Positions 1 through 64,000 of a stretch of DNA of 64,000 bases are shown here, piece after piece. The DNA is from Methanospirillum lacunae. Lineage in GTDB: Archaea; Halobacteriota; Methanomicrobia; Methanomicrobiales; Methanospirillaceae. The notes below the pieces were generated by a model. It saw nothing but the letters and a program-made list of their open reading frames with translations, had not been told where the DNA came from and did not search any database. Both the position numbers and the translations under genes were made by a program. The stretch spans positions 62,001 to 126,000 of the forward strand of contig NZ_QGMY01000007.1 of assembly GCF_003173355.1 (NCBI RefSeq), given 5' to 3'. Each line of letters starts with the position of its first letter. Position 1 is the first letter of the stretch.

Positions 1-302
1 CCTATCGAGATCGCTTTACTGCTTTGTTTTATGGCACCAAGTTTTTTTAATCCATAGATACACCTTGCATATTCCCATGATTTACGATGAATATATGTAC
101 CCTCATGAATTGACTGAAAAATATCTGCGATTTCACCAGACATTCGCCATTCAGATATATCGCAAATTCGGTTAAGAGAATCCCGATCAGTTATTCTCAT
201 ATCTGAATCTTTTACGATGTTGATTCTAGGATCAAATCTCCGTGATTTAATTAATTCGATTCGATGGTTTAAAGGATGAAAAAATTCAACACCATTTTGC
301 AT
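1..302 (-). CDS. N-terminal part of a class I SAM-dependent methyltransferase (cut by window edge)
   Basis: An open frame runs from an ATG at 302 leftwards off the window, giving the first 100 residues of a longer protein. The tail of the visible part, with HRKSWEYARCIYGLKKLG followed by a run ending in SIG, matches the region just before motif I (GxGxG) of SAM-dependent methyltransferases that usually sit in glycan or polysaccharide gene clusters. The SAM-binding loop itself lies outside the window, so the activity cannot be confirmed. Codons are AT-rich compared with the core genes further right. The family call is inference from N-terminal similarity only; that this is a real coding frame is fairly safe, because it is open to the edge and has protein-like composition. 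Confidence 0.6.
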   Translation of the reverse strand, partial: MQNGVEFFHPLNHRIELIKSRRFDPRINIVKDSDMRITDRDSLNRICDISEWRMSGEIADIFQSIHEGTYIHRKSWEYARCIYGLKKLGAIKQSSKAISI

Positions 303-598
303 AATTCATATATATCTTTTTTTTTGTTTATATTCGACTCTCACCATAATCAAGTTTAAAATTCTGAATCCTTTTGTACAAAAAGATTAAATCTAAGAAT
401 ATCGACCTTTGATCTATATATAGAGATAATTGATGGTTCAAACGTCACAATGCCAAATTTGGGTTTAATCTCTTGGCTCATAGATGAAATGCGAATCTGT
501 GAGTGTATAGACACTTGTATTTTAGTTTCTCCTTGGAAAGTATACCCTTAATCAAGTTATGCTGATAATCTAGAGACTATACCAAGTGGAGATACCCA
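303..598. other. AT-rich divergent intergenic region
   Basis: This is the spacer between the divergent methyltransferase and HD-domain genes. I see no convincing reading frame. It holds a TATA-like palindrome CTATATATAG around 413-422 and a short inverted repeat AGTGT-ATAG-ACACT at 502-515. Either could belong to the promoter of the plus-strand gene, but neither sits at the usual distance from its start. Confidence 0.35.
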
Positions 599-1081
599 AT
601 GATAACCAGTATAATGGCTGACATGGTCCGGTACTTTGACGGTGATGTCAGAAGAATCAATCATGCCCTCAAAGTTCATTCATTTGCACAGATTATCGCC
701 TCTGAAAGTGAGATTGAGGATTCTAAAAAAATCTTAATCAATATTGCTGCTATACTGCATGATATTGGAATCAAAGAGGCAGAAAGAAAATACAACTCTT
801 CTTCAGGAAAGCACCAGGAAATAGAAGGCCCTCCGATTGCACGTCAAATTCTATCACCATACCATCTTGACCCGGATCATATCGAAAGGATATGTTTTTT
901 GATCGGAAATCATCACACCTACCGGGCTATCGATGATATAGATTTTCAGATTCTGGTAGAAGCCGACTTTCTGGTCAATTTTTTTGAAGATTCAATGAGT
1001 AATGAGTCAGTCTGGAAAATCAAAGAAAATTATTTCAAAACTCAATCCGGAACCCGGCTTCTCACAGAGATGTACCTTTAA
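599..1081 (+). CDS. HD-domain metal-dependent phosphohydrolase
   Basis: A 160-residue protein that consists of a single HD domain. The metal-binding set is visible: His22, the His54-Asp55 pair in AAILHDIGI, His105/His106 in LIGNHHTY, and Asp123 in VEADFL. HD proteins of this size hydrolyse phosphate esters, often of nucleotides, but the substrate cannot be told from sequence. A GTGGAGA ribosome binding site lies about 7 bases before the ATG, which supports this start. It stands alone on its strand, about 240 bases upstream of a PAS sensor protein. No signal peptide or membrane segment is seen, so it should be cytoplasmic. Confidence 0.85.
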   Translation: MITSIMADMVRYFDGDVRRINHALKVHSFAQIIASESEIEDSKKILINIAAILHDIGIKEAERKYNSSSGKHQEIEGPPIARQILSPYHLDPDHIERICFLIGNHHTYRAIDDIDFQILVEADFLVNFFEDSMSNESVWKIKENYFKTQSGTRLLTEMYL

Positions 1082-1217
1082 GGATCTCTCAAGTCTGAAT
1101 GAGAAAGGTAGCAACTTATTTTTCCTCGATAGCGGCATATAAAGCACCACCAGGTTCAAACTTCTTTCTCTTCTCCAAACCAAGAACATGGTGAGGATAA
1201 TAAGCCCATTAAAAAAA

Positions 1218-1231
1218 GGATAAATTTATCC
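1218..1231. promoter_or_regulatory. 14-bp perfect palindrome GGATAAATTTATCC
   Basis: A perfect palindrome built around a TATA-like core, about 90 bases upstream of the sensor-kinase start. It could be a promoter element overlapped by an operator. The position fits a transcript with a leader of 60-70 bases. Function is inferred only from symmetry and location. Confidence 0.3.
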
Positions 1232-1321
1232 CCCTGGTGAATAAAATAAGCACAAGAGCAATAATAACCGTTCTATCTTTTTCATTCATAGGCAGAACTC
1301 ACCCTGACCATTTGAGGATAC

Positions 1322-2575
1322 ATGACCAATAACTCTGAAGAACAGTGGAAGAAGATCATCGGCCTTGGTGCTTCTTCTCATCGTAAGAGTTACTACCCCG
1401 AACTGCAGGAGCAGATAATCGAATTAAAGCGAAAGAACGAAGAGTTGAATGCTATGAACGAGGAGATTCTTGCAACAGAAGAAGAACTCCGCCAAAATTA
1501 TACCGAACTTCAACAACGTGAAAATGAACTGATAGCGAGCCGTTCACGTTTTCAGGAAGTTCTCGAAAACTCGAGTGTAGCTTTCTATAAAAAGAACTAT
1601 CAGATCGACACATATGAATATTTAAGTCCAGTTATACTCGAGATTACCGGGTATACCCCCGATGAGGCTACATTATTTACTGTTGATGAGATCCATTCCA
1701 GGGTTCATCCAGATGATACTACTGAAATTAGAGAGTATGTTCAGGATATCATAACAAAAGGAGGAGGGAGAGGTGTCGTGGAATACAGGTTCAGGCATAA
1801 AAATGGTACTGAACTCTGGCTGAAAGACATTTTCTGCATCGTTGTTGACTCTTCAGGCAATCCTCTCTATAGCATTGGAAGTATCCAGGATATCACTGAA
1901 CATAAAAAAGTCGAAGTAATCGCAAAACGATCACAGGAAAAACTCGTTTATCTGAATAATGTAACGATTCAGGAGACGCTGAACGCTAATTATGCACTCA
2001 CTGGGTATGTAGAACTGCTCAAGGAATTGAACACAGATGAAAGGCTTCTTCCATACCTGGAACCAGTTCATTCATTAACCAGAAAGATCAGCGACATACT
2101 CCAGTATTCGAAATCCTATCAGGATCTTGGGAGTAAAAAACCAGCCTGGCATAATCTCTCGATCGTTGTACTCAATGCCATATCCCATCTTGATCTATCC
2201 CACCTATCCCGTGAAATGGATCTGGAGGGACTGGAGTGTTATGCTGATCCACTGCTTGAGTACGCTTTTTCCACCATATTTGAAAATGTAATAACACACG
2301 GCAGAAATGCAACCCATCTATCACTACGATATAAGGAGGGGGATGAAACCCTTTCACTGATTATTGAAGACAACGGAGTCGGCGTACCTGCTGAATTAAA
2401 AGATCTTATCTTCGAGAAAAGTTACGCACGGGATAAGGGAATGGGACTTTTTCTGGTTAGGGAGATTCTTTCATTGACTGGAATCAGTATTATAGAGAAT
2501 GGAACTCCGGGAAAGGGAGCACGATTTGAGATCAGAATCCCAGCTTCAGGGTATCGGTTAGCGAAATCAGATTGA
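1322..2575 (+). CDS. PAS sensor histidine-kinase-like protein lacking the phosphoacceptor His
   Basis: A 417-residue cytoplasmic sensor protein. Residues 25-72 form a Glu-rich coiled coil. Residues about 75-205 are a PAS domain with the ITGYTPDE and HPDD signatures. Residues about 210-275 correspond to the dimerisation/phosphotransfer helix pair, and 280-412 to a HATPase_c domain with the N box (Glu321-Asn322), G1 box (DNGVGV from Asp350), F box and G2 box (KGMGLFLV). Methanomicrobiales kinases of this type usually carry an ITRHDILNQ motif; here the matching stretch is VTIQETLNA, so the expected phosphorylated His is Gln217. ATP-binding residues look intact. It may act as a non-phosphorylating sensor or ATP-dependent scaffold. 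No response regulator gene is adjacent. Confidence 0.85.
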   Translation: MTNNSEEQWKKIIGLGASSHRKSYYPELQEQIIELKRKNEELNAMNEEILATEEELRQNYTELQQRENELIASRSRFQEVLENSSVAFYKKNYQIDTYEYLSPVILEITGYTPDEATLFTVDEIHSRVHPDDTTEIREYVQDIITKGGGRGVVEYRFRHKNGTELWLKDIFCIVVDSSGNPLYSIGSIQDITEHKKVEVIAKRSQEKLVYLNNVTIQETLNANYALTGYVELLKELNTDERLLPYLEPVHSLTRKISDILQYSKSYQDLGSKKPAWHNLSIVVLNAISHLDLSHLSREMDLEGLECYADPLLEYAFSTIFENVITHGRNATHLSLRYKEGDETLSLIIEDNGVGVPAELKDLIFEKSYARDKGMGLFLVREILSLTGISIIENGTPGKGARFEIRIPASGYRLAKSD

Positions 2576-2640
2576 ACATAGTCCACTGATCCATTGGAAA
2601 GGAACTCAGTAGGATCCAGGGATAGGTTCGAAAAAAAGGG

Positions 2641-3153
2641 TTATACCTTCCAGTAAAAAAGGCTCACAATCAAAGACAAGACCCCGTATGCAATGAAGAA
2701 AATGCCCAGTATCATAGTCAGAAGAGCAGTTCCGGCACCCGGGTTTATGAACAGAAAAATACCGATCAGAAAACTGATTATTCCTACAAATCCTGTGAAG
2801 ATCCGATGCTTTTCCCATTGAATTGAGACTGCATACGCAACTGTAAGCAGACCATTTATCACTAGCCACAAAGCAATCAGATAACCTATCGCGATGGTGG
2901 CAACGTAGGGTGAGATAATTGCAAGAAGACCTATTACGATGCTAATAAGACCAGACCCAAACAGGATCATCTTTGACGTCCCACTCTCTGCAGACAGTGC
3001 AACCCCCGCTGTTAAAATTCCCACTAACAGGAAGATAATGCCGATAATCAGAACCAGAAAATCAAATACGATCCCTGGTGATGTTACAGCGACTATCCCG
3101 AATAAGAGAGCAACTAGACTCAAAAACACTGCTAGAATTCTATCAGTATCCAT
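2641..3153 (-). CDS. HdeD/DUF308-family membrane protein
   Basis: A 170-residue integral membrane protein with six closely spaced hydrophobic segments and short Gly- and Ser-rich loops. Three repeating helix pairs, each with a GII..LIGI-like pattern, match the DUF308 (HdeD) family, which is widespread in archaea and linked to acid or stress tolerance in bacteria. It has no catalytic motifs. The gene is convergent with the PAS kinase and has a solitary promoter region upstream. Its role in this organism is unknown; the family assignment rests on length, topology and repeat pattern. Confidence 0.8.
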   Translation of the reverse strand: MDTDRILAVFLSLVALLFGIVAVTSPGIVFDFLVLIIGIIFLLVGILTAGVALSAESGTSKMILFGSGLISIVIGLLAIISPYVATIAIGYLIALWLVINGLLTVAYAVSIQWEKHRIFTGFVGIISFLIGIFLFINPGAGTALLTMILGIFFIAYGVLSLIVSLFYWKV

Positions 3154-4016
3154 AGGATGAGAATAGTGAGCGGCTGGACATAAAGGTTTCTTAAAGAGTG
3201 AAGAAGAGTTACAGATTTAATCGAAGTGGAACGAAGATTATTTCTAAATGTGCTTTCCTAAAGCGATTTAAAGCAATGAGCAAGAGATCGGGATTGTTCC
3301 GGACCGTTCTCCGTTATACTCTACGAGAATACCTCTGGGTTATGTAACACAGTCGGGATTTCCAGATTCCTTCCTGTATCTGATTAAAAGGACCCTGAAT
3401 TTATCATACTACCTTTCTTCCTCACCTGAAGTCTCACAATTTTTGCAATCCCGTGAAGATGCTTGATTCCCGGGGAGGCTAAACACGGATGTGAACAGGC
3501 ATACATACAGGCGGCAGATGCGGCATCAAGCGGTGGAAAAATAAACTGCCACTCTGAGATATTCACCTTAATTTTAAATCCCAACGCAATGATCAATTAT
3601 CTTGATAGTGTGGGCGGCATTGCGGCAGATCCAGGGATCAGATACCGGTAACCCCTGTGATCAGATGACCTTCCCTGGCTTCATACTTCTCCCATATGCC
3701 GCTCTCATACTAATGATTGAATTTATATTTTTTATTCTCTCAACTAAGGTAAGAATATAACGGTTTTCAGAGCGGCACCTTCCCGCATCGTTCCGCATTA
3801 GCTATATTTTGCCGCAATGCCGCCCAGCCTGTAGATAAGGTACCCAGCACATTAAAACACCAGAAACTTCGAAGAAATGATACTGCATTATAAAAATACG
3901 CGTTATTCTCATGTTTCGTTTTTTAAAAAAAGGTCAGAGAGTGAAAAAACTGGGGCTTTGATCAGGAATTAGACAAATGAGACTAAAGAAAAAGAAGGAC
4001 AAAAAAAGATAGGGGA
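3154..4016. other. Long non-coding stretch with structured element
   Basis: About 860 bases without a convincing gene. Small open frames occur (for example near 3463-3651) but have no ribosome binding site and no protein-like pattern. The right half contains the nested inverted repeats annotated at 3598-3838. The stretch also repeats GCGGCA/TGCCGC words, for example at 3510-3545 and 3770-3825. This may be a degenerate mobile element or a non-coding RNA locus. Confidence 0.5.
3598..3838. repeat. Nested inverted-repeat element (MITE-like or structured RNA)
   Basis: An exact 17-bp inverted repeat, TGGGCGGCATTGCGGCA at 3611-3627 and its complement at 3810-3826, encloses a second exact 9-bp inverted repeat, TGCCGCTCT at 3697-3705 and AGAGCGGCA at 3769-3777. 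Outside the long arms TTATCT and AGATAA extend the symmetry imperfectly. The interior also has a direct repeat GATCAGAT. Arms of this length are unlikely by chance in about 240 bases. The element could be a short non-autonomous mobile element or encode a long hairpin RNA. No target-site duplication is obvious. Confidence 0.55.
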
Positions 4017-4661
4017 CTAACCAGTCATCGGGATATCATTCTCACGGTTCAGGGTGATATACAGATCTACAGTCTCACCTTTTCCGGGATGCTGTTCGAT
4101 TGGTTCTGTAACAGTCACATAATCAGAAGCACTAACTGTTATCGTAGAGTAAGGTGTTCCGGTTGTGTACACCGGGACGACAAGCACATTACCTGAGATT
4201 GTTCCTTTTACTTCGGCATCAAAGGAAACGGTTGCTCCAGGGACATTGCAATAAACATAATACCAACCTTGATCGCCACCAACGGGCTTAGGAACACGGG
4301 TTGGCTGTGGAGTCGGGACCGGATTGATATCAACATAGATATCAACCGTCTCCCCCTTACCCGGAACTTCTGTCAATGGTCGGGTTACAGACTGATGATA
4401 CCCATCCCTGTCATACGTGGCAGTATACGACTTATACGGAGTCCCGGTTGTGTAGATGGGGACAGAGAGTTCTCCATCGGTGATTACACCTTTGACATCA
4501 TTATCCAGGGATATCTCTGTCCCATCAGCATGGCAATGAAATGCGTACCACCCTCTGTCTCCTCCAATTACATTGGAACTGGTACTGGCGGTCACTGCCG
4601 AAAAACCACAAGCCACAATCAGGAGTACAATACAGATCAAAAGACTATCAGATCGTTGCAT
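4017..4661 (-). CDS. Secreted protein with two tandem PEGA-like repeats
   Basis: A 214-residue exported protein. Residues 1-26 are a signal peptide or membrane anchor ending near VTAST. Two homologous modules follow, about residues 32-113 and 127-204. Each begins GGDxGWY, continues through a segment with VKG and YTTGTPY, and ends PGKGETVD(I/L)Y; they are joined by a Pro- and Thr-rich linker. This module type is common in surface proteins of Methanomicrobiales and resembles PEGA domains, which bind or decorate the cell surface. There is no catalytic motif. The gene is monocistronic, with an ATG start. Confidence 0.8.
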   Translation of the reverse strand: MQRSDSLLICIVLLIVACGFSAVTASTSSNVIGGDRGWYAFHCHADGTEISLDNDVKGVITDGELSVPIYTTGTPYKSYTATYDRDGYHQSVTRPLTEVPGKGETVDIYVDINPVPTPQPTRVPKPVGGDQGWYYVYCNVPGATVSFDAEVKGTISGNVLVVPVYTTGTPYSTITVSASDYVTVTEPIEQHPGKGETVDLYITLNRENDIPMTG

Positions 4662-4879
4662 ATCGTTAAGATAAGAGTGCTTCTAAATAAGGTTTCACAC
4701 CTTATTCCCAGTCCAGGCATCAGGACTCATGTACGTGAGTTCAATACGTACAACAATTTTTCTCATATAATACCGGGAAGTCAGGCAGCGTGATGTAAAA
4801 AACCATATCAGGATCCCGTTTCTTGGATATAATCAGTTGGGAATAAGAATGAATCACTGATTTTGTACCTTACTATCAA

Positions 4880-6907
4880 TTACCAAATAACTGGTCGTTC
4901 TTCAGGGGCCCGGTAAAGCGGATTTCCAGGCCCAACTTCAGGAAATGCATTATAAAATTCAGGGACGTTAAACGGTGCCCCATTCACCCTGAACTTATTC
5001 CATGGGTGCTGCCCTGTTAATGCACTGGCGCGGAGAAATTGATCAGTGGCGTTTCCCTGCATACTCCTTGCAAAAGACATAAAAAATTCCCTTACAGGCG
5101 TAATATTATTAGAGTTCGGCTCATCAATGACATCACGACCATTTTTATCCCAGGCATGGTACGCAAGGGTAAGTCCGCCAAAGTCAGCAACATCCTCACC
5201 GACCGTCAGGTTCCCGTTTATAAAAACACCAGGAGCCGCTTCAAACCGATTAACCTGATCAATGATCAGGCGTTCCTGGACTACAAATTTCGCAGTATCG
5301 GTTGAATCCCACCAGTTCCGAAGGTTGCCATCCTTATCATACTGACCACCCTGATCATCAAATCCATGTGTCATCTCATGACCCATCACAGCCCCTATCC
5401 CTCCGTAATTAATCGAATCATTCTCTGCAGGGTCAAAGAAAGGGGGTTGAAGCATAGCCGCAGGGAAGACGATCTCATTGCGGCCTGGTGAGTAATATGC
5501 ATTCGTGGTCTGGGGAGACATCAGCCAGGCTGTCCGATCCACAGTTCCTCCAATCTTTTCAAGCCCCATAGGACCGTGGATCAACTTGTGGTGATTTGTT
5601 TCAAGGATGTTGCGGGCATACGAATCAGAAAGGTTCAGATCTGAGTAATCCATCCAGTTATCTGGATATCCAATCTTTTCATCCATAGCATCAAGTTTTT
5701 CAACCGCGGCATTACGAGTGGAATTTTCCATCCAGGTTAGGTTCTGAATCCTCTCACGAAGTTCTAACCTGATAGTATGGGAGATATTTTTCGCTTTTTC
5801 CCTGACACTGGAGTTGAAATAATTTTCTACATACCGCCTTCCGACCTCTTCAGAGATTCCTGCGTCAACCGTAGCAAGAACCCGTTTCCATCTCGGCTCC
5901 GGTGTATTTACTCCATCGAGAATACGTCCGTAAAAATTGAAATGTTCTTCTTCAAACGCCTTGGAAAGAGATTCAGACAGTGAATCTACAAATTTGAACT
6001 TAAGGAATTTTTTCCAGTCATTTAGGGGTACTTCCATGAGCATTTGATCTAGTTTGCTCACTGCTGAAATCTGATGCACATTAACCCGGTCTGATTTCCC
6101 GGATCCGTTGATTGATGACAGAGTATCCCAACTGATGTTAGGGTACTGCGAGTTCAGATCATTCCATGAAAGGATATGGGTAGTATTCCAGGGATCCCTG
6201 TTCTCAATCTCTGTATAATGGGAAGAGGCAATCTCTTCTTCTATCCTGTACACAGCCCGGGCATCACAATCAGCTTCAGTCTCATTCTCGTTCATCAAGA
6301 GGAAGGTATTTTTGATATGACGCCGGTATTCCTCCCTGATTTTTCTACTGCCAGTATTATTGCGGAAGTAGTAATCACGGTCAGGCAGACCAAGCCCACC
6401 CTGTTCAACCTGAGAAATAATATACGAGGAGTTCATAGGATCCTGGTCTGAATAGTAGAGAAAAAATGGAAAAATCCCCTCCTGGACCAGCAGGACAGAG
6501 ACATTCATGAGATCGCTGTGTGAAGATACCTCATCGATCGAGGTTAGTTCCCTTTTCAGTGGAGAGAGATCCTGACGATCGATGGACCCTGTATCCATTC
6601 CATTTGAGTAAAATTTGCCGATCAAACTCTCTTGTCCCGTAGCATAATCATCAGCCTCGTGCTCAAACAGGATTCGTAATTGTTCAAGGGTTTTCTCCTC
6701 AACCTCTGTAAAAGCAGTATACGAACTCTTGTTTTCAGGAACCGGGTGATTCTCAATCCAGGGATTATTCACATATCCAAAGAGATCATCTCCCGGGTTT
6801 ACCCCGGTATCAAGGGTGAACGGGCCTGACACAATAGTAGTATTCGCATACCCTGCCTGTATCAACAAGGGGAGAAGGATAGCCAAAAACAGTAAAACCT
6901 TAACCAT
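4880..6907 (-). CDS. M13-family (neprilysin/PepO-like) zinc metallopeptidase, secreted
   Basis: A 675-residue exported endopeptidase. Residues 1-22 form a signal peptide. The catalytic C-terminal part shows the zinc motif HEMTH (His510, Glu511, His514) and the third ligand in GEDVADFGG (Glu571, with Asp575). The substrate-binding NAYYSPGRNEIVFPA stretch lies upstream, and the end is PVIW, as in bacterial PepO proteins. All active-site residues are present, so it should be active outside the membrane on peptides. I chose the ATG at 6907, which has a GAGAG sequence about 8 bases upstream; a GTG two codons earlier is possible. M13 peptidases are uncommon in archaea, which suggests acquisition from bacteria. 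The gene stands alone. Confidence 0.92.
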   Translation of the reverse strand: MVKVLLFLAILLPLLIQAGYANTTIVSGPFTLDTGVNPGDDLFGYVNNPWIENHPVPENKSSYTAFTEVEEKTLEQLRILFEHEADDYATGQESLIGKFYSNGMDTGSIDRQDLSPLKRELTSIDEVSSHSDLMNVSVLLVQEGIFPFFLYYSDQDPMNSSYIISQVEQGGLGLPDRDYYFRNNTGSRKIREEYRRHIKNTFLLMNENETEADCDARAVYRIEEEIASSHYTEIENRDPWNTTHILSWNDLNSQYPNISWDTLSSINGSGKSDRVNVHQISAVSKLDQMLMEVPLNDWKKFLKFKFVDSLSESLSKAFEEEHFNFYGRILDGVNTPEPRWKRVLATVDAGISEEVGRRYVENYFNSSVREKAKNISHTIRLELRERIQNLTWMENSTRNAAVEKLDAMDEKIGYPDNWMDYSDLNLSDSYARNILETNHHKLIHGPMGLEKIGGTVDRTAWLMSPQTTNAYYSPGRNEIVFPAAMLQPPFFDPAENDSINYGGIGAVMGHEMTHGFDDQGGQYDKDGNLRNWWDSTDTAKFVVQERLIIDQVNRFEAAPGVFINGNLTVGEDVADFGGLTLAYHAWDKNGRDVIDEPNSNNITPVREFFMSFARSMQGNATDQFLRASALTGQHPWNKFRVNGAPFNVPEFYNAFPEVGPGNPLYRAPEERPVIW

Positions 6908-7411
6908 ATACACGCTCTCGTGGATTAGAAATCACACAGACTATTGATTTTTTAGAGACGAAGATGAACACCCGACCATTCTATCTTCTTATTGAAAGCA
7001 TCGGGGTTGATCTCTGTAAGGGAAATTCAGAACGAACTCTTAGTGTTTAATGTATCTCATCCTTCTCCATTACAAATCTCATATCAGTGTAAACTGCAAC
7101 CCTCACAATTTTTTAAAATAAGAGAGGAGAAATCCAAGGGATGGAGGGATTATTAGGGAGAAAAAAGGTGTGAAGAGGAGATTTGAGCAATCATAAGACA
7201 AGTTACTTTATGTCAACGAAGATTCTGAAAATGAGATCATCCCATTCGTTACTTCGATGAAGGTTCCTACACTGGAATTATACAGGAAAGCAATCGGGTA
7301 TGATCCCTCCTCGTAAACCTAGATGAAAATTGGTTCAAATTAGCCTCCAGGTTAATTCAATTTCTTCAGAAGAAACACAAAAAAGGGATTTTACCATTCC
7401 AGATACTATTT
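6908..7411. other. Intergenic region, no gene seen
   Basis: About 500 bases between two minus-strand secreted-protein genes. One short plus-strand frame near 7200-7320 is open but has no start codon or ribosome site. The left part should carry the M13 peptidase promoter. The right part holds a perfect hairpin TTTCTTC-A-GAAGAAA at 7361-7375 and an A-run at 7379-7384, probably the 3' end of the cysteine-rich protein transcript. Confidence 0.4.
7379..7384 (-). terminator. Oligo-T terminator of the cysteine-rich repeat gene
   Basis: Six consecutive T on the minus strand, about 30 bases after the stop codon and followed by a perfect 7-bp hairpin (7361-7375). Archaeal transcription ends at T-runs, so this is a plausible terminator. 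Confidence 0.4.
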
Positions 7412-8032
7412 TTATTCACCAAAGAATGGAATTGCGCTTGCCGTTGCATTGGGATCTTTTTGCTGGATCTTTCCACGTGCACAGGTCTGATTCCGGGAAT
7501 CATAGCATGTATCTGGACCACATGGTTTAAGATCCAAATCTTTTCCTTCGTAAATCTTTCCTTTGCAACATGACTGAGTTGTCAGGTTGTAGCTCTTATC
7601 ACCACAGACACCCCATTTCATCCCATCATAAACCTTACCATAACTACAGGATTGGGTAGTAAGATTGTAGCATGTATTTCCACCACAGATACCCCATTTT
7701 AACCCATCATACGTGTGCTTCAGACAACATGATTGATTTGACGGATTATAGGTCCCATCACCGCACTCAGGGAAACATGGACCATCAGTTACCTTCTTGG
7801 AGCAACAGGTCTGTGTATCCATATTGTAACAGGAGTCCCCGCATTTGGAATACCGAGTACCTTCATAGACCTTGCCATTACAACAGGACTGGTATTCAGG
7901 ATTATAGGTTACATCTCCACACTGGAGCATCTCGGTATTAGCAGCCATACATGAGGTTATCCCGGTGAGAAGAACGATTAGGACACCGGTACTAAAAAGG
8001 AGCAGAGATCGCTTCATCACATATTCGTTCAC
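7412..8032 (-). CDS. Secreted cysteine-rich protein with six galaxin-like repeats
   Basis: A 206-residue exported protein. Residues about 1-30 form a signal peptide (LLLFSTGVLIVLLTGI and onward). The rest is six repeats of about 26 residues, with the pattern CGxxxYNxxxQSCCxGKxYxG; most contain four cysteines including a CC pair. The pattern resembles the repeats of galaxin, an animal biomineral matrix protein, and its bacterial relatives. The even Cys spacing suggests a disulfide-bonded rod outside the cell. Repeats 4 and 6 lose one Cys of the CC pair. It has an ATG start and is divergent from a small B-box-like membrane protein. No enzymatic motif is present. Confidence 0.8.
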   Translation of the reverse strand: MNEYVMKRSLLLFSTGVLIVLLTGITSCMAANTEMLQCGDVTYNPEYQSCCNGKVYEGTRYSKCGDSCYNMDTQTCCSKKVTDGPCFPECGDGTYNPSNQSCCLKHTYDGLKWGICGGNTCYNLTTQSCSYGKVYDGMKWGVCGDKSYNLTTQSCCKGKIYEGKDLDLKPCGPDTCYDSRNQTCARGKIQQKDPNATASAIPFFGE

Positions 8033-8117
8033 TGCATGAGTTCATATCTTTTCAGGCAGACAGTATAGAATTGATACCAAATTTTTTATTACATCTATCA
8101 CTAGGATACCTGTCATT

Positions 8118-8333
8118 ATGAATCCAGAAACTTATCGTCTCCAATACTGTCACGTGCATCAAGACAGAGAAGCCATGGAACAGTGCAGGATCTGCAACGC
8201 AGCGTGCTGCGAAGAATGTCTGCATAAGGGTACCGGAATCTGTAAAGAATGCCTCTTCAAAGGAGCAGTAATTGTGGTGATACTGATGATCATCATTTCA
8301 TATACTGCCTGGTTAGGACTGCTTATATATTGA
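8118..8333 (+). CDS. Small membrane protein with B-box-like zinc finger
   Basis: A 71-residue protein. Residues 10-44 carry a Cys/His pattern (YCHVH, CRICN, CCEEC and ICKEC) that resembles a B-box zinc finger. Residues about 48-70 are one hydrophobic helix with a short C-terminal tail. Such small zinc-finger/TM proteins occur in Methanomicrobiales and have no known function. Zinc binding is likely from the ligand set. The gene is divergent from the galaxin-like gene and shares its 85-base promoter region. Confidence 0.7.
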   Translation: MNPETYRLQYCHVHQDREAMEQCRICNAACCEECLHKGTGICKECLFKGAVIVVILMIIISYTAWLGLLIY

Positions 8334-8563
8334 ATATTTAAAAAGTCCCAAGTGGGCATAAAAAGAAGATGACATGGTTTTTTAGAAAAGGACCGTGCAT
8401 CTCATATCGGGGGAAGCCGAATGAGTGGATATTGGTTAGGAGACTATACCTTCTGATCAGAAATTTACCTAGTGATGTGATCGATACTTTGAGTATACCC
8501 GATTATTCACAAAATATCATGATCTCATCTTCTTCATCTAAGGGAAATATATGAGACGTTATC

Positions 8564-8836
8564 ATGGGATGCCTAGAATCACTCCCCTATGAAGTACTTC
8601 TTGCAAAGATCTCTTTCAAGGAAGCACGGGAATACCTTGCAAGGTTTCCGGAAAAATATGATGTGGAGCCGGGGTATAAAATGTTTGAAGTGAGGATCAT
8701 CGGAGTTCCCCCAATTCGGGTTGCAGTGGACGGGGATGCAATAATCTTCCCTTTTACCAAGCCTTGTCATGGAACCTTTTTAGTCAAGGTCCCAGACGGA
8801 AGAGAAGAGATTGAGAGACTCAGAAAGAAAAAGTAG
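8564..8836 (+). CDS. Conserved methanogen protein, DUF1894-like
   Basis: A 90-residue soluble protein with a highly patterned sequence (MGCLESLPYE start, then FKEAREY, IIGVPPI, VDGDAIIFPFTKPCHGTF). It resembles DUF1894 (MTH1880-like), a small alpha/beta family restricted to methanogens. Its biochemical role is unknown. It ends 10 bases before the arfC start and is probably cotranscribed with it. The family name is from memory of conserved motifs, so treat it as probable. The start is fixed by the ATG directly before the conserved GCLES. Confidence 0.7.
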   Translation: MGCLESLPYEVLLAKISFKEAREYLARFPEKYDVEPGYKMFEVRIIGVPPIRVAVDGDAIIFPFTKPCHGTFLVKVPDGREEIERLRKKK

Positions 8837-8846
8837 GTTCACAGGC

Positions 8847-9524
8847 ATGAGACCATACATACTGGTTAATGTAGCTGTATCAGCAGATGGGAAATTATCT
8901 ACCAGGGAACGCAGACAGGTAAAGATTTCAGGCACGGATGATTTTGCCCGTGTTGATATTATAAAGTCGGGTGCAGACGCCATCATGGTGGGGATTGGGA
9001 CCATTCTTGCTGATGATCCATCCCTCACTGTAAAATCACCAGAGCGAATTGCAGACCGGCTTAGCACAGGCAGGCCCGAACACCCTATAAGAATAATTAT
9101 CGACAGCAAGGCAAGAACACCTCCGAATGCTAAGATCCTCCACAAAGGGCCGGGAAAACGAATAGTAGCGGTATCTTCTGCAGCTCCGGAAGAAAGAATT
9201 GCTGCGCTCAGTCCTCATGCTGAGATCATCTCTACCGGATCTGAAGAAGTGGACCTTGTAGTTCTTATGGAAAAACTTGGAAGTCAGGGGATAAAGCGGC
9301 TCATGGTTGAGGGAGGAGGAACACTCATAGCAGGTCTCTTTAACGCAGGTCTTGTTGACCAACTCAGCATGTTTATAGGGAATATTATCATAGGAGGATC
9401 AAGTGCTCCCACTCTTGCGGATGGACCAGGATGGACACAGGAGACCGACTTTACCAAACTCGAACTAATGCAGATTCAGCAGTTGGATCAGGGGGTGCAG
9501 ATCGACTGGAGAGTCAGACGATAG
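8847..9524 (+). CDS. arfC: 2,5-diamino-6-(ribosylamino)-4(3H)-pyrimidinone 5'-phosphate reductase
   Basis: A 225-residue RibD C-terminal-type reductase. In archaea it reduces the ribosylamino-pyrimidinone intermediate to the ribitylamino form with NAD(P)H, an early step towards riboflavin and F420. Visible marks are the N-terminal RPYILVNVAVSADGK, the DDPSLTV substrate loop, and MVEGGGTLIAGLF for cofactor binding. The ATG at 8847 fits the family N-terminus; a frame extension to 8811 would overlap the upstream gene and is less likely. It follows the DUF1894-like gene by 10 bases. There is no deaminase domain, as expected for the archaeal pathway. Confidence 0.92.
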   Translation: MRPYILVNVAVSADGKLSTRERRQVKISGTDDFARVDIIKSGADAIMVGIGTILADDPSLTVKSPERIADRLSTGRPEHPIRIIIDSKARTPPNAKILHKGPGKRIVAVSSAAPEERIAALSPHAEIISTGSEEVDLVVLMEKLGSQGIKRLMVEGGGTLIAGLFNAGLVDQLSMFIGNIIIGGSSAPTLADGPGWTQETDFTKLELMQIQQLDQGVQIDWRVRR

Positions 9525-9527
9525 CCA

Positions 9528-9544
9528 ATATTTTTGAAAAATAT
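9528..9544 (+). terminator. T-run inside perfect hairpin after arfC
   Basis: ATATTTTTGAAAAATAT begins 3 bases after the arfC stop. It is symmetrical about one central base and contains five T, so it could end the arfC transcript. Confidence 0.4.
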
Positions 9545-9600
9545 CTGGAATAGTTCAATTCTAGTTACCTAAGAGAGTGATATAGTGTGCAAAACCGACT

Positions 9601-9619
9601 CCCTTAATAGATTTAAGGG
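9601..9619. promoter_or_regulatory. Inverted repeat CCCTTAA-TAGAT-TTAAGGG upstream of response regulator
   Basis: Seven-base arms with a five-base centre, ending 29 bases before the GTG start of the receiver-domain gene. It overlaps the expected promoter/leader, so it may be an operator or a leader hairpin. Only symmetry and position support it. Confidence 0.35.
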
Positions 9620-9648
9620 GAAGATATAGTAGAAATTGGTGGAGCAGA

Positions 9649-10026
9649 GTGGAAGGCGGAATTTTTATTGTTGAAGATAACCCGGTGATAAACGATCTAA
9701 TATCGTGGAGGCTGACTGAACTTGGGTTCTCGGTCATGGGAACTGCAGAGGATTATCAGGGTGCACTTGAAAAATTAGAGACATACACCCCTGATAAGCG
9801 ACCTAAACTTGTGCTGATGGATATTAACCTCCCTGGAGAGAAAGATGGGATTATGGCTGCAGAGGAGATTCAAAGTAAGTTCTCAATCCCCATTGTGTAC
9901 ATCAGTTCAGTCATGGATGATCCAACAATAGAAAGAGCTAAGCTCACCAAACCACGGGGCTTTATTGTAAAACCCTTCACTGACAACCAGCTCAAAGCAA
10001 CAGTTGAGATGGCACTGCAAAAATAA
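9649..10026 (+). CDS. Stand-alone response-regulator receiver protein
   Basis: A 125-residue protein made of one receiver domain. The acidic pair lies in IVEDN, the phosphorylated Asp in LVLMDINLPG, the switch Ser in YISSV, and the conserved Lys in FIVKPF. It has no output domain, so it is expected to act by protein contacts in a phosphorelay, as is common for Methanomicrobiales. Translation starts at GTG, with a GGTGGAG site 5-10 bases upstream. Its kinase partner is not next to it. An inverted repeat sits just upstream. Confidence 0.9.
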   Translation: MEGGIFIVEDNPVINDLISWRLTELGFSVMGTAEDYQGALEKLETYTPDKRPKLVLMDINLPGEKDGIMAAEEIQSKFSIPIVYISSVMDDPTIERAKLTKPRGFIVKPFTDNQLKATVEMALQK

Positions 10027-10044
10027 ATCTGATTACCAAATTCT

Positions 10045-10650
10045 TCAGACCATTCCAATATAGTTCTCAAGGATTTGAAGACCAGCCTCCCCACTCTTTT
10101 CAGGATGAAACTGGGTTCCCCAAACAGTTCCATTCCTTATTGATGAGGCGAAGCGGTTGATATACTCGGTTGATGTCACCAAGTACTGGTCAGGTGAATC
10201 AGCCCAGTACGAATGCACAAAGTAAAAGAACGACCCATCCGGAATCCCGCTATAGAGGGGATCATCATCCTGTGATAGTGAAACCTGGTTCCAGCCCATA
10301 TGTGGGATTTTGTACCCCTGGGTTCGCTTGAATCGGCGCGCAGTTCCGGGAATAAGACCGAGACCGGCAGAAAGACCATGCTCTTCTGAAAAATCCATGA
10401 GCATTTGCATACCCAGACAAATACCTAGAACAGGTACCTGTCCCTGCGCTTCAAGGAGGGCTGTTTGCAGATCAGAGAGTCTGGCCATACCCTCATGAAA
10501 GGCTCCAACTCCTGGGAGGATAATCCCGTCTGCAGCACGGATTTCATCTAGATTTCCAGTGATACTGACATTCCCACCAACTTTTTCCAGAGCTTTGCTG
10601 ACACTGCGCAGGTTACCAAGACCATAATCAACGATTGCGATCTTACTCAT
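10045..10650 (-). CDS. hisH: Imidazole glycerol phosphate synthase, glutamine amidotransferase subunit
   Basis: A 201-residue class I glutamine amidotransferase. It supplies ammonia to HisF for histidine biosynthesis. The YGLGNLRSV start, the catalytic Cys in LGICLGMQ, and the His/Glu pair in QFHPEKSG are all present, and the length is normal. The ATG overlaps the stop of the preceding PAPS-reductase-like gene by one base (TAATG), so the two are translationally coupled, although no shared pathway is obvious. Confidence 0.93.
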   Translation of the reverse strand: MSKIAIVDYGLGNLRSVSKALEKVGGNVSITGNLDEIRAADGIILPGVGAFHEGMARLSDLQTALLEAQGQVPVLGICLGMQMLMDFSEEHGLSAGLGLIPGTARRFKRTQGYKIPHMGWNQVSLSQDDDPLYSGIPDGSFFYFVHSYWADSPDQYLVTSTEYINRFASSIRNGTVWGTQFHPEKSGEAGLQILENYIGMV

Positions 10651-12110
10651 TACCCAGACCTCCCTGATCTCCTTCCCCTTCCAGTCTGGGCATCATGTCT
10701 GGCAAATGACTCTGGTTCTTCCTGACTTCTATCATTTCTGACACGCCATGTTCCTTCTGTCATCCATGACTCAGGTAGTTCGTGCCTGACACGCCATCCT
10801 TCCATCTTTTCTTCCCATTCCTTCCAGAGTTCAGGAACATGACTCTGAATCCGCTCAAGAATGGCCATATCACTTGCCGGACACATATAGCACCCCATCC
10901 GATCGACTCCGTGGGCATACATCTCGTTATACGGCGCTTTCTCCCTGAAGATATAAAGCCAGACATGCATGGCAGTCCAGTTATGGATAGGAGCTAGACA
11001 GATCTGATTGCGGACAAAAGCATTGCGCCAGACACGGGGATTTTTAGCACGGGATGCAGACTCGTACTTCCTCTGCCCTACAAATGAGACACACTCGGCC
11101 CAGGTACTCTCGATAAATTTCCTAAGAGGTTCAAGCTTGGCGGTTTTGCAACACCACCGGCAATCCACGGCAGGGGGACCCTGAACTTCAAACTCACGCC
11201 AGAACTCACCCATTGAGTCAACCATGATACACTCAAGCCCATACTTTTCTGTTACCTGCCTGACGTTCTCATATGTTGAGGGAAATTCCATGCCTGTGTC
11301 GATAAACAGGATCGGCAGTTTCCGAAAGGTATTCATCACTACAAGAAGGCTGGCAAGGCTGTCTTTTCCTCCTGAGTAGGAAACACTGGTTGGAAGGTGG
11401 GCATAGGGACCTATATGTTCCTCAATAAACTGCTTTGTTGCAGACTCAAGCCGAATCAGCACATCCTTGTTAGCTGCAACCACCTCATCCCAGGTTGCAG
11501 ATCCAGGGGTGAATTGGGATCTGATATTCTTACGGCTTCTGACGATCTGCCCGCGTTCCATCACAGACGCCTCATCAGCATCCACTTTCATCCTTCCAAC
11601 ACCGACACACTCACCCGATCTGGTGAGCATAAATACCTCATCACCTGCTGCGATACCAGGATCACAACTGACAAATCCGGGAGCAAGAAGACTTGCCCCT
11701 TCCCTGATTGATGGGCCTGCACCATCATCAACGATCACGTACCGTTTTTCAGGCTTCTGAATAAGGGCGGCTTCTGGTCGTGGGAGTGCATCCCATCTCC
11801 CAGCCTCTGGAAGATATCTAATCGCTCCTACAACTGCCCCCCCAACAACAATCTCTTCCATCCGATCCTTGTCTGGAACCTTATTAACAAGAGCCACCCA
11901 GCCCTCTGGAATCAAGATGATACCAAACCGATCAAGGAAGAGATTGTTTATAAACAGGATATCATCTGGAAAGGCAGGTCTTGCATCCCCGGGGGGTGTT
12001 ACCGGAACTGATCGCGCTTCAGCTCCACAGGCACACCGGTCTGCCATGACTGGAGCATGACAATTATCGCACCAGTGCAGGAGAATTTTGCCGTGATAGA
12101 GTCCACCCAT
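10650..12110 (-). CDS. Zinc-ribbon/PUA/PAPS-reductase-like protein with Fe-S signature
   Basis: A 486-residue three-part protein. Residues about 10-35 are a zinc ribbon (CDNC and CACG), residues 120-195 a PUA-like RNA-binding module (AGDEVFMLT, GVGRMKV), and residues 235-440 a PAPS-reductase/N-type ATP pyrophosphatase domain with PP-loop SYSGGKDSL. Within this domain RWCCKTAK and GCYMCPAS form a CC...CxxC set like the [4Fe-4S] ligands of assimilatory APS reductases. The family is conserved in methanogens; sulfonucleotide reduction and RNA thiolation are both conceivable, and the PUA domain favours an RNA substrate. The ATG at 12110 is preferred; a TTG start at 12155 is possible, and neither has a clear ribosome site. 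The C-terminal tail is Arg- and Gly-rich. Confidence 0.85.
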   Translation of the reverse strand: MGGLYHGKILLHWCDNCHAPVMADRCACGAEARSVPVTPPGDARPAFPDDILFINNLFLDRFGIILIPEGWVALVNKVPDKDRMEEIVVGGAVVGAIRYLPEAGRWDALPRPEAALIQKPEKRYVIVDDGAGPSIREGASLLAPGFVSCDPGIAAGDEVFMLTRSGECVGVGRMKVDADEASVMERGQIVRSRKNIRSQFTPGSATWDEVVAANKDVLIRLESATKQFIEEHIGPYAHLPTSVSYSGGKDSLASLLVVMNTFRKLPILFIDTGMEFPSTYENVRQVTEKYGLECIMVDSMGEFWREFEVQGPPAVDCRWCCKTAKLEPLRKFIESTWAECVSFVGQRKYESASRAKNPRVWRNAFVRNQICLAPIHNWTAMHVWLYIFREKAPYNEMYAHGVDRMGCYMCPASDMAILERIQSHVPELWKEWEEKMEGWRVRHELPESWMTEGTWRVRNDRSQEEPESFARHDAQTGRGRRSGRSG

Positions 12111-12677
12111 GCTGCTGTAATTGTTTGTTCCATTCCTAGATACGATTATGGACAATAGTCAGAACCAAACAGGGTATGAAATTCCCATTATGCCATCAGG
12201 AATGATTTTACGGTACACATAATGTCCTGGATTCTGCATAATCCAACTAAGCTATTCATAATAAGAGAATTCGAAATCTACAATCATTTAATAATTAATC
12301 GGATATGCTCCGCATCATCAAACCGAACATTGATTAATAAGAGACATAGCAGCATCACAGCAGGTTTCCGCGCATATAAAAAATGAACAAAAAGGCTCAT
12401 ACGATATAATAGAAGAGACCTATGTGTGTGGGAAACCTTCACAAATTCACCCTTCAACCTGGGAATGATCTCCCCCAAACCCTCGAACTCTGATGATATT
12501 ACAACCATGTTAGGGTGTCATCCTGAACTGTATCTATGAAATATCGATTACGAGATGTTCTGGTCAAGTGATGACAGGATCACCAGAATACCAAAAATAG
12601 GACGGTCATTCTACAAAACAGGGAAATCAACAAGTAGATATAGAGATGGTCAGGAAGATAAAATCAGGTGAACACTC
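12111..12677. other. Intergenic region, no supported gene
   Basis: About 570 bases between divergent genes. A 74-codon minus-strand frame at 12284-12508 has no family resemblance or clear ribosome site and is not annotated. A weak inverted repeat TTCTGGT/ACCAGAA (12558-12564 and 12582-12588) may be an operator for the transglutaminase-like gene. Confidence 0.4.
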
Positions 12678-13334
12678 ATGCCTCTCCCCCCACTCGTTCG
12701 CCCGGTATCGGTAACTCCATACCTGGCATGTTCACCGGTGATATCTTGTACGGATCCTGGAATCCGGAATCGTGCACGTGAATTGATCCGGGGAACAAGT
12801 ACTGAATACGAACAGATTCAATGCCTTTACACCTACGTACGGGACGAAATATCCCATTCTGTTGATGCGGGACAGTCGCAACTGATTTGGAAAACCACTC
12901 AGGTTATGACTGCTGGTCATGCACTCTGTTTCATAAAATCGCACCTGTTTGTGTCTCTTTGCAGATCGGTTGGAATTCCTGCAGGACTCTGCTATCAGAG
13001 ACTTAAGAAAGAGGACGGTTCATACGTCCTTCATGGACTTGCAGCAGTATGGATCGAGGACGATGGGCGTTGGTTCCGTCTAGATCCGCGAGGAAACAAA
13101 CCCGGTGTTGATGCCCAGTTCAATCCTTATGGGATTGAACAGATTGCATACCCGAAGATGGAAGATCCAGGGGAATGGCTCGACCCACATATCTATCCAG
13201 AACCCTGGGATGAAATTATGCACTTATTCAAGATATCTCCGGATATCTCCGCATTCATTAATGCCTCAGCCCGGATCCAGACCCCTCCCAGTCAAGTCCA
13301 CCGATCAGGTTCTGCACCCCCGGTTCTGGTGTAA
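12678..13334 (+). CDS. Transglutaminase-like cysteine protease/peptidase protein
   Basis: A 218-residue protein with a transglutaminase-core domain at residues about 25-150. The catalytic triad is complete: Cys84 in AGHALCFIKSHLF, His119 in YVLHGLAAVW, and Asp136 in FRLDPRG. Archaeal members are thought to be proteases or amide hydrolases rather than cross-linkers. No signal peptide is obvious, so it is probably cytoplasmic. The C-terminal 30 residues are Pro- and Ser-rich and probably disordered. The start is ATG. A T-run follows the stop. It is convergent with rlmH. Confidence 0.8.
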   Translation: MPLPPLVRPVSVTPYLACSPVISCTDPGIRNRARELIRGTSTEYEQIQCLYTYVRDEISHSVDAGQSQLIWKTTQVMTAGHALCFIKSHLFVSLCRSVGIPAGLCYQRLKKEDGSYVLHGLAAVWIEDDGRWFRLDPRGNKPGVDAQFNPYGIEQIAYPKMEDPGEWLDPHIYPEPWDEIMHLFKISPDISAFINASARIQTPPSQVHRSGSAPPVLV

Positions 13335-13339
13335 TCTAC

Positions 13340-13346
13340 TTTTTTT
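13340..13346 (+). terminator. Oligo-T terminator after the transglutaminase-like gene
   Basis: Seven T starting 6 bases after the stop codon, in the spacer between convergent genes. This is a typical archaeal terminator. Confidence 0.5.
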
Positions 13347-13824
13347 ACCGGTGGTAGGGAAGCCCCCGGTTGATTGTGTATGCCCGGTAGATCTGTTCAA
13401 GAAGGATGAAACGGGCCATCTGGTGAGGAAAAGTCATGAGCGAAAGAGAGAGAAGGAGTCCAGCCTGATCTCTTACTTCATCAGATAAACCATGCGGACC
13501 CCCAATCAGCACTGCAATATGATGAGGTCCATTTATCTCCCACCTTTTGACAAGACCAGCAAGACCTTCGCTTGACAGACTAATTCCAGATGGATCCATT
13601 GCTATCAGGTACCCCGCCTGACCGGCAGCCCTGAGCAGGTTCTTTCCCTCCTGCTGACAGGCTGACTCAATCTCATGGACACTTGCATTCTCTTTTACCC
13701 GTTCCTCAGAAAATTCCACAATTTTAACTGTACAATATCCTGAAAGGCGTTTAAGGTATTCAGCGATACCATCACGAAGGTATGGTTCTTTCACCTTTCC
13801 GATGGCACAAATATCAATCTGCAT
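13345..13824 (-). CDS. rlmH: 23S rRNA (pseudouridine1915-N3)-methyltransferase RlmH-like (SPOUT)
   Basis: A 159-residue SPOUT-fold methyltransferase. RlmH methylates a pseudouridine in helix 69 of 23S rRNA in bacteria, and some archaea carry it. The knot region is visible in AVLIGGPHGLSDEVR, and the C-terminus YRAYTINRGLPYHR matches the family end, which contacts SAM and rRNA. The ATG at 13824 gives the canonical start MQIDICAIGK; upstream extension to 13908 would run into the divergent peroxiredoxin gene and is rejected. It is divergent from the peroxiredoxin, with 41 bases between starts. Confidence 0.92.
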   Translation of the reverse strand: MQIDICAIGKVKEPYLRDGIAEYLKRLSGYCTVKIVEFSEERVKENASVHEIESACQQEGKNLLRAAGQAGYLIAMDPSGISLSSEGLAGLVKRWEINGPHHIAVLIGGPHGLSDEVRDQAGLLLSLSLMTFPHQMARFILLEQIYRAYTINRGLPYHR

Positions 13825-13865
13825 CCGGAATGATATGTATGAAAGGGGTGACATATTGAAAGTAT

Positions 13866-14351
13866 ATGCCACAACTCTCTCCCGGTGACAAGGCACCAGA
13901 ATTTGCACTTCCTGACCAGAATGGAAAAATCCGGAGTCATGCTGATTTCCGGGGATCCTGGATTATTCTTTACTTTTACCCAAAGGACAATACATCAGCA
14001 TGTACTGCTGAAGCACTTGCATTCTCTGCAGTGTACGAAGAACTTTCAGAAATAGGGGTACCGGTGGTTGGGATCAGCCCAGACACCGTGGAGAGCCATC
14101 AGAAATTTGTTGAAAAACATGACCTACATCTCATCCTGCTCGCAGATCCTTCGCATAATACTATTGAGGCCTATGGAGCCTGGACATTGAAAAAGATGTA
14201 TGGCAGGGAATATATGGGTGTTGAACGAAGCACATTTCTGATAAACCCAAACGGAATTATTGAAGATTTTTGGCACAAAGTCAAAGTGAAAGGCCATGTT
14301 GAAACAGTCTCATCACGACTCAGGGAATTGATGGCAGACGAAAAGCGATGA
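13866..14351 (+). CDS. Peroxiredoxin, Bcp/PrxQ type, single cysteine
   Basis: A 161-residue thiol peroxidase that reduces hydroperoxides. It has the thioredoxin-like PrxQ architecture: PGDKAPEFALPDQ, then PKDNTSACTAEA with peroxidatic Cys46, and ERSTFLINPNG near the C-terminus. PrxQ proteins usually have a resolving Cys five residues after the first; here that position is Leu and no other Cys occurs, so it must be recycled by an external thiol. It has an ATG start. The following minus-strand gene ends 2 bases after its stop. Confidence 0.92.
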   Translation: MPQLSPGDKAPEFALPDQNGKIRSHADFRGSWIILYFYPKDNTSACTAEALAFSAVYEELSEIGVPVVGISPDTVESHQKFVEKHDLHLILLADPSHNTIEAYGAWTLKKMYGREYMGVERSTFLINPNGIIEDFWHKVKVKGHVETVSSRLRELMADEKR

Positions 14352-14353
14352 GG

Positions 14354-15301
14354 TCAGAAGACCTCTACCCCGTCATCCATAGGCTCGCGAAGTCGCTCTC
14401 CTGTATGAGCATTAATCTCAACTATCTTCTTTCCCTTGATCTGCCATATCGGGATGAAGAGTTCTCTCAATTCAAGCGCAATATTGCTCCGTTCAGGTGC
14501 AACATTCTTCTCCTCGTAATAGATGGCATCACCTTTTACCTGACGTGCCCTTACTTTCCGAGTCATGCTCGTAATTAAGTTCCCTGTGATCTTCTCGTCT
14601 GCGGTTTCTTTATCTATCTGATGCCTGATCACTTCAGAACCCTGGGGAATGCTCCTGCGGGTAACAGTATCAGGATCAACCTCTATAAGAGAGCCATTAA
14701 TTGCGTTCAGTGCACCGACACCTGATCCATCAAAAGAGACATCTTGATCCTTGAATTTCCCAGAACCCCTACTTGTGTACCGGTAGAGCCAGTACGGAAG
14801 GAACTTTAGAGTCGCAACCCCGGGAACTCCGGCTTTATCTTCAGCTTCTTCACGGTGGACGCGGACCGGCAAGTGCGGGATCTTTATACTGTTTCCGGCC
14901 TGGTCATCAGAGTACTCGTGACTGCGCACAGGAGCGCCCGAGTCACCAAGCTGAAGAAGAAGCTGCCTGCCGATAACACGTGAGAGGATCGCCTCACCGG
15001 CGTATCTGGCAAATTCTTCGGCATACCAGACAATACAGTCCGGCGCCTCGATACTGGGATCAAAGGTAACGAGCAGTTTCTCGCATATCTTTTCCCCTTT
15101 TTCACCCTTAACGGTATACTCGGTCTCTGAGAACCGGGTTACCTCCTCCTGATCATCTGAACAGACAACAACCAGAAAAGTACTGCCTGACACGGCTGAA
15201 AGGTCAATCGGCGGGGATGCGTGATGTACATCATATCCTGCTGACTTCAGAATATCAGAAATCGCCTTGACTGCTTTTTCCCTGATCCTCTGTTCCATCA
15301 T
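14354..15301 (-). CDS. Conserved hypothetical protein, not recognised
   Basis: A protein of about 315 residues that I do not recognise. Residues 1-120 look like an alpha/beta domain with hydrophobic strands (TFLVVVCSDD, EKLLVTFDP, DCIVWYAEEFARY) and could be a nuclease-like or sensor fold. The C-terminal half is polar and charged, with LKFLPYWLYRYTSRGSG and a conserved-looking end. There is no membrane segment. Start choice is uncertain: GTG at 15313, ATG at 15301 and ATG at 15298 are in frame. It is divergent from the DUF128 gene, about 60 bases away. The coding nature is supported by length and composition. Confidence 0.7.
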   Translation of the reverse strand: MMEQRIREKAVKAISDILKSAGYDVHHASPPIDLSAVSGSTFLVVVCSDDQEEVTRFSETEYTVKGEKGEKICEKLLVTFDPSIEAPDCIVWYAEEFARYAGEAILSRVIGRQLLLQLGDSGAPVRSHEYSDDQAGNSIKIPHLPVRVHREEAEDKAGVPGVATLKFLPYWLYRYTSRGSGKFKDQDVSFDGSGVGALNAINGSLIEVDPDTVTRRSIPQGSEVIRHQIDKETADEKITGNLITSMTRKVRARQVKGDAIYYEEKNVAPERSNIALELRELFIPIWQIKGKKIVEINAHTGERLREPMDDGVEVF

Positions 15302-15360
15302 ATACAGATCCACTCATAAAAAAGAATATTTTTCTATCTTTATACCGGATTAACTGAGTT

Positions 15361-16107
15361 ATGAGCGATCCTCTCAGGTTTGTCAGCCATCGGATCGAGG
15401 ATTATGCCATGCAGGTCACCTTTGAACCTGCAAAAGGGACCGGGACGGTGGTCTATAACCTCTCACTTATTCACAAAGAGGATCTCGATTACGCTCTTTC
15501 AGTGTTCAGGGCTACCTGCGAAGCCGGGGTCTCACCAAGCGGCCTGATAAGAGTGCTCAATGAGGGCGAGGATAACGACGGGTATACAATTCCTTCAGGT
15601 CAATGTGGTCTTCTCACGCTTTGCAGCACCACTCTTGATGGACTCCTGGTCAAAAGAGGAATCCCGTTTAACCCGGTTGGAGGAGGGGTAGTCGAGGTGA
15701 TTGATAACATCCCACGCAGGTTTACCCACTTGATCAAGTATGAATCCACAACCATCGACCCCCTGCAGGTACTGATATCACAGGAGATCACCTCTGTTCT
15801 TGATGTCATGGAGACAGGAACAGGAAGCCTGCTTGGTAACATCAGGGAATGCCATATGGAGGCTGAAGACAAGGTTGAAGAGGTTCTTGAAGAACTCAGT
15901 GAGAGTTATTTTACAGGCATTCTTGATCTCGGGCTGCCCAATACTCCATGTCTTGGTGTTGCAGTTGATCCACAGTACATGGGCGTAGCAGCTCTCGGAG
16001 GAACAAACTGGATTGCTGCACTGCGAGAAGAGGGTGTTCACGTAAGGATGCAGGCAATGAAGGGCGTAACAGATATATCACGTATGGAATTCATCACTGA
16101 CATGTAA
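15361..16107 (+). CDS. NrpR-like regulatory protein, single DUF128 domain without HTH
   Basis: A 248-residue protein that consists of one DUF128 (NRD) domain. NrpR proteins repress nitrogen-fixation and ammonia-assimilation genes and respond to 2-oxoglutarate. Full NrpR has a winged helix plus one or two NRD domains; some methanogens have split forms in which NrpRII carries only the sensor domain. This protein begins directly with the NRD (RIEDYAMQV), shows GLLTLCSTTLDGLL and PVGGGVVEVID, and has no DNA-binding part, so it fits NrpRII. No NrpRI gene is seen in the window. ATG start. Confidence 0.85.
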   Translation: MSDPLRFVSHRIEDYAMQVTFEPAKGTGTVVYNLSLIHKEDLDYALSVFRATCEAGVSPSGLIRVLNEGEDNDGYTIPSGQCGLLTLCSTTLDGLLVKRGIPFNPVGGGVVEVIDNIPRRFTHLIKYESTTIDPLQVLISQEITSVLDVMETGTGSLLGNIRECHMEAEDKVEEVLEELSESYFTGILDLGLPNTPCLGVAVDPQYMGVAALGGTNWIAALREEGVHVRMQAMKGVTDISRMEFITDM

Positions 16108-16120
16108 ATACTTCAAAGGA

Positions 16121-16130
16121 CATTTATACT
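16121..16130 (+). promoter_or_regulatory. TATA box of pgi
   Basis: CATTTATACT lies about 24-33 bases before the pgi ATG, at the usual archaeal TATA distance from a start site only a few bases upstream of the codon. A nearly leaderless transcript is inferred. Confidence 0.5.
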
Positions 16131-16153
16131 CCCACGTACGAGGATGATATATA

Positions 16154-16858
16154 ATGATAGACCTGCCGCTCAATAACCCGGATATCAGGTCAGGGGCTGA
16201 GATCCGTTCTGTACTGGCAGATCCTTCCTGTGTCTGTGAAGGACCACTGTATGAGATGTACCGTGGGGTATGTCGTAATAATTCAGATAAAGAATGGTTT
16301 GATGTACAGCAGATCAGGTACGATGTTACCCGTATTCCCTCCCGCACCATCTGCAAGGAATGGATAAAAACCAAGGGCCATTACCACCCTCTCTCCCCAG
16401 ACGGCCTCGCTTACCCCGAGATATATGAAGTTCTAGAAGGAGCAGCATATTACCTGTTACAAAAGCGCGACCTTTCAGATATTGTGCTAGTCAGAGCAGA
16501 AAAAGGGGATCTCATCCTGATACCACCAGGATATGGGCACATCACAGTCAACCCGACAATGGAGACCCTCACCATGGCAAATTTGGTATCATCTGCGTTT
16601 GCAAGCCAGTACCTGCCATATGAAGAGCTGAAAGGGGGAGCATACTACATCTTTTCAGACGGGGGCATGAAGAAGAATCCGGCATACCCTGCAGACATTC
16701 CAGATATCAGAATTGTTGATGCAACCGGTACTCATCTCCCTGAACCCTTCCCTGACAAGAGTTTATACGATCTGGTAGGGGATGTCATGAGGCTCAGATT
16801 CCTCAATCATCCCCGTGAGTTTGAGGATCTCTACCCCGGACTCTATCTCTACACCTGA
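16154..16858 (+). CDS. pgi: Glucose-6-phosphate isomerase, archaeal cupin type
   Basis: A 234-residue cupin-fold isomerase that interconverts glucose-6-phosphate and fructose-6-phosphate for glycolysis and gluconeogenesis. The metal-binding motifs are TKGHYHP with a downstream Glu in PEIYEVLEG, and the later His in PPGYGHITVNP. The length is typical of archaeal cPGI, with perhaps 40 extra C-terminal residues. It has its own TATA box. Its last 10 bases overlap the 3' end of nadE on the other strand. It works with ppsA and a ROK sugar kinase also present in the window. Confidence 0.93.
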   Translation: MIDLPLNNPDIRSGAEIRSVLADPSCVCEGPLYEMYRGVCRNNSDKEWFDVQQIRYDVTRIPSRTICKEWIKTKGHYHPLSPDGLAYPEIYEVLEGAAYYLLQKRDLSDIVLVRAEKGDLILIPPGYGHITVNPTMETLTMANLVSSAFASQYLPYEELKGGAYYIFSDGGMKKNPAYPADIPDIRIVDATGTHLPEPFPDKSLYDLVGDVMRLRFLNHPREFEDLYPGLYLYT

Positions 16859-17592
16859 TTAAGCAGACTCGGTGCAGGATTCTGTTTGTGTAAGGAAGAC
16901 GCACACCGGGCTGCAACTTTTTTTTCAGTCTCCGATACAGGGCTCCATCCACTCTTATCTAAACTTTTAATCGCAGCATCGATTTCGGCATAACAGATTC
17001 CAAGTTCATCTTCATCGGTCTGGCCATGCCAGAGGCCCGCAGATGGTGCCCTGGAGATTATCGAGTCAGGAACACCGAGAAACCGGGCGAGATCCCACAC
17101 ATCTGTCTTGAGCAGGTGGACTATGGGCTGGACATCTGCTGCATTGTCGCCATGTTTTGTACAATATCCAAGGAGAAACTCAGTTCTGTTTGATGTCCCA
17201 CAGACAAGGAATGAATCGCGATTTGCAACATAATAGAGTACTGCCATCCTGGTACGGGCCATCAGGTTGCCGATAAGATAGTTGGACTCAACAAATCCGG
17301 GAATCATCCGGTATTGATCTACGATTTTGCCAATAGGAATGGTCTCAACCTGTATTGAGAGGACCCTGGCAAGTGTAGCAACATCAGCTCCATCCACTGG
17401 AGGAGTGACATCACTTGGCATATATATTCCGAGCACCTGGGATGAACCTACAGCTCGGGTGCAGAGGGCAGCCACCACCGCTGAGTCAACACCACCGGAT
17501 AAACCGACGACATAACCACTGGCATGCGATTTTTTCAATGTTGCCCGAAGAAGATCAGAGATCTGATCTGCGATATCAGAACAATCCGGCAT
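16849..17592 (-). CDS. nadE: NAD+ synthetase
   Basis: A 247-residue ammonia-dependent NAD+ synthetase that amidates deamido-NAD+ with ATP. The PP-loop VVGLSGGVDSAVVAAL is intact. GTSNRTEFLLGYCTKHGDNA, which contacts the nicotinate and ATP, and APSAGLWHGQTDEDELG complete the signature. There is no glutaminase domain. The ATG at 17592 has a GGTG site 8 bases upstream and is preferred over a GTG eight codons earlier. Its stop is 10 bases inside the convergent pgi gene. The downstream side of its start leads to the NcsA-like gene, 41 bases upstream, on the same strand. Confidence 0.93.
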   Translation of the reverse strand: MPDCSDIADQISDLLRATLKKSHASGYVVGLSGGVDSAVVAALCTRAVGSSQVLGIYMPSDVTPPVDGADVATLARVLSIQVETIPIGKIVDQYRMIPGFVESNYLIGNLMARTRMAVLYYVANRDSFLVCGTSNRTEFLLGYCTKHGDNAADVQPIVHLLKTDVWDLARFLGVPDSIISRAPSAGLWHGQTDEDELGICYAEIDAAIKSLDKSGWSPVSETEKKVAARCASSLHKQNPAPSLLNQV

Positions 17593-17633
17593 AAGCACCA
17601 GTATACCACTTCCCACAGGGAGTAAAAAAGGTA

Positions 17634-18293
17634 TCAGTCTTCACTGGTAAGGAACAGGAGGTTATCATGATAATGTCGCATGGCATGGGGAGCGGAGGGG
17701 TGACCTGCCGTAAACTCTCCAAGAAGTGTCCGAAGAGATTTTTCAAGAGAAATCAGATGATATTCCTGATATTCTAACCCACGAACCGATACTCCATAAT
17801 GATCTGCAAACAGTTGCAGTTCTTTATCCGGAATCTCTCTGAAGGGAAGCATAACGGGAATTGATAAGTTAGGATGATCCCCATTCAGGAGAAGATCTAC
17901 CTTATCACTGAAAAGGGCATCAAGAGTCCTGACTGCAATGTCTTCTGTAGTATCAGAAAGAGCAATCCGTGTTACCCCGGCCTTTATTGCAATATCTGAC
18001 AGCGCCTGCAAAGGAACAGGTTCATTCAGAGTGGCGGAATCAGGAAGAATTAACCTGATGAGACCCACATCAGACCTATTATTCAAGAGGTTTTCAAGAA
18101 ATACAAACAAGGGTTCACTACCCCGCATACCTTCAAAAAAACCAATCCGATCTCCCCTGACCAGCCAGTGATTCTGTCTGATCACACGCTTTGCCCTTGA
18201 TACGATATCAGTACAGAGGTGGTCAGCGCACAAGTGCCGCCCTGAATAACTCTGATATAAGACGGCAGGCATCCTGCACCGGTCACACTGCAT
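17634..18293 (-). CDS. Degenerate NcsA/TtuA-family (tRNA 2-thiolation) protein without PP-loop
   Basis: A 219-residue protein with the layout of archaeal tRNA-thiolating enzymes. It has an N-terminal zinc finger (Cys3, Cys6, Cys22, and His25 or Cys27 in LCADHLC), a helix rich in Arg and Lys, then the ATP pyrophosphatase fold. The nucleotide loop, normally SGGKDS, reads EGMRGSE at residues 54-60, and the later GHNxDD motif reads LSDTTED at 111-117. PFREIPDKELQLFA near the C-terminus is well kept. The C-terminal zinc cysteines are absent. It should not adenylate tRNA by itself. It may be a regulatory or scaffold paralogue, or bind tRNA. It is cotranscribed with nadE. Confidence 0.75.
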   Translation of the reverse strand: MQCDRCRMPAVLYQSYSGRHLCADHLCTDIVSRAKRVIRQNHWLVRGDRIGFFEGMRGSEPLFVFLENLLNNRSDVGLIRLILPDSATLNEPVPLQALSDIAIKAGVTRIALSDTTEDIAVRTLDALFSDKVDLLLNGDHPNLSIPVMLPFREIPDKELQLFADHYGVSVRGLEYQEYHLISLEKSLRTLLGEFTAGHPSAPHAMRHYHDNLLFLTSED

Positions 18294-18342
18294 AAGAATC
18301 CCAATCAGTCTTAACTATTCTCTGCCATAAACCCATAAGCTA

Positions 18343-19200
18343 ATGCATCTTTCGGCTGACGATGTCAGGTCTCTTCACAAGTATGATCTCAGAGTTCTCC
18401 AGTCACTTGAGTTTCTCATGAGCAGATATGACTGGGTTCCGGTCGAAGAACTAACAAAAAACTCCAGGCTTTCTGCAAGTGAGGTGAATTACAGGGTCAG
18501 GAGACTTGTAGATAAAGGGATGATCAAATTCACCCAGATTCCATACCCTAGTTACTGTCTACTATACAACGGATATGACACGCTCGCAGTCAACCATCTC
18601 GCCAAAAAAGGAACAATATCAGCACTTGGAACGCTCGTTGGTGAGGGAAAAGAGTCGCTTGTGTATGAAGCGATCGGAACCGGGCCGGTCATTCTTAAGT
18701 TTCACCGGGTCGGACAGCGATCATTCAAGACTGTCCAGCGATCCAGGGGATTCCTTCCAGACAAGGGACACTGCCCCTGGATCTTTGCCTCACACCTATC
18801 AGCCGAACAGGAGTATATCGCCCTCTCAACCCTGCATCGGACGGTCTCTGTACCGGTTCCCCTCCTGATGAACCGTAATGTTGTTGTGATGTCCCATATC
18901 GCTGGCGCAAACCTTAACGTTGTGACACTAGCCGAACCTGGAAAATTCTTTGATGAGATCATTGAAGGTATCACAAAAGCGTATAAACTCGGGTTTGTCC
19001 ATGGAGATTTATCAGAATATAATATCATGACTGACGGGGAGAAACCAGTTATCATCGACTGGCCTCAGTGGGTGGCACCAGATCATCCAAACGCAGAAGA
19101 GATTCTTGATCATGATATCAGAACCGTCTGCCAGTTTTTCCAGAGGAAGTACCAGATGAAGATTGATCCTGATGAACTCAGAAGCAGCGTGATCGGGTGA
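18343..19200 (+). CDS. rio2: RIO2-type atypical protein kinase
   Basis: A 285-residue protein. The N-terminal 85 residues are a winged helix, and the rest is a RIO kinase/ATPase fold. The ATP loop reads LVGEGKESLVYEA, the catalytic loop HGDLSEYNIM, and the metal loop IIDWPQ. Rio2 acts in late 40S-like small-subunit ribosome maturation in archaea and eukaryotes, probably as an ATPase. The length is normal for archaea. Its stop codon overlaps the GTG start of the DUF460 gene, so they are coupled, and thiL follows in the same operon. Confidence 0.94.
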   Translation: MHLSADDVRSLHKYDLRVLQSLEFLMSRYDWVPVEELTKNSRLSASEVNYRVRRLVDKGMIKFTQIPYPSYCLLYNGYDTLAVNHLAKKGTISALGTLVGEGKESLVYEAIGTGPVILKFHRVGQRSFKTVQRSRGFLPDKGHCPWIFASHLSAEQEYIALSTLHRTVSVPVPLLMNRNVVVMSHIAGANLNVVTLAEPGKFFDEIIEGITKAYKLGFVHGDLSEYNIMTDGEKPVIIDWPQWVAPDHPNAEEILDHDIRTVCQFFQRKYQMKIDPDELRSSVIG

Positions 19201-21146
19201 AGGTTTTCGGGATAGATATCATCAGGGGATCAACCCGGTCGCGGACAATTGCTCCCAAATATGCTCTTGTTACTGTCCTTGATGGGAAGGTTACCAGTGA
19301 GGAGAGTGTCTCTCTTTTTAGACTCATGCGTCTCGTACACCGGCACCGGCCTGAAATCCTTGCTGTTGACAGCATTCAGGAAGTGGCACCACATACTCAG
19401 GATGTCTACCGGTTTATCGAACAACTCCCCCCACAGACCAGGTTTGTTTCAGTAACCGGGGGAGAGAAGCAGACCGGCCTTATCCAGGTTGCAGCGAGGT
19501 TCAACATCACCTTCAACCGGTTTGACCCCTACGCAGAGGCGCGGGCTATTGCACTGGTCGCCTCTCAGGGAGCCGGGGTTGAGGTGATAGCATTTGAGAA
19601 CGAGACTGAAATTGTTGTCTCACGGAACCGGTCACCAGGAAAAGGAGGATGGAGCCAGAACCGGTATGCCCGAAAGATCCATGGAAATGTGCTCACCTAT
19701 GCCAGGGATATAGAACACGAACTGCAGAGTGCAGGCCTAAACTTCTGGAAGAAAGAGTTCAAGGCATTCGGGGGAGTCTCCCGGGTGGTCTTTCACGTTC
19801 GGGAGAAACGCGAGGATGTCCGGATCCCCACCTCAAGAGGAGGGGATGTCCAGGTTAGAATATCTGGAAAACGCCTTGAACGTATTCAGTTCAGGCCACT
19901 TAATACGAAGCCCCGGTATCTTATCGTAGGGATTGATCCAGGTACAACGGTGGGGATAGCCGCCCTAGACCTGAATGGTGAACTCATCAAGGTTCACAGT
20001 TCCCGTCAGATGAACATGGGCGATGTTATCGAATTTCTCTATGAAATTGGAAAGCCGATCATCATTGCTACAGATGTATCCCCGATGCCCTTCTCAGTTG
20101 AAAAGATACGACGCGCCTTCCAGGCTGTGGCACACATACCCAGGCAGGATATCAGCGTTGAGACAAAGTATGAACTTGCTGGAAAGTACGGATATGGCAA
20201 TGACCATGAACGCGATGCCCTGACTGCAGCAATTGAGGCATCCCGCTTCTGGAAACACAAGTTCACAAGCATATTGAAACGAGTTCCTCCCGGTGTTGAC
20301 TTGGATGAGATCAAAGCCGGGATAATCAGGGGCCAGTCTCTGGAGCAGATTCTTGGAACACTACATGAAGATCGCCAGACCATCAAGACAAAAAAGCCTG
20401 ATATAACACTCGACTCATCAGACGAACGAGTCAGGATTCTCGACGGGCAGGTAAAAGATCTCAGATCTTTGATAAGTGAGCTCCAAAAGGACATTGAAGG
20501 GCTCAAAGATGAGAACCGGAAACTAAAAGGTGAGAATAAAAATCTTAAATCCCATAAAATCCGTCAGATAAATGTCAATCCTGAAATAGCCAGAAGGGAT
20601 CTCATCATCGAGAATCTTAAAAAGAGAGTGCGATTTGAGGAGAAAAATAATAAAAAACTTCACAAGCGGCTCAAGAGGATGAAAGAAGTTGAGAATGGTA
20701 GTCCAAATGAAGATCTTCAGGCAGTCAAGGTAATCGTTGATCTCTCTCGTGAAAGTATCAGATCGGTAAACGAACGAATAGGCCTTAAAAGTGGTGACAT
20801 TCTGCAGGTCAGAACTCCGGGAATATGGGGAAAAAACAATATTCACGATCTGAGCCAGGCAGGTATAGGTGCACTCATTATAGGAGAACGTTCTACCGGT
20901 TCAATCCCGGAAGAATTGCTTGATCTCTCCTATGCTGAGGAACTCCCGGTTATTCCCGGAGCATCAGTGCCGGTTAGTATCAAAGGTGATTTTGGATCCT
21001 GCGACCCCGACCAGCTTTATGAAGCTATGAAAATCTGGCAGGACGGTCTGGATGAATTTAGAAGACAGCAGAGTGAAGCCATGATCGATGGAATCTTCAA
21101 AGAGTACCAGGCCCAGAGAGAGAAACAGGTGAGAAGAAATGGATGA
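19197..21146 (+). CDS. DUF460 RNase H-fold protein with coiled coil
   Basis: A 649-residue archaeal protein of the DUF460/COG2433 kind. Two RNase H-like segments are visible: residues 1-110, starting KVFGIDIIRG, and about 235-340, with IVGIDPGTTVGIAAL and DRDAL-like HERDALTAA. Residues about 400-500 form a long Lys- and Glu-rich coiled coil (ELQKDIEGLKDENRKLKG). The C-terminal part is an alpha/beta domain. A nuclease role has been proposed for the family but not shown. The GTG start overlaps the rio2 stop, and its end overlaps thiL by 8 bases, which fits one ribosome- or RNA-related operon. Confidence 0.85.
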   Translation: MKVFGIDIIRGSTRSRTIAPKYALVTVLDGKVTSEESVSLFRLMRLVHRHRPEILAVDSIQEVAPHTQDVYRFIEQLPPQTRFVSVTGGEKQTGLIQVAARFNITFNRFDPYAEARAIALVASQGAGVEVIAFENETEIVVSRNRSPGKGGWSQNRYARKIHGNVLTYARDIEHELQSAGLNFWKKEFKAFGGVSRVVFHVREKREDVRIPTSRGGDVQVRISGKRLERIQFRPLNTKPRYLIVGIDPGTTVGIAALDLNGELIKVHSSRQMNMGDVIEFLYEIGKPIIIATDVSPMPFSVEKIRRAFQAVAHIPRQDISVETKYELAGKYGYGNDHERDALTAAIEASRFWKHKFTSILKRVPPGVDLDEIKAGIIRGQSLEQILGTLHEDRQTIKTKKPDITLDSSDERVRILDGQVKDLRSLISELQKDIEGLKDENRKLKGENKNLKSHKIRQINVNPEIARRDLIIENLKKRVRFEEKNNKKLHKRLKRMKEVENGSPNEDLQAVKVIVDLSRESIRSVNERIGLKSGDILQVRTPGIWGKNNIHDLSQAGIGALIIGERSTGSIPEELLDLSYAEELPVIPGASVPVSIKGDFGSCDPDQLYEAMKIWQDGLDEFRRQQSEAMIDGIFKEYQAQREKQVRRNG

Positions 21147-22005
21147 TCGAGAACTACTTGATATCATCTGCCCGGTACTAGGCGGTGAGGCATGTAGTGA
21201 TGATTGTGCAGTATTGCCCGAAATTAAAGGAATACCGGTTGTTTCCACAGATATGCTTCATGAAACAACAGACTTCCCTTCAGGGATGACAAACTGGCAG
21301 ATCGGGTGGATGGCAATCGCTGTCACCATAAGTGATCTCGCATCCATGGGGGCTTTACCAAAGTATCTCACCCTCGCTATCGGTCTTGATCGTGAAGACA
21401 GGCTCAATGACATCATACATGGGGCTCAGGAATGCTGCCTGAAATTTGGATCTCAGTATGTCGGAGGAGACCTCGATGCTCATACAGAGCTTACCCTTGT
21501 CTCCACCGGTATCGGTGTTGTGACAGATGGGAAACCAGTGAGGAGATCAGGAGCAAGACCAGGAGATCTAGTTGGAGTTACAGGGATCCAGGGACGTGCA
21601 ATGGCAGGGCTAAAAGGTGACAGGAGATACTGGAGAGATCTCTGCGAACCATCACCACGGGTACTTGAAGGAATCGCCATCCGACAGGCTGGTGCCACAT
21701 CCATGATGGATATCAGTGATGGTCTCGCTATCTCTGTTCATGACATAATGAAAGCATCAGGAGTCGGTTGTGAGTTATCCCGCTCAGAGATCCCGTGCCT
21801 CCCAGATTACAAACCAGATGAAGCACTCATGATGGCACTCTTTGGTGGTGGGGATTTTGAACTGTTATTCACAATATCCTCCATAGACAGGCAAATCCTC
21901 CCCAAAGGAACATCAATAATCGGAGCGGTGACAGAAAAGCAGGAGATACTACTTGACGGAAATCTGCTCCCTGCTGAAGGATATCGCCACAACTGGAATC
22001 ATTAA
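21139..22005 (+). CDS. thiL: Thiamine-monophosphate kinase
   Basis: A 288-residue PurM-like kinase that phosphorylates thiamine monophosphate to the active diphosphate. DDCAVLPE, VSTDMLHETTDF, MAIAVTISDLASMGA, VGGDLD and DISDGLA are the metal and nucleotide loops. An AGGTGAG ribosome site precedes the ATG by 5 bases, inside the end of the DUF460 gene. No TPP riboswitch-like sequence lies upstream, so regulation probably follows the operon. Confidence 0.93.
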   Translation: MDDRELLDIICPVLGGEACSDDCAVLPEIKGIPVVSTDMLHETTDFPSGMTNWQIGWMAIAVTISDLASMGALPKYLTLAIGLDREDRLNDIIHGAQECCLKFGSQYVGGDLDAHTELTLVSTGIGVVTDGKPVRRSGARPGDLVGVTGIQGRAMAGLKGDRRYWRDLCEPSPRVLEGIAIRQAGATSMMDISDGLAISVHDIMKASGVGCELSRSEIPCLPDYKPDEALMMALFGGGDFELLFTISSIDRQILPKGTSIIGAVTEKQEILLDGNLLPAEGYRHNWNH

Positions 22006-22034
22006 GAAAAAAAAGGATTCATACTGATCAGGAC

Positions 22035-23987
22035 CTATGTCCACTGGTAGGTGTACCGCCAGTAATGATAATTATTGGAGAAACGGGTATAGCCCTGGTA
22101 GAGATTATCATAAATCCGGGAGATGTATAGTTGCTCATTGATCTTCTGGAAGTATGGGAAAGCTTCGGTAATCTTCCCTTCTTTGTATAATATTCGTCCC
22201 ATGCCATACAATGCATCATGGTTATCAGGATCCAGCTCTAGGGATTTGTTGAAGTCTGCTTTTGCTTTGTCGTCCTGATCCACCATCTGATAAGCAGCTC
22301 CCCTGTTCACATAGGTGGTACTCAGGTTTGGACTGAGGTTTATCGCCTGTGTATATGCAGGGATTGAACCAAGGGGGTAGCCCTGCTGGAAGTATGCATA
22401 CGCAAGGCTGAGCCATGCATCAGTCATATTCGGATTAATCTCCGTGACTTTTTTATAGGCTTTCTCTGATATGTCAAATTTTTGTGCCCTGTCGGCAGCA
22501 TATCCGATGTTCATCCAGGCGAGGGTGTTGTTGGGATCTTTCTCTAATAAGTTATCGTAAAAATGAAGAGACTCATCAGCCCGGTTAACTTTTCGAAGTG
22601 TCTCGATGAAGCCCTGCCATGCAGCATTATAAGATGGAGAAAGGTTCAGCGTTTTTCTAAATGCTGATTCTGCAGTATCGTAATCCTTGTTCCAGAAAGA
22701 TGCATCCCCAAGGATGTACCAGGCATCAGGGGAAGTTGGGTTCAGCGCTGTAGCTTTCTTCCCTGCTTCTGCTGAACCCTTAAAGTCTCCCAGTTCTTTC
22801 TTGGTCTTTGCCATGTAAGTCCAAGACGATGAATCATCAGGGTTCATGCGAGTGGCATTTTCAAACTCGAATAGTGCTTTATCATACTGTTTCTCCTGCA
22901 ACAGCAGGAATCCAATGTTCGAATGGGTCGCATCGTTGGCTGGATTAAGAGTTAATGACCGGTTGAACGCTGAAAGAGACTCATTAAACTTCTGCTGATT
23001 CGCATACGAAAAACCGATACTTGACCATGCATCTGCTGAGTTATTATCTATTTTGAGTGCCTTCTGGGAAATATTGAGGGATTCACCAAATTCACCCACT
23101 GAATTCAGGATTCGGCTGTATGCCAGAAGAATTTCCAGATCATCGGGGTTTTTCTGGTACAGTGTGTTGTACGCTGCAATCGCCTTCTCAAGTTTGAGAC
23201 CTTTTGCCAAAAGGTCAGCTTCGGTCTTCTGATCTGACAGGTTTCCAGGGTTGAGTACATTCAGTTGTCCATATGCAACTGCTGCTTCTGAATATCGTTT
23301 TGAGGATTTGAGCAGATCGCCAAGAGCACGCCAGGAATCAGCATCACTTCTGTTTTCTATCAAGGCACGGTCATATGCTTTTGCTGCATCATTATACCGG
23401 CTTATATTCATGTAAATTTCAGCTTTTCTAACCCAGTATCGTGAGCTGTTGGGAGAGAGGTTGGTTACATTATTATACAGATCTAATGCCTCGCTATACT
23501 GTTTTTGTCCGGCATAGAACTCGGCAAGGCCAGTGTAGGCAGGAAGATATCCAGGGTCTTCCCTTATGACCTTTTTAAGTTCTGCACTCCCATTTCCAGG
23601 ATCTCCAGATTCAATCAGAATCTGACCACGATTTGTCCGTGCTGAAGAATTGACAGGATCCAGGGCAAGTACCTGATCATAGGCTTCCAGAGCTTCATTA
23701 TGCTCCCCGGCTTTTACCAGGAGATCACCAGAACGTAGCCAGAGATCAGGATTTGTGCTATTCAGACTGAGAGCTGCATCAATCAGTGCAATGGCCTTGG
23801 AATCATCACCTGATATTGAAGCATTTTGTCCTGCATTACTCAAACTCTCCTGGACATGGGTTACATTCACCGGTTTGTCAGTGATACAACCGGCACTCAA
23901 AACACAAAGCAGAATACTGAGGATAGAAACCCCAGTAAATAGCGGTGTAGCCAAGTTCCCATACGGTTCTCGCCCTGAATTGTTCAA
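22035..23987 (-). CDS. TPR-repeat lipoprotein, exported
   Basis: A 650-residue exported protein. A hydrophobic segment at residues 18-32 ends in LSAGC, a lipobox, so it is probably lipid-anchored at Cys33. From residue about 50 to 610 there are some 16 tetratricopeptide repeats with NPDDSSSW, ALxLNPxN and YxKALFEF patterns, which form a protein-binding superhelix outside the membrane. The end QLYISRIYDN followed by a Tyr-rich tail resembles the end of the PKD-TPR protein at 40550. Translation apparently starts at TTG, as no ATG lies before the signal peptide; the ribosome site is unclear. It lies downstream of the secreted-protein operon. Confidence 0.85.
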   Translation of the reverse strand: MNNSGREPYGNLATPLFTGVSILSILLCVLSAGCITDKPVNVTHVQESLSNAGQNASISGDDSKAIALIDAALSLNSTNPDLWLRSGDLLVKAGEHNEALEAYDQVLALDPVNSSARTNRGQILIESGDPGNGSAELKKVIREDPGYLPAYTGLAEFYAGQKQYSEALDLYNNVTNLSPNSSRYWVRKAEIYMNISRYNDAAKAYDRALIENRSDADSWRALGDLLKSSKRYSEAAVAYGQLNVLNPGNLSDQKTEADLLAKGLKLEKAIAAYNTLYQKNPDDLEILLAYSRILNSVGEFGESLNISQKALKIDNNSADAWSSIGFSYANQQKFNESLSAFNRSLTLNPANDATHSNIGFLLLQEKQYDKALFEFENATRMNPDDSSSWTYMAKTKKELGDFKGSAEAGKKATALNPTSPDAWYILGDASFWNKDYDTAESAFRKTLNLSPSYNAAWQGFIETLRKVNRADESLHFYDNLLEKDPNNTLAWMNIGYAADRAQKFDISEKAYKKVTEINPNMTDAWLSLAYAYFQQGYPLGSIPAYTQAINLSPNLSTTYVNRGAAYQMVDQDDKAKADFNKSLELDPDNHDALYGMGRILYKEGKITEAFPYFQKINEQLYISRIYDNLYQGYTRFSNNYHYWRYTYQWT

Positions 23988-24030
23988 TAGTTCAAAAGAT
24001 ATATGATCACCCGTTCAGTCAGAAAAAAAG

Positions 24031-24705
24031 TTAATATGCATTATTATAGGGGGTATACTTCGTGAGTTTGTAGGCTCCGTTAATATTCAGAGTGTCGGTA
24101 TACCCTTTTTGAGTGCTCGGAGTCATTGTGATGGTTGCTCCATCATACTGCGCACTTCCCACAACACCAATATCTCCTGAAGGAAGTACGACGCCTTTCC
24201 TTGGTTCAGGGTAATAGTTGTCAGGAATTGGTTGATCTGTTCCAGAACCTTCGGGAGAAACATTGATGAAATTGAGTTCCCGAGCTGTACTTGACCATTT
24301 CATATCAGTAAACTGACCAAGACTGGTGTTGTTGTAGGTGGCCATTGAAGTCTCATAATTATATGATGTACCAATCTTCAGTGCAACATCGTATGAGCCG
24401 GAGAGAAGGTACGTATGAACTGGATTCTGCTCATCTGACGTATTCCCATCACCAAAGTCCCAGGACCAGAATTCTGGATCACCATATGATGTATCAAAGA
24501 ACTGCACAGTAAACGGGGCATCACCTTTAACTCGATCTGCAGTAAAATTCGATGCCATCTCACTCGCACTGAAATATTCCCAGTCTGGATGACATATAAA
24601 TCCATCAGGATTTCCTAGTTCACTTGCCTTGAACTCATATGCCAGAACACTACCAGGAACTGCCATCATTATCACCATTAGGCAAACAGCCCAGAATTTA
24701 GCCAC
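24031..24705 (-). CDS. Secreted PKD-domain protein
   Basis: A 224-residue exported protein. Residues 1-22 are a signal peptide ending SVLA. Residues about 50-120 are a PKD domain (DAPFTVQFFDTS, FWSWDFGDGNTS, PVHTYLLSGSYDVALK). The remainder has beta-strand character and ends in a Tyr- and Asn-rich tail. PKD domains are common in archaeal surface proteins and mediate contacts. The start is GTG, with GGGAGTGA upstream. It begins 12 bases after the stop of a secreted protein and is the last gene of a three-gene operon. Confidence 0.82.
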   Translation of the reverse strand: MAKFWAVCLMVIMMAVPGSVLAYEFKASELGNPDGFICHPDWEYFSASEMASNFTADRVKGDAPFTVQFFDTSYGDPEFWSWDFGDGNTSDEQNPVHTYLLSGSYDVALKIGTSYNYETSMATYNNTSLGQFTDMKWSSTARELNFINVSPEGSGTDQPIPDNYYPEPRKGVVLPSGDIGVVGSAQYDGATITMTPSTQKGYTDTLNINGAYKLTKYTPYNNAY

Positions 24706-24716
24706 TAAATCACTCC

Positions 24717-25145
24717 CTAAATCCGCATACCTGATTTATACTCAAAATTTTTCATGAGATTTCTGATAGTGCCTGCGACTTCAGTGTTATCCCGCCATAC
24801 ATGTTCAGATGACGCATTCAAATCAGTATCTCTTCCCTCAAGGACTGATACAACAAACCTGGTTTTAGCAATACCTTCAGCCCCCTGACCATCAGTCCGG
24901 TTGGCACCGGTTATACTGACTGAATACTTCACCGCAGCAGGAACATTCTCATCCTCACCTATCAGGGTTGATCCCAGATGTGACTCATACGCAACATTCT
25001 GAATATTTGCGACAGACGATGAAGCACTGACCGAGGTGTCAAAAGGAGGAGTTACTACAGCTCCCATGGGACATGACACGCAAAATGACAGGAGAGGAAC
25101 CATGAGAAGCCGGATGCCATACCTGTCAAAAAACTCGGTTTTCAT
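24717..25145 (-). CDS. Secreted protein, short member of an unnamed surface-protein family
   Basis: A 142-residue exported protein with a signal peptide at residues 8-28. I do not recognise the family. The C-terminal 80 residues share a pattern with the next gene upstream: VPAAVKYxxxI, then AxGxAxTxFVxxxxEG, a Ser-rich stretch, D(N/S)T(E/K)V(A/N)G, and a final KxFxxxSG. The two proteins therefore share a duplicated domain of about 80 residues. It has an ATG start, lies 63 bases after its paralogue and 11 bases before the PKD gene. It is probably surface-exposed; structural rather than enzymatic by composition. Confidence 0.7.
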   Translation of the reverse strand: MKTEFFDRYGIRLLMVPLLSFCVSCPMGAVVTPPFDTSVSASSSVANIQNVAYESHLGSTLIGEDENVPAAVKYSVSITGANRTDGQGAEGIAKTRFVVSVLEGRDTDLNASSEHVWRDNTEVAGTIRNLMKNFEYKSGMRI

Positions 25146-25208
25146 CTATAAGGAATATTGTTGGGGATGAGTCCAAATAGTTTGTTCAGAGAGAAGAAAA
25201 CGAGGAGT

Positions 25209-26048
25209 TTAGGAACCCCCAACCTCAAGACCGGACTCAACACTGAAATCCTTTCCAAACTTGAATATTAGACCATTTACCTTGGTTGAATCAGCAAAGG
25301 TCTTTGTCGACGACTCATTCGAGGTGTTCTGATATCCTTCCCGATTCGTTATTACGAAGTTGGTTGCGGCACTACCCTGAGCGTATGGCAGCCCGGTTGA
25401 CGTATCCGGATGAATTCCAAGTTGATATTTAACTGCTGCAGGCACCGTGTCGTCATACCCAGTGGATCGACCCTGCGCAATAGTTGCCAATTGACCAGTT
25501 GTTAGTGACACATCTGATTTTGCATCATAAGAACTCTCAAATGCACCAATATATTTACCGACAATTTGAGAGACAAGCGGATTGTGAATTGACTGATTTA
25601 ATGGAGTCCAATTGCCAGTGGTTGTGAGAGTAAGTTGCTCTGAAGTACTCATGCGTGACCCTTTGTCAGGATCAGTTGCATAGGTTGAGACTATCGCAGA
25701 ATCAACATTATATCCCTTCTTATTCTGGTTTCCCTCATCAAAAGTCTGGTCTTTTGCGAGGGCCAGATAACCACCATTGGTCATCATGTCATTCTTATAG
25801 ATCAGATTTGATTCGGCAGACCCTGGAGACAAAAAACCCTGACTTTCTGCGTCAGTCCCGTTATAATTCCGGGTATTAATCTGAACCTGAGTCTGTGAAT
25901 CCATCATACCCACTAGTTGAAGGTTCGTGGTAGCCGGAACCTGCATATTGGTAGTCTTGCTCACATTCGGGAGCCGGTCTGCAGTGACCAGAGAACCTGC
26001 AAGGATCAGCAGAATGAGAACGAAATATAATGTTCCGCGTTTTGTCAT
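25209..26048 (-). CDS. Secreted protein, long member of the same unnamed family
   Basis: A 279-residue exported protein; residues 1-23 are a signal peptide ending VTA. The mature part is rich in Thr, Ser, Asn and Gln, with predicted beta strands and few charges, like S-layer or sheath-type proteins. The last 85 residues (from DDTVPAAVKYQLGI) match the C-terminal domain of the downstream gene, ending FGKDFSVESGLEVGGS. It is first in an operon with that gene and a PKD protein. Its 5' end faces the tRNA pair, 78 bases away. No known family was recognised. Confidence 0.7.
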   Translation of the reverse strand: MTKRGTLYFVLILLILAGSLVTADRLPNVSKTTNMQVPATTNLQLVGMMDSQTQVQINTRNYNGTDAESQGFLSPGSAESNLIYKNDMMTNGGYLALAKDQTFDEGNQNKKGYNVDSAIVSTYATDPDKGSRMSTSEQLTLTTTGNWTPLNQSIHNPLVSQIVGKYIGAFESSYDAKSDVSLTTGQLATIAQGRSTGYDDTVPAAVKYQLGIHPDTSTGLPYAQGSAATNFVITNREGYQNTSNESSTKTFADSTKVNGLIFKFGKDFSVESGLEVGGS

Positions 26049-26115
26049 AGGTATGAACCCCGGAATAAATGCTGAGTATAGTTTTCCCAGAGCGGTTTAA
26101 TAAGATGCTGGTATT

Positions 26116-26122
26116 AAAAAAA
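26116..26122 (-). terminator. Oligo-T terminator of the tRNA operon
   Basis: Seven T on the minus strand, 4 bases after the end of tRNA-Asp. This is the usual way archaeal tRNA transcripts end. Confidence 0.6.
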
Positions 26123-26126
26123 CAGA

Positions 26127-26199
26127 CGCCCAGATCGGAATTCGAATCCGAGTCGTCGGCGTGACAGGCCGACATGATAGGCCACTACACTATCTGGGC
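26127..26199 (-). tRNA. tRNA-Asp (anticodon GTC)
   Basis: The minus strand folds as a 73-base cloverleaf. The acceptor arms GCCCAGA and TCTGGGC pair completely. The anticodon arm CGGC-CTGTCAC-GCCG carries GTC, and the T arm contains GGATTCGAATTCC. The discriminator is G, as expected for Asp. No intron is present and CCA is not encoded. It lies 11 bases downstream of tRNA-Tyr and is probably in one transcript with it. Confidence 0.93.
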
Positions 26200-26210
26200 A
26201 AATACAAGGA

Positions 26211-26316
26211 TCCCGCCTCCCGGATTTGAACCGGGGACATCGCGGTAGCTGCGCAGTTACCTCAAGCGGCAATCCATACTACAGCCGCGCACTCTACCAG
26301 TCTGAGTTAAGGCGGG
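26211..26316 (-). tRNA. tRNA-Tyr (anticodon GTA) with a 32-base intron
   Basis: The minus strand gives acceptor arms CCCGCCT and AGGCGGG, a D arm ACTC/GAGT, an anticodon stem CGCGG/CCGCG, and a T arm CCCGGTTCAAATCCGGG. Removing 32 bases between positions 37 and 38 restores the loop CTGTAGA, with anticodon GTA. The C1-G72 pair and discriminator A are archaeal Tyr identity elements. The mature length is 74 bases. CCA is not encoded; the window's own CCA-adding enzyme would supply it. Confidence 0.93.
26247..26278 (-). other. Intron of tRNA-Tyr
   Basis: Thirty-two bases interrupt the anticodon loop at the canonical 37/38 site. It should be removed by the archaeal splicing endonuclease at a bulge-helix-bulge formed with the anticodon stem. 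The exact ends are inferred from restoration of a standard loop. Confidence 0.8.
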
Positions 26317-26345
26317 ATATTGCCTCAATAGATTAGTACAAATTA

Positions 26346-26354
26346 CATAAATAG
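26346..26354 (-). promoter_or_regulatory. TATA box of the tRNA-Tyr/tRNA-Asp operon
   Basis: CTATTTATG on the minus strand lies 30-38 bases upstream of the tRNA-Tyr 5' end, which would place the transcript start a few bases before the mature end. Confidence 0.45.
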
Positions 26355-26465
26355 ATACCGGTCAGCAGATCTTTTCAATTTTTTGTTTTAGGTTTTTTTG
26401 TTTAAAGATCAGGCAACACTTTTACTGCACTGTAGAGGAATACTATAGAGTAATTTTGGTGTGTC

Positions 26466-28757
26466 ATGACAGGTATTCCTGATATTCTGTGGCTTGAAGA
26501 GATACGAAAGGAGGATATTCCATCAGTCGGAGGCAAAGGTGCATCTCTTGGTGAGATGGCATCCATCGGTCTCCCCGTTCCTCCCGCATTTGTGGTAACC
26601 AGTCAGGCATTTCGCCGTTTTCTGGTTGCAACCAATCTTGAAGATAAACTCTACGCACTTCTTGAAGACCTGGACGTAGACAACAATGATCTACTTGAAG
26701 AGGCGGCTGAAAAAGCAAAAAAACTTGTCTATGACTCACCGATGCCCACGGATCTAAAAGATGCTATAGCCCGGGCATATGAAAAGATGTCACGCGGAGG
26801 AAGTATCGTTGCTGCACGATCCAGTGCTACTGCTGAAGATCTCCCTGATGCCAGCTTTGCCGGGCAACAGGAGACTGTTCTCAATATTAAGGGGATTGAA
26901 AACCTGCTCAAAGGAGTTCAGGTCTGTTGGGCTTCTCTTTACGGGGCACGGGCGATATACTACCGGACAAAGCAGGGTTTCGAACATCACACAGTCAATA
27001 TCGCAGTAGTTGTGCAGCGCCTGGTGCCTTCAGAGAAAGCAGGGGTTATGTTCACCTCACATCCGGTTACCGGTGAATCCTTAACAATCATCGAGGGATC
27101 ATGGGGACTTGGTGAATCTGTGGTTTCAGGCTCAGTTTCTCCAGATAAATATGTCTTTGATCAGAGAACGGAACGGATTATTGACAAATTCATTGCAACA
27201 AAGCGTACCGAGATCGTAGCTGATGGAGAGTACGGAACAAAAACTCTTGATATTAAGCCTGACCGCCAGGAAATGCAGGTCCTCTCTGATGATGAGGTGA
27301 AACGGCTCGCTACATACGGAATTGTATCAGAAGAACATTATGGCGTTCCGCAGGATATGGAGTGGGGTATTGTCGGAGATCAGATATTTGTGCTCCAGTC
27401 AAGACCCATCACAACGATAAAATCGGGCGCTAAAAAGAACGGACAGGCAACAACATCTGGTGGCGCTGAAAAAGTAATTCTGCAGGGTCAGGGCGCATCG
27501 CCAGGGATCGCAAGCGGCAAGGTCGCCATTGTGTACGATGTCAAAGACATCGGCAAAGTAAATAATGGGGATATCATGGTCACCAGAATGACCAACCCTG
27601 ACATGGTCCCTGCAATGAGAAAGGTCTCTGCCATTGTCACTGATGAAGGAGGAATGACCTGTCACGCAGCTATTGTTTCCCGGGAACTTGGAACACCCGC
27701 TGTAGTAGGCACTAAAACGGGAACACAATTGCTGAAAGAAGGACAGATCGTCACGGTGGATGGAGAGAAGGGTCTCATCTATGATGGTATTATCGAGACA
27801 GTAAAGCAGGAAGCAGTCAGTTCAGCTGCACCGGTCGTAGTGGGTTCTTCAAAGATCATCACTGCAACATCAGTCAAGGTCAATGTTTCAATGCCTGAGG
27901 CGGCTGCCCGAGCAGCAGCAACCGGTGCAGATGGAGTTGGCTTGCTCAGAATTGAGCATCTCATTCTCGGTCTTAACAAAACACCTAACTGGTTTATCGA
28001 TAATCACCGGGAAGAGGAGTTTATTCAGGAACTTCTGAATGGGATCAAAGTAGTACTGGATGCATTTCCCGGCAAACCGGTATGGGTCAGGACCCTGGAC
28101 GCACCGACCGATGAGTTCAGGAACATGCAGGGCGGGAAGAGTGAGCCTATAGAGCACAACCCGATGCTTGGATGGAGAGGGATCAGGCGTGATCTCCAGA
28201 GTCCGAAACAGTTCAGACTTCAGATCGAGACCTTCAAGCGGCTCTGGGATCTCGGATACGACAACCTTGGAATCATGTTCCCGATGGTATCCCACCCGAA
28301 CGAATTCATCAAAGCAAAAGAAGAATTCAAGAGTGCAGGGGTGGACGTTGAGAATGTAGACCTCGGCATTATGATCGAGATCCCGGCAAGTGCGGTTATC
28401 ATCGAAGATTTCGTCAGAGCCGGGATTAAATTTGCTTCGTTCGGCACAAACGATCTCATTCAGTATACCATCGCTATCGACCGCAACAATGAGAATGTAA
28501 CTGATATGTACTGGCCAAAGCACCCGGCAGTACTGGCACTCATTGATCGGGCTATTAAAGCATGCCGCGAAGGGGGAGTTGAGGTCTCAATCTGTGGACA
28601 GGCAGGCAGTGAACCTGATATGGTCACCTGGCTTGTCCAACACGGGATCACCAGCGTCTCATCCAACATTGATGCAATAGCAAAGATCCGCGAGACAGTC
28701 GCCCGCACCGAGCAGCGCATTATTCTTGAGGGTGCACGAAAGAACTATGGTCTCTGA
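26466..28757 (+). CDS. ppsA: Phosphoenolpyruvate synthase
   Basis: A 763-residue enzyme that makes PEP from pyruvate and ATP, the entry to gluconeogenesis in methanogens. It has the N-terminal ATP-grasp domain (SVGGKGASLGEM, AARSSATAEDLPDASFAGQ), the swivelling phosphohistidine domain with EGGMTCHAAIVSREL, and the C-terminal PEP-utilising barrel with FGTNDLIQYT and the catalytic Cys in ICGQAGSE. The length is normal. The start is ATG. It begins an operon; mfnA overlaps its last 11 bases. Confidence 0.96.
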   Translation: MTGIPDILWLEEIRKEDIPSVGGKGASLGEMASIGLPVPPAFVVTSQAFRRFLVATNLEDKLYALLEDLDVDNNDLLEEAAEKAKKLVYDSPMPTDLKDAIARAYEKMSRGGSIVAARSSATAEDLPDASFAGQQETVLNIKGIENLLKGVQVCWASLYGARAIYYRTKQGFEHHTVNIAVVVQRLVPSEKAGVMFTSHPVTGESLTIIEGSWGLGESVVSGSVSPDKYVFDQRTERIIDKFIATKRTEIVADGEYGTKTLDIKPDRQEMQVLSDDEVKRLATYGIVSEEHYGVPQDMEWGIVGDQIFVLQSRPITTIKSGAKKNGQATTSGGAEKVILQGQGASPGIASGKVAIVYDVKDIGKVNNGDIMVTRMTNPDMVPAMRKVSAIVTDEGGMTCHAAIVSRELGTPAVVGTKTGTQLLKEGQIVTVDGEKGLIYDGIIETVKQEAVSSAAPVVVGSSKIITATSVKVNVSMPEAAARAAATGADGVGLLRIEHLILGLNKTPNWFIDNHREEEFIQELLNGIKVVLDAFPGKPVWVRTLDAPTDEFRNMQGGKSEPIEHNPMLGWRGIRRDLQSPKQFRLQIETFKRLWDLGYDNLGIMFPMVSHPNEFIKAKEEFKSAGVDVENVDLGIMIEIPASAVIIEDFVRAGIKFASFGTNDLIQYTIAIDRNNENVTDMYWPKHPAVLALIDRAIKACREGGVEVSICGQAGSEPDMVTWLVQHGITSVSSNIDAIAKIRETVARTEQRIILEGARKNYGL

Positions 28758-29856
28758 TGGTATCTCATCAGAATCCCTCTTCTGTTTTCTTGAAGAGTGC
28801 CGCCGTAGGGACATCTGCTGGGATCACATCCTCTCTTCAATGTGTACTCCACCCCACCAGGTTGCGGTTCGTGCGCACAATCTCTTCATGGAGACGAATC
28901 TTGGAGACCCGGGTCTTTTCCCCGGCACAGCCCATGTCGATGAACTCCTGATCCGCTGGTTTGGAGATCTCTACCATGCACCTGATGCCGGTGGCTGTTC
29001 TACATCAGGCGGGACAGAATCCAATATCCAGGTACTCAGGTTTACCAAGGCTGCAAAGAAGTCTGACCACCCCAACATCATTGTGCCGGCATCAGCCCAT
29101 TTTTCTTTTGAAAAAGCCTGCAGGATGATGGGCATTGAGATGCGGGTTGCTCCTCTAGACGGGCAGTACAGGATGGATATTCCAAAGACCGCTGAACTCG
29201 TAGATAAAGATACCTGCTGCCTCATAGGAATTGCAGGAACAACAGAGTATGGTATGACTGATCCCATCCCGGCACTTGGAAAACTTGCTGAGGAGGAGGA
29301 TATACACCTGCATGTTGATGCTGCATTTGGCGGACTTGTTCTCCCATTTCTGAAGGACGCACCACAGTTTGATTTCAAGGTCAGTGGTGTCGGATCGATC
29401 TCAGTAGATCCTCATAAAATGGGAATGAGTACTATCCCCTCCGGTGTACTAATGGTAAGGGATGAGGCCTGTTTCTGTAACCTTCTGGTGGACACACCAT
29501 ATCTCACAGTTAAGCAGAGTTACAGCCTGAGCGGAACCAGGCCAGGAGCTTCTGTTGCAGGAGCATATGCTGTTCTTGCCCATTTTGGAAAAGACGGGAT
29601 GGAAGCGATTGTTGCCGGTTGTATGGAGAACACAAGGAGGCTCACTGAGGGAATGGAAGCATACGGGGTCAAGAGGAAGATAACTCCTGATGTAAACGTT
29701 GCAACTTTCGAGCACACAGAAGTTCCTGAACCCTGGGCAGTATCCTATACCAGAAGCGGGGATTTGCGTATCGTATGTATGCCCCATGTTCATCGGGATG
29801 TGATTGAGAAGTTCCTTTCAGAATTTGGAGAATTCCATGATCGATCATCTAATTAA
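28747..29856 (+). CDS. mfnA: L-tyrosine decarboxylase of methanofuran biosynthesis
   Basis: A 369-residue PLP enzyme of the group II decarboxylase family. MfnA makes tyramine for methanofuran; in related archaea the enzyme can also decarboxylate aspartate to beta-alanine for coenzyme A. TSGGTESNIQ, HVDAAFGG and the PLP lysine in SVDPHKMGMS are present. The ATG at 28747 lies inside the end of ppsA and gives the usual N-terminus; an upstream in-frame start at 28726 is less likely. It overlaps hpt by 20 bases. Confidence 0.92.
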   Translation: MVSDGISSESLFCFLEECRRRDICWDHILSSMCTPPHQVAVRAHNLFMETNLGDPGLFPGTAHVDELLIRWFGDLYHAPDAGGCSTSGGTESNIQVLRFTKAAKKSDHPNIIVPASAHFSFEKACRMMGIEMRVAPLDGQYRMDIPKTAELVDKDTCCLIGIAGTTEYGMTDPIPALGKLAEEEDIHLHVDAAFGGLVLPFLKDAPQFDFKVSGVGSISVDPHKMGMSTIPSGVLMVRDEACFCNLLVDTPYLTVKQSYSLSGTRPGASVAGAYAVLAHFGKDGMEAIVAGCMENTRRLTEGMEAYGVKRKITPDVNVATFEHTEVPEPWAVSYTRSGDLRIVCMPHVHRDVIEKFLSEFGEFHDRSSN

Positions 29857-30385
29857 ATCACTTGAAACATGCCCGATTGTAAAAAAGGGAGAGTACAATT
29901 ACTTTGTTCATCCAATCACCGATGGTATTCCCAAAATAGACCCGGTAGTACTCAGAGAAGTTGCAGTCGGGATGATACATTTTTTGGATCTGCGCGATGT
30001 GCAGTACATCGTGGCAGCAGAGGCGATGGCAATTCCAATTGGAACCGCAATCTCACTGATGACTGATATTCCGGTAAATATAATCCGAAAACGCAGTTAT
30101 GGCCTTCCTGGTGAGCAGGAAGTTATGCAGCAGACCGGGTACTCAAAAGGGAAGATGTTCATCAATGGCCTGTCACCAGGAGACCGGGTTGTCATCGTGG
30201 ATGATGTAATCAGTACGGGAGGGACCATAAATGGCATCCTTCATACGCTCAATGAGATGGGGGTTGAAGTAGCCGGGATCTGTTTTGCAATTAAGAAGGG
30301 AACTCCGGATATCTCCATGCCTTACCACTATCTCGTTGCAATCGAAGTGGAAGACACGGTGAAGATCGTTGATCGCCAGCTTTGA
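29837..30385 (+). CDS. hpt: Hypoxanthine/guanine phosphoribosyltransferase, archaeal type
   Basis: A 182-residue purine-salvage enzyme that joins hypoxanthine or guanine to PRPP. The PRPP loop reads VVIVDDVISTGGT. The N-terminal KGEYNYFVHPITDG and VAAEAMAIPIGTA segments match the archaeal Hpt/APRT-like subfamily. The ATG at 29837 is internal to the end of mfnA and gives the typical MIDHLIKSL start. The next gene, dph2, starts 17 bases before its stop. The substrate choice between hypoxanthine, guanine and adenine is assigned by subfamily, not shown. Confidence 0.88.
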   Translation: MIDHLIKSLETCPIVKKGEYNYFVHPITDGIPKIDPVVLREVAVGMIHFLDLRDVQYIVAAEAMAIPIGTAISLMTDIPVNIIRKRSYGLPGEQEVMQQTGYSKGKMFINGLSPGDRVVIVDDVISTGGTINGILHTLNEMGVEVAGICFAIKKGTPDISMPYHYLVAIEVEDTVKIVDRQL

Positions 30386-31310
30386 TCTGATTTCAGAACT
30401 GAAACAACGGGGGGCAAAGAAGGTTGCCCTCCAGGCACCCGAGGGGCTTAAACGTCGTCTTTCTGAACTTGCCCAAGACCTGAAATCTGCCGGGTTTACT
30501 GTTCTTGTAAGTGGTGATCCCTGCTATGGTGCCTGCGACCTTGATATTGACCTGCTTAAAGATGCAGATCTATTAATTCACCTTGGTCATGCGCCAGTTG
30601 ACAAGACAGAACGGATTCTCTACGATATCTTCAGAATGGATTTTGATCCTGAAGTCGTTTTGAATGCAGTCCCCTATTTCACAAAAAACAGAATCGGTCT
30701 TGTTACAACAGTGCAGCATGTCCACCTAATCCCTGAAGTCTCTCGTGTTCTCGACGAGGCCGGGATATCAGTTACTGTTGGAGAGGGCTCCGACCGGACT
30801 CCCTATGCAGGCCAGATTCTCGGATGTTCATTCGAGGTGGCGCGAAGAACAGGAGAGTCAGAGATTCTCTACATTGGAACCGGGGTGTTCCACCCACTTG
30901 GTGTTCAGATAGCAACCGGAGCTAAGGTGATCGCCTGTGATCCATACACTAAAAAGATAGAGGAAGTAAACGGTGAGCGTCTGCTCCGAAGACGATATGC
31001 CCTAATCGAGAAGGTAAAACAGGCTGAGCAGATAGGGATTATTGTTTCACCAAAGAGTGGTCAGGCACGCAGGGAACTGGCCACAGAACTCGCATCCCTC
31101 TCTCCAAAAGCAATCCTTATCCAACTGCGGGAGGTGACGCCAGATCAACTGCTTAACCTTGGTCTCCCCTGTTACGTGAACACAGCCTGTCCGAGGCTTG
31201 CCTATGATGATCAGGTCAGATGGCCGGTCCCTGTACTCACCCCACAGGAGTTTGAAATTCTCTGTGGTATCAGGAAATTTGAGGACTACGAGGTAGACGA
31301 GATAAAATGA
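30369..31310 (+). CDS. dph2: 2-(3-amino-3-carboxypropyl)histidine synthase, diphthamide biosynthesis
   Basis: A 313-residue radical SAM-like enzyme that starts diphthamide formation on elongation factor 2. It transfers the aminocarboxypropyl group of SAM to a histidine, using a [4Fe-4S] cluster bound by three cysteines from separate domains: one in GDPCYGACD, one in ILGCSF, and one in NTACPRLA. All three are present. TTG at 30369 is the likely start because it lies just before the conserved FDLISELKQRGAKKVALQ; it overlaps the end of hpt. Its stop overlaps the ATG of the next gene. Confidence 0.93.
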   Translation: MIASFDLISELKQRGAKKVALQAPEGLKRRLSELAQDLKSAGFTVLVSGDPCYGACDLDIDLLKDADLLIHLGHAPVDKTERILYDIFRMDFDPEVVLNAVPYFTKNRIGLVTTVQHVHLIPEVSRVLDEAGISVTVGEGSDRTPYAGQILGCSFEVARRTGESEILYIGTGVFHPLGVQIATGAKVIACDPYTKKIEEVNGERLLRRRYALIEKVKQAEQIGIIVSPKSGQARRELATELASLSPKAILIQLREVTPDQLLNLGLPCYVNTACPRLAYDDQVRWPVPVLTPQEFEILCGIRKFEDYEVDEIK

Positions 31311-31921
31311 AACTTCGTAAACTCGAGATACTTCTTGAACAGGTCACAGGTTTTTCACACCCCCTCCCTGAACGAGAACAATACCAGACTCCTGCCCCGC
31401 TTGCTGCACGCCTTCTCTATACCGCGTTTCTTGCCGGTGATATTTCTGACCTGCGTGTACTTGAACTTGGATCAGGTACCGGAATCCTCGGGATTGGAGC
31501 AGCGTTGCTTGGGGCAGGTGAAGTGGTAGGAGTTGAGATCGATCAGGAGGCAACCAGAATTGCTGAAGAGAACGCAAATAAACTCAAAACCAAGATCTCG
31601 TTTATTGATGCTGACCTTTCAAACCCCGTGACCTGGGATAAGGTTCCGGGGGCAGATACTGTAATCATGAACCCTCCTTTCGGGGCTCAAGTACAGCATG
31701 CTGACAGGCCTTTCATAGATCTCGCACTCTCACGTGCAGAGGTTGTGTATGGGATCTTCAATGCTGGATCAGAACAGTTCATTCGGCAATATATCGCAGA
31801 CCGGGCAGAGATTGCCGGTGTAATCGCTGCAGAGTTCGCCATCCCCAGGACCTTCTTTTTTCATACCGAAGACAAACGTGATGTCCCGGTTGAAATTCTA
31901 GTTTTAAAACGAAGGACCTGA
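31307..31921 (+). CDS. METTL5-like rRNA N6-adenine methyltransferase
   Basis: A 204-residue Rossmann methyltransferase. Motif I is VLELGSGTGILGIGAALLGA, and motif IV is NPPFGAQ, of the N6-adenine type. Residues 1-35 (RKLEILLEQVTGF, QYQTP) match the COG2263 family, whose eukaryotic member METTL5 methylates 18S rRNA. It begins with ATGA overlapping the dph2 stop and is the last gene of the ppsA operon. Both dph2 and this gene act on the translation machinery. The exact rRNA site is inferred from the family. Confidence 0.88.
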   Translation: MKLRKLEILLEQVTGFSHPLPEREQYQTPAPLAARLLYTAFLAGDISDLRVLELGSGTGILGIGAALLGAGEVVGVEIDQEATRIAEENANKLKTKISFIDADLSNPVTWDKVPGADTVIMNPPFGAQVQHADRPFIDLALSRAEVVYGIFNAGSEQFIRQYIADRAEIAGVIAAEFAIPRTFFFHTEDKRDVPVEILVLKRRT

Positions 31922-31969
31922 TATTTCAGCCTGATAGATACAAATTATAAAAAAGGAATATCTGCAGAT

Positions 31970-32149
31970 TCAATCCTTAACCAGGATGAAACCAATCCCT
32001 GCAAACATAATTCCTGCAAGGAGGGCTACAATGCCTATTGCACCCTTGACTACATTGATAACATCTGGGAGGAAGAACCAGATGCCGTACGCACCTCCAA
32101 GAATCAGAACTATCCCGACAATAAGCATACCGAGTCCCATTTTGTCCAT
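31970..32149 (-). CDS. Small two-helix membrane protein
   Basis: A 59-residue protein with two hydrophobic helices (LGMLIVGIVLILGGAYGIWF and IGIVALLAGIMFAGIGFI) joined by a short loop. Similar small proteins are common in methanogens, without known function. The ATG at 32149 directly before DKMGLGM is preferred; a start 10 codons upstream is possible. It sits between the ppsA operon end and the DUF371 gene. Confidence 0.65.
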   Translation of the reverse strand: MDKMGLGMLIVGIVLILGGAYGIWFFLPDVINVVKGAIGIVALLAGIMFAGIGFILVKD

Positions 32150-32214
32150 ATTAAATATCCTCCTGTTTTCAGAATACATATTGATTACTGAATCCTAATA
32201 AAATTCACCTGCAA

Positions 32215-32706
32215 TTATTCTTTAATCAGGAGATTCAGGCCGGGTAGTATGCATGGTTCAGGGTTTTCATTAGGATAAGGATCCAATTCTGCAATGAGGG
32301 TGATATCAAGCCGTTCACCCAGTTTCAAAAGGGTGATCAGTTCACGGGGAAGCATCCCTGCTGTATAATCACTATACAGACCGATGGTACGCCCACAGGT
32401 AAATGACGACCTCCGCCAGACCATATCTGTCTGATGGTCAAGCAGGAGATTGGGAGAGCCAGAAGAGGTAACAGTCACCTCAACGTCTCTACATCGAAGT
32501 TCGGTTATGAGCCTACACCCAGGAGAGCGTATGAGTTCCCTGAATTGATCAGAGAGATCAACTGCCCCTTTTTCAGAGCGCACGGCAATGATACAGTTTC
32601 CTGACGATGAGAGGTGCTGTTCTGCAGTTATCTCGAAGGTGGTTCTGTGAGTTGCAGTCACTTCAGGGTGTCCGAATGCTGAGAACTGCTCCACTGCCCT
32701 TGGCAT
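32215..32706 (-). CDS. DUF371-family protein
   Basis: A 163-residue cytoplasmic protein of the archaeal DUF371/COG2090 family, recognised by GHPEVTATHRTTFEITAEQHL and NCIIAVRSEKGA near the start and a beta-rich remainder. The function is unknown. It is divergent from the zinc-finger gene, 30 bases away. It has a normal length and an ATG start. Confidence 0.85.
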   Translation of the reverse strand: MPRAVEQFSAFGHPEVTATHRTTFEITAEQHLSSSGNCIIAVRSEKGAVDLSDQFRELIRSPGCRLITELRCRDVEVTVTSSGSPNLLLDHQTDMVWRRSSFTCGRTIGLYSDYTAGMLPRELITLLKLGERLDITLIAELDPYPNENPEPCILPGLNLLIKE

Positions 32707-32736
32707 TTATACAGAGATATCTTCCATTGATAATGA

Positions 32737-33318
32737 ATGGATCAGATTGATATGTTCTGCACCACATGCGACGAAGAGACCGAGCATGACGTTTTGAGCA
32801 GGACCACAAACCAGGTGATCAAGTGCACTACATGTGGGACGGTTTCACGCATCCCTGTGCAAAAGGAACCTGCATTACTACAGATAAAGGCTATTGTGAG
32901 CAATGAAGGAGCATCATCAGTCTGCAGATGTGAGATTGCAGAGGATGAAGAGGTTGCAGTTGGTGATTTCCTTATCGCCGAGTCTGACGACGGAGAAGGC
33001 ACCGGTGTTGAAGTGATGTCTATTGAGTCAGGAGATAAGCGGCTTGACAAATCTCTGGGAAAAAATATTGACACCCTCTGGACCAGGGTCATTGATCAGG
33101 TTGTAGTACGCTTTTCAGTACACGACGGATGGCATACTACTCCACTCTATGTAAGATGTGAAGGTGACGAAAAGTTCGTTGTCGGTGATGTATATGTCAT
33201 CAAAGGCGTGAAGTCTCGTATCGGACACATCAGAATGAGAAACGGGGCAGTTACCAAAAGAAGAGGAAAGTTTGAGGTTGCAAACACCATCAAACGGATA
33301 TATGCATACCGTATCTGA
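32737..33318 (+). CDS. HVO_0476-family archaeal zinc-finger protein
   Basis: A 193-residue protein. An N-terminal zinc ribbon (FCTTCDE, then IKCTTCGTV) is followed by a beta-rich domain with VAVGDFLIAESDDG and a basic C-terminus (RMRNGAVTKRRGK). This matches COG1326, which is conserved across Euryarchaeota and suspected to bind nucleic acid, but its role is not established. ATG start; monocistronic and convergent with the FKBP-like gene, 5 bases apart. Confidence 0.85.
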   Translation: MDQIDMFCTTCDEETEHDVLSRTTNQVIKCTTCGTVSRIPVQKEPALLQIKAIVSNEGASSVCRCEIAEDEEVAVGDFLIAESDDGEGTGVEVMSIESGDKRLDKSLGKNIDTLWTRVIDQVVVRFSVHDGWHTTPLYVRCEGDEKFVVGDVYVIKGVKSRIGHIRMRNGAVTKRRGKFEVANTIKRIYAYRI

Positions 33319-33323
33319 CCACT

Positions 33324-34031
33324 TTATGATGAGGTGGACAACTGGGTAAGAGTAATATCAATCGTTGGATATCCGTAGTTGATTGTAACATTCTCATCAG
33401 TCATATCGGTGATCGTTGAGGTCCTCAGATATGTGGAGGGAGTTGCATTATCAACTGCGATCTGCGGTGTCTCACTGAATGCGATCGGAACCTGGGATCC
33501 AACTTTTGCTTTGGCAAAGGATTCTCCCGTGATATTAGCAAACTGGGCCCTAGACATCGTCCGGGTCATTTGGGTAGCACCTGGAATCTGCAGTGCCTTT
33601 GTGTCTCCAACTTTCATCCCGACAAGCCCATATGATATTGAATCAAGTTCAGGTCTGAAGAGCCCAAAGTCAATAAGACCTCCATTATTTGATGGATTCA
33701 TAACCTGGATAGGAACCAGATCACGCGTTTCTGAAATATTGACTCTGATCGGAAGTTTGTCACTCATCACGACAAGATTGCCTGCGTTTTGAGCCTGGAG
33801 ATAGATATTGGATGCGGTGGTTACGACCGGGCGGTTCTGCCCATCACGAATTGTAAAATCTACAGTCGCACTGTTCCCGGGTTTTGCCTGGCTGAAGATA
33901 TTGAGCCAGGACATCCCGAGCATGGAAAAGACCATGAAGACTGCTAGCAGGACACACGCAGTAACTACTGCGTATTTTGTCCAGTTTACTTCCTCCTTTT
34001 TTTCCACAGACTTATGCCGGAATCCTTTCAT
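33324..34031 (-). CDS. Membrane-anchored FKBP-like protein
   Basis: A 235-residue protein with one N-terminal membrane helix at residues about 18-38; the rest is outside the membrane. The central segment resembles FKBP-type prolyl isomerases: TVDFTIRDGQNRPV for the first strand and GLVGMKVGDTKALQIP for the core hairpin. The usual aromatic active-site residues are poorly kept, so isomerase activity is uncertain; a chaperone role for exported proteins is possible. The ATG at 34031 has a GGGTGA site about 11 bases upstream and is preferred over 34064. Confidence 0.65.
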   Translation of the reverse strand: MKGFRHKSVEKKEEVNWTKYAVVTACVLLAVFMVFSMLGMSWLNIFSQAKPGNSATVDFTIRDGQNRPVVTTASNIYLQAQNAGNLVVMSDKLPIRVNISETRDLVPIQVMNPSNNGGLIDFGLFRPELDSISYGLVGMKVGDTKALQIPGATQMTRTMSRAQFANITGESFAKAKVGSQVPIAFSETPQIAVDNATPSTYLRTSTITDMTDENVTINYGYPTIDITLTQLSTSS

Positions 34032-34189
34032 CCTTACTATGTCACCCTGCAATAAGATAAACATAATACTGCTTTTTCAGAGCAGATCAACCCGAAGATC
34101 GCTGGAAATGGAAAGGAAAAGTGGTGATGGTATTTACTTCTTATAAGAACCGAAGTCTTGAAGTCTGAAAAGACTGAATTACCAGTAAT

Positions 34190-35014
34190 ATGGATAAGAA
34201 GCGGGTCAGGGACTACATGACCGCCGATGTTGATACCATCAATATGAACCAGACCGCGCGTGATGTGATTAATGCCATCAAGGTCACATCACATGACGGC
34301 TTTCCCATTGTGGACAGGAATGTGGTCATCGGGTATATATCGGCCCGGGACCTCCTCTTCGCCCATCCGGATACACCTGTCAGGGAAATAATGAGTCAGC
34401 ATCTGATCGTTGCAGATCCCGAGATGGCTATCGGTGATGTAGCACGTGTTATCATCAGATCTGGGATTCAGAAACTGCCGGTGGTGAACGAGAAGAACGA
34501 ACTTCTTGGGATTATCTCAAACACCGATGTGGTCAGATCACAGATCGAGCACGTCTCACCTGACAAAGTGTACAAACTGATGGATACCATCGAACGACTT
34601 CATGGCATCAAACCACATCTTTCAAAAGGACCTGTAATGGTCAGTACGCTCCTCCCGACCCAGTCACGGATTTATATGGACGAACTTGAGGGGAGAATAT
34701 ACGAGATCAAGAAAGGACTTGCAGAGCCGGTCATAGTGATAAAAAAACCTGATCAAAATATTCTCGTAGATGGACACCACCGTGCAGTAGCAGCAAAAAG
34801 ACTCGGGATTAAGATCCTGGAGGCTTACCTTATCGAGATCGCCGAGGATTTCGAACTTGGGCTTGAGCGGACCGCACGAGCAATGAAACTCAGGACCGTT
34901 GATGATATCCAGATTATGGATTACGCCCGTCATCCTCTTGTAGCAGGAACACACCGGTTCGGTGGGGCAATAGTTGTTGGAGAACCGATCAAAAACAGGG
35001 AAAAAGAAGATTAG
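34190..35014 (+). CDS. CBS-pair protein with ParB/Srx-fold domain
   Basis: A 274-residue protein. Residues 1-125 are two CBS motifs (VRDYMTADV, DGFPIVD, VREIMSQH, IQKLPVVNE), which bind adenine nucleotides. Residues about 150-225 are a ParB/sulfiredoxin-like domain with VDGHHRAVAAKRLG. The DGHHR motif also occurs in the archaeal and bacterial free-serine kinases SerK and SbnI, so a kinase role gated by nucleotides is as likely as DNA binding. It has a TATA-like CTTATAAG near 34139-34146. It is convergent with the nucleotidyltransferase, overlapping by 4 bases. Confidence 0.82.
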   Translation: MDKKRVRDYMTADVDTINMNQTARDVINAIKVTSHDGFPIVDRNVVIGYISARDLLFAHPDTPVREIMSQHLIVADPEMAIGDVARVIIRSGIQKLPVVNEKNELLGIISNTDVVRSQIEHVSPDKVYKLMDTIERLHGIKPHLSKGPVMVSTLLPTQSRIYMDELEGRIYEIKKGLAEPVIVIKKPDQNILVDGHHRAVAAKRLGIKILEAYLIEIAEDFELGLERTARAMKLRTVDDIQIMDYARHPLVAGTHRFGGAIVVGEPIKNREKED

Positions 35015-36189
35015 GAGCCTTCGCACCGGGTATCGTATTCATCGTTGAGCACATGTTCGGTAACGACAGTGCCATCCGCGATAACGACATCTGGCCAGAT
35101 CCGGGTATTAGAATGAACGGTAACCCGGTTTCGGATCACGCAGCGTGGTCCAATAACTGACCCGTGTTCAATGCTACATCCATCCCCGATCATAGTTTCG
35201 TTATCAACAATAGTTCCTGATACTGATGAACCCTGTCCGATAACGACCCGATTATAAATAGATGACGAGAGGAGCCTGACATTATTTCGTATCACACAGT
35301 TCTTGCCGATGGAAGTATACGGGCCGATAAGCACATTATCACCAATCGAGGTTCCTGAGCCTATCACAACCGGGCCGATTACCCTGCTATTGTTTCCAAG
35401 GTAGATCGAATTACCAAAATCAACAGGACCCTGAATGTTGGCGTTCTTCACGTCAAGATCACCGCTGATATTTGCGTATCGCATCTCCTGCAATTTCCAC
35501 TTTTCAGCCTGCCTGAGCGAAGCAGGGCTTCCTACATCAGACCAGTTCCCCCTGGCAAGCCATCCATTGAGCGGGAGGTTCTTCTCCATCAAAAGTGGGA
35601 AGAGATTCTTGGCAAAATCAAATTTTACTCCGTCTGGAATGTACTCAAAAATTTCAGGAGAACAGACGTACATGCCGGTAGATGCAAGATTGGAAAAGAT
35701 CTCTCCCGGCCCTGGTTTCTCCCTGAACCTGCGAATCCGATTCTCCACATCGATCTCGGCAATACCGTACTCAGACGGTTCATCGATACTGATAAGACCT
35801 ATCGTGACGATGGCGGCACTCTTCAGGTGCTCCCGATAGAACTCAAGGAGGTTGAGATCGGTAACATGATCTCCCCCAACGACCAGAAATGGTTTGTCTC
35901 CAAGGTACTTCCTGGCGTTATGTACACTGCCTGCTGTCCCAAGCTTGCTTTCCTCATACACGTATGTAATGCTGACACCGAGTAGGGCACCATCACCAAG
36001 CGATTGCTCTATTGCATCCCCTTTATACCCAAGCGTTATGACCACGTCATGGAAACCAAGGTTGGAGAGATGGGATACCAGATGTTCAATGGAGGGCTTA
36101 TTAACAATAGGAATACAGGGCTTCGGGCGTTCGAAAGTGAGAGGACGCAGACGTGTCCCTTCGCCTCCGCACATTATGCAGACCTTCAT
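35011..36189 (-). CDS. Sugar-1-phosphate nucleotidyltransferase with left-handed beta-helix
   Basis: A 392-residue enzyme. Residues 1-235 are the nucleotidyltransferase fold, with GGEGTRLRPLT, KPSIEHLV, GTAGSV and VVGGDHVTD. Residues 250-385 form hexapeptide repeats of a left-handed beta-helix (IGSGTSIGDNVLIGPYTSIGKNC). It probably makes an NDP-sugar for surface glycans. The N-terminus CIMCGGEGT is slightly unusual, with Cys in place of Ala. GDP-mannose, dTDP-glucose and UDP-sugar specificities cannot be separated by eye. Confidence 0.88.
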   Translation of the reverse strand: MKVCIMCGGEGTRLRPLTFERPKPCIPIVNKPSIEHLVSHLSNLGFHDVVITLGYKGDAIEQSLGDGALLGVSITYVYEESKLGTAGSVHNARKYLGDKPFLVVGGDHVTDLNLLEFYREHLKSAAIVTIGLISIDEPSEYGIAEIDVENRIRRFREKPGPGEIFSNLASTGMYVCSPEIFEYIPDGVKFDFAKNLFPLLMEKNLPLNGWLARGNWSDVGSPASLRQAEKWKLQEMRYANISGDLDVKNANIQGPVDFGNSIYLGNNSRVIGPVVIGSGTSIGDNVLIGPYTSIGKNCVIRNNVRLLSSSIYNRVVIGQGSSVSGTIVDNETMIGDGCSIEHGSVIGPRCVIRNRVTVHSNTRIWPDVVIADGTVVTEHVLNDEYDTRCEGS

Positions 36190-36239
36190 GCTTGTACCAA
36201 TATTCGTCCTGCCCGAATATATGAACTCGGAGAATAGGA

Positions 36240-36560
36240 TTAAAGAGTGTCTAGGCTGATACCGTCAAAGTCCTGCACAACTTCATTCAGATCCTTGACA
36301 CCAAAGGCTGTTTTAACTGCCGTTATTTCAAGTTCTGATGCAACTGCACACATGTAATCGAGCACATCAATCGAGAGTTCTTTCTTTATTTTGCTCTGTT
36401 TCATCTGTTCAGCGAGCCGGCTGAGGGTATCAGGATCCTCTCCCCTGAGCCGGGCCAGACTGATAACACACATATAGATCCTGGTGAGATTTCGATCAGT
36501 GCCAGTAATAGTATCAAAAAAATTCCGAAGAACCTGAGCCTGAAAGATCTCACCTCCCAT
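36240..36560 (-). CDS. Conserved hypothetical helical protein
   Basis: A 106-residue, all-helical, soluble protein that I do not recognise. It starts MGGEIFQAQVL and contains ARLRGEDPDTLSRLAEQ and SIDVLDYMCAVASEL. It has ATG start and no membrane segment. It lies 44 bases after the YchF-like gene on the same strand and 50 bases before the nucleotidyltransferase. It may bind a partner protein. The assignment as a gene rests on composition and on its neat fit between the flanking genes. Confidence 0.65.
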   Translation of the reverse strand: MGGEIFQAQVLRNFFDTITGTDRNLTRIYMCVISLARLRGEDPDTLSRLAEQMKQSKIKKELSIDVLDYMCAVASELEITAVKTAFGVKDLNEVVQDFDGISLDTL

Positions 36561-36604
36561 GTTTGTGGATTTATCTTGCGGATAGTATAAAAATGTAGCG
36601 AAGG

Positions 36605-37774
36605 TTACTTCGCAGTGCTCACTATTTTGATAATGTCTCCATCCTTGAGCAGAGTGGTCTCTTTGATTCTCATCTTTGTTTTTGCGTCAATGGCATACAA
36701 GAAGCCCTTGCCAATATCAGTATGAACCTGATATGCCAGATCGTGAGGTGTTGAACCTTTTTTCATCAGGAAGGCATCAGGAAGCACTCTCCCTTTTGCA
36801 TCAGTGAGATGGGTCTCATCTTCAACCGGGTAGACTACGATCTGATCAAGAAGCTCAAAGACAGCACGGTTGATCATCTGCTGCACCCCGGTACCACCAT
36901 ATATCTCCATGAAACCACGGATCTTGGCAAGACCTTCCTGCTGGGCGGCGTTGAGTGTCACACCATCAGGAATTCTGAATCCTTCATCACCAGGATGATA
37001 GATGATTAGGTTGTGTTCAGCAGCAGAGCGAAGGGCAAGTTCAGCAGCGCCAGAGATGAGGCTGATGCCTGCGCCCTTTACTTTGGCAATTAGTTCTGCA
37101 GGAGCCTGATCTGCTTTGTTGCCTGCCTGGATCATCGGTTTTGAATACTTCAGAAGAATTCGTGCAAATTTCTGGAGATCTTCTGCCTGCGCAGATCTGA
37201 AATTTATCCCTGATTCGCGTTCGGCATCAACGACATGCTCTTCCCTAATGGAGAGACCTGCAAGCAATTCGGCAAGCCCTGCATACACATTGTAATTTTT
37301 AACCTGGGCCTGACGCTGCATCTTTGACCAGTGCTTTTCGATAATCCCAAAAAGCCACATCGTCATTTCAGTCTCAAGCATCGGGATCTCTTCAAGTGGA
37401 TCGTGCGATCCAATATCGTCGGGAGCCCCTTCAATATCCGTTGCGCCACTAGCGTCAATGACATTGATAATGGCATCAGCCTGTCTCAGATGATCAAGGA
37501 ACTGATTGCCAAGCCCTTTTCCGGTGTATGCATCAGGAACAAGCCCTGCAACATCAATCAGGTGAACAGGAACATACCGTATTCCGTCAACGCAGACTCC
37601 ACACCGGTGCTCAAGAGAGGTACAGGGACAGGGAACCCGCACGTATGCGACTCCCCGGTTTGCATCTATTGTGGTGAAGGGATAGTTTGCTATTTCAGCC
37701 GGCGCTAACGTAGCCGCCCGGTAAAGGGTTGATTTTCCGCAGTTTGGTTTGCCTGCCAGTGCAAGGGTGATCAT
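36605..37774 (-). CDS. YchF-related GTPase with TGS domain
   Basis: A 389-residue Obg-class GTPase. G1 is AGKPNCGKST, G2/G3 is IDVAGLVPDAYTGKGLGNQFL, and G4 is AGNKAD, which favours GTP. The C-terminal 70 residues form a TGS domain (VYPVEDE, DAFLMKKGSTPHDLA, GDIIKIV). CPCTSLEHRCGVCVDG near residue 50 is a Cys-rich loop typical of the archaeal branch. The family binds ribosomes. It is divergent from the COG1751 gene, with 38 bases between starts. Confidence 0.9.
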   Translation of the reverse strand: MITLALAGKPNCGKSTLYRAATLAPAEIANYPFTTIDANRGVAYVRVPCPCTSLEHRCGVCVDGIRYVPVHLIDVAGLVPDAYTGKGLGNQFLDHLRQADAIINVIDASGATDIEGAPDDIGSHDPLEEIPMLETEMTMWLFGIIEKHWSKMQRQAQVKNYNVYAGLAELLAGLSIREEHVVDAERESGINFRSAQAEDLQKFARILLKYSKPMIQAGNKADQAPAELIAKVKGAGISLISGAAELALRSAAEHNLIIYHPGDEGFRIPDGVTLNAAQQEGLAKIRGFMEIYGGTGVQQMINRAVFELLDQIVVYPVEDETHLTDAKGRVLPDAFLMKKGSTPHDLAYQVHTDIGKGFLYAIDAKTKMRIKETTLLKDGDIIKIVSTAK

Positions 37775-37812
37775 AGCTCGTACCTTAAACCTATGCGGTC
37801 TAACCGATATGT

Positions 37813-38403
37813 ATGGGGTACTCTACCAAAAAGATCTGGTATTTTGATAAACCCGGTAGCGGGAACACCCAGGATGCCCTCAGGATTGCTACTGAGCGGG
37901 CAAAAGAACTTGGAATACGATATCTGATTGTGCCAAGCACCAGTGGCGAGACCGCTAAAACTGCTGCAGATACTCTGCGGGGAACCGAAATATCCCTGAT
38001 TGTGGTCTCTCATGTCGTCGGGTTCTCAAGCCCTGGTGTCTGGGAGTTTGACAGTACAATCGCAGATGAACTCAGAGAGCAAGGGGTGAAGATCATCACC
38101 GGGACACATGTGCTTTCAGGTCTTGAACGCGCGTTCTCATCATCACCTAAAATTGGTGGGGGATCCCGGAGTGAGGCAGTTGCCGAAGCACTCAGACGGA
38201 TAATTGCAATAGGTCTCAAAGTCGCAGTTGAGTGTACGCTCATCGCTGCTGATCAGGGAGCCATCCCAGTGAATGAAGAGGTAATAGCACTTGGTGGAAA
38301 AGCCAGCGGAGTGGATACGGTTTGTGTGATTAAACCTTCACATACCAGCCGATTCTTTGACCTTCAGGTTCGGGAAATTGTTGCTATGCCGCGGGAGCGG
38401 TGA
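37813..38403 (+). CDS. COG1751 pyruvate-kinase C-terminal-like domain protein
   Basis: A 196-residue protein that corresponds to the stand-alone alpha/beta domain found at the C-terminus of pyruvate kinase (PK_C). TKKIWYFDKPGSGNTQDAL at the start and YLIVPSTSGETAKTAAD match COG1751. It has no kinase barrel, so it may sense a metabolite. Its stop overlaps the next gene, a membrane protein, and the two are probably cotranscribed. ATG start. Confidence 0.85.
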   Translation: MGYSTKKIWYFDKPGSGNTQDALRIATERAKELGIRYLIVPSTSGETAKTAADTLRGTEISLIVVSHVVGFSSPGVWEFDSTIADELREQGVKIITGTHVLSGLERAFSSSPKIGGGSRSEAVAEALRRIIAIGLKVAVECTLIAADQGAIPVNEEVIALGGKASGVDTVCVIKPSHTSRFFDLQVREIVAMPRER

Positions 38404-38405
38404 AC

Positions 38406-39251
38406 ATGTCAGGAAGACCTTTTGCTGATACAATCAGCCTGCTCAGTAAACCGGTACTCTGGTTGCCAGGATTATATGCAGGGGCCTTAGCTACTGCATT
38501 CATTTGGCTCGCTTTCTCTGGAGGGGAATTCATCGCAGGAAAAATGATCTTTCTCGGGGCTGTTATATTTCCCTTCTTTGTAGCAGGTGCACTCGGTTGC
38601 ATGAAAAGCGGGGAGTATACCATATCTCTTTTCGGAAGATCTGCAGTCAAGTTCTTTTTCCCTATTCTGCTTCCAGCAATAATAGCCGCTGCGATAATCA
38701 TCCTACTCCTGATTCTCTTCAGTATCCCCTTTGCAATATCAGGGCACTCCGATCCATCCATGATTGCAGGATTATTCATAGGAATTACGATCCCGGTTAT
38801 GATCTTTGCCTTTTTTGCTGACAATGTGGCAGTCTCGGAGGGACTTGCCGTATTTGCATCATTGAAACAGAGCATGATGATTGCCTCACGCTCTATCTTC
38901 ATGGTAATTACCTGCTTTGTTGTCAGTCTGATAAGTGCAGGAGTAGTGGGAACCATTCTGGCTACAGTATGGGGAATGATTCTTTCGGATAAGTTCACCG
39001 AGTACATTAACCTTGGGGCCGCAGAGCAGCAGAAGATCTTTGCTGGATTTAGTCTTTCAGACTGGCAGCATATCCTCGGTTATGACGGACTTGTCGTGAC
39101 CGCGATAACAATTGGGGTCAGTCTGATAATTCTGGTGCCATTTTTCATTGTATACAAACAGCAGTGCTACCTTTCTGCCCTTTCAGTTCCAAGTCCGGTT
39201 ATACCTCAAACAGGGGAGTATGACGAAAAAGGACGATGGTATAAGTATTGA
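38406..39251 (+). CDS. Six-helix membrane protein, function unknown
   Basis: A 281-residue integral membrane protein with six hydrophobic segments and a short polar C-terminal tail after PQTGEYDE. No transporter or enzyme motif was recognised; the layout resembles archaeal DUF4013/DUF7847-type proteins. The ATG at 38406 is preferred over a GTG two codons earlier. It follows the COG1751 gene directly and is convergent with the DUF92 gene. Confidence 0.75.
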   Translation: MSGRPFADTISLLSKPVLWLPGLYAGALATAFIWLAFSGGEFIAGKMIFLGAVIFPFFVAGALGCMKSGEYTISLFGRSAVKFFFPILLPAIIAAAIIILLLILFSIPFAISGHSDPSMIAGLFIGITIPVMIFAFFADNVAVSEGLAVFASLKQSMMIASRSIFMVITCFVVSLISAGVVGTILATVWGMILSDKFTEYINLGAAEQQKIFAGFSLSDWQHILGYDGLVVTAITIGVSLIILVPFFIVYKQQCYLSALSVPSPVIPQTGEYDEKGRWYKY

Positions 39252-39258
39252 AAAAATG

Positions 39259-40461
39259 TTAAAACGCAGGGATAAGGACCACCCATAAAAGAGCTGTTAC
39301 CACTCCTCCCCCAAGGGTCGCCAAAAAGTTTGTTCCTGCGTTCCCAATCACTTTTTTGTTCTCTAAAATTTCTCCAATGAGACTGTCGATATTTGCACCG
39401 ATAAATCCTCCAGCCACACACGCAATAAACACCGGTATATCAGCAACACCCAGAAGGACAGCACATGCACCAATGAATGCAGCAGCAAAAAGACCTGCAA
39501 TCTCCCCAGTGAGGGATACTCCTCCGTTTGTTCCTTCATCTACAGGCTTTAATGTGGTTATGAGGTACGGGCGTCCTGAACAGACACCGATCTCTCCTGC
39601 AACAGTATCAGAAGCAGCGGTTGCCACACTCCCGAGGTAAACAGCGATGAAGACTGGGTGATGAGACACGCCAAAACAGACAGCCGCAACTACCGAAACC
39701 AGCCCGTTAGCAAAGACGTTGACATACCCCCTGACGCCTCCACTTTCCTGCTCAACATGAAGGCTCTTTTTGTATTCCATCTGGTACCGGGTCGCTGCAG
39801 CGCCCAGGATAAAGAACGCAAGCATGATCATAAACCATGAAATCCCGGCAAATACGATGAGCAGAATTCCCACAAGTGCTGCAGAAAAGAGGCCGGCAAT
39901 ATCAGCGGTCTTCAGACGGTATGCAAAATATGCGAACCCGAATGAGATGAAGGCTGCAGTCGCAACCAGCGGGAGATCAGCCTGGAACTCAAGATTTTCT
40001 AAAAGTAACATAGCCAATGCAACTCCGATCAGTTCACCGGTTATTGCATAGGATTTCTTCTGCAAGATGGCATACAGCAGGATTGCGACAGTCACCCCCA
40101 CAACCGCTGAAAGCCATGTCCCTGCAGTCATGTAAAAAATTACGAGGGCAGTAACCAGCAGGCCGCCAATCAGGGCGAGTGCATACTCAACAGGCCTCCC
40201 ACCAGAATAGAAAAATATGAGTTCACGGGTTGCTACAATCAAGACTGTTGCACAGAGAACAAATGCCGGCACAAACCCGAAGAAACTGAGAACTCCCAGA
40301 ATGAACAGGGCAACCGGAAGGGCAAGATCATTCATTCTGACACAGATGAACGCAGAGGTAAGAATCAGGAAAAAACCTGCCATTCCAGGGGGCATATGGG
40401 GTGCAAGCAGAGTAAGGGCAATAGCGGCAATGAATGCCTGCCATCTCCCCGGTATTATCAT
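39259..40461 (-). CDS. DUF92-family membrane protein (VTE6-like)
   Basis: A 400-residue protein with about eleven membrane helices. The C-terminal half has the DUF92/COG1836 signature, SVATAASDTVAGEIG, PYLITTLKPVDEGTNGGVSL and GGFIGANIDSLIGEI. The plant relative VTE6 phosphorylates phytyl phosphate, so a prenyl-phosphate kinase role for archaeal lipid salvage is possible. The N-terminal 180 residues are an added hydrophobic domain. ATG start. Confidence 0.85.
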   Translation of the reverse strand: MIIPGRWQAFIAAIALTLLAPHMPPGMAGFFLILTSAFICVRMNDLALPVALFILGVLSFFGFVPAFVLCATVLIVATRELIFFYSGGRPVEYALALIGGLLVTALVIFYMTAGTWLSAVVGVTVAILLYAILQKKSYAITGELIGVALAMLLLENLEFQADLPLVATAAFISFGFAYFAYRLKTADIAGLFSAALVGILLIVFAGISWFMIMLAFFILGAAATRYQMEYKKSLHVEQESGGVRGYVNVFANGLVSVVAAVCFGVSHHPVFIAVYLGSVATAASDTVAGEIGVCSGRPYLITTLKPVDEGTNGGVSLTGEIAGLFAAAFIGACAVLLGVADIPVFIACVAGGFIGANIDSLIGEILENKKVIGNAGTNFLATLGGGVVTALLWVVLIPAF

Positions 40462-40549
40462 AGTACATAATTGGAGGATACATCAGATGAAGGTATCAGG
40501 ATCAGACGATAGAAACCCTTTATCCAGATACCTCTAACGGTACCACTCA

Positions 40550-41626
40550 ATGAATACTGAACGCAGGTTAATCCGCGATGGCCACCTGTTAGGCAGGTGT
40601 CTTCTCGCGTCCCTGACTATGCTTATCCTCTCTACTGCAATCACCACAGCGACACCCTCATTTTATCCAAATGAGGGAAAGATACCACTTAAAGTTCAGT
40701 TCTCCCTTCCCGGAGGGGAGAGCTGCGACTCAGTCAAATGGGACTTTGGAGATGGAAACTCATCTTCAGAAGTAAACCCTTCATACTCATACACAAGAAT
40801 GAGTTTTTTTTATCCGCTTTGTGTATGCACCCTTCCCGGAGCGACAGTCACCTACTCCTTTGGAAAAATTGTTCCTGAAAATGCTGTATTTAAAGGAGTA
40901 GATGATACCCCACAGACACCGACTGATGTGAAGGTTGATGCCAAATCAGATAGTCTGGATCTTCAGGGTCTCATTAAACAGGGAAATGCATTTTACAATC
41001 TAGGACTTTATGATTACGCTGCAGCGTCTTACAAGAGTGCTATCCAGAAATCTGGTTCTGATCCACAGATTCTGGCAAAGTATGGTGATATTCTCGTGGG
41101 CCTTTCACGATGGGAAGAGGCCAAGAATGCATATAATCAGTCTCTATCCTTAAAACAGGACACAGATGTGTTGAATTCATATGGGGGAGCTCTCGTTCAG
41201 TTAAAGAAGTATGAGGAATCTCTTGTAGCATTCAACCAGTCACTTGTCATGGAACCGTCCAACCCAGGGGCATGGGCCGGGACAGCCAGAGCAGATTTAG
41301 GACTAAAACAGGTGAATGAGTCTGCAGTAGCATTCAAGAAGTCACTGGATATTGATGCATCACAGCCATTGGTCTGGAAAGAGTACGGAGATGTGCTCTT
41401 AAAATCTGACAATAATAATGACGCGATTACTGCATATGAGAAGGCAATTGCCCAGGGGGTTTCAGGTGCTGATATTTATATCAGTTATGGAGGGGCTCTT
41501 AGAAAAGTAGGGCGCAACGCGGAAGCCGAAAATGCAATCGCAACAGCCCGTAGTATGCAGAGTAAATTATACATCTCAAACATTGACGGTAATGTTCATT
41601 GTACAGCTGGCGGAGCGATGGCATAA
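40550..41626 (+). CDS. Secreted PKD-TPR protein
   Basis: A 358-residue exported protein. A signal segment lies at residues 15-36. Residues about 40-85 are a PKD-like domain (IPLKVQFSLPGGESCDSVKWDFGDGNSSSEV). Residues about 135-330 are six TPR repeats (GNAFYNLGLYDYAAASY, LEPSNPGAW-like units). The end is KLYISNIDGN followed by a short tail. It probably forms protein contacts at the cell surface. ATG start; single gene. PKD and TPR together occur in several proteins in this window. Confidence 0.82.
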   Translation: MNTERRLIRDGHLLGRCLLASLTMLILSTAITTATPSFYPNEGKIPLKVQFSLPGGESCDSVKWDFGDGNSSSEVNPSYSYTRMSFFYPLCVCTLPGATVTYSFGKIVPENAVFKGVDDTPQTPTDVKVDAKSDSLDLQGLIKQGNAFYNLGLYDYAAASYKSAIQKSGSDPQILAKYGDILVGLSRWEEAKNAYNQSLSLKQDTDVLNSYGGALVQLKKYEESLVAFNQSLVMEPSNPGAWAGTARADLGLKQVNESAVAFKKSLDIDASQPLVWKEYGDVLLKSDNNNDAITAYEKAIAQGVSGADIYISYGGALRKVGRNAEAENAIATARSMQSKLYISNIDGNVHCTAGGAMA

Positions 41627-41711
41627 GGGAACACATTTTTCATATCTAATATTTTCTGTTTGAAAGACATTCCATCAGATACATTACCCATCGCCCACAA
41701 ACGGATAAGAA

Positions 41712-44309
41712 ATGCCCTTGTCCGATCCACTTCCCAAAAATTATGATTATCGCGAGGTTGAGGCGCGATGGCAGAAAATCTGGAAGGAAGAAGACCATTA
41801 CTTTCAAGAGAACTCAGATAAACCTCAATTTGTCATTGATACACCCCCGCCATATCCGACAGGAGAATTCCATATAGGTAACGCCTTTAACTGGTGCTAC
41901 ATCGATTTTCTCGCCAGATACAAGAGGATGAAAGGATATAACGTGATGTTCCCACAGGGGTGGGACTGTCACGGCCTTCCAACCGAGGTCAAGGTAGAAG
42001 AGACACATAAAATCACTAAAAATGATGTCCCCCGCCAGCAGTTTCGGGAGATGTGCCGCGCTCTCACAATTGGTAACATTGAGAAGATGCGTGCATCTAT
42101 GCGTCGCATGGCGTTCTCAATAGACTGGTCGCACGAATACATCACCATGATGCCGTACTATTACGGCAAAACCCAGCTCTCATTTTTACGAATGTTTAAA
42201 GCCGGCCAGATTTACCAGAGCAATCATCCGGTTAATTTCTGTCCACGTTGCGAGACTGCGATAGCATTTGCTGAGGTCAATTATAGTGATCGGACCACGT
42301 CTCTGAATTTTTTCAACTTTGACGGTATCGAAATAGCAACAACCAGGCCCGAACTTCTTGCAGCATGTGTTGCCGTAGCGGTTCACCCAACAGATGATCG
42401 ATACTCAGGAAAAGGAGGAAAAACCCTGAAGGTTCCTCTCTTTGGGCATGAGGTTCCGATCATCACCGATGAGGCTGTAGACCCTGCCTTTGGATCTGGT
42501 GCGGTCATGATCTGTACTTTTGGTGACAAGCAGGATGTTCTCTGGTGGAGAACTCACAATCTCCCCCTGCGTAAGGCCATCGACAAGACAGGGAAAATGA
42601 CCGACATTGCAGGGAAATATGTTGGTATGACATCAGGGGATTGCAGAAAAGCAATCCTTGCCGAGATGCAGGAGCAGGGGATCCTCATCAGACAACAACC
42701 GCTTGAACAGAGGGTCGGCACATGTTGGAGATGCAAAACTCCCATTGAGATCCTGTCTGAAAATCAGTGGTTTGTTAAAATTCCACACGAAGCAGCGCTG
42801 AAAGCTGCTAAAGAGGTGAAATGGTATCCAGAGCATATGTTCCTGCGGATGGAAAACTGGATCGAGCAGATGGAATGGGACTGGTGTATCTCCCGCCAGC
42901 GACTCTTTGCCACTCCAATTCCTATCTGGTTCTGTAAGGACTGTGGCGAAATCATAATCCCTGAAGAGGCAGACCTTCCGGTTGATCCAACCGTTGACAA
43001 ACCAAAAAAACCCTGTCCCAAATGCGGCAGCACCTCGTTTGCTGCTGAAACTGATGTCCTTGATACCTGGATGGACTCATCAATATCAGTCCTTCATGTA
43101 ACCGGCTGGGATGGTAGTCAGAAAAAGCCACCACTTTTCCCTGCCCAGATCAGACCTCAGGGACATGACATCATCAGGACATGGGCATTTTATACAATTC
43201 TCCGGGCAGTTTCACTTGTAGGCGGAAGACCATGGGACCAAATCCTGGTCAACGGAATGGTGCTTGGTGAAGACGGCTTTAAGATGAGTAAAAGCCGGGG
43301 GAATGTTACTGTTCCTGAAGAGATCCTGAGCCAGTATGGTGCAGATTCTCTGCGCCAATGGGCTGCTGCAGGCGCTGCAACTGGATCTGATATTCAGTTC
43401 AATTGGAATGATGTTGTTGCTGCCAACAGGTTCCTGACAAAGATGTGGAACATCTCCCGGTTCGCCCTGATGCAACTATCACGCGAACCTTATAATGAAA
43501 AAGCACCAATTACCGCCCTTGCTGACCGCTGGCTCTTAGTCAGGCTCGATCAGACAGTCCGTGATGTCTCTGATGCTTTTGAAACATACCAGTTTGATAG
43601 GGGACTTCGTATGATCAGAGAGTTTGCATGGGATGTCCTCGCAGACAACTACATTGAAATCGTTAAAGGGAGATTATACGGGGGCAGCGGCAGGGACGGG
43701 GCCTGTGTTGCTATACAGACTGCATTAAACAGCCTCTGCAGAATGATGGCCCCGTACACGCCTTACTTTGCCGAAGAAATCTGGTCGGCAGCGTTTGAGG
43801 GCTCGGTCCATAAACAGCATTGGGTTGATTTCTCTTATACAGATCCACAGGCACTCGCTGATGGGCAGATGCTTGTTCGGATTGTTAATGAGGTCCGAAG
43901 ATACAAACATGACAAGAATCTTGCGTTAAATGCCCCTCTCGGGACAGTAACAGTATATGCAACGGACCTGATCGACGATGCAGGCGATGGAAGTCTGGCC
44001 CTGAACTGTACACTGAAGTACATGGCAGGAAAGCCTGAACTCAGGCAGGTTACCACTGGTGTCTCCTTCAACATGGGAATCATTGGTCCGGCACTCCGTG
44101 GTCAGGCGAAGGGTTTCATGCAGGCAATCGAAGCACTGCCAAAGGATCAACTAGGTGTGCTGCCAAAGTCCATTATGGTGGGAGGAGAAGAGATAGCAGT
44201 ACCTGAGGGATCAGTAATCCCCAAGATGTCCTACACTGTAGCTGGTGCAGCAGTTGAGATTATTACAGCCCAGGATGACCTTATTATAACCGTTGAACAG
44301 AAAGAGTAA
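41712..44309 (+). CDS. valS: Valyl-tRNA synthetase
   Basis: An 865-residue class I aminoacyl-tRNA synthetase. The HIGH motif appears as [11 protein letters not shown] and KMSKS as FKMSKSRGN. The large editing domain lies between ([17 protein letters not shown]). Several zinc-knuckle pairs are visible: [22 protein letters not shown] and PCPKCGS. The archaeal form is well matched in length. A T-run follows about 30 bases after the stop. ATG start. Confidence 0.96.
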
Positions 44310-44339
44310 CCAGAATTTATATCAATCGATATCTCAACA

Positions 44340-44345
44340 TTTTTT
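44340..44345 (+). terminator. Oligo-T after valS
   Basis: Six T, 31 bases downstream of the valS stop, before the AT-rich membrane gene. Confidence 0.35.
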
Positions 44346-44399
44346 CAGATCAAATTTAACACATTAGACAATAGAACAAGAAAAATTTGATGGAATGTT

Positions 44400-46040
44400 G
44401 TGGTTTTTATGATGATCTGGAAAAATAACATGATTTCTTTTTTTAAAACTCATGCACAAGCACTGCTGGCAGGGTATTTAGGTATCTGTTGTGCTATCGG
44501 GCTTTTCTATAAATTTATAATTGCAGTTTTCCAGCCCCTGACATCAGATACTGTTTTGCCCGGAATTATTGCAATGGAGATGTGGCGACATCAGAATGGA
44601 TTGTTGCAGGATATGGTGCTCCCCGCTCCTGATCCAAACGTCATTGAAGATATATGTTTTTACCTCATCCCCCAAATTTTGTCAAATTTCAATCCTCTGG
44701 CTCTAAAAGTATCAGGATTTTTTATTTTTATCTGCATCATTCTGATCTTCTCGCTTATCCTCTATTCATATGTAAAAAATAAAATCGCGATATTGGTATT
44801 CATAGCATTAATGGTCTCCTCATGTCCTTCTCAAGCGATTCGGGATTCCACGTATTATTATGCAAGTAAATTTCTTTTACCGGTTTTCCATAACTCCACA
44901 GTTTTTTTCTTTGGAATCCTGGTATATCTTACCTTTACAAAAAAATGGGATTCATTCCCAAGAATAATAGTCCCAATCAGTATTTTGGCACTTGTTACCC
45001 TTTCAGACTCATTACTGGTTATCTGGTTTGTAGCACCGTTGGTTGTAATGTATTTCTTCTCATGGAATACCAGGTTTCAACCTAGAACTTTATTCGTGGG
45101 TGTCTGCGTTTTAGTCTCAATAATTACCCATTTTATTAAATATTTCAACCCTATGCTCTATGAGTATGCAGATTTCTCGTTTAAATTATTTTCACGAACA
45201 GAAGGGGATTTTGCTAAATTTACTCTCCTTTTTCAGACATATCTGGTACCTGATTTTTTCTATTCCACTCTTATTCCGGGAATCATAATCATTACCACAA
45301 TTGTTGGAATTTTGCTTATACTTGCATTATTTGTAAAAAGATCAAATTTTCAAAACGATGAAAAAGGGTTGGTAACCTTTTTCATCTCATCAATTATTTG
45401 TACAATGGTCATAATCATCCTGTTTTCAGAGATGGATGCATGGCCGTACATAAGTCAGATCCCAATACTCCTATATATCATTGCAGTTCTGCTAATTTTC
45501 AAATTTAATACTCAAATACACATTATGCAGCTGCTTTTGCTTATCCTGATTACCCTTAATCTGGTAATGCTCACAGGCCTTGTACTCACAATTCCTGCTA
45601 CACCAAATGAAAATCAGTACTCCTTAATTCAAACAATGGAGGATAATGGTATCACCCATGCTTTTTCGAACTTCTGGGATGCCAATCTCATCACCTATCT
45701 CTCTAATGAGCGTGTAAAGGTGAGGGCTGTTGAATATGTGGGAGTTCTAACACCCTTCATTGATCTCTCAAATATTCAATGGTTTGAAAACCAAAGACTA
45801 TCAGAAAGGCCATTGACATTAATTGTCCGAAGTGATGATAATGTAAACTTCTATTCATTCGTTGCTTCACATCCCCCTGATCGTTTCAATGACTTACAAT
45901 ATTACTCAGTTCTTCAGTACGACTCGCTGAACAGTACTTCTATCAGTGAAGTTCCAAATAACTGGCGAGAAAAACTTGGAACAGTAAGCATTGGATTTTC
46001 AAGAATCTTTGAAAAATTCCATTTGCTAACAAGTTCTTAA
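44400..46040 (+). CDS. Large multi-pass membrane protein, possible GT-C glycosyltransferase
   Basis: A 546-residue protein with about twelve membrane helices and an extracytoplasmic C-terminal part from residue about 415. A short acidic motif, SDTVLPGIIAMEM, in the first outside loop resembles the catalytic loop of GT-C enzymes, but the match is weak. Translation could begin at GTG 44400 or ATG 44409/44412. The DNA is noticeably more AT-rich than valS. A T-run follows the stop. It precedes another GT-C-like gene; together they may add sugars to lipids or surface proteins. Confidence 0.7.
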   Translation: MVFMMIWKNNMISFFKTHAQALLAGYLGICCAIGLFYKFIIAVFQPLTSDTVLPGIIAMEMWRHQNGLLQDMVLPAPDPNVIEDICFYLIPQILSNFNPLALKVSGFFIFICIILIFSLILYSYVKNKIAILVFIALMVSSCPSQAIRDSTYYYASKFLLPVFHNSTVFFFGILVYLTFTKKWDSFPRIIVPISILALVTLSDSLLVIWFVAPLVVMYFFSWNTRFQPRTLFVGVCVLVSIITHFIKYFNPMLYEYADFSFKLFSRTEGDFAKFTLLFQTYLVPDFFYSTLIPGIIIITTIVGILLILALFVKRSNFQNDEKGLVTFFISSIICTMVIIILFSEMDAWPYISQIPILLYIIAVLLIFKFNTQIHIMQLLLLILITLNLVMLTGLVLTIPATPNENQYSLIQTMEDNGITHAFSNFWDANLITYLSNERVKVRAVEYVGVLTPFIDLSNIQWFENQRLSERPLTLIVRSDDNVNFYSFVASHPPDRFNDLQYYSVLQYDSLNSTSISEVPNNWREKLGTVSIGFSRIFEKFHLLTSS

Positions 46041-46044
46041 AACA

Positions 46045-46051
46045 TTTTTTT
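46045..46051 (+). terminator. Oligo-T after the first membrane gene
   Basis: Seven T starting 5 bases after the stop codon. It argues against a TTG start for the next gene inside this run. Confidence 0.5.
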
Positions 46052-46172
46052 GGGTCACTACAGAATTATCCTGCCATCCTCTTCACTTTGCAGCGTTTTA
46101 AGGGTGATCCCAACACTTGCATCGGAACAATATATTGCTATAAATAACGTATCTCTTGTAACGACGATAGAT

Positions 46173-47921
46173 ATGCCAGAACCGACACCCAGTAGTCATT
46201 TCTCTCATTTAGTCGAGAGAAGTTCGTTCATTATTCTGCTTTGTCTCTTTGGGGTCATTGCAGGTATCAGAATCCTGTTATCAGGATTGATAGTAAGCCC
46301 ACAGATCTTCGCAGACGAACTAGCGTATGATACCATTGCAAGAGAAATCTATAACGGGGTTTTGCTCACTTCTCATATTCAATATCCCGAAGGGCCCTTC
46401 TCACCCGGATATTCATTTATTGCCAGCCTCGCATATTTCTTCAGTCCGGATAAGTATGTTGTATACCATTATATGCTGGGTATCAATGCCATATTGACAA
46501 CAAGTATTATTTTCCCTGCATATTACCTTCTAAAATCAGTAACGTCAAAAGGAATTGCATTTTCAGGTTCGGTGATTGTTGCACTCCTTCCTGCAGTTAC
46601 CATGAATACATATGTCCTCATGAGTGAGGCTCTGTTCATTCCCCTGACTCTTTTTTCAGTCTTGTTTGTAAAAGAATCTCTGTCAACAGATAAACCAGGA
46701 TTCTGGGATATTCTTGCAGGATTATCAATTTTCCTTCTCTACTTCACCCGTGCAACCGGTATCTCCATGATCATAGCTCTGGTGTTGACACTAGGCTGGA
46801 TGTTTAAGACTGGACATTTTCAATTTACAGAGGCGATTAAGAAAAAAATAATTTTTATTGTAGGTCCAGGATTGTTGCTTTTCCTGATCTGGGTTTTCGA
46901 TCAGTTATTGATGAAAGGTTCGCTTCCATCAGGATATAGTACTGATTACTACATTACTCTGATAACCGAGGTTTTGACCCGTGATCCCGGCCACCTGGTA
47001 TACGTCTTTATGCAACATATTGACTACCTTCTGCTTGGTTCATTCATTATATTCCCTATATTAGCAATTATTGCAGGATACTCACTCATTAGACCGATAT
47101 TCCAAATTGATTCACCAGGGCAGCAGGAGCCAGACGCAGGTAAAGGGAGTATACCAGTTCTTCTTTATTGTTCTATCTTCTCAATTATCTTGTTCTTATT
47201 CACGTTAGCCCATATGTGCAATCTTTCATATGAATACTCAATCTGTGGAAGATATGTTGATGCTATCATACCCCTCATTATCATTGGAGGGATCATCGGA
47301 CTCACCCGACTAACTCAAGCCGGAGATTTTTTAAATTACCTGAAACCTGCTCTTGTTTACCTTATTATCACCGTCATTATTACTTGGGCAGTAATGCTTC
47401 CCTTCGCTCACCAACCAAACAATAATGCAGCCATATTTTATCTTTATTCCCTGATTGCTGGAAATATGATTGCCATACTCACTTTAGGTATTGGTGGGCT
47501 TTTAATTATTCTCTGTGCAGGTGTCATTAAATTCCAAAAGGGGATTATTCCGTTTCTTATGCTGATAATTCTGCTTACTCTTTTCAGTTCTTTTGTAATT
47601 ACAACTTGGGAAATACAGTCTGCCAGAAGTTTCGGAGCCCCGCTTCCCTTATGCCAGGCAATTAATAATCTCCCAGGTGAGGATATGAGTATCCTTTGGG
47701 ATACTTCATCAGAGACGGATGGATGGGATCAGATGGTATATTTCACCCTCAAGTTCTGGCTAGGGGACAGGGTATCAGAATTGGATCAAAAAACCCAGCC
47801 AACCGGAAAGGCATGGCTGGTCACGAAGGCAAAAAAAGGGGAGCCGGTATTAATATCCGGTGATTATCGCGTTATTCCGTATCAGGTTAGGGGAGTTTCT
47901 TCCCAAGTACCCTCTTCCTGA
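46173..47921 (+). CDS. GT-C family membrane glycosyltransferase (ArnT/PMT-like)
   Basis: A 582-residue protein with about twelve membrane helices. After the first helix, the outside loop holds FADELAYDTIAREIY, the Asp-Glu motif of GT-C transferases that use lipid-linked sugars. PFSPGYSFI and FTRATGIS segments fit PMT/ArnT relatives. The C-terminal 80 residues are outside. The ATG at 46173 gives a proper N-terminus; a longer frame would start inside the T-run. The last 35 bases overlap the 3' end of tmk on the other strand. Confidence 0.75.
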   Translation: MPEPTPSSHFSHLVERSSFIILLCLFGVIAGIRILLSGLIVSPQIFADELAYDTIAREIYNGVLLTSHIQYPEGPFSPGYSFIASLAYFFSPDKYVVYHYMLGINAILTTSIIFPAYYLLKSVTSKGIAFSGSVIVALLPAVTMNTYVLMSEALFIPLTLFSVLFVKESLSTDKPGFWDILAGLSIFLLYFTRATGISMIIALVLTLGWMFKTGHFQFTEAIKKKIIFIVGPGLLLFLIWVFDQLLMKGSLPSGYSTDYYITLITEVLTRDPGHLVYVFMQHIDYLLLGSFIIFPILAIIAGYSLIRPIFQIDSPGQQEPDAGKGSIPVLLYCSIFSIILFLFTLAHMCNLSYEYSICGRYVDAIIPLIIIGGIIGLTRLTQAGDFLNYLKPALVYLIITVIITWAVMLPFAHQPNNNAAIFYLYSLIAGNMIAILTLGIGGLLIILCAGVIKFQKGIIPFLMLIILLTLFSSFVITTWEIQSARSFGAPLPLCQAINNLPGEDMSILWDTSSETDGWDQMVYFTLKFWLGDRVSELDQKTQPTGKAWLVTKAKKGEPVLISGDYRVIPYQVRGVSSQVPSS

Positions 47922-48501
47922 TTTCAGCAGTAACAAAATTCAGGATAACTTCAGGAGCAAGTGCCCCATCAACAATCACAAATCGCCATGGCTCTGCCCT
48001 TGCACGTGAAAGATAATTTTCCTGAACCCGAGCAAGAACATCTGCCTTCTCAAAATGTTCTGCAGATATTCTGTTCTTTGTCCTCCCAAGGGCGGTATCC
48101 ACTGACAGAACCAGAAGAAATGTGAGATCCGGGATGACCGTCCAGCCATTATGCACAGAATAAAGCCACCCCGCAGGATCAGAAAGACAACCCGAAAGCG
48201 AAACTTCCTGGTAGGCAAATCTGCTGTCAATATACCGGTCCGAAATTACTAGTCTTCCTTCTGACAGAGCAGGCCTGACTACTTCACGGAGATGGGCTGC
48301 ATGATCAGCCACAAAGAGGAGGGCTTCTGCAATCGGATCTGCCTGTTCTGCAATTGCACGCCGTACCTGATCACCAATCCAGGTAGCACCAGGTTCCCGT
48401 GTCATCACTGGAAAAAGATCGCTTAGACTGACGGCGAGTGCCTCATGAAGGCTGCTTTTTCCACATCCATCAATTCCTTCGAGTGTAATCAGCACAGGCA
48501 T
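47887..48501 (-). CDS. tmk: Thymidylate kinase
   Basis: A 204-residue P-loop kinase that phosphorylates dTMP to dTDP. The P-loop is EGIDGCGKSS, the DR(Y/F) motif is ISDRYIDSRFAYQ, and the REPGATWIGD substrate loop is present. The length is normal. Its start overlaps the end of the HisA-like gene by 13 bases, so they are coupled. Its 3' end overlaps the convergent glycosyltransferase by 35 bases. ATG start. Confidence 0.94.
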   Translation of the reverse strand: MPVLITLEGIDGCGKSSLHEALAVSLSDLFPVMTREPGATWIGDQVRRAIAEQADPIAEALLFVADHAAHLREVVRPALSEGRLVISDRYIDSRFAYQEVSLSGCLSDPAGWLYSVHNGWTVIPDLTFLLVLSVDTALGRTKNRISAEHFEKADVLARVQENYLSRARAEPWRFVIVDGALAPEVILNFVTAEIRKRVLGKKLP

Positions 48502-49160
48502 CCTTCCCGTATCATAATAAGCGGGATAGCCCCGCTATGAAGAGCAGTCGCAATGATGGCACCATCAAACCCACAACTGGCAAGAAGGGTAAGATCCTCC
48601 ATACCTGAAACACCACCTCCCCAGAAAAGACGGCCCTGATATGCAACCCTAAAACGTTCAAGGGTTGGGCGATCGAGCCCACGCCTTGTTCCCACACCCC
48701 CTATATCAAGAAGGATACACCCGTCAAATGACCAGGATTTTGCAGCATCAAGAATTTGAGCAGGATCTTCTCCACCGGGAACTACAAGCCCTTCTTTCAT
48801 ATCTACCGAGAGAAATCCTCCTCTGAATGCAGAGAGATCAGATCCTACAGTTTCGGTCCCAACGATGTTTTTCACTCCAGGACAGTCCAACATATCGTCA
48901 GGAGATCGGCACCCCCGATCGAGATAGAGGGAATCCACCAGTCCTGCCAGATCCGGTATAAGAAGATCATGGTTACCGGCATCAGTGATCCGATCAAGGT
49001 CAGCGATGTACAGATACCGCGGTCTAATTTCCTGCAGATAGCGTATCGGTTCGGCAGTTGAGGCAAGAGGGGTCTGAACGGGCCTGTACTCGTCCCGTCT
49101 GCCACTCTTTCCATGGACGATTTTGCCACTTTTCAAGTCTGCTGCAAGGATTAGGTCCAT
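48489..49160 (-). CDS. HisA/HisF-related TIM-barrel protein of methanogens
   Basis: A 223-residue barrel related to HisA (phosphosugar isomerase of histidine synthesis) and typed with the methanogen-specific TIGR00734-like group. DLILAADLKSGKIVHGKSG starts the first strand with the catalytic-type Asp, and LLDIGGVGTRRG and FWGGGVSGMEDL form phosphate-binding loops. It is not the true HisA, which keeps other signatures. GTG at 49175 is an alternative start. It is divergent from mfnB, with 42 bases between starts, and followed by tmk. A cofactor-biosynthesis role is inferred from context. Confidence 0.85.
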   Translation of the reverse strand: MDLILAADLKSGKIVHGKSGRRDEYRPVQTPLASTAEPIRYLQEIRPRYLYIADLDRITDAGNHDLLIPDLAGLVDSLYLDRGCRSPDDMLDCPGVKNIVGTETVGSDLSAFRGGFLSVDMKEGLVVPGGEDPAQILDAAKSWSFDGCILLDIGGVGTRRGLDRPTLERFRVAYQGRLFWGGGVSGMEDLTLLASCGFDGAIIATALHSGAIPLIMIREGCLC

Positions 49161-49202
49161 ATCAAACGTAATCACTATTTAGATACCAGTTGCATAAAAT
49201 GT

Positions 49203-49889
49203 ATGCAGTTATTAGTCAGCCCGGCCAGCATAGAAGAAGCCAAAATGGCCCTTGCTGCCGATATTGTTGACGTAAAACGCCCTGAGGAGGGATCGCTCGG
49301 TGCTTCTTTTCCCTGGATAATCCGGGCAATCAAGGACCTCACCCATAAACCGGTCAGTGCAGCAATAGGCGATTTTGATTATAAACCAGGAGGAGCTGCG
49401 CTTACTGCTCTTGGTGCTGCTGCGGCAGGTGCTGATTACATTAAGATAGGCCTGATGTTTGACGGGAAAGAAGAAGCCCGCGAATTGATAAAAGCAGTTG
49501 TAAGAGCAGTGAAAGATACCTATCCCGAGAAAACTGTTGTTATTGCTGCATACTCAGACTGGAAACGTCTTGAGACTCTTTCTCCATTCGACCTGGTTCC
49601 CATCGCAGCAGATGCAGGAGCAGATGTTTCCATGGTTGATACCGGGATTAAAGATGGAAAATCAACCTTTGAATTCATGAATGAAGCAGATCTGACCAGG
49701 TTTACCATTATGAACCGTGAGCACGGGATGAAGACTGCTCTCGCCGGATCACTCAAATTCGAAGACCTTGATACCCTCAAACGGATCAACCCGGATATTA
49801 TTGGAGTGAGGGGGATGGTCTGTGGCGGTGACCGAAGGTCAACTGTCAGAGAAGAATTGGTTATGAAAGCTGTCAGTATGGTTCACTGA
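49203..49889 (+). CDS. mfnB: (5-formylfuran-3-yl)methyl phosphate synthase
   Basis: A 228-residue TIM-barrel enzyme that condenses two glyceraldehyde-3-phosphate molecules to the furan precursor of methanofuran. The family (DUF556) signature includes LLVSPASIEEAKMALAAD, IVDVKRPEEGSLGASFPW, YIKIGLM and GVRGMVCGGDR, with the catalytic Lys in DVKRPEEGS. The length is normal. guaB starts 2 bases after its stop, so they share a transcript. With mfnA at 28747 this gives two methanofuran genes in the window, though they are far apart. Confidence 0.94.
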   Translation: MQLLVSPASIEEAKMALAADIVDVKRPEEGSLGASFPWIIRAIKDLTHKPVSAAIGDFDYKPGGAALTALGAAAAGADYIKIGLMFDGKEEARELIKAVVRAVKDTYPEKTVVIAAYSDWKRLETLSPFDLVPIAADAGADVSMVDTGIKDGKSTFEFMNEADLTRFTIMNREHGMKTALAGSLKFEDLDTLKRINPDIIGVRGMVCGGDRRSTVREELVMKAVSMVH

Positions 49890-49891
49890 AA

Positions 49892-51352
49892 ATGTATCTT
49901 GAAAAACTAGACGCCCCAAAAGGACTCACGTTCGACGATGTTCTGCTCGAGCCTGCAGCATCTGAGGTTGAACCTGATCAGACATCGGTCAGTACGAGAT
50001 TCTCACGCAATATTTCTCTCAACATTCCACTCGTGAGTGCTGCAATGGATACAGTCAGCACCTCGACAATGGCCATCGCACTGGCCCGTGCAGGTGGGAT
50101 ATCAGTCATCCACCGGAATATGTCGGCAGAACAGGAAGTTGAAGAGGTCAAGGCCGTCAAGAGGGAAGCAGAGATCATCGAACGGGATGTACTGACTGTC
50201 GGACCGGGGGTTACAGTTACCGAGGTGGAACGTCTTATGATGCTCCACGGAATCGGAGGGGTCCCTGTTGTCGATGATGGCAAGGTTATCGGTATTGTAA
50301 GCCGCCGTGACATCAGGGCGATTGCAAGCCGTCGAGGTTCGGAGAAGGTTTCCTCTATCATGACTCACGAGCCTCTGGTCGCAACCGAAGAGATCACGCT
50401 TGACGAGGCTTTTGATCTGATGTATTCCCGTAAGGTTGAACGGCTCCCGGTTGTTGGCAAAGATAAGAGTCTTATAGGGATCATCTCAATGCAGGAACTT
50501 CTGGAGAAGAGCCAGTTCCCTGGAGCTGTACGAGATGATAACGGTAACCTCAGGGTTGCAGCAGCAGTGGGACCCTTTGATCAAAACAGAGCATCAATGT
50601 TAGCAGATGCGGGCGTTGATGCAATCGTTGTGGACTGTGCACATGGACACAACCTGAATGTGGTAAAGGGTGTTAAAGATATCAAAGCAAGCCTTTCATG
50701 CGACGTGGTCGCAGGCAATATCGCTACCAGATCAGCCGCAGAGGCTCTTACTGATACTATCGACGGACTAAAGGTTGGAATCGGCCCGGGTTCCATCTGT
50801 ACGACGCGGGTGGTCGCAGGTGTGGGCGTTCCGCAAATTACTGCAATTGCCCAGGTTGCCGAGATTGCCGCACCTGCCGGTGTCCCGGTTATCGCAGACG
50901 GTGGTATCAGGTACAGCGGAGATGTTGCCAAGGCTATAGCAGCAGGGGCAGACTCGGTGATGATGGGCAACATGTTTGCCGGCACCGATGAAGCACCCGG
51001 CTCATTAGTCACAATTCAGGGACGCAAATATAAGCAATATAGAGGTATGGGATCGCTTGGTGTGATGAGCAGCGGAGTCTCCAGTGACCGGTACTTCCAG
51101 AAGAAGGAGATAGGACGGACAAAGTTCGTGCCTGAGGGGGTTGAAGGTGTCACTCCTTACGTAGGTCCTGTTCAGGAGGTTATCTACCAGATGATTGGCG
51201 GGCTCAAGTCGGCGATGGGATACACCGGCTCGGCAAACATTCAGGAGATGCACGAAAAGACGAAATTTATCAGGATCACCCAGGCAGGGTACCTCGAGAG
51301 CCACCCCCACAATATCACAATTACTGATGAGGCTCCAAACTACCGCATCTGA
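49892..51352 (+). CDS. guaB: IMP dehydrogenase
   Basis: A 486-residue enzyme that oxidises IMP to XMP with NAD+, the committed step to guanine nucleotides. The TIM barrel carries [18 protein letters not shown] with the catalytic Cys, and DGGIRYSGD and [12 protein letters not shown] for the phosphate. Two CBS motifs sit between residues about 95 and 205 ([29 protein letters not shown]). ATG start; cotranscribed with mfnB. Confidence 0.96.
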
Positions 51353-51368
51353 TCAGATCCCCACATTC

Positions 51369-51377
51369 TTTTTATTA
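51369..51377 (+). promoter_or_regulatory. TATA-like element of the ArsR-family gene
   Basis: TTTTTATTA is centred about 27 bases before the GTG start, so transcription should begin at or next to the start codon (leaderless mRNA). Confidence 0.4.
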
Positions 51378-51382
51378 GAGTA

Positions 51383-51403
51383 TCACTAACTATACGTTAG
51401 TGA
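51383..51403. promoter_or_regulatory. Operator-like palindrome over the ArsR start codon
   Basis: TCACTAAC-TATAC-GTTAGTGA has exact 8-base arms and a 5-base centre. It covers the start codon and the expected transcription start of the regulator. ArsR/winged-helix dimers bind such sites, so autorepression is likely. Confidence 0.6.
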
Positions 51404-52029
51404 GTGAAGACCAGGCAGAACTCTCCCTGCTGCTGGATATTCTGGGAAATCGGAATCGCAGGCGCATTATAGATTTAATCAGAGATAAGCCCTGCTTTGT
51501 CACTGAGATATCAGAAAAACTTATGATATCACCCAAGGCTGTGATAGATCATCTCCAGATGCTTGAAGAGGCCAGTATCCTCTCGTTCAGACATGATGAA
51601 AAACGGAGGAAGTATTACTATCTGGCACATGATATCAATATTCAGGTACATCTCGACAGAGAGCAGGGTCTCATCCCCCTCGTCCTAAGCGAGGATCAGA
51701 AGTTTATCATCTCCTTACTCAAACTCTGGCAGATGATCTCTTCAAGGCAGCAACTTACATTGCGGCTGGAAGAACTGGAACGGGAGATCGACCAGCAGAT
51801 TAGTGAAGCACTCAGACAGGGTCGTCTTGCCGGGAATGGAGATACCGGGCTTATGGTCGCGGTGGCACTTGCCCATGGCGCACGGACCATAGAGGAGATA
51901 TCACATCTGACAGATCTCGATGCCTCTACCGTGGAAGAAGTCATAGAAGCGCTTGTTGAACAGGGAATCGCATGCAGAACAGGATCGAGTTATCGACTGA
52001 GAGGAAATTATGCCGAACAACCCTTATGA
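51400..52029 (+). CDS. ArsR-type winged-helix transcription regulator
   Basis: A 209-residue protein. Residues 10-75 form a winged helix (ILGNRNRRRIIDLIRD, FVTEISEKLMISPKAVIDHLQML, then the wing YYYL). Residues 95-135 are a coiled coil (LEELEREIDQQI). The last 60 residues form a second small HTH-like domain (TIEEISHLTDLDASTVEEVIEALVEQG). No metal-binding Cys pair is visible, so the signal is unknown. The GTG start lies in a palindrome. Its stop overlaps the Hsp20-like gene by 20 bases, suggesting joint regulation. Confidence 0.87.
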   Translation: MSEDQAELSLLLDILGNRNRRRIIDLIRDKPCFVTEISEKLMISPKAVIDHLQMLEEASILSFRHDEKRRKYYYLAHDINIQVHLDREQGLIPLVLSEDQKFIISLLKLWQMISSRQQLTLRLEELEREIDQQISEALRQGRLAGNGDTGLMVAVALAHGARTIEEISHLTDLDASTVEEVIEALVEQGIACRTGSSYRLRGNYAEQPL

Positions 52030-52441
52030 TGACCTGATGAAAAACCTTGCCCGGTTGATCGAGCAGGTCACAGGTCTCGACCAGAATATGCGCTACCCCG
52101 GAGACAATGAGTTTGAAGCACCCCATATCATCGGGTGTGCCATCATCACCAGCGGATCTACTGATCAGGAGATCCCACTCAGAAAGCCGTTCGAAGTAGG
52201 GTACGAGATTGTGGATGCAGATGAGGTTGCATTCCTGACCATCGCACTCCCATCATCACTCTCTGCACTTCCAGAGATAGAATTTGATTTGGATAAGGTA
52301 TTTATCACTGCAGGAGGAGCCCGGGCACCAATTGACCTATCATTTCAGATCATCCCTGAATCATGTACTTATACCATCATGAACGGGGTTGTGGATATCA
52401 CTCTCACAAAGGCTGTTATCCCAGCGGATATCACCGAATAA
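52010..52441 (+). CDS. Hsp20/alpha-crystallin-like protein
   Basis: A 143-residue soluble protein. The N-terminal 35 residues are helical, followed by a beta-sandwich of Hsp20/CS type (FEVGYEIVDADEVAFLTIALP, IEFDLDKVFITA, VVDITLTKAV). The classical A-x-x-x-n-G-v-L of small heat-shock proteins is not clear, so it is a distant member, comparable to those often paired with ArsR regulators in methanogens. It starts inside the end of the regulator gene. A chaperone role is inferred. Confidence 0.7.
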   Translation: MPNNPYDDLMKNLARLIEQVTGLDQNMRYPGDNEFEAPHIIGCAIITSGSTDQEIPLRKPFEVGYEIVDADEVAFLTIALPSSLSALPEIEFDLDKVFITAGGARAPIDLSFQIIPESCTYTIMNGVVDITLTKAVIPADITE

Positions 52442-52511
52442 TCTATTTTTCCTTGACACCTGCCTCGAGAGAACTCATCTGTTATCAACAGAGAAAGCAT
52501 ACAACTCACTC

Positions 52512-53858
52512 ATGATAGTGGTGGTCGGTGGAGGACCGGCTGGAAGGTATGCAGCCATGCAACTTGCCGGGGCAGGCAAAGAAGTCCTGCTTGTTGACAA
52601 ACGCAGTGATGGTCTTGGAGGCCAGTGTCTCCATCAGGGCTGCATGGTCATCTGTGCCCTCAATGATGTCGCAAGGACCATGGAGCATCAGGAGATGCTT
52701 TTCAGGTCTGGTATTATCGCAACAAGCCCTGTGCCAGATTACACCGCCCTTATTGCAAAGATGAGGGAGATCATCGAAACAATCGCCGGCATTATTGCTA
52801 AAGAGACCAGCACTGCAGGAGTGAAGGTTGTAAAAGCTGAAGCACACATTGACGGCCGGACAGTAATCATCAATGATGAACGATTTCAACCTGAAGCCAT
52901 AATCATCGCAACCGGCACACACCCACGAAGACTCAATGTCCCTGGAAAGGATCTCCCGGGAGTTATGACCGCACACACGTTCTTCTCTCTTCCCTCCCTT
53001 CCCAGGGAACTGGTCATCATCGGCGGCGGTGTCATCGCTGCAGAGATCGCATACATATACTCTCTCCTTGGATCAGCTGTTACCATTCTCGCCAGGAGCA
53101 CACTGCTCAAAGAATTCCCTGAAGTCCTGGCACATGAAGCAAAAAAAGAACTCCATCGGGTCACCATCCAAGAACAGGTAGTAGTGTCCAGGATTGTTGG
53201 GGATGATCATGTTTCAGGAGTTGAGATCAAAACATCAGATGGCTTCAGGATCATCAAGGCTGACACCGTACTTGTGGCTGCAGGAACAGAGGCAGAAATT
53301 CGTACAATCACAGGTATTCCACTCACTCCAGGCGGGTTCATCAGAATAAATGAACGGATGGAAACAGAAATTCCAGGAGTATATGCTGTTGGAGATGTGA
53401 CAGGAACCTCGTCGCTGACCCCGGTTGCACGCTGGCAGGGACGTACCGCTGCTGATGTCATACTCGGAGGAGAGCCACCATCACCATTACTTACCGTGCC
53501 ACAGGCGATAAAATTAAGAAACGATCTCGCCTTTTGCAATCACCATGATCAGGGAGGTATGAAGGTGACCATGACATCACCTGCAGGACCAGGGAGTTTC
53601 TGGGCGGTTCCGGAGCGGGCCACCGGAAAAGCATCGATGACTACAGACCCTGATTCTGGTGAAATTATCGGGATGTTTGAAGCCTCCCCATATGCATCGG
53701 TGATCGCAGCGTACCACGCCCTCCTAATCAACACGGGCATCTCTATCGATGTAATGAAGCAGTTTATCGAGGTTCACCCGTCAGCAGACGCAACAGGCTG
53801 GATAGGCAGATATCTTGCTGAGAAGATCGATAAGAAAAAACAGATTAGATCCCTATAG
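52512..53858 (+). CDS. FAD-dependent pyridine nucleotide-disulfide oxidoreductase
   Basis: A 448-residue flavoprotein of the dihydrolipoamide dehydrogenase class. The FAD site is VVVGGGPAGRYAA. The redox disulfide pair is GGQCLHQGCM (CxxxxC). The NAD(P) site is ELVIIGGGVIAAEIAYIY, and the second FAD motif is GVYAVGDVTG. The C-terminal dimer domain carries VHPSADATG, in place of the usual HPT-x-x-E. The partner substrate is unknown, as no lipoyl complex genes are near. ATG at 52512 gives the proper N-terminus; longer frames run into the Hsp20-like gene. Its stop lies 2 bases from the NrdD stop. Confidence 0.9.
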   Translation: MIVVVGGGPAGRYAAMQLAGAGKEVLLVDKRSDGLGGQCLHQGCMVICALNDVARTMEHQEMLFRSGIIATSPVPDYTALIAKMREIIETIAGIIAKETSTAGVKVVKAEAHIDGRTVIINDERFQPEAIIIATGTHPRRLNVPGKDLPGVMTAHTFFSLPSLPRELVIIGGGVIAAEIAYIYSLLGSAVTILARSTLLKEFPEVLAHEAKKELHRVTIQEQVVVSRIVGDDHVSGVEIKTSDGFRIIKADTVLVAAGTEAEIRTITGIPLTPGGFIRINERMETEIPGVYAVGDVTGTSSLTPVARWQGRTAADVILGGEPPSPLLTVPQAIKLRNDLAFCNHHDQGGMKVTMTSPAGPGSFWAVPERATGKASMTTDPDSGEIIGMFEASPYASVIAAYHALLINTGISIDVMKQFIEVHPSADATGWIGRYLAEKIDKKKQIRSL

Positions 53859-53860
53859 GG

Positions 53861-56056
53861 TCAGGAGACCAGAGCCTGGTGTTCAGCGGTCACCTTTGGT
53901 GACTCAAATGAAGTGACTGGAACCTTTTTTCCTTTATATTCGGTGAATTGATGGAGACTGACTGTCAGATCCCTGGTAAAGGCAAAGTAGCCGATCTGGG
54001 TGTTTCTGCAGAGTTTCATTGCCATGTCCATGAGTCCACGGGGATCAGGACGTGCTTCTCCGAGCCAGATATGAAAGATATTCCCGCCATCAACTATCGG
54101 GAAGAAGACATGCTCGAGTTCGGCCCGCCGTGCCAGAGAGATATCTGCTCCTGGGGCAACATGAGTACCATTGGTGTAGTACACTGGAAGATCGCGTGTA
54201 TCACCCAGATGATCCAGGGCATATCCAAGGTTGCCCTTGATAACCAGTTTTGCGTGATCCTCAAACTCACGACTGAGAAGATCAGAGATCGCAAAACGTT
54301 GTCCGGTTGTCTCGGCCGGGGTTCGGGCAAGAGCAATGGTCATCCCGTGCTTTGCAGTGATCTCACGGGCATAGAGTTCCATTTCAGTCATAGCCCGCAC
54401 CGCAAGCCTGAATGCATCATCACTCTCATGAAGCTGTGAGCCGGTAAAATGCTGCACCATCTCGTTCAGGCCCACAACACCGATGGTGAAGACCAAGCCA
54501 TCAAAGTCCACAGCCATAGCACCTCTCTCACCTGTGATCGGATCACGGGGTCGCTGCATGGCAAAGGGCATCCGCCCATTCCTGCCGATGAGATCCATCC
54601 ACCTGACTTTGATCCTGAAAACCTCGACGGCAACATCCATCAGGGCTTTCAACTCAGCAAAGAGGCGATCTTCATCACCACCTGCCTTGTAGGATGCCCT
54701 TGGGCAATTGAGCGAGACGACGCCCCATGAACCCATTGAGAAGTGCATCCCATCCTCGAAGTAGAGCTTTCGATCAAAATCCTTGTCCTGATCTGCAACT
54801 GTTGAGAACTGGTACGCACAGCACTGGTAGCATGAGATCCCTTCTCCAGCTCCCCGGTAAGCTGGAAGCTGGTTGTCATAGTATGGCGTACCGAACTTTG
54901 ATGCGAGCTCGAATGTGAGCAGGTAGAGATCTGTATAGGTCGGAAGATCAGGATGAGCACTGTTATACTGCTCATCCTCCTGCATAAAGTCAGGCTCGAT
55001 GCTGATCTCCGGTTTTGGGAAGTTGAATGGTTTTCCCCAATAATCCCCTTCCAGCATCACTTCCATGAGTGCCTTAAAGAGGAGACGAACCTCACGTTCA
55101 AACTCACCATAAGTCCGAAGAGGGGCTTGTTTCCCATTCCAGACCCGGCCATTGTATACACAGGGTTTGTCTCTCCATAGCCGTGGTACACCGGGTGAAA
55201 GTTGCACAGATGAAAAGACCAGCTGACCACCACGAGCGACCATCATCTGGGTCATCTCGTAGACAAACATCTGCATGAGCTGCTTCATCCCCTCGTAATC
55301 CATCCGTTCAAAGAATGGTGCTAAAAACGTCAGGAAGTTATAGTAGCCCTGCCCACCTGCAAAGTTTGTCTGTGCTGACCCGAGTGCTTTTACTGCATGA
55401 AGCACGGCAACTTCAGCACGCTTCGCCGGCCCTGCAACAGATGCCTTGGTACCATTTCCGTCAGGCATCAAGCCATAGTACAGGAAATATCTGAGATCCC
55501 AGTCCTGACAAAACGGTCTGCTACCAAAGTACTCCAGATCATGGATATGGAGATCCCCACAGAGATGCCGATCTGCAAGATGAGGGGGAAGCTGGAGCAG
55601 GTACTGTTCCTTGCTAATCTTATCAGCTTTCTTTTTATGCGAGGTCTCTGCATTTTCCTGCAGATTCGCATTATCTTTAGCCTCAAATCCCCGCCCGACA
55701 TCTATGAGATGGGCATCGTACACCGGGGTTCCTACCCTTGTACAGACATTGCGATACTGAACCATACCGCGTTCCAGGAGGACAATATTCATGACCTCCC
55801 TGATCAACGGCCCGGATAAACTCTTGAGACCCAGCTTTCGGATACGGTCCTCAACTTCCCTGGCAATCTCACGGGCACACTCCTCGTCTGCCCCTTCGTA
55901 CCCGTAAAAAGTCTCGACCAGCCGTGTCTCCTTGACGATCTGCTTCGCTATCTTTTCCCGGTCCCATTCCAGAATATGTCCGTCACTAGTCCTGACGGAT
56001 GGCATCGCCGGAATCGAGAGACCATCAAGTGTAACCTGTTTTGATATGCGTCCCAT
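53861..56056 (-). CDS. nrdD: Anaerobic ribonucleoside-triphosphate reductase lacking the glycyl-radical C-terminus
   Basis: A 731-residue class III ribonucleotide reductase. Residues about 18-110 are an ATP cone (HILEWDREKIAKQIVKET). The barrel has Cys183 in RPFCQDWDL and the thiyl-radical Cys451 in SLNCPRASY. After GYFAFTRDLTV, where archaeal NrdD proteins normally show zinc cysteines and then the RVxGY glycyl-radical loop, this protein has only 32 further residues (SLHQFTEYKGKKVPVTSF and a tail) with no Cys or RVxGY, and no other frame supplies them. Its 3' end abuts the convergent flavoprotein gene by 2 bases. A glutaredoxin-like gene lies just upstream, 9 bases away. Either a separate subunit supplies the radical or the enzyme is inactive. 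Confidence 0.88.
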   Translation of the reverse strand: MGRISKQVTLDGLSIPAMPSVRTSDGHILEWDREKIAKQIVKETRLVETFYGYEGADEECAREIAREVEDRIRKLGLKSLSGPLIREVMNIVLLERGMVQYRNVCTRVGTPVYDAHLIDVGRGFEAKDNANLQENAETSHKKKADKISKEQYLLQLPPHLADRHLCGDLHIHDLEYFGSRPFCQDWDLRYFLYYGLMPDGNGTKASVAGPAKRAEVAVLHAVKALGSAQTNFAGGQGYYNFLTFLAPFFERMDYEGMKQLMQMFVYEMTQMMVARGGQLVFSSVQLSPGVPRLWRDKPCVYNGRVWNGKQAPLRTYGEFEREVRLLFKALMEVMLEGDYWGKPFNFPKPEISIEPDFMQEDEQYNSAHPDLPTYTDLYLLTFELASKFGTPYYDNQLPAYRGAGEGISCYQCCAYQFSTVADQDKDFDRKLYFEDGMHFSMGSWGVVSLNCPRASYKAGGDEDRLFAELKALMDVAVEVFRIKVRWMDLIGRNGRMPFAMQRPRDPITGERGAMAVDFDGLVFTIGVVGLNEMVQHFTGSQLHESDDAFRLAVRAMTEMELYAREITAKHGMTIALARTPAETTGQRFAISDLLSREFEDHAKLVIKGNLGYALDHLGDTRDLPVYYTNGTHVAPGADISLARRAELEHVFFPIVDGGNIFHIWLGEARPDPRGLMDMAMKLCRNTQIGYFAFTRDLTVSLHQFTEYKGKKVPVTSFESPKVTAEHQALVS

Positions 56057-56065
56057 GCCGCCTTC

Positions 56066-56329
56066 CTACTGAAGAGCTGCAATGGCACTCTCGTTCACGG
56101 TATCGGATCCCCCGAAAAGTTCCTTACTTGTAAGAAACTTCTTCCCCATCTGAAGGACCGGCGCCTCCTGAACAAAAACGCCATTCACCCGAAGCTCAGT
56201 CAATGAAGCGGCTGATGACATGTCTGCTATGCTGAACCGAATGCCCTGCGACTCAAGATACTCTTTGAGTATCTCACATCGCGGACAAAATTCTAGGGTA
56301 TAAACGATGAAGCCTGCCCCGTCTTTCAT
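56066..56329 (-). CDS. Glutaredoxin/NrdH-like redoxin
   Basis: An 87-residue thioredoxin-fold protein with CPRC (Cys15, Cys18) in VYTLEFCPRCEILKEYL, and the cis-Pro loop EAPVLQMG. It sits 9 bases upstream of nrdD and is transcribed first, so it is probably the electron donor of the ribonucleotide reductase. Some NrdD subtypes use glutaredoxin-like donors in place of formate. ATG start; short spacer to the divergent thpR gene. Confidence 0.88.
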   Translation of the reverse strand: MKDGAGFIVYTLEFCPRCEILKEYLESQGIRFSIADMSSAASLTELRVNGVFVQEAPVLQMGKKFLTSKELFGGSDTVNESAIAALQ

Positions 56330-56461
56330 GTGACCCCTGTATCATATGATAGCATCAGCAACCGTATATTTTGTTGCCTAGCAGGGGGGTGACAGAAGAA
56401 ATAGAGCAACCAGACTGTCTCCGTTCTCTTTATGCACAATGCACTCAGATTTTTAAACATA

Positions 56462-57001
56462 ATGGTACGGCTGTTTATTGCGATAGAAATCCCTGAAGAG
56501 ATCAAGAGCCAGTACGCAGAGGCACAGGAGATGATTCGCTCAAGCCGTGCACGACTCACAATGGTGCAGCCCGGCGATATGCACATCACACTCAAGTTTA
56601 TCGGGGAGGTAGAGGGATCACGCCTACCTTCGATCATTGCTGCCCTACAAACAGTGTCCGGTGCGCCATTCATCCTTGACCTGGGATCGATCACTCTGAA
56701 TAGTCCACGATCACCCAGAGTTGTCTGGGGTGACGTCCATGATCCGGGAGCCTGCAGCACTCTTCCAAAAACCATTGAAAAAACCCTGGAGCCTCTTGGT
56801 ATTCCTGTAGAAGGGCGACGGTTCAGACCCCATATTACACTGGCACGAATCAGGCAGTTTCATCCAGATATTTTTCAAGAGGTCGCAGAAATCAGCAGTT
56901 CATGCACAGGCTCATTTTCTGTTGACAGGTTTGTTCTCAAGAAGAGCGAACTAACGCCACAGGGACCGATGTATTCTGATCTGCTGGAGGTTGGGTTGTG
57001 A
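56462..57001 (+). CDS. thpR: RNA 2',3'-cyclic phosphodiesterase
   Basis: A 179-residue LigT/2H-fold enzyme that opens 2',3'-cyclic phosphates in RNA. The two HxT motifs are MHITLKFIGE and FRPHITLARI. The ATG at 56462 gives the family start VRLFIAIEIP; a frame extension of ten codons is less likely. It ends in the GTG start of the cca gene, so the two tRNA-processing genes are coupled. Confidence 0.92.
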   Translation: MVRLFIAIEIPEEIKSQYAEAQEMIRSSRARLTMVQPGDMHITLKFIGEVEGSRLPSIIAALQTVSGAPFILDLGSITLNSPRSPRVVWGDVHDPGACSTLPKTIEKTLEPLGIPVEGRRFRPHITLARIRQFHPDIFQEVAEISSSCTGSFSVDRFVLKKSELTPQGPMYSDLLEVGL

Positions 57002-58398
57002 GCGATCAAACGAAACGAACATCTCTTGAAGAGGAAGTACTCAAAGAGATCCGCCCGACTACTGAGGACCTGGATCAGATGTATGCTCTTGCAGATCTCC
57101 TCATCGGAGAGATAAACACCGGAGGCAGAGCTACCGGAATGCTGGTCGGATCGGTGGCACGAAGAACCTGTGTCAGAGGTGACCGGGACCTTGATATCTT
57201 CATGCTCTTTGACCCGGATCTTCCTCGTGAAGAACTTGAACGAGAAGGACTCTCTCTCGCTCACTCGATCGCAAGCCGCCATGCTGAACAGGCTGTAGAG
57301 AAGTATGCAGAGCATCCGTATGTCAATGCCACCATCAGAGGGATGGATATTGATCTCGTCCCCTGCTACCAGGTGGCCTCTGCCACAGGAATACAGAGTG
57401 CCGTGGATAGAACACCATTTCACAACAGGTACATCTCTGCAAGGATAGGGCCATTTACAGATGATGTCCTTCTCCTCAAACAGTTTGTCAAAGCCGGTGG
57501 GGTATATGGATCTGACCAGATGACTGAGGGGTTTGCAGGGTATCTCTGCGAACTCCTCACGCTTCACTATGGTGGGTTTATAAACCTCATAACAGCAGGT
57601 GCAAACTGGCGTCCCGGACTTGTGATCGATATTGAAAAGCATCAGGCAAAGGAATTTGACGATCCACTGGTAGTTATCGACCCGGTTGATCCAAAACGCA
57701 ATGTATCAGCGTCAGTATCCCTCACAAAACTTCTTGAATTCAGTGAACTCTGCAGGGGATACCTTGAGTCTCCCTCAAGGTGGTTCTTTTACCGGCCACC
57801 GGTATGCATCATGACCAGAGAAGAAGCAGAGGCAGAACTCTCGCGAAGAGGATCGTATCTCTATGCAATCATGCTGCCAACTCCACCTCTGATCGAGGAC
57901 ATCGTGGTTCCCCAACTTAGAAAGAGCATGCAGACCCTGACCGAACTCTTAGAACGGCACGAATTTGTCGTGGCACGGGCAGATGCAGAAATGTTACAGG
58001 ACAGGTCGATGATCCTCTATGAACTTCTGGTTGACACCCTGCCAGCGGTTAGATATCACGCCGGTCCGCCAGCTAATTCCTCATCCAATGCCAGAAAGTT
58101 CCTTGATAAGTATATATACGACGCTGCAATATTTGCCGGTCCGTTTATCAAGGACGGACGTTATGGGGTTGAGATTCAACGAAAATTCAGGACCGTTCGA
58201 GAACTCTTCTCCTCAAAAGATATCTTCCAGACAGCTCTTGGTAAACATGTGAAGCTCGCCATGGAAGAGGAGTACACAATCCTATCAGGGATGGAGTGCT
58301 GGGCGCAGGGGTTTGAGATCTTCGTGAGCGACTTTTTGATGAAGCGTTCTCCGCTTGTCAGGATTCGCAGGATGGAAGAGCAACAGAGGATTAACTGA
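56998..58398 (+). CDS. cca: CCA-adding enzyme, archaeal class I
   Basis: A 466-residue nucleotidyltransferase that adds or repairs the 3' CCA of tRNA. The active site is GSVARRTCVRGDRDLDIFM, with the catalytic Asp pair. The remaining tail, palm and body regions follow the archaeal layout (YVNATIRGMDIDLVPCY, LLKQFVKAGGVYGSDQMTEGF). The tRNAs in this window do not encode CCA, which fits. GTG start overlapping thpR. Confidence 0.95.
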   Translation: MSDQTKRTSLEEEVLKEIRPTTEDLDQMYALADLLIGEINTGGRATGMLVGSVARRTCVRGDRDLDIFMLFDPDLPREELEREGLSLAHSIASRHAEQAVEKYAEHPYVNATIRGMDIDLVPCYQVASATGIQSAVDRTPFHNRYISARIGPFTDDVLLLKQFVKAGGVYGSDQMTEGFAGYLCELLTLHYGGFINLITAGANWRPGLVIDIEKHQAKEFDDPLVVIDPVDPKRNVSASVSLTKLLEFSELCRGYLESPSRWFFYRPPVCIMTREEAEAELSRRGSYLYAIMLPTPPLIEDIVVPQLRKSMQTLTELLERHEFVVARADAEMLQDRSMILYELLVDTLPAVRYHAGPPANSSSNARKFLDKYIYDAAIFAGPFIKDGRYGVEIQRKFRTVRELFSSKDIFQTALGKHVKLAMEEEYTILSGMECWAQGFEIFVSDFLMKRSPLVRIRRMEEQQRIN

Positions 58399-58465
58399 GT
58401 TTGAGAATACACAAATCCTGGCATTGGAAACTATTTACCTGTCAGGACCTAATCTCGTCCAAGAT

Positions 58466-60196
58466 ATGACCGCCTCCACACTGAGGTACATCCCGTTAGT
58501 GCTGCTGATCCTGCTGATACTCGTCCAGCCTCTTGAGGCTACCACAGCGCAGGAGTGGTTCACGAGTGGGAATGCACTCTATAGTCAACAGCGATACTCG
58601 GAGGCGATCGATGCATTCACTCACGTTATCGAGGCTGACCCTGGAAATGCTGCGGCGTGGTATAACAAAGGGGTTGCACTCTTCAAACTCGGGGAAGCTG
58701 ATGAGGCAATTGCTGCGTACGAGGTTGCCATTGGTATAGACCCGCGGAACCCGGACTATTGGTACAATAAAGGCAATGCACTATACAGCAAAAACCTGCT
58801 TACCTCTGCATTCACAGCATACGATGTAGCCATTCAGTTAGACCCATCAGATGTACAGGCGTGGATGGCAAAAGGGAATGTACTCTCAGACCTCCAGCAG
58901 TATGATGAGGCTATTAGAGCATTCGAGGCTGCAATCCAGATGGACCCCGAGAATGCAGAAGCGATTTTTGCAACAGGGAATGCCCAGTACAGTAAAGGTG
59001 CGTATGCCGACGCGATAAAGTCATACGCGGTAGCACTACAACACGACAGTAAAGACAGCAAAGCGTGGTATAACAAAGGTAACGCCCAGTATAATCTTGG
59101 TCAACTCGATGATGCACTGAAGAGTTATGAGATGGCTCTTGCCTTTAATCCAAAAGACGGAGTGGCCTTCACCAATAAAGGACTTACCCTTGCAGACCTC
59201 GGAAGGTATGATGAGGCTGTTGACGCGTACAAAGGTGCCATAGCACTGAACAGTTCTGATCTGAAAGCATGGAAGAGTCTCGGTCATGTCTATGTCAGCC
59301 AGAAACGGTATGATGATGCAGTGCAGGCATATCAGCAGGCATTACGACTCGATAAGACAGATCCAGATACCTGGACCAGTATTGGTGATGTATGGATGGA
59401 GGAGCGCAGATTAGACGAAGCCCTGGCCGCATACGAACAGGCGGTGGGACTTGCCGGGTCTGATCCAGCAACATGGGCAGGGAAAGGGAAAGCACTTCAT
59501 GCATTGGGAAGAGACGGCGAAGCCCTTGCATCATATGAGATCGCAATCTCGCTCAAACCTCAGTCTGCACAGGCCTGGGTTGGTAAAGCAGACTCTCTTT
59601 CAGGTCTCAACCGTACCAGTGAAGCAGATACTGCATACGAGGTTGCACTTCAGCTCGATCCGAAGGTTTCAGGTGTTTGGGCAGGAAAGAGCAAGAACCA
59701 GGTAGAGATGGGTGATACCACCGGCGCCCTGCAGTCAATTGACCTTGCACTCATGTCAAGTCCAGATGATCAGAGACTGATCATCCAGAAGGCAAAGACA
59801 CTTGCAGGTATGGGACGCGGCAGCGAGGCACTTGAGTTTATTGACAAGTCCCTTCAGAACATGAGCGGATCACTTCCGATCCTAGATGAGAAAGCACGTA
59901 TCCTAATCAGGGACGGAAGAAGTGCAGACGCAGAACTAGCATACAAACCGGTCCTGAATGGAACTAGTGATGATGCACGGGTACTCGAGCATATGGGTGA
60001 TGTCTTCGGAGCAGCAGGTCAGAAGAGCATTGCCGAACGTGCGTACAAAGGAGCACTTGCAATAAACCCGAACATGACCCTGGTCACAGCAAAACTGGAC
60101 GCTCTTGATCAACAGGCAAAGAAGACTCCAGTGCCCCTGATCCTTATCATAGCTGCAGTCCCCCTGGGTTATTTTCTGGCAAGAAGGCAGAGATAA
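58466..60196 (+). CDS. Exported TPR-repeat protein with C-terminal membrane anchor
   Basis: A 576-residue protein. Residues 6-25 are a signal peptide. Residues 30-535 carry about fifteen TPR repeats (AWYNKGNALYxxxxYxxAI, LDPxNxxAW). Residues 556-572 form a membrane helix with a short basic end (FLARRQR), which fixes the protein with its repeats outside. It may organise surface protein complexes. The ATG at 58466 is preferred; a longer frame from 58355 would overlap cca. It is the third gene after thpR-cca but is functionally unrelated. Confidence 0.85.
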   Translation: MTASTLRYIPLVLLILLILVQPLEATTAQEWFTSGNALYSQQRYSEAIDAFTHVIEADPGNAAAWYNKGVALFKLGEADEAIAAYEVAIGIDPRNPDYWYNKGNALYSKNLLTSAFTAYDVAIQLDPSDVQAWMAKGNVLSDLQQYDEAIRAFEAAIQMDPENAEAIFATGNAQYSKGAYADAIKSYAVALQHDSKDSKAWYNKGNAQYNLGQLDDALKSYEMALAFNPKDGVAFTNKGLTLADLGRYDEAVDAYKGAIALNSSDLKAWKSLGHVYVSQKRYDDAVQAYQQALRLDKTDPDTWTSIGDVWMEERRLDEALAAYEQAVGLAGSDPATWAGKGKALHALGRDGEALASYEIAISLKPQSAQAWVGKADSLSGLNRTSEADTAYEVALQLDPKVSGVWAGKSKNQVEMGDTTGALQSIDLALMSSPDDQRLIIQKAKTLAGMGRGSEALEFIDKSLQNMSGSLPILDEKARILIRDGRSADAELAYKPVLNGTSDDARVLEHMGDVFGAAGQKSIAERAYKGALAINPNMTLVTAKLDALDQQAKKTPVPLILIIAAVPLGYFLARRQR

Positions 60197-60230
60197 TAAA
60201 ATCCAGATGAGATCAGGAAACCTGTTTTTT

Positions 60231-61493
60231 TCAGGTTTCATTGCTTTTCTGTTGAACTGATGTCAGACTCACCTGATCAGTGATAGACAAATACCTTGCA
60301 AGGAGCCGGTCCCACGACGGGGTGATGAACGCCTCATCATGATAATACTGATAGAATCCTGAATTGAGCTGAACTGGTGAAAGGATGGCGAGGCCATTTG
60401 CTCCTGGAACACGATCATCGTGCCCAGATATAAGGACCATCTTTTTTGTTGCATCGATCAGATCGCCTGACGGACCAGCAAAGCCCGGGTCCATGCTGCT
60501 TACTTCCCTCGCAAACCCGATGAGATCCATGGTTGCGGGGTCGAGCACGCCTTCTGCCGTAAGCCCGAACTGTTGAGTTTTCTGAAATGCTTGTGAGAGG
60601 GACAAGTACCCTTCAGGGGTATCAAGAAGTGGGAAAAGAAGTTTAGAGGTGCGATCAAGAGCAGCCGTAACCACCCCGGCTTCTTCCAGATCAAGAACAG
60701 AAAGTGTCTTTCCCGGAGCCTTATTTGAGAGGTATGTATCCAGAAGTGAACGCCCGATATCAGAGATCGGAGTATCAGGATTCTTTGCAAGATCAGAGAT
60801 GAAAGAGTCATACCGCCAGCCCTCTGCAGGTTCTGACTCCTCACTCGCGATCATATACTGAGAATATCCGGACAAATGAGATGCAACCTCAAGGGTACTC
60901 ATCAGACAGGTATCAAGTCCGATGACCTCTACATTGAATCCACCAGTTTCCAATCCATCGACCAGTTCTGCTATTGTAAGCGGATCCTCCTTGTGATTCT
61001 GATCAAAGAGCATCCCTGTATATGCCTCACCATGACCGATCAGGATTAAAAAGACCCTGTCATACCGGTATCCTGAGCGAATTGTGGAGAGAAAAGTGCC
61101 TAACGTGCTTGCATTACCCATACTGACATCGGGATACCATGCAATCGCATCAGACTTGTTCCCTATTTCTTTGTCATTGAGATCGTGAGCGAGACCGGAT
61201 CTGTTGGCGATAGTCATGCCCTGCCAGCCTGATTTCTTTGATCCGCCATACGCTACCAGGAGTTCGAGGGTCTGGGGAGAGGTATTTGCAGATCCTGCAA
61301 CCATCTGGGCGATGTCTTCAGTGATCAGCCCGTAATCGGTCTCTAGACTCCCGCCAGCTGCATACACTGCCACTAGTACCTTTCCGGTCTGCATCTCACC
61401 TGTTGTAGGAACAGAAAACAGGATGAGTATCAGAAAAGCGACTGTAATTGAAGGCCTTTCGATTCGTATCAGATAGGGTATCCCGGAAAGCAC
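60231..61493 (-). CDS. Clostripain-family (C11) cysteine peptidase, exported
   Basis: A 420-residue peptidase. A membrane segment at residues 16-31 serves as a signal or anchor. The catalytic dyad is His154 in LIGHGEAYTG and Cys196 in GLDTCLMSTLEVA. The ASEESEPAEGWRYD loop follows as in clostripain. Family members often cleave after basic residues. A GAGGT ribosome site precedes the GTG start, which lies directly after the ROK gene stop, so the pair is one operon. Confidence 0.9.
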   Translation of the reverse strand: MLSGIPYLIRIERPSITVAFLILILFSVPTTGEMQTGKVLVAVYAAGGSLETDYGLITEDIAQMVAGSANTSPQTLELLVAYGGSKKSGWQGMTIANRSGLAHDLNDKEIGNKSDAIAWYPDVSMGNASTLGTFLSTIRSGYRYDRVFLILIGHGEAYTGMLFDQNHKEDPLTIAELVDGLETGGFNVEVIGLDTCLMSTLEVASHLSGYSQYMIASEESEPAEGWRYDSFISDLAKNPDTPISDIGRSLLDTYLSNKAPGKTLSVLDLEEAGVVTAALDRTSKLLFPLLDTPEGYLSLSQAFQKTQQFGLTAEGVLDPATMDLIGFAREVSSMDPGFAGPSGDLIDATKKMVLISGHDDRVPGANGLAILSPVQLNSGFYQYYHDEAFITPSWDRLLARYLSITDQVSLTSVQQKSNET

Positions 61494-61495
61494 GG

Positions 61496-62410
61496 TCAGA
61501 CCTCACGAGAGAATACTGCCGCAGCAACTCCAAGCAGAGGGGCATTTCCTCCCAGAGGACTGATAACAATTTCTGGAGTTTTGAGGTATGAATCGAGGTA
61601 CTTTATTGCAGAGTTGACAATGATTTCACGGTGAGCTGTGACAATCGGACCGTCCAGGATGATGATTTCAGGGTCATACGCAACAATCACTGTCGAGAGC
61701 CCCCGGCTGTTTACCATAGCCAGAACATCGGAAAACTCCAAGGCAACAGGGTCCCCCTGCGAAGCAGCATTTAGAACCTCCTTAGCAGTTTTGAGACGAG
61801 ATACGTGACCATGGAATCTACACCAGGTCTGAAAAAACCGTGGAATACCCCGACCGGAGGCGCAACCTTCCCAGTGTCCAAAGCACCCGCATGAACATCT
61901 TTGTGAATACTTTGATTCAACTGTAAAGTGCCCGATCTCTCCCGCATTTCCTTCCCTTCCAAGCAGAACTTCTCCATTGGTATACACTCCTCCTCCGATG
62001 CCAGTAGAGATGGTGATATACACAACATGCTGATACTCTCTACCTCCACCGACAAACACCTCACCGAGCACGGCGGCACGACAGTCATTTAAGAGGGTAA
62101 CAGGGAGCCCAAAAACTTTTTTGAGAGGAGAGATGATTGGAACCTGATCAAATGGCATATTAGGAGGGGTCACGATGCAACCTGTTTTTATATCAACCGG
62201 ACCTGCAACCGAGACACCGATTCCACATAATCCAGAGGGTGATATGCCTGCAAGACATGAAAGGGAGGCACCGACCCGTGCAGAAACTTCATCAGGATCA
62301 GTTCCAGCCGGGGTTTTAAACCGTTCCATCGATAGGATCAGCCCATCCTCCCTGACCAGAGCCACCCTGGTGTTCGTACCCCCGATGTCTGCGACTCCTG
62401 CCACCCTCAT
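61496..62410 (-). CDS. ROK-family sugar kinase (glucokinase-like)
   Basis: A 304-residue ROK kinase. The phosphate loop is GVADIGGTNTRVALV, the acidic catalytic region is LLNDCRAAVLGE, and the ROK zinc motif CSCGCFGHWEGCASG is complete. It probably phosphorylates glucose or a related hexose; the exact sugar cannot be given. With pgi and ppsA it fits sugar storage or gluconeogenesis. ATG start; cotranscribed with the clostripain-like gene. Confidence 0.9.
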   Translation of the reverse strand: MRVAGVADIGGTNTRVALVREDGLILSMERFKTPAGTDPDEVSARVGASLSCLAGISPSGLCGIGVSVAGPVDIKTGCIVTPPNMPFDQVPIISPLKKVFGLPVTLLNDCRAAVLGEVFVGGGREYQHVVYITISTGIGGGVYTNGEVLLGREGNAGEIGHFTVESKYSQRCSCGCFGHWEGCASGRGIPRFFQTWCRFHGHVSRLKTAKEVLNAASQGDPVALEFSDVLAMVNSRGLSTVIVAYDPEIIILDGPIVTAHREIIVNSAIKYLDSYLKTPEIVISPLGGNAPLLGVAAAVFSREV

Positions 62411-62521
62411 TTGTATAACAGCCTCAGTGCTGCAGGAATAAAAGCGTCTCTAAAACCCCGACACAGGGAAATAACCTATATTATGAACCACAAACACTGA
62501 ACTGTTTTTCAGGAGGATATG

Positions 62522-64000
62522 ATGGAAGGCATATATACGTCATTCTTCACTGACATCGTGGTTATCTTTATCCTCTCGGTATTTCTGCTGCTCGTCCTGT
62601 ACCGAATCAGAATCCCCTCAGTTGTCGGTTTTCTCCTCACGGGTATCATTGTCGGCCCTTCTGGCCTAGGCCTTATCCATAACCAGGATTCAATAGAGTT
62701 CTTCGCCGAGTTTGGAGTGATCTTTCTCCTCTTTACCATCGGGCTAGAATTCTCGATAAGTCATATCCTCAGGAGTAGGCAGTTTGTCCTGATCGGTGGA
62801 ACAGTCCAGGTCTTCTCAACAATCCTGCTCGCAACAGCACTCATGAAACTTGCTGGGATGGGCTTGAACCACGCCATTTTTGTCGGAATGCTTGTTTCCC
62901 TCTCGTCCACTGCAATTGTGATGAAGGTCCTTGCCGACAGGCAGGAGGTTGGCAGCCCACATGGTAAGGCTGCACTTGGTATCCTCATCTTTCAGGATCT
63001 GATCGTCATACCGATGATGATGATCACACCGATTCTTGGAGGTGATACAACAGACAGTCCATCTGTCCTAAAACTTCTCAGTGGCGGGATCCTGATCATC
63101 GCAGTTGTGTATATCTCATCAAGGTATGTAATCCCTTACCTGCTCCATTATGCTGCCCGGCTGCGCAACAGGGAGATGTTTCTCTTTATTGTTATAGGCA
63201 CCTGTCTTCTAATCGCGTACCTGACCTCGGAGATCGGGCTCTCGATGGCTCTTGGTGCATTCCTTGCTGGACTTATCATATCAGAGTCAGAATACTCGAT
63301 GCATGCCATGTACAACATGGTTCCTTTCAGGGACATCTTTGCAGCGTTCTTTTTCATCTCCATAGGGATGATTTTTGATCTTTCGTACCTCCTTGTCCAT
63401 CCGGTATTAGTGGCTGTACTGGTTGCCATTATCATAATAGTAAAATATGGAACCGGAACCATTGCAGCAATCGCTTCAGGCCTTCCGGCCCGCTCATCTG
63501 TGCTCACCGGGATCTCACTCAGCCAAATCGGAGAGTTTTCGTTCATCCTCGCAACAACAGGTGTTTCAGCAGGAATTCTGGCTTCAGACCAGTACCAACT
63601 TTTTCTAGATGTGTCAGTTGTTACAATGGGCCTTGCTCCCCTTCTTATCTCCCTTTCTACCCGTGTATCTCCAAAACTCGCTGCACCACTTACGAGGATT
63701 GTTCCTGATCATGCAACAACCCCTGACAAGGAGACAGCCAGGGAGATGAAGGATCATATCATCATTGTGGGGTTCGGACTGAACGGGATGAACGTTGCCA
63801 AGTCAGCAAAGGCTGCCGGCGTACCATACCGGATCATCGAGATGAACCCTGATACGGTTAGGAAAGAGCGGAAAAAGGGTGAGTCGATCCTGTATGGTGA
63901 TGCTGCACAACCCGGGATTCTTATGAAGGCAGGCATAGATCAGGCTCGTGTCCTGGTAGTGGTGGTCAATGATCCCTTTGCCACCCAACAGACAGTTCGG
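62522..64000 (+). CDS. CPA2-family cation/proton antiporter with TrkA-N domain (3' end outside window)
   Basis: The open frame runs 493 codons to the right edge. About twelve membrane helices from residue 10 to 400 fit KefB/CPA2 antiporters (RIPSVVGFLLTGIIVGP, FGVIFLLFTIGLEF, GEFSFILA). From about residue 415 a Rossmann TrkA-N/RCK domain begins (DHIIIVGFGLNGMNVAK), which binds NAD(H). It exchanges K+ or Na+ for protons. An AGGAGG site at 62511-62516 favours the ATG at 62522 over the one three bases earlier. The C-terminus lies outside the window. Confidence 0.92.
   Translation, partial: MEGIYTSFFTDIVVIFILSVFLLLVLYRIRIPSVVGFLLTGIIVGPSGLGLIHNQDSIEFFAEFGVIFLLFTIGLEFSISHILRSRQFVLIGGTVQVFSTILLATALMKLAGMGLNHAIFVGMLVSLSSTAIVMKVLADRQEVGSPHGKAALGILIFQDLIVIPMMMITPILGGDTTDSPSVLKLLSGGILIIAVVYISSRYVIPYLLHYAARLRNREMFLFIVIGTCLLIAYLTSEIGLSMALGAFLAGLIISESEYSMHAMYNMVPFRDIFAAFFFISIGMIFDLSYLLVHPVLVAVLVAIIIIVKYGTGTIAAIASGLPARSSVLTGISLSQIGEFSFILATTGVSAGILASDQYQLFLDVSVVTMGLAPLLISLSTRVSPKLAAPLTRIVPDHATTPDKETAREMKDHIIIVGFGLNGMNVAKSAKAAGVPYRIIEMNPDTVRKERKKGESILYGDAAQPGILMKAGIDQARVLVVVVNDPFATQQTVR

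Follow-up and report, generated by a model that had tools for sequence, protein, structure and literature searches.

The window, the 64,000-nucleotide stretch of the Methanospirillum lacunae genome analyzed here, carries on its negative strand a gene for a class III ribonucleotide reductase, nrdD (53861..56056), directly preceded by an nrdH-like glutaredoxin gene (56066..56329, negative strand). On the positive strand, a gene for a dihydrolipoyl-dehydrogenase-like flavoprotein disulfide reductase with a CLHQGC motif (52389-53858) converges on nrdD; the 2-base gap between the two ends given in the initial annotation was confirmed. Judging by the open reading frame, Pfam matches, alignment, and tree, nrdD encodes an NrdD3-type catalytic subunit of 731 amino acids without the glycyl-radical domain (GRD). 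NrdDs of this kind are referred to below as split, and those with the GRD on the same chain are referred to as fused.

The window NrdD scored 438 bits against PF13597 and 461 bits against TIGR02487 (cutoff of 326), and its catalytic barrel is present. The ATP cone recognized earlier (residues 20 to 101; 55754..55999, negative strand) was recovered as a PF03477 match with an E value of 2.7e-4, below the curated cutoff. Also as proposed, the first-strand active-site cysteine Cys183, found in RPFCQDW (55508..55510, negative strand), was conserved in all aligned NrdDs. The finger loop S408-C-Y-Q-C-C-A414 (54815..54835, negative strand) bears the QCCA signature and two candidate thiyl-radical cysteines. 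Because this SCYQCCA loop aligns with MGCR/MCCR in other NrdDs, the radical cysteine of the window NrdD is predicted to lie within the C412/C413 pair. The thiyl-radical position had previously been assigned to Cys451, an assignment that we withdraw: Cys451 sits in N-C-P-R, and other NrdDs have leucine, methionine, or valine at its place. The finger-loop motif, GISCYQCCAYQF, is of the QCCR/A type without methionine, which defines the NrdD3 subtype according to PMC9669993. The AlphaFold model of the protein, built from six sequences only, was weak (pLDDT of 64.4), and the top Foldseek matches of the model, all of them class III NrdDs, support the fold only.

The glutaredoxin consists of 87 amino acids and has a CPRC active site. 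Its pairing with NrdD had been remarked upon from the start and is ordinary for NrdD3: a glutaredoxin was found upstream of nrdD in 29 of the 30 other split loci examined, and many fused NrdD3 loci likewise have an operon with an NrdH-like redoxin. Redoxins of the NrdH type serve as reductants of NrdD3 enzymes, and the window glutaredoxin is the usual NrdH partner. The flavoprotein, considered as an NrdH reductase or a conserved partner of nrdD, was rejected, being found beside nrdD in the window genome only among the loci checked.

Class III reductases acquire their glycyl radical through NrdG and S-adenosylmethionine in an RVxGY loop; within the barrel, this loop is positioned against the finger-loop cysteine. 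The window NrdD ends before that loop. It matched positions 1 to 511 of the 562 positions in the Pfam NRDD profile, and, as initially described, GYFAFTRDLTV is followed by 32 residues with neither a cysteine nor an RVxGY loop. This tail (residues 700 to 731; 53864..53959, negative strand) lies past the fission point in the alignment. Neither the window NrdD nor any of the 31 split NrdDs had a C-terminal zinc/glycyl-radical domain on the same chain. Where fused enzymes have the first zinc cysteine, the window NrdD has serine and most split NrdDs have serine or alanine. Six of the 31 keep a cysteine where the zinc domain once began (DLTVCL), a trace of a fused ancestor. The earlier statement that the other minus-strand frames of this 3' region do not restore the domain also held, as neither tblastn with real GRDs nor a six-frame scan for RVxGY gave a credible hit in the window.

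Searched against the whole genome, the NRDD profile found matches in two places only, the window nrdD and G000:C16:63664-63828, with the latter matching positions 503 to 562 at 56.5 bits. The second match falls within a gene for a protein of 122 amino acids (G000:C16:63472-63840, which is L002:1309-1677) composed of an intact GRD and an N-terminal zinc-ribbon part, with the motifs CPLCG..CPECG..SRVTGYL..WNAGKQQELKDR. Residues 63 to 119 are the NrdD glycyl-radical domain, with the motif SRVTGYLQDVSGWNAGKQQELKDR; this domain matched positions 534 to 580 of TIGR02487 and residues 697 to 736 of PDB 8p23. The extra residues 1 to 62 (about 65) are zinc-ribbon-like, CHxCH..CPxCG, and show weak Spt4-like similarity. 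An AlphaFold model of the protein was of low confidence (pLDDT of 63.8, and less than 50 in the glycyl loop).

The initial annotation had offered two explanations, a radical domain encoded elsewhere as a small GrcA/YfiD-like subunit or truncation of the gene through a rearrangement, and had called for a genome search for a small RVxGY protein, NrdG, and a second nrdD. The separate small subunit was found, in the same genome, as the 122-residue protein with SRVTGYL, and NrdG2 was present above the curated cutoff. The whole-genome NRDD search revealed no intact second nrdD. The GrcA/YfiD part of the proposal was not borne out: a PF01228 profile search of the genome gave no match, the small protein lacks a PF01228-type domain and matches the NRDD C terminus instead, and the NrdD that coexists with it is truncated rather than full length.

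The GRD protein belongs to a conserved family. Profile-profile comparison of the stand-alone GRDs with the C termini of fused NrdDs gave a probability of 99.8 and an E value of 2e-30. The stand-alone profile matched 57 of 57 fused NrdDs and 0 of 31 split NrdDs; split NrdDs and stand-alone GRDs are complementary sets. Across 45 named GRD sequences, the glycyl motif and the cysteine pairs show little or no variation. The gene is under strong purifying selection, with Ka/Ks values mostly between 0.02 and 0.10 within Methanospirillum. Its neighborhood, pyrF, GRD, a CbiZ-like gene, and replication protein A, is conserved (L002 and L075-L154), and in several genomes the GRD gene and the start of the CbiZ-like gene share 4 bases. 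Host GRD genes and nrdD are unlinked, lying 19 to 1,136 kb apart in closed or nearly closed genomes.

Our survey covered 232 genomes of the class, 25 from a single genus (G020-G044), inferred to be Methanocorpusculum, and 207 others; it includes many MAGs, in any single one of which an absence means little. NRDD matches were found in 203 of the 232 genomes, which puts the observation well beyond chance. Outside the 25-genome genus, NrdD was present in 203, the GRD gene in 192, and NrdG2 in 193 of 207 genomes; inside it, each was present in 0 of 25. About 15 genomes outside this genus had no GRD match and 4 had no NrdD match, and nearly all of these are incomplete or fragmented assemblies. The shared loss in one genus is weak as statistics because it represents a single event. 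NrdG2 scored above its curated cutoff and followed the same distribution, and it would be the activase that acts on the small chain.

Among the matches listed, the catalytic part of NrdD ended near profile position 510 to 516. The relatives with a split NrdD, including Methanospirillum, Methanoculleus, Methanoregula, and Methanolinea, are Methanomicrobiales, and NrdDs of the wider phylum outside this order are full length (positions 1 to 562), some of them with inteins. Comparison with other Methanomicrobiales, another check suggested at the outset, placed the end of the match at the same profile position throughout the order, and the truncation is therefore not an error. A sequencing or assembly frameshift that removed the zinc and glycyl-radical domain has in its favor only the caution voiced in the initial annotation. 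It is refuted by the recurrence of this truncation in about 200 genomes assembled independently and by the lack of a GRD-coding remnant in any frame of the window, and its probability is practically negligible. Separately, many Methanomicrobiales (e.g., G048, G051, G086, and G121) have nrdD frames of about 1,200 amino acids with an interrupted profile match, a pattern as expected of inteins inside nrdD.

The genome that contains the window also encodes a class II reductase, NrdJ, and the truncated NrdD might on that account be a decaying or repurposed paralogue in a cell served by NrdJ. This is extremely unlikely. Two closed relatives, Methanospirillum G198 and G201, carry the split NrdD, the GRD gene, and NrdG2, and two profiles detected no class I or class II enzyme in either genome; no reductase other than the split NrdD could be found there. 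No active-site motif has been lost from the NrdD, and its branch lengths are ordinary. Furthermore, the genus without NrdD relies on NrdJ, which was found in all 14 of its genomes tested, and has lost NrdD, the GRD gene, and NrdG2 together. Decay of a gene cut by a rearrangement, as initially considered, is refuted by the order-wide truncation, the conservation of both genes, and the single nrdD. Within Methanospirillum, the occurrence of NrdJ is patchy (absent from G198, G200, G201, G203, and G208 and present in G000, G204, G205, and G207).

Host split NrdDs formed one clade (SH-aLRT of 99; 100/100 in a second tree), which indicates one fission among hosts. This clade adjoins the fused NrdD3 enzymes of Methanosarcinales and related families, to which it is most closely related in the tree. 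The stand-alone GRDs, host and viral, together formed one clade apart from the fused GRDs (98/100). Viral split NrdDs were found on long branches, and the AU test of their common origin with host split NrdDs gave a P value of 0.39.

A scan of viral contigs for NrdD identified two, L251 (127.7 kb) and L254 (135 kb), in which genes for a GRD, NrdH, and a truncated NrdD follow one another on the same strand. In the first operon (L251:5324-8073), two bases separate the end of nrdH from the nrdD ATG, and in the second (L254:5484-8007) the genes abut or overlap. The products matched NRDD positions 507 to 562, Glutaredoxin, and NRDD positions 1 to 513, and both contigs carry phage-type baseplate, DNA polymerase, helicase, and clamp-loader genes. 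Of all the evidence that the truncated NrdD and the small protein act jointly, this physical linkage is the strongest. The viral operons may reflect how the split enzyme was arranged ancestrally, or they may have arisen through a separate split. Two further viral contigs carry a fused NrdD of the Methanosarcina type.

The scan for GRDs yielded seven records (L235-L241) with a stand-alone GRD, several of which carry terminase or baseplate genes; no NrdD catalytic region was found in any of the seven. A possible role for these GRDs is takeover of the host reductase through its radical subunit. One viral GRD (L239:5028-5354) has an 11-residue insertion immediately after RVTG in the glycyl loop, RVTGSKSKSCASLHGNLQDV, and its function is doubtful.

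The seven records are reminiscent of phage T4 Y06I, and the small chain, a glycyl-radical domain with an N-terminal extension, resembles YfiD. It could accordingly be a spare part that repairs oxygen-cleaved NrdD rather than a constitutive subunit, and PMC8683613 contains speculation on such parts for other glycyl radical enzymes. However, these genomes hold no full-length NrdD to be cleaved and rescued, and sister lineages that do have one (e.g., G348, G426, and G534) each gave one NRDD match only, without a spare copy. Because there is no intact NrdD to rescue, the GRD protein is not a rescue device for an intact enzyme, and for want of an intact partner enzyme it would have to be an obligatory subunit; we consider the repair function very unlikely.

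Taken together, the sequence comparisons make it highly probable that the class III reductase is an NrdD3-type enzyme of two chains, with the catalytic one encoded by the window nrdD and the glycyl radical provided in trans. The gene would have been split in the ancestor of the Methanomicrobiales where the barrel meets the zinc/glycyl-radical domain. Since then, the latter would have come from the unlinked GRD gene, with its approximately 65 additional N-terminal residues and further zinc-ligand pairs. The small chain is expected to dock in the NrdD barrel at the place of the fused domain, and its extra zinc part may give the affinity that replaces the lost covalent tether. NrdG2 would abstract a hydrogen from Gly97 (SRVTGYL) of the small chain, the radical would move from Gly97 to the finger-loop cysteine C412/C413, and NrdH would re-reduce the NrdD active site.

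The fused NrdD3 enzymes of Methanosarcinales and relatives share with this putative two-chain reductase the QCCA loop, the ATP cone, the barrel, the upstream NrdH-like glutaredoxin, and a homologous GRD, but there the GRD is on the same chain, whereas here it is separate, unlinked, and joined to an N-terminal zinc-ribbon part. A class III enzyme with NrdH from Methanosarcina barkeri was reportedly described by Wei et al. in 2015. GrcA/YfiD and T4 Y06I, the spare glycyl-radical domains of pyruvate formate-lyase, are also small separate proteins, viral ones included, but the GRD protein differs in family, partner, and zinc sites. According to PMC9669993, the class II reductase NrdJa/NrdJb is also divided, one chain being catalytic and the other a zinc-finger C-terminal part; that enzyme is cobalamin dependent, and its split-off part serves re-reduction rather than storage of a protein radical. 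We found no description of a split NrdD in the openly accessible literature searched, and prior publication is possible. In every description of a class III reductase or glycyl radical enzyme that we found, the radical glycine is on the catalytic chain, and separate glycyl-radical proteins appeared in that literature only as repair parts for pyruvate formate-lyase.

As a naturally split enzyme, this reductase offers a radical domain that can be activated, studied, and swapped alone. The split makes testable the access of NrdG to the glycine, the crossing of the radical over the interface, and repair of O2 damage by subunit exchange. We tentatively suggest, as a possibility that falls short of an even chance, that the radical part is an exchangeable subunit, cheap to replace after O2 damage, and that viruses of these methanogens supply their own to drive or redirect the host catalytic chain. 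Carrying only the radical subunit, of about 13 kDa, may thus be a viral strategy. For annotation, both genes should be counted together when DNA precursor synthesis in methanogens is inventoried.
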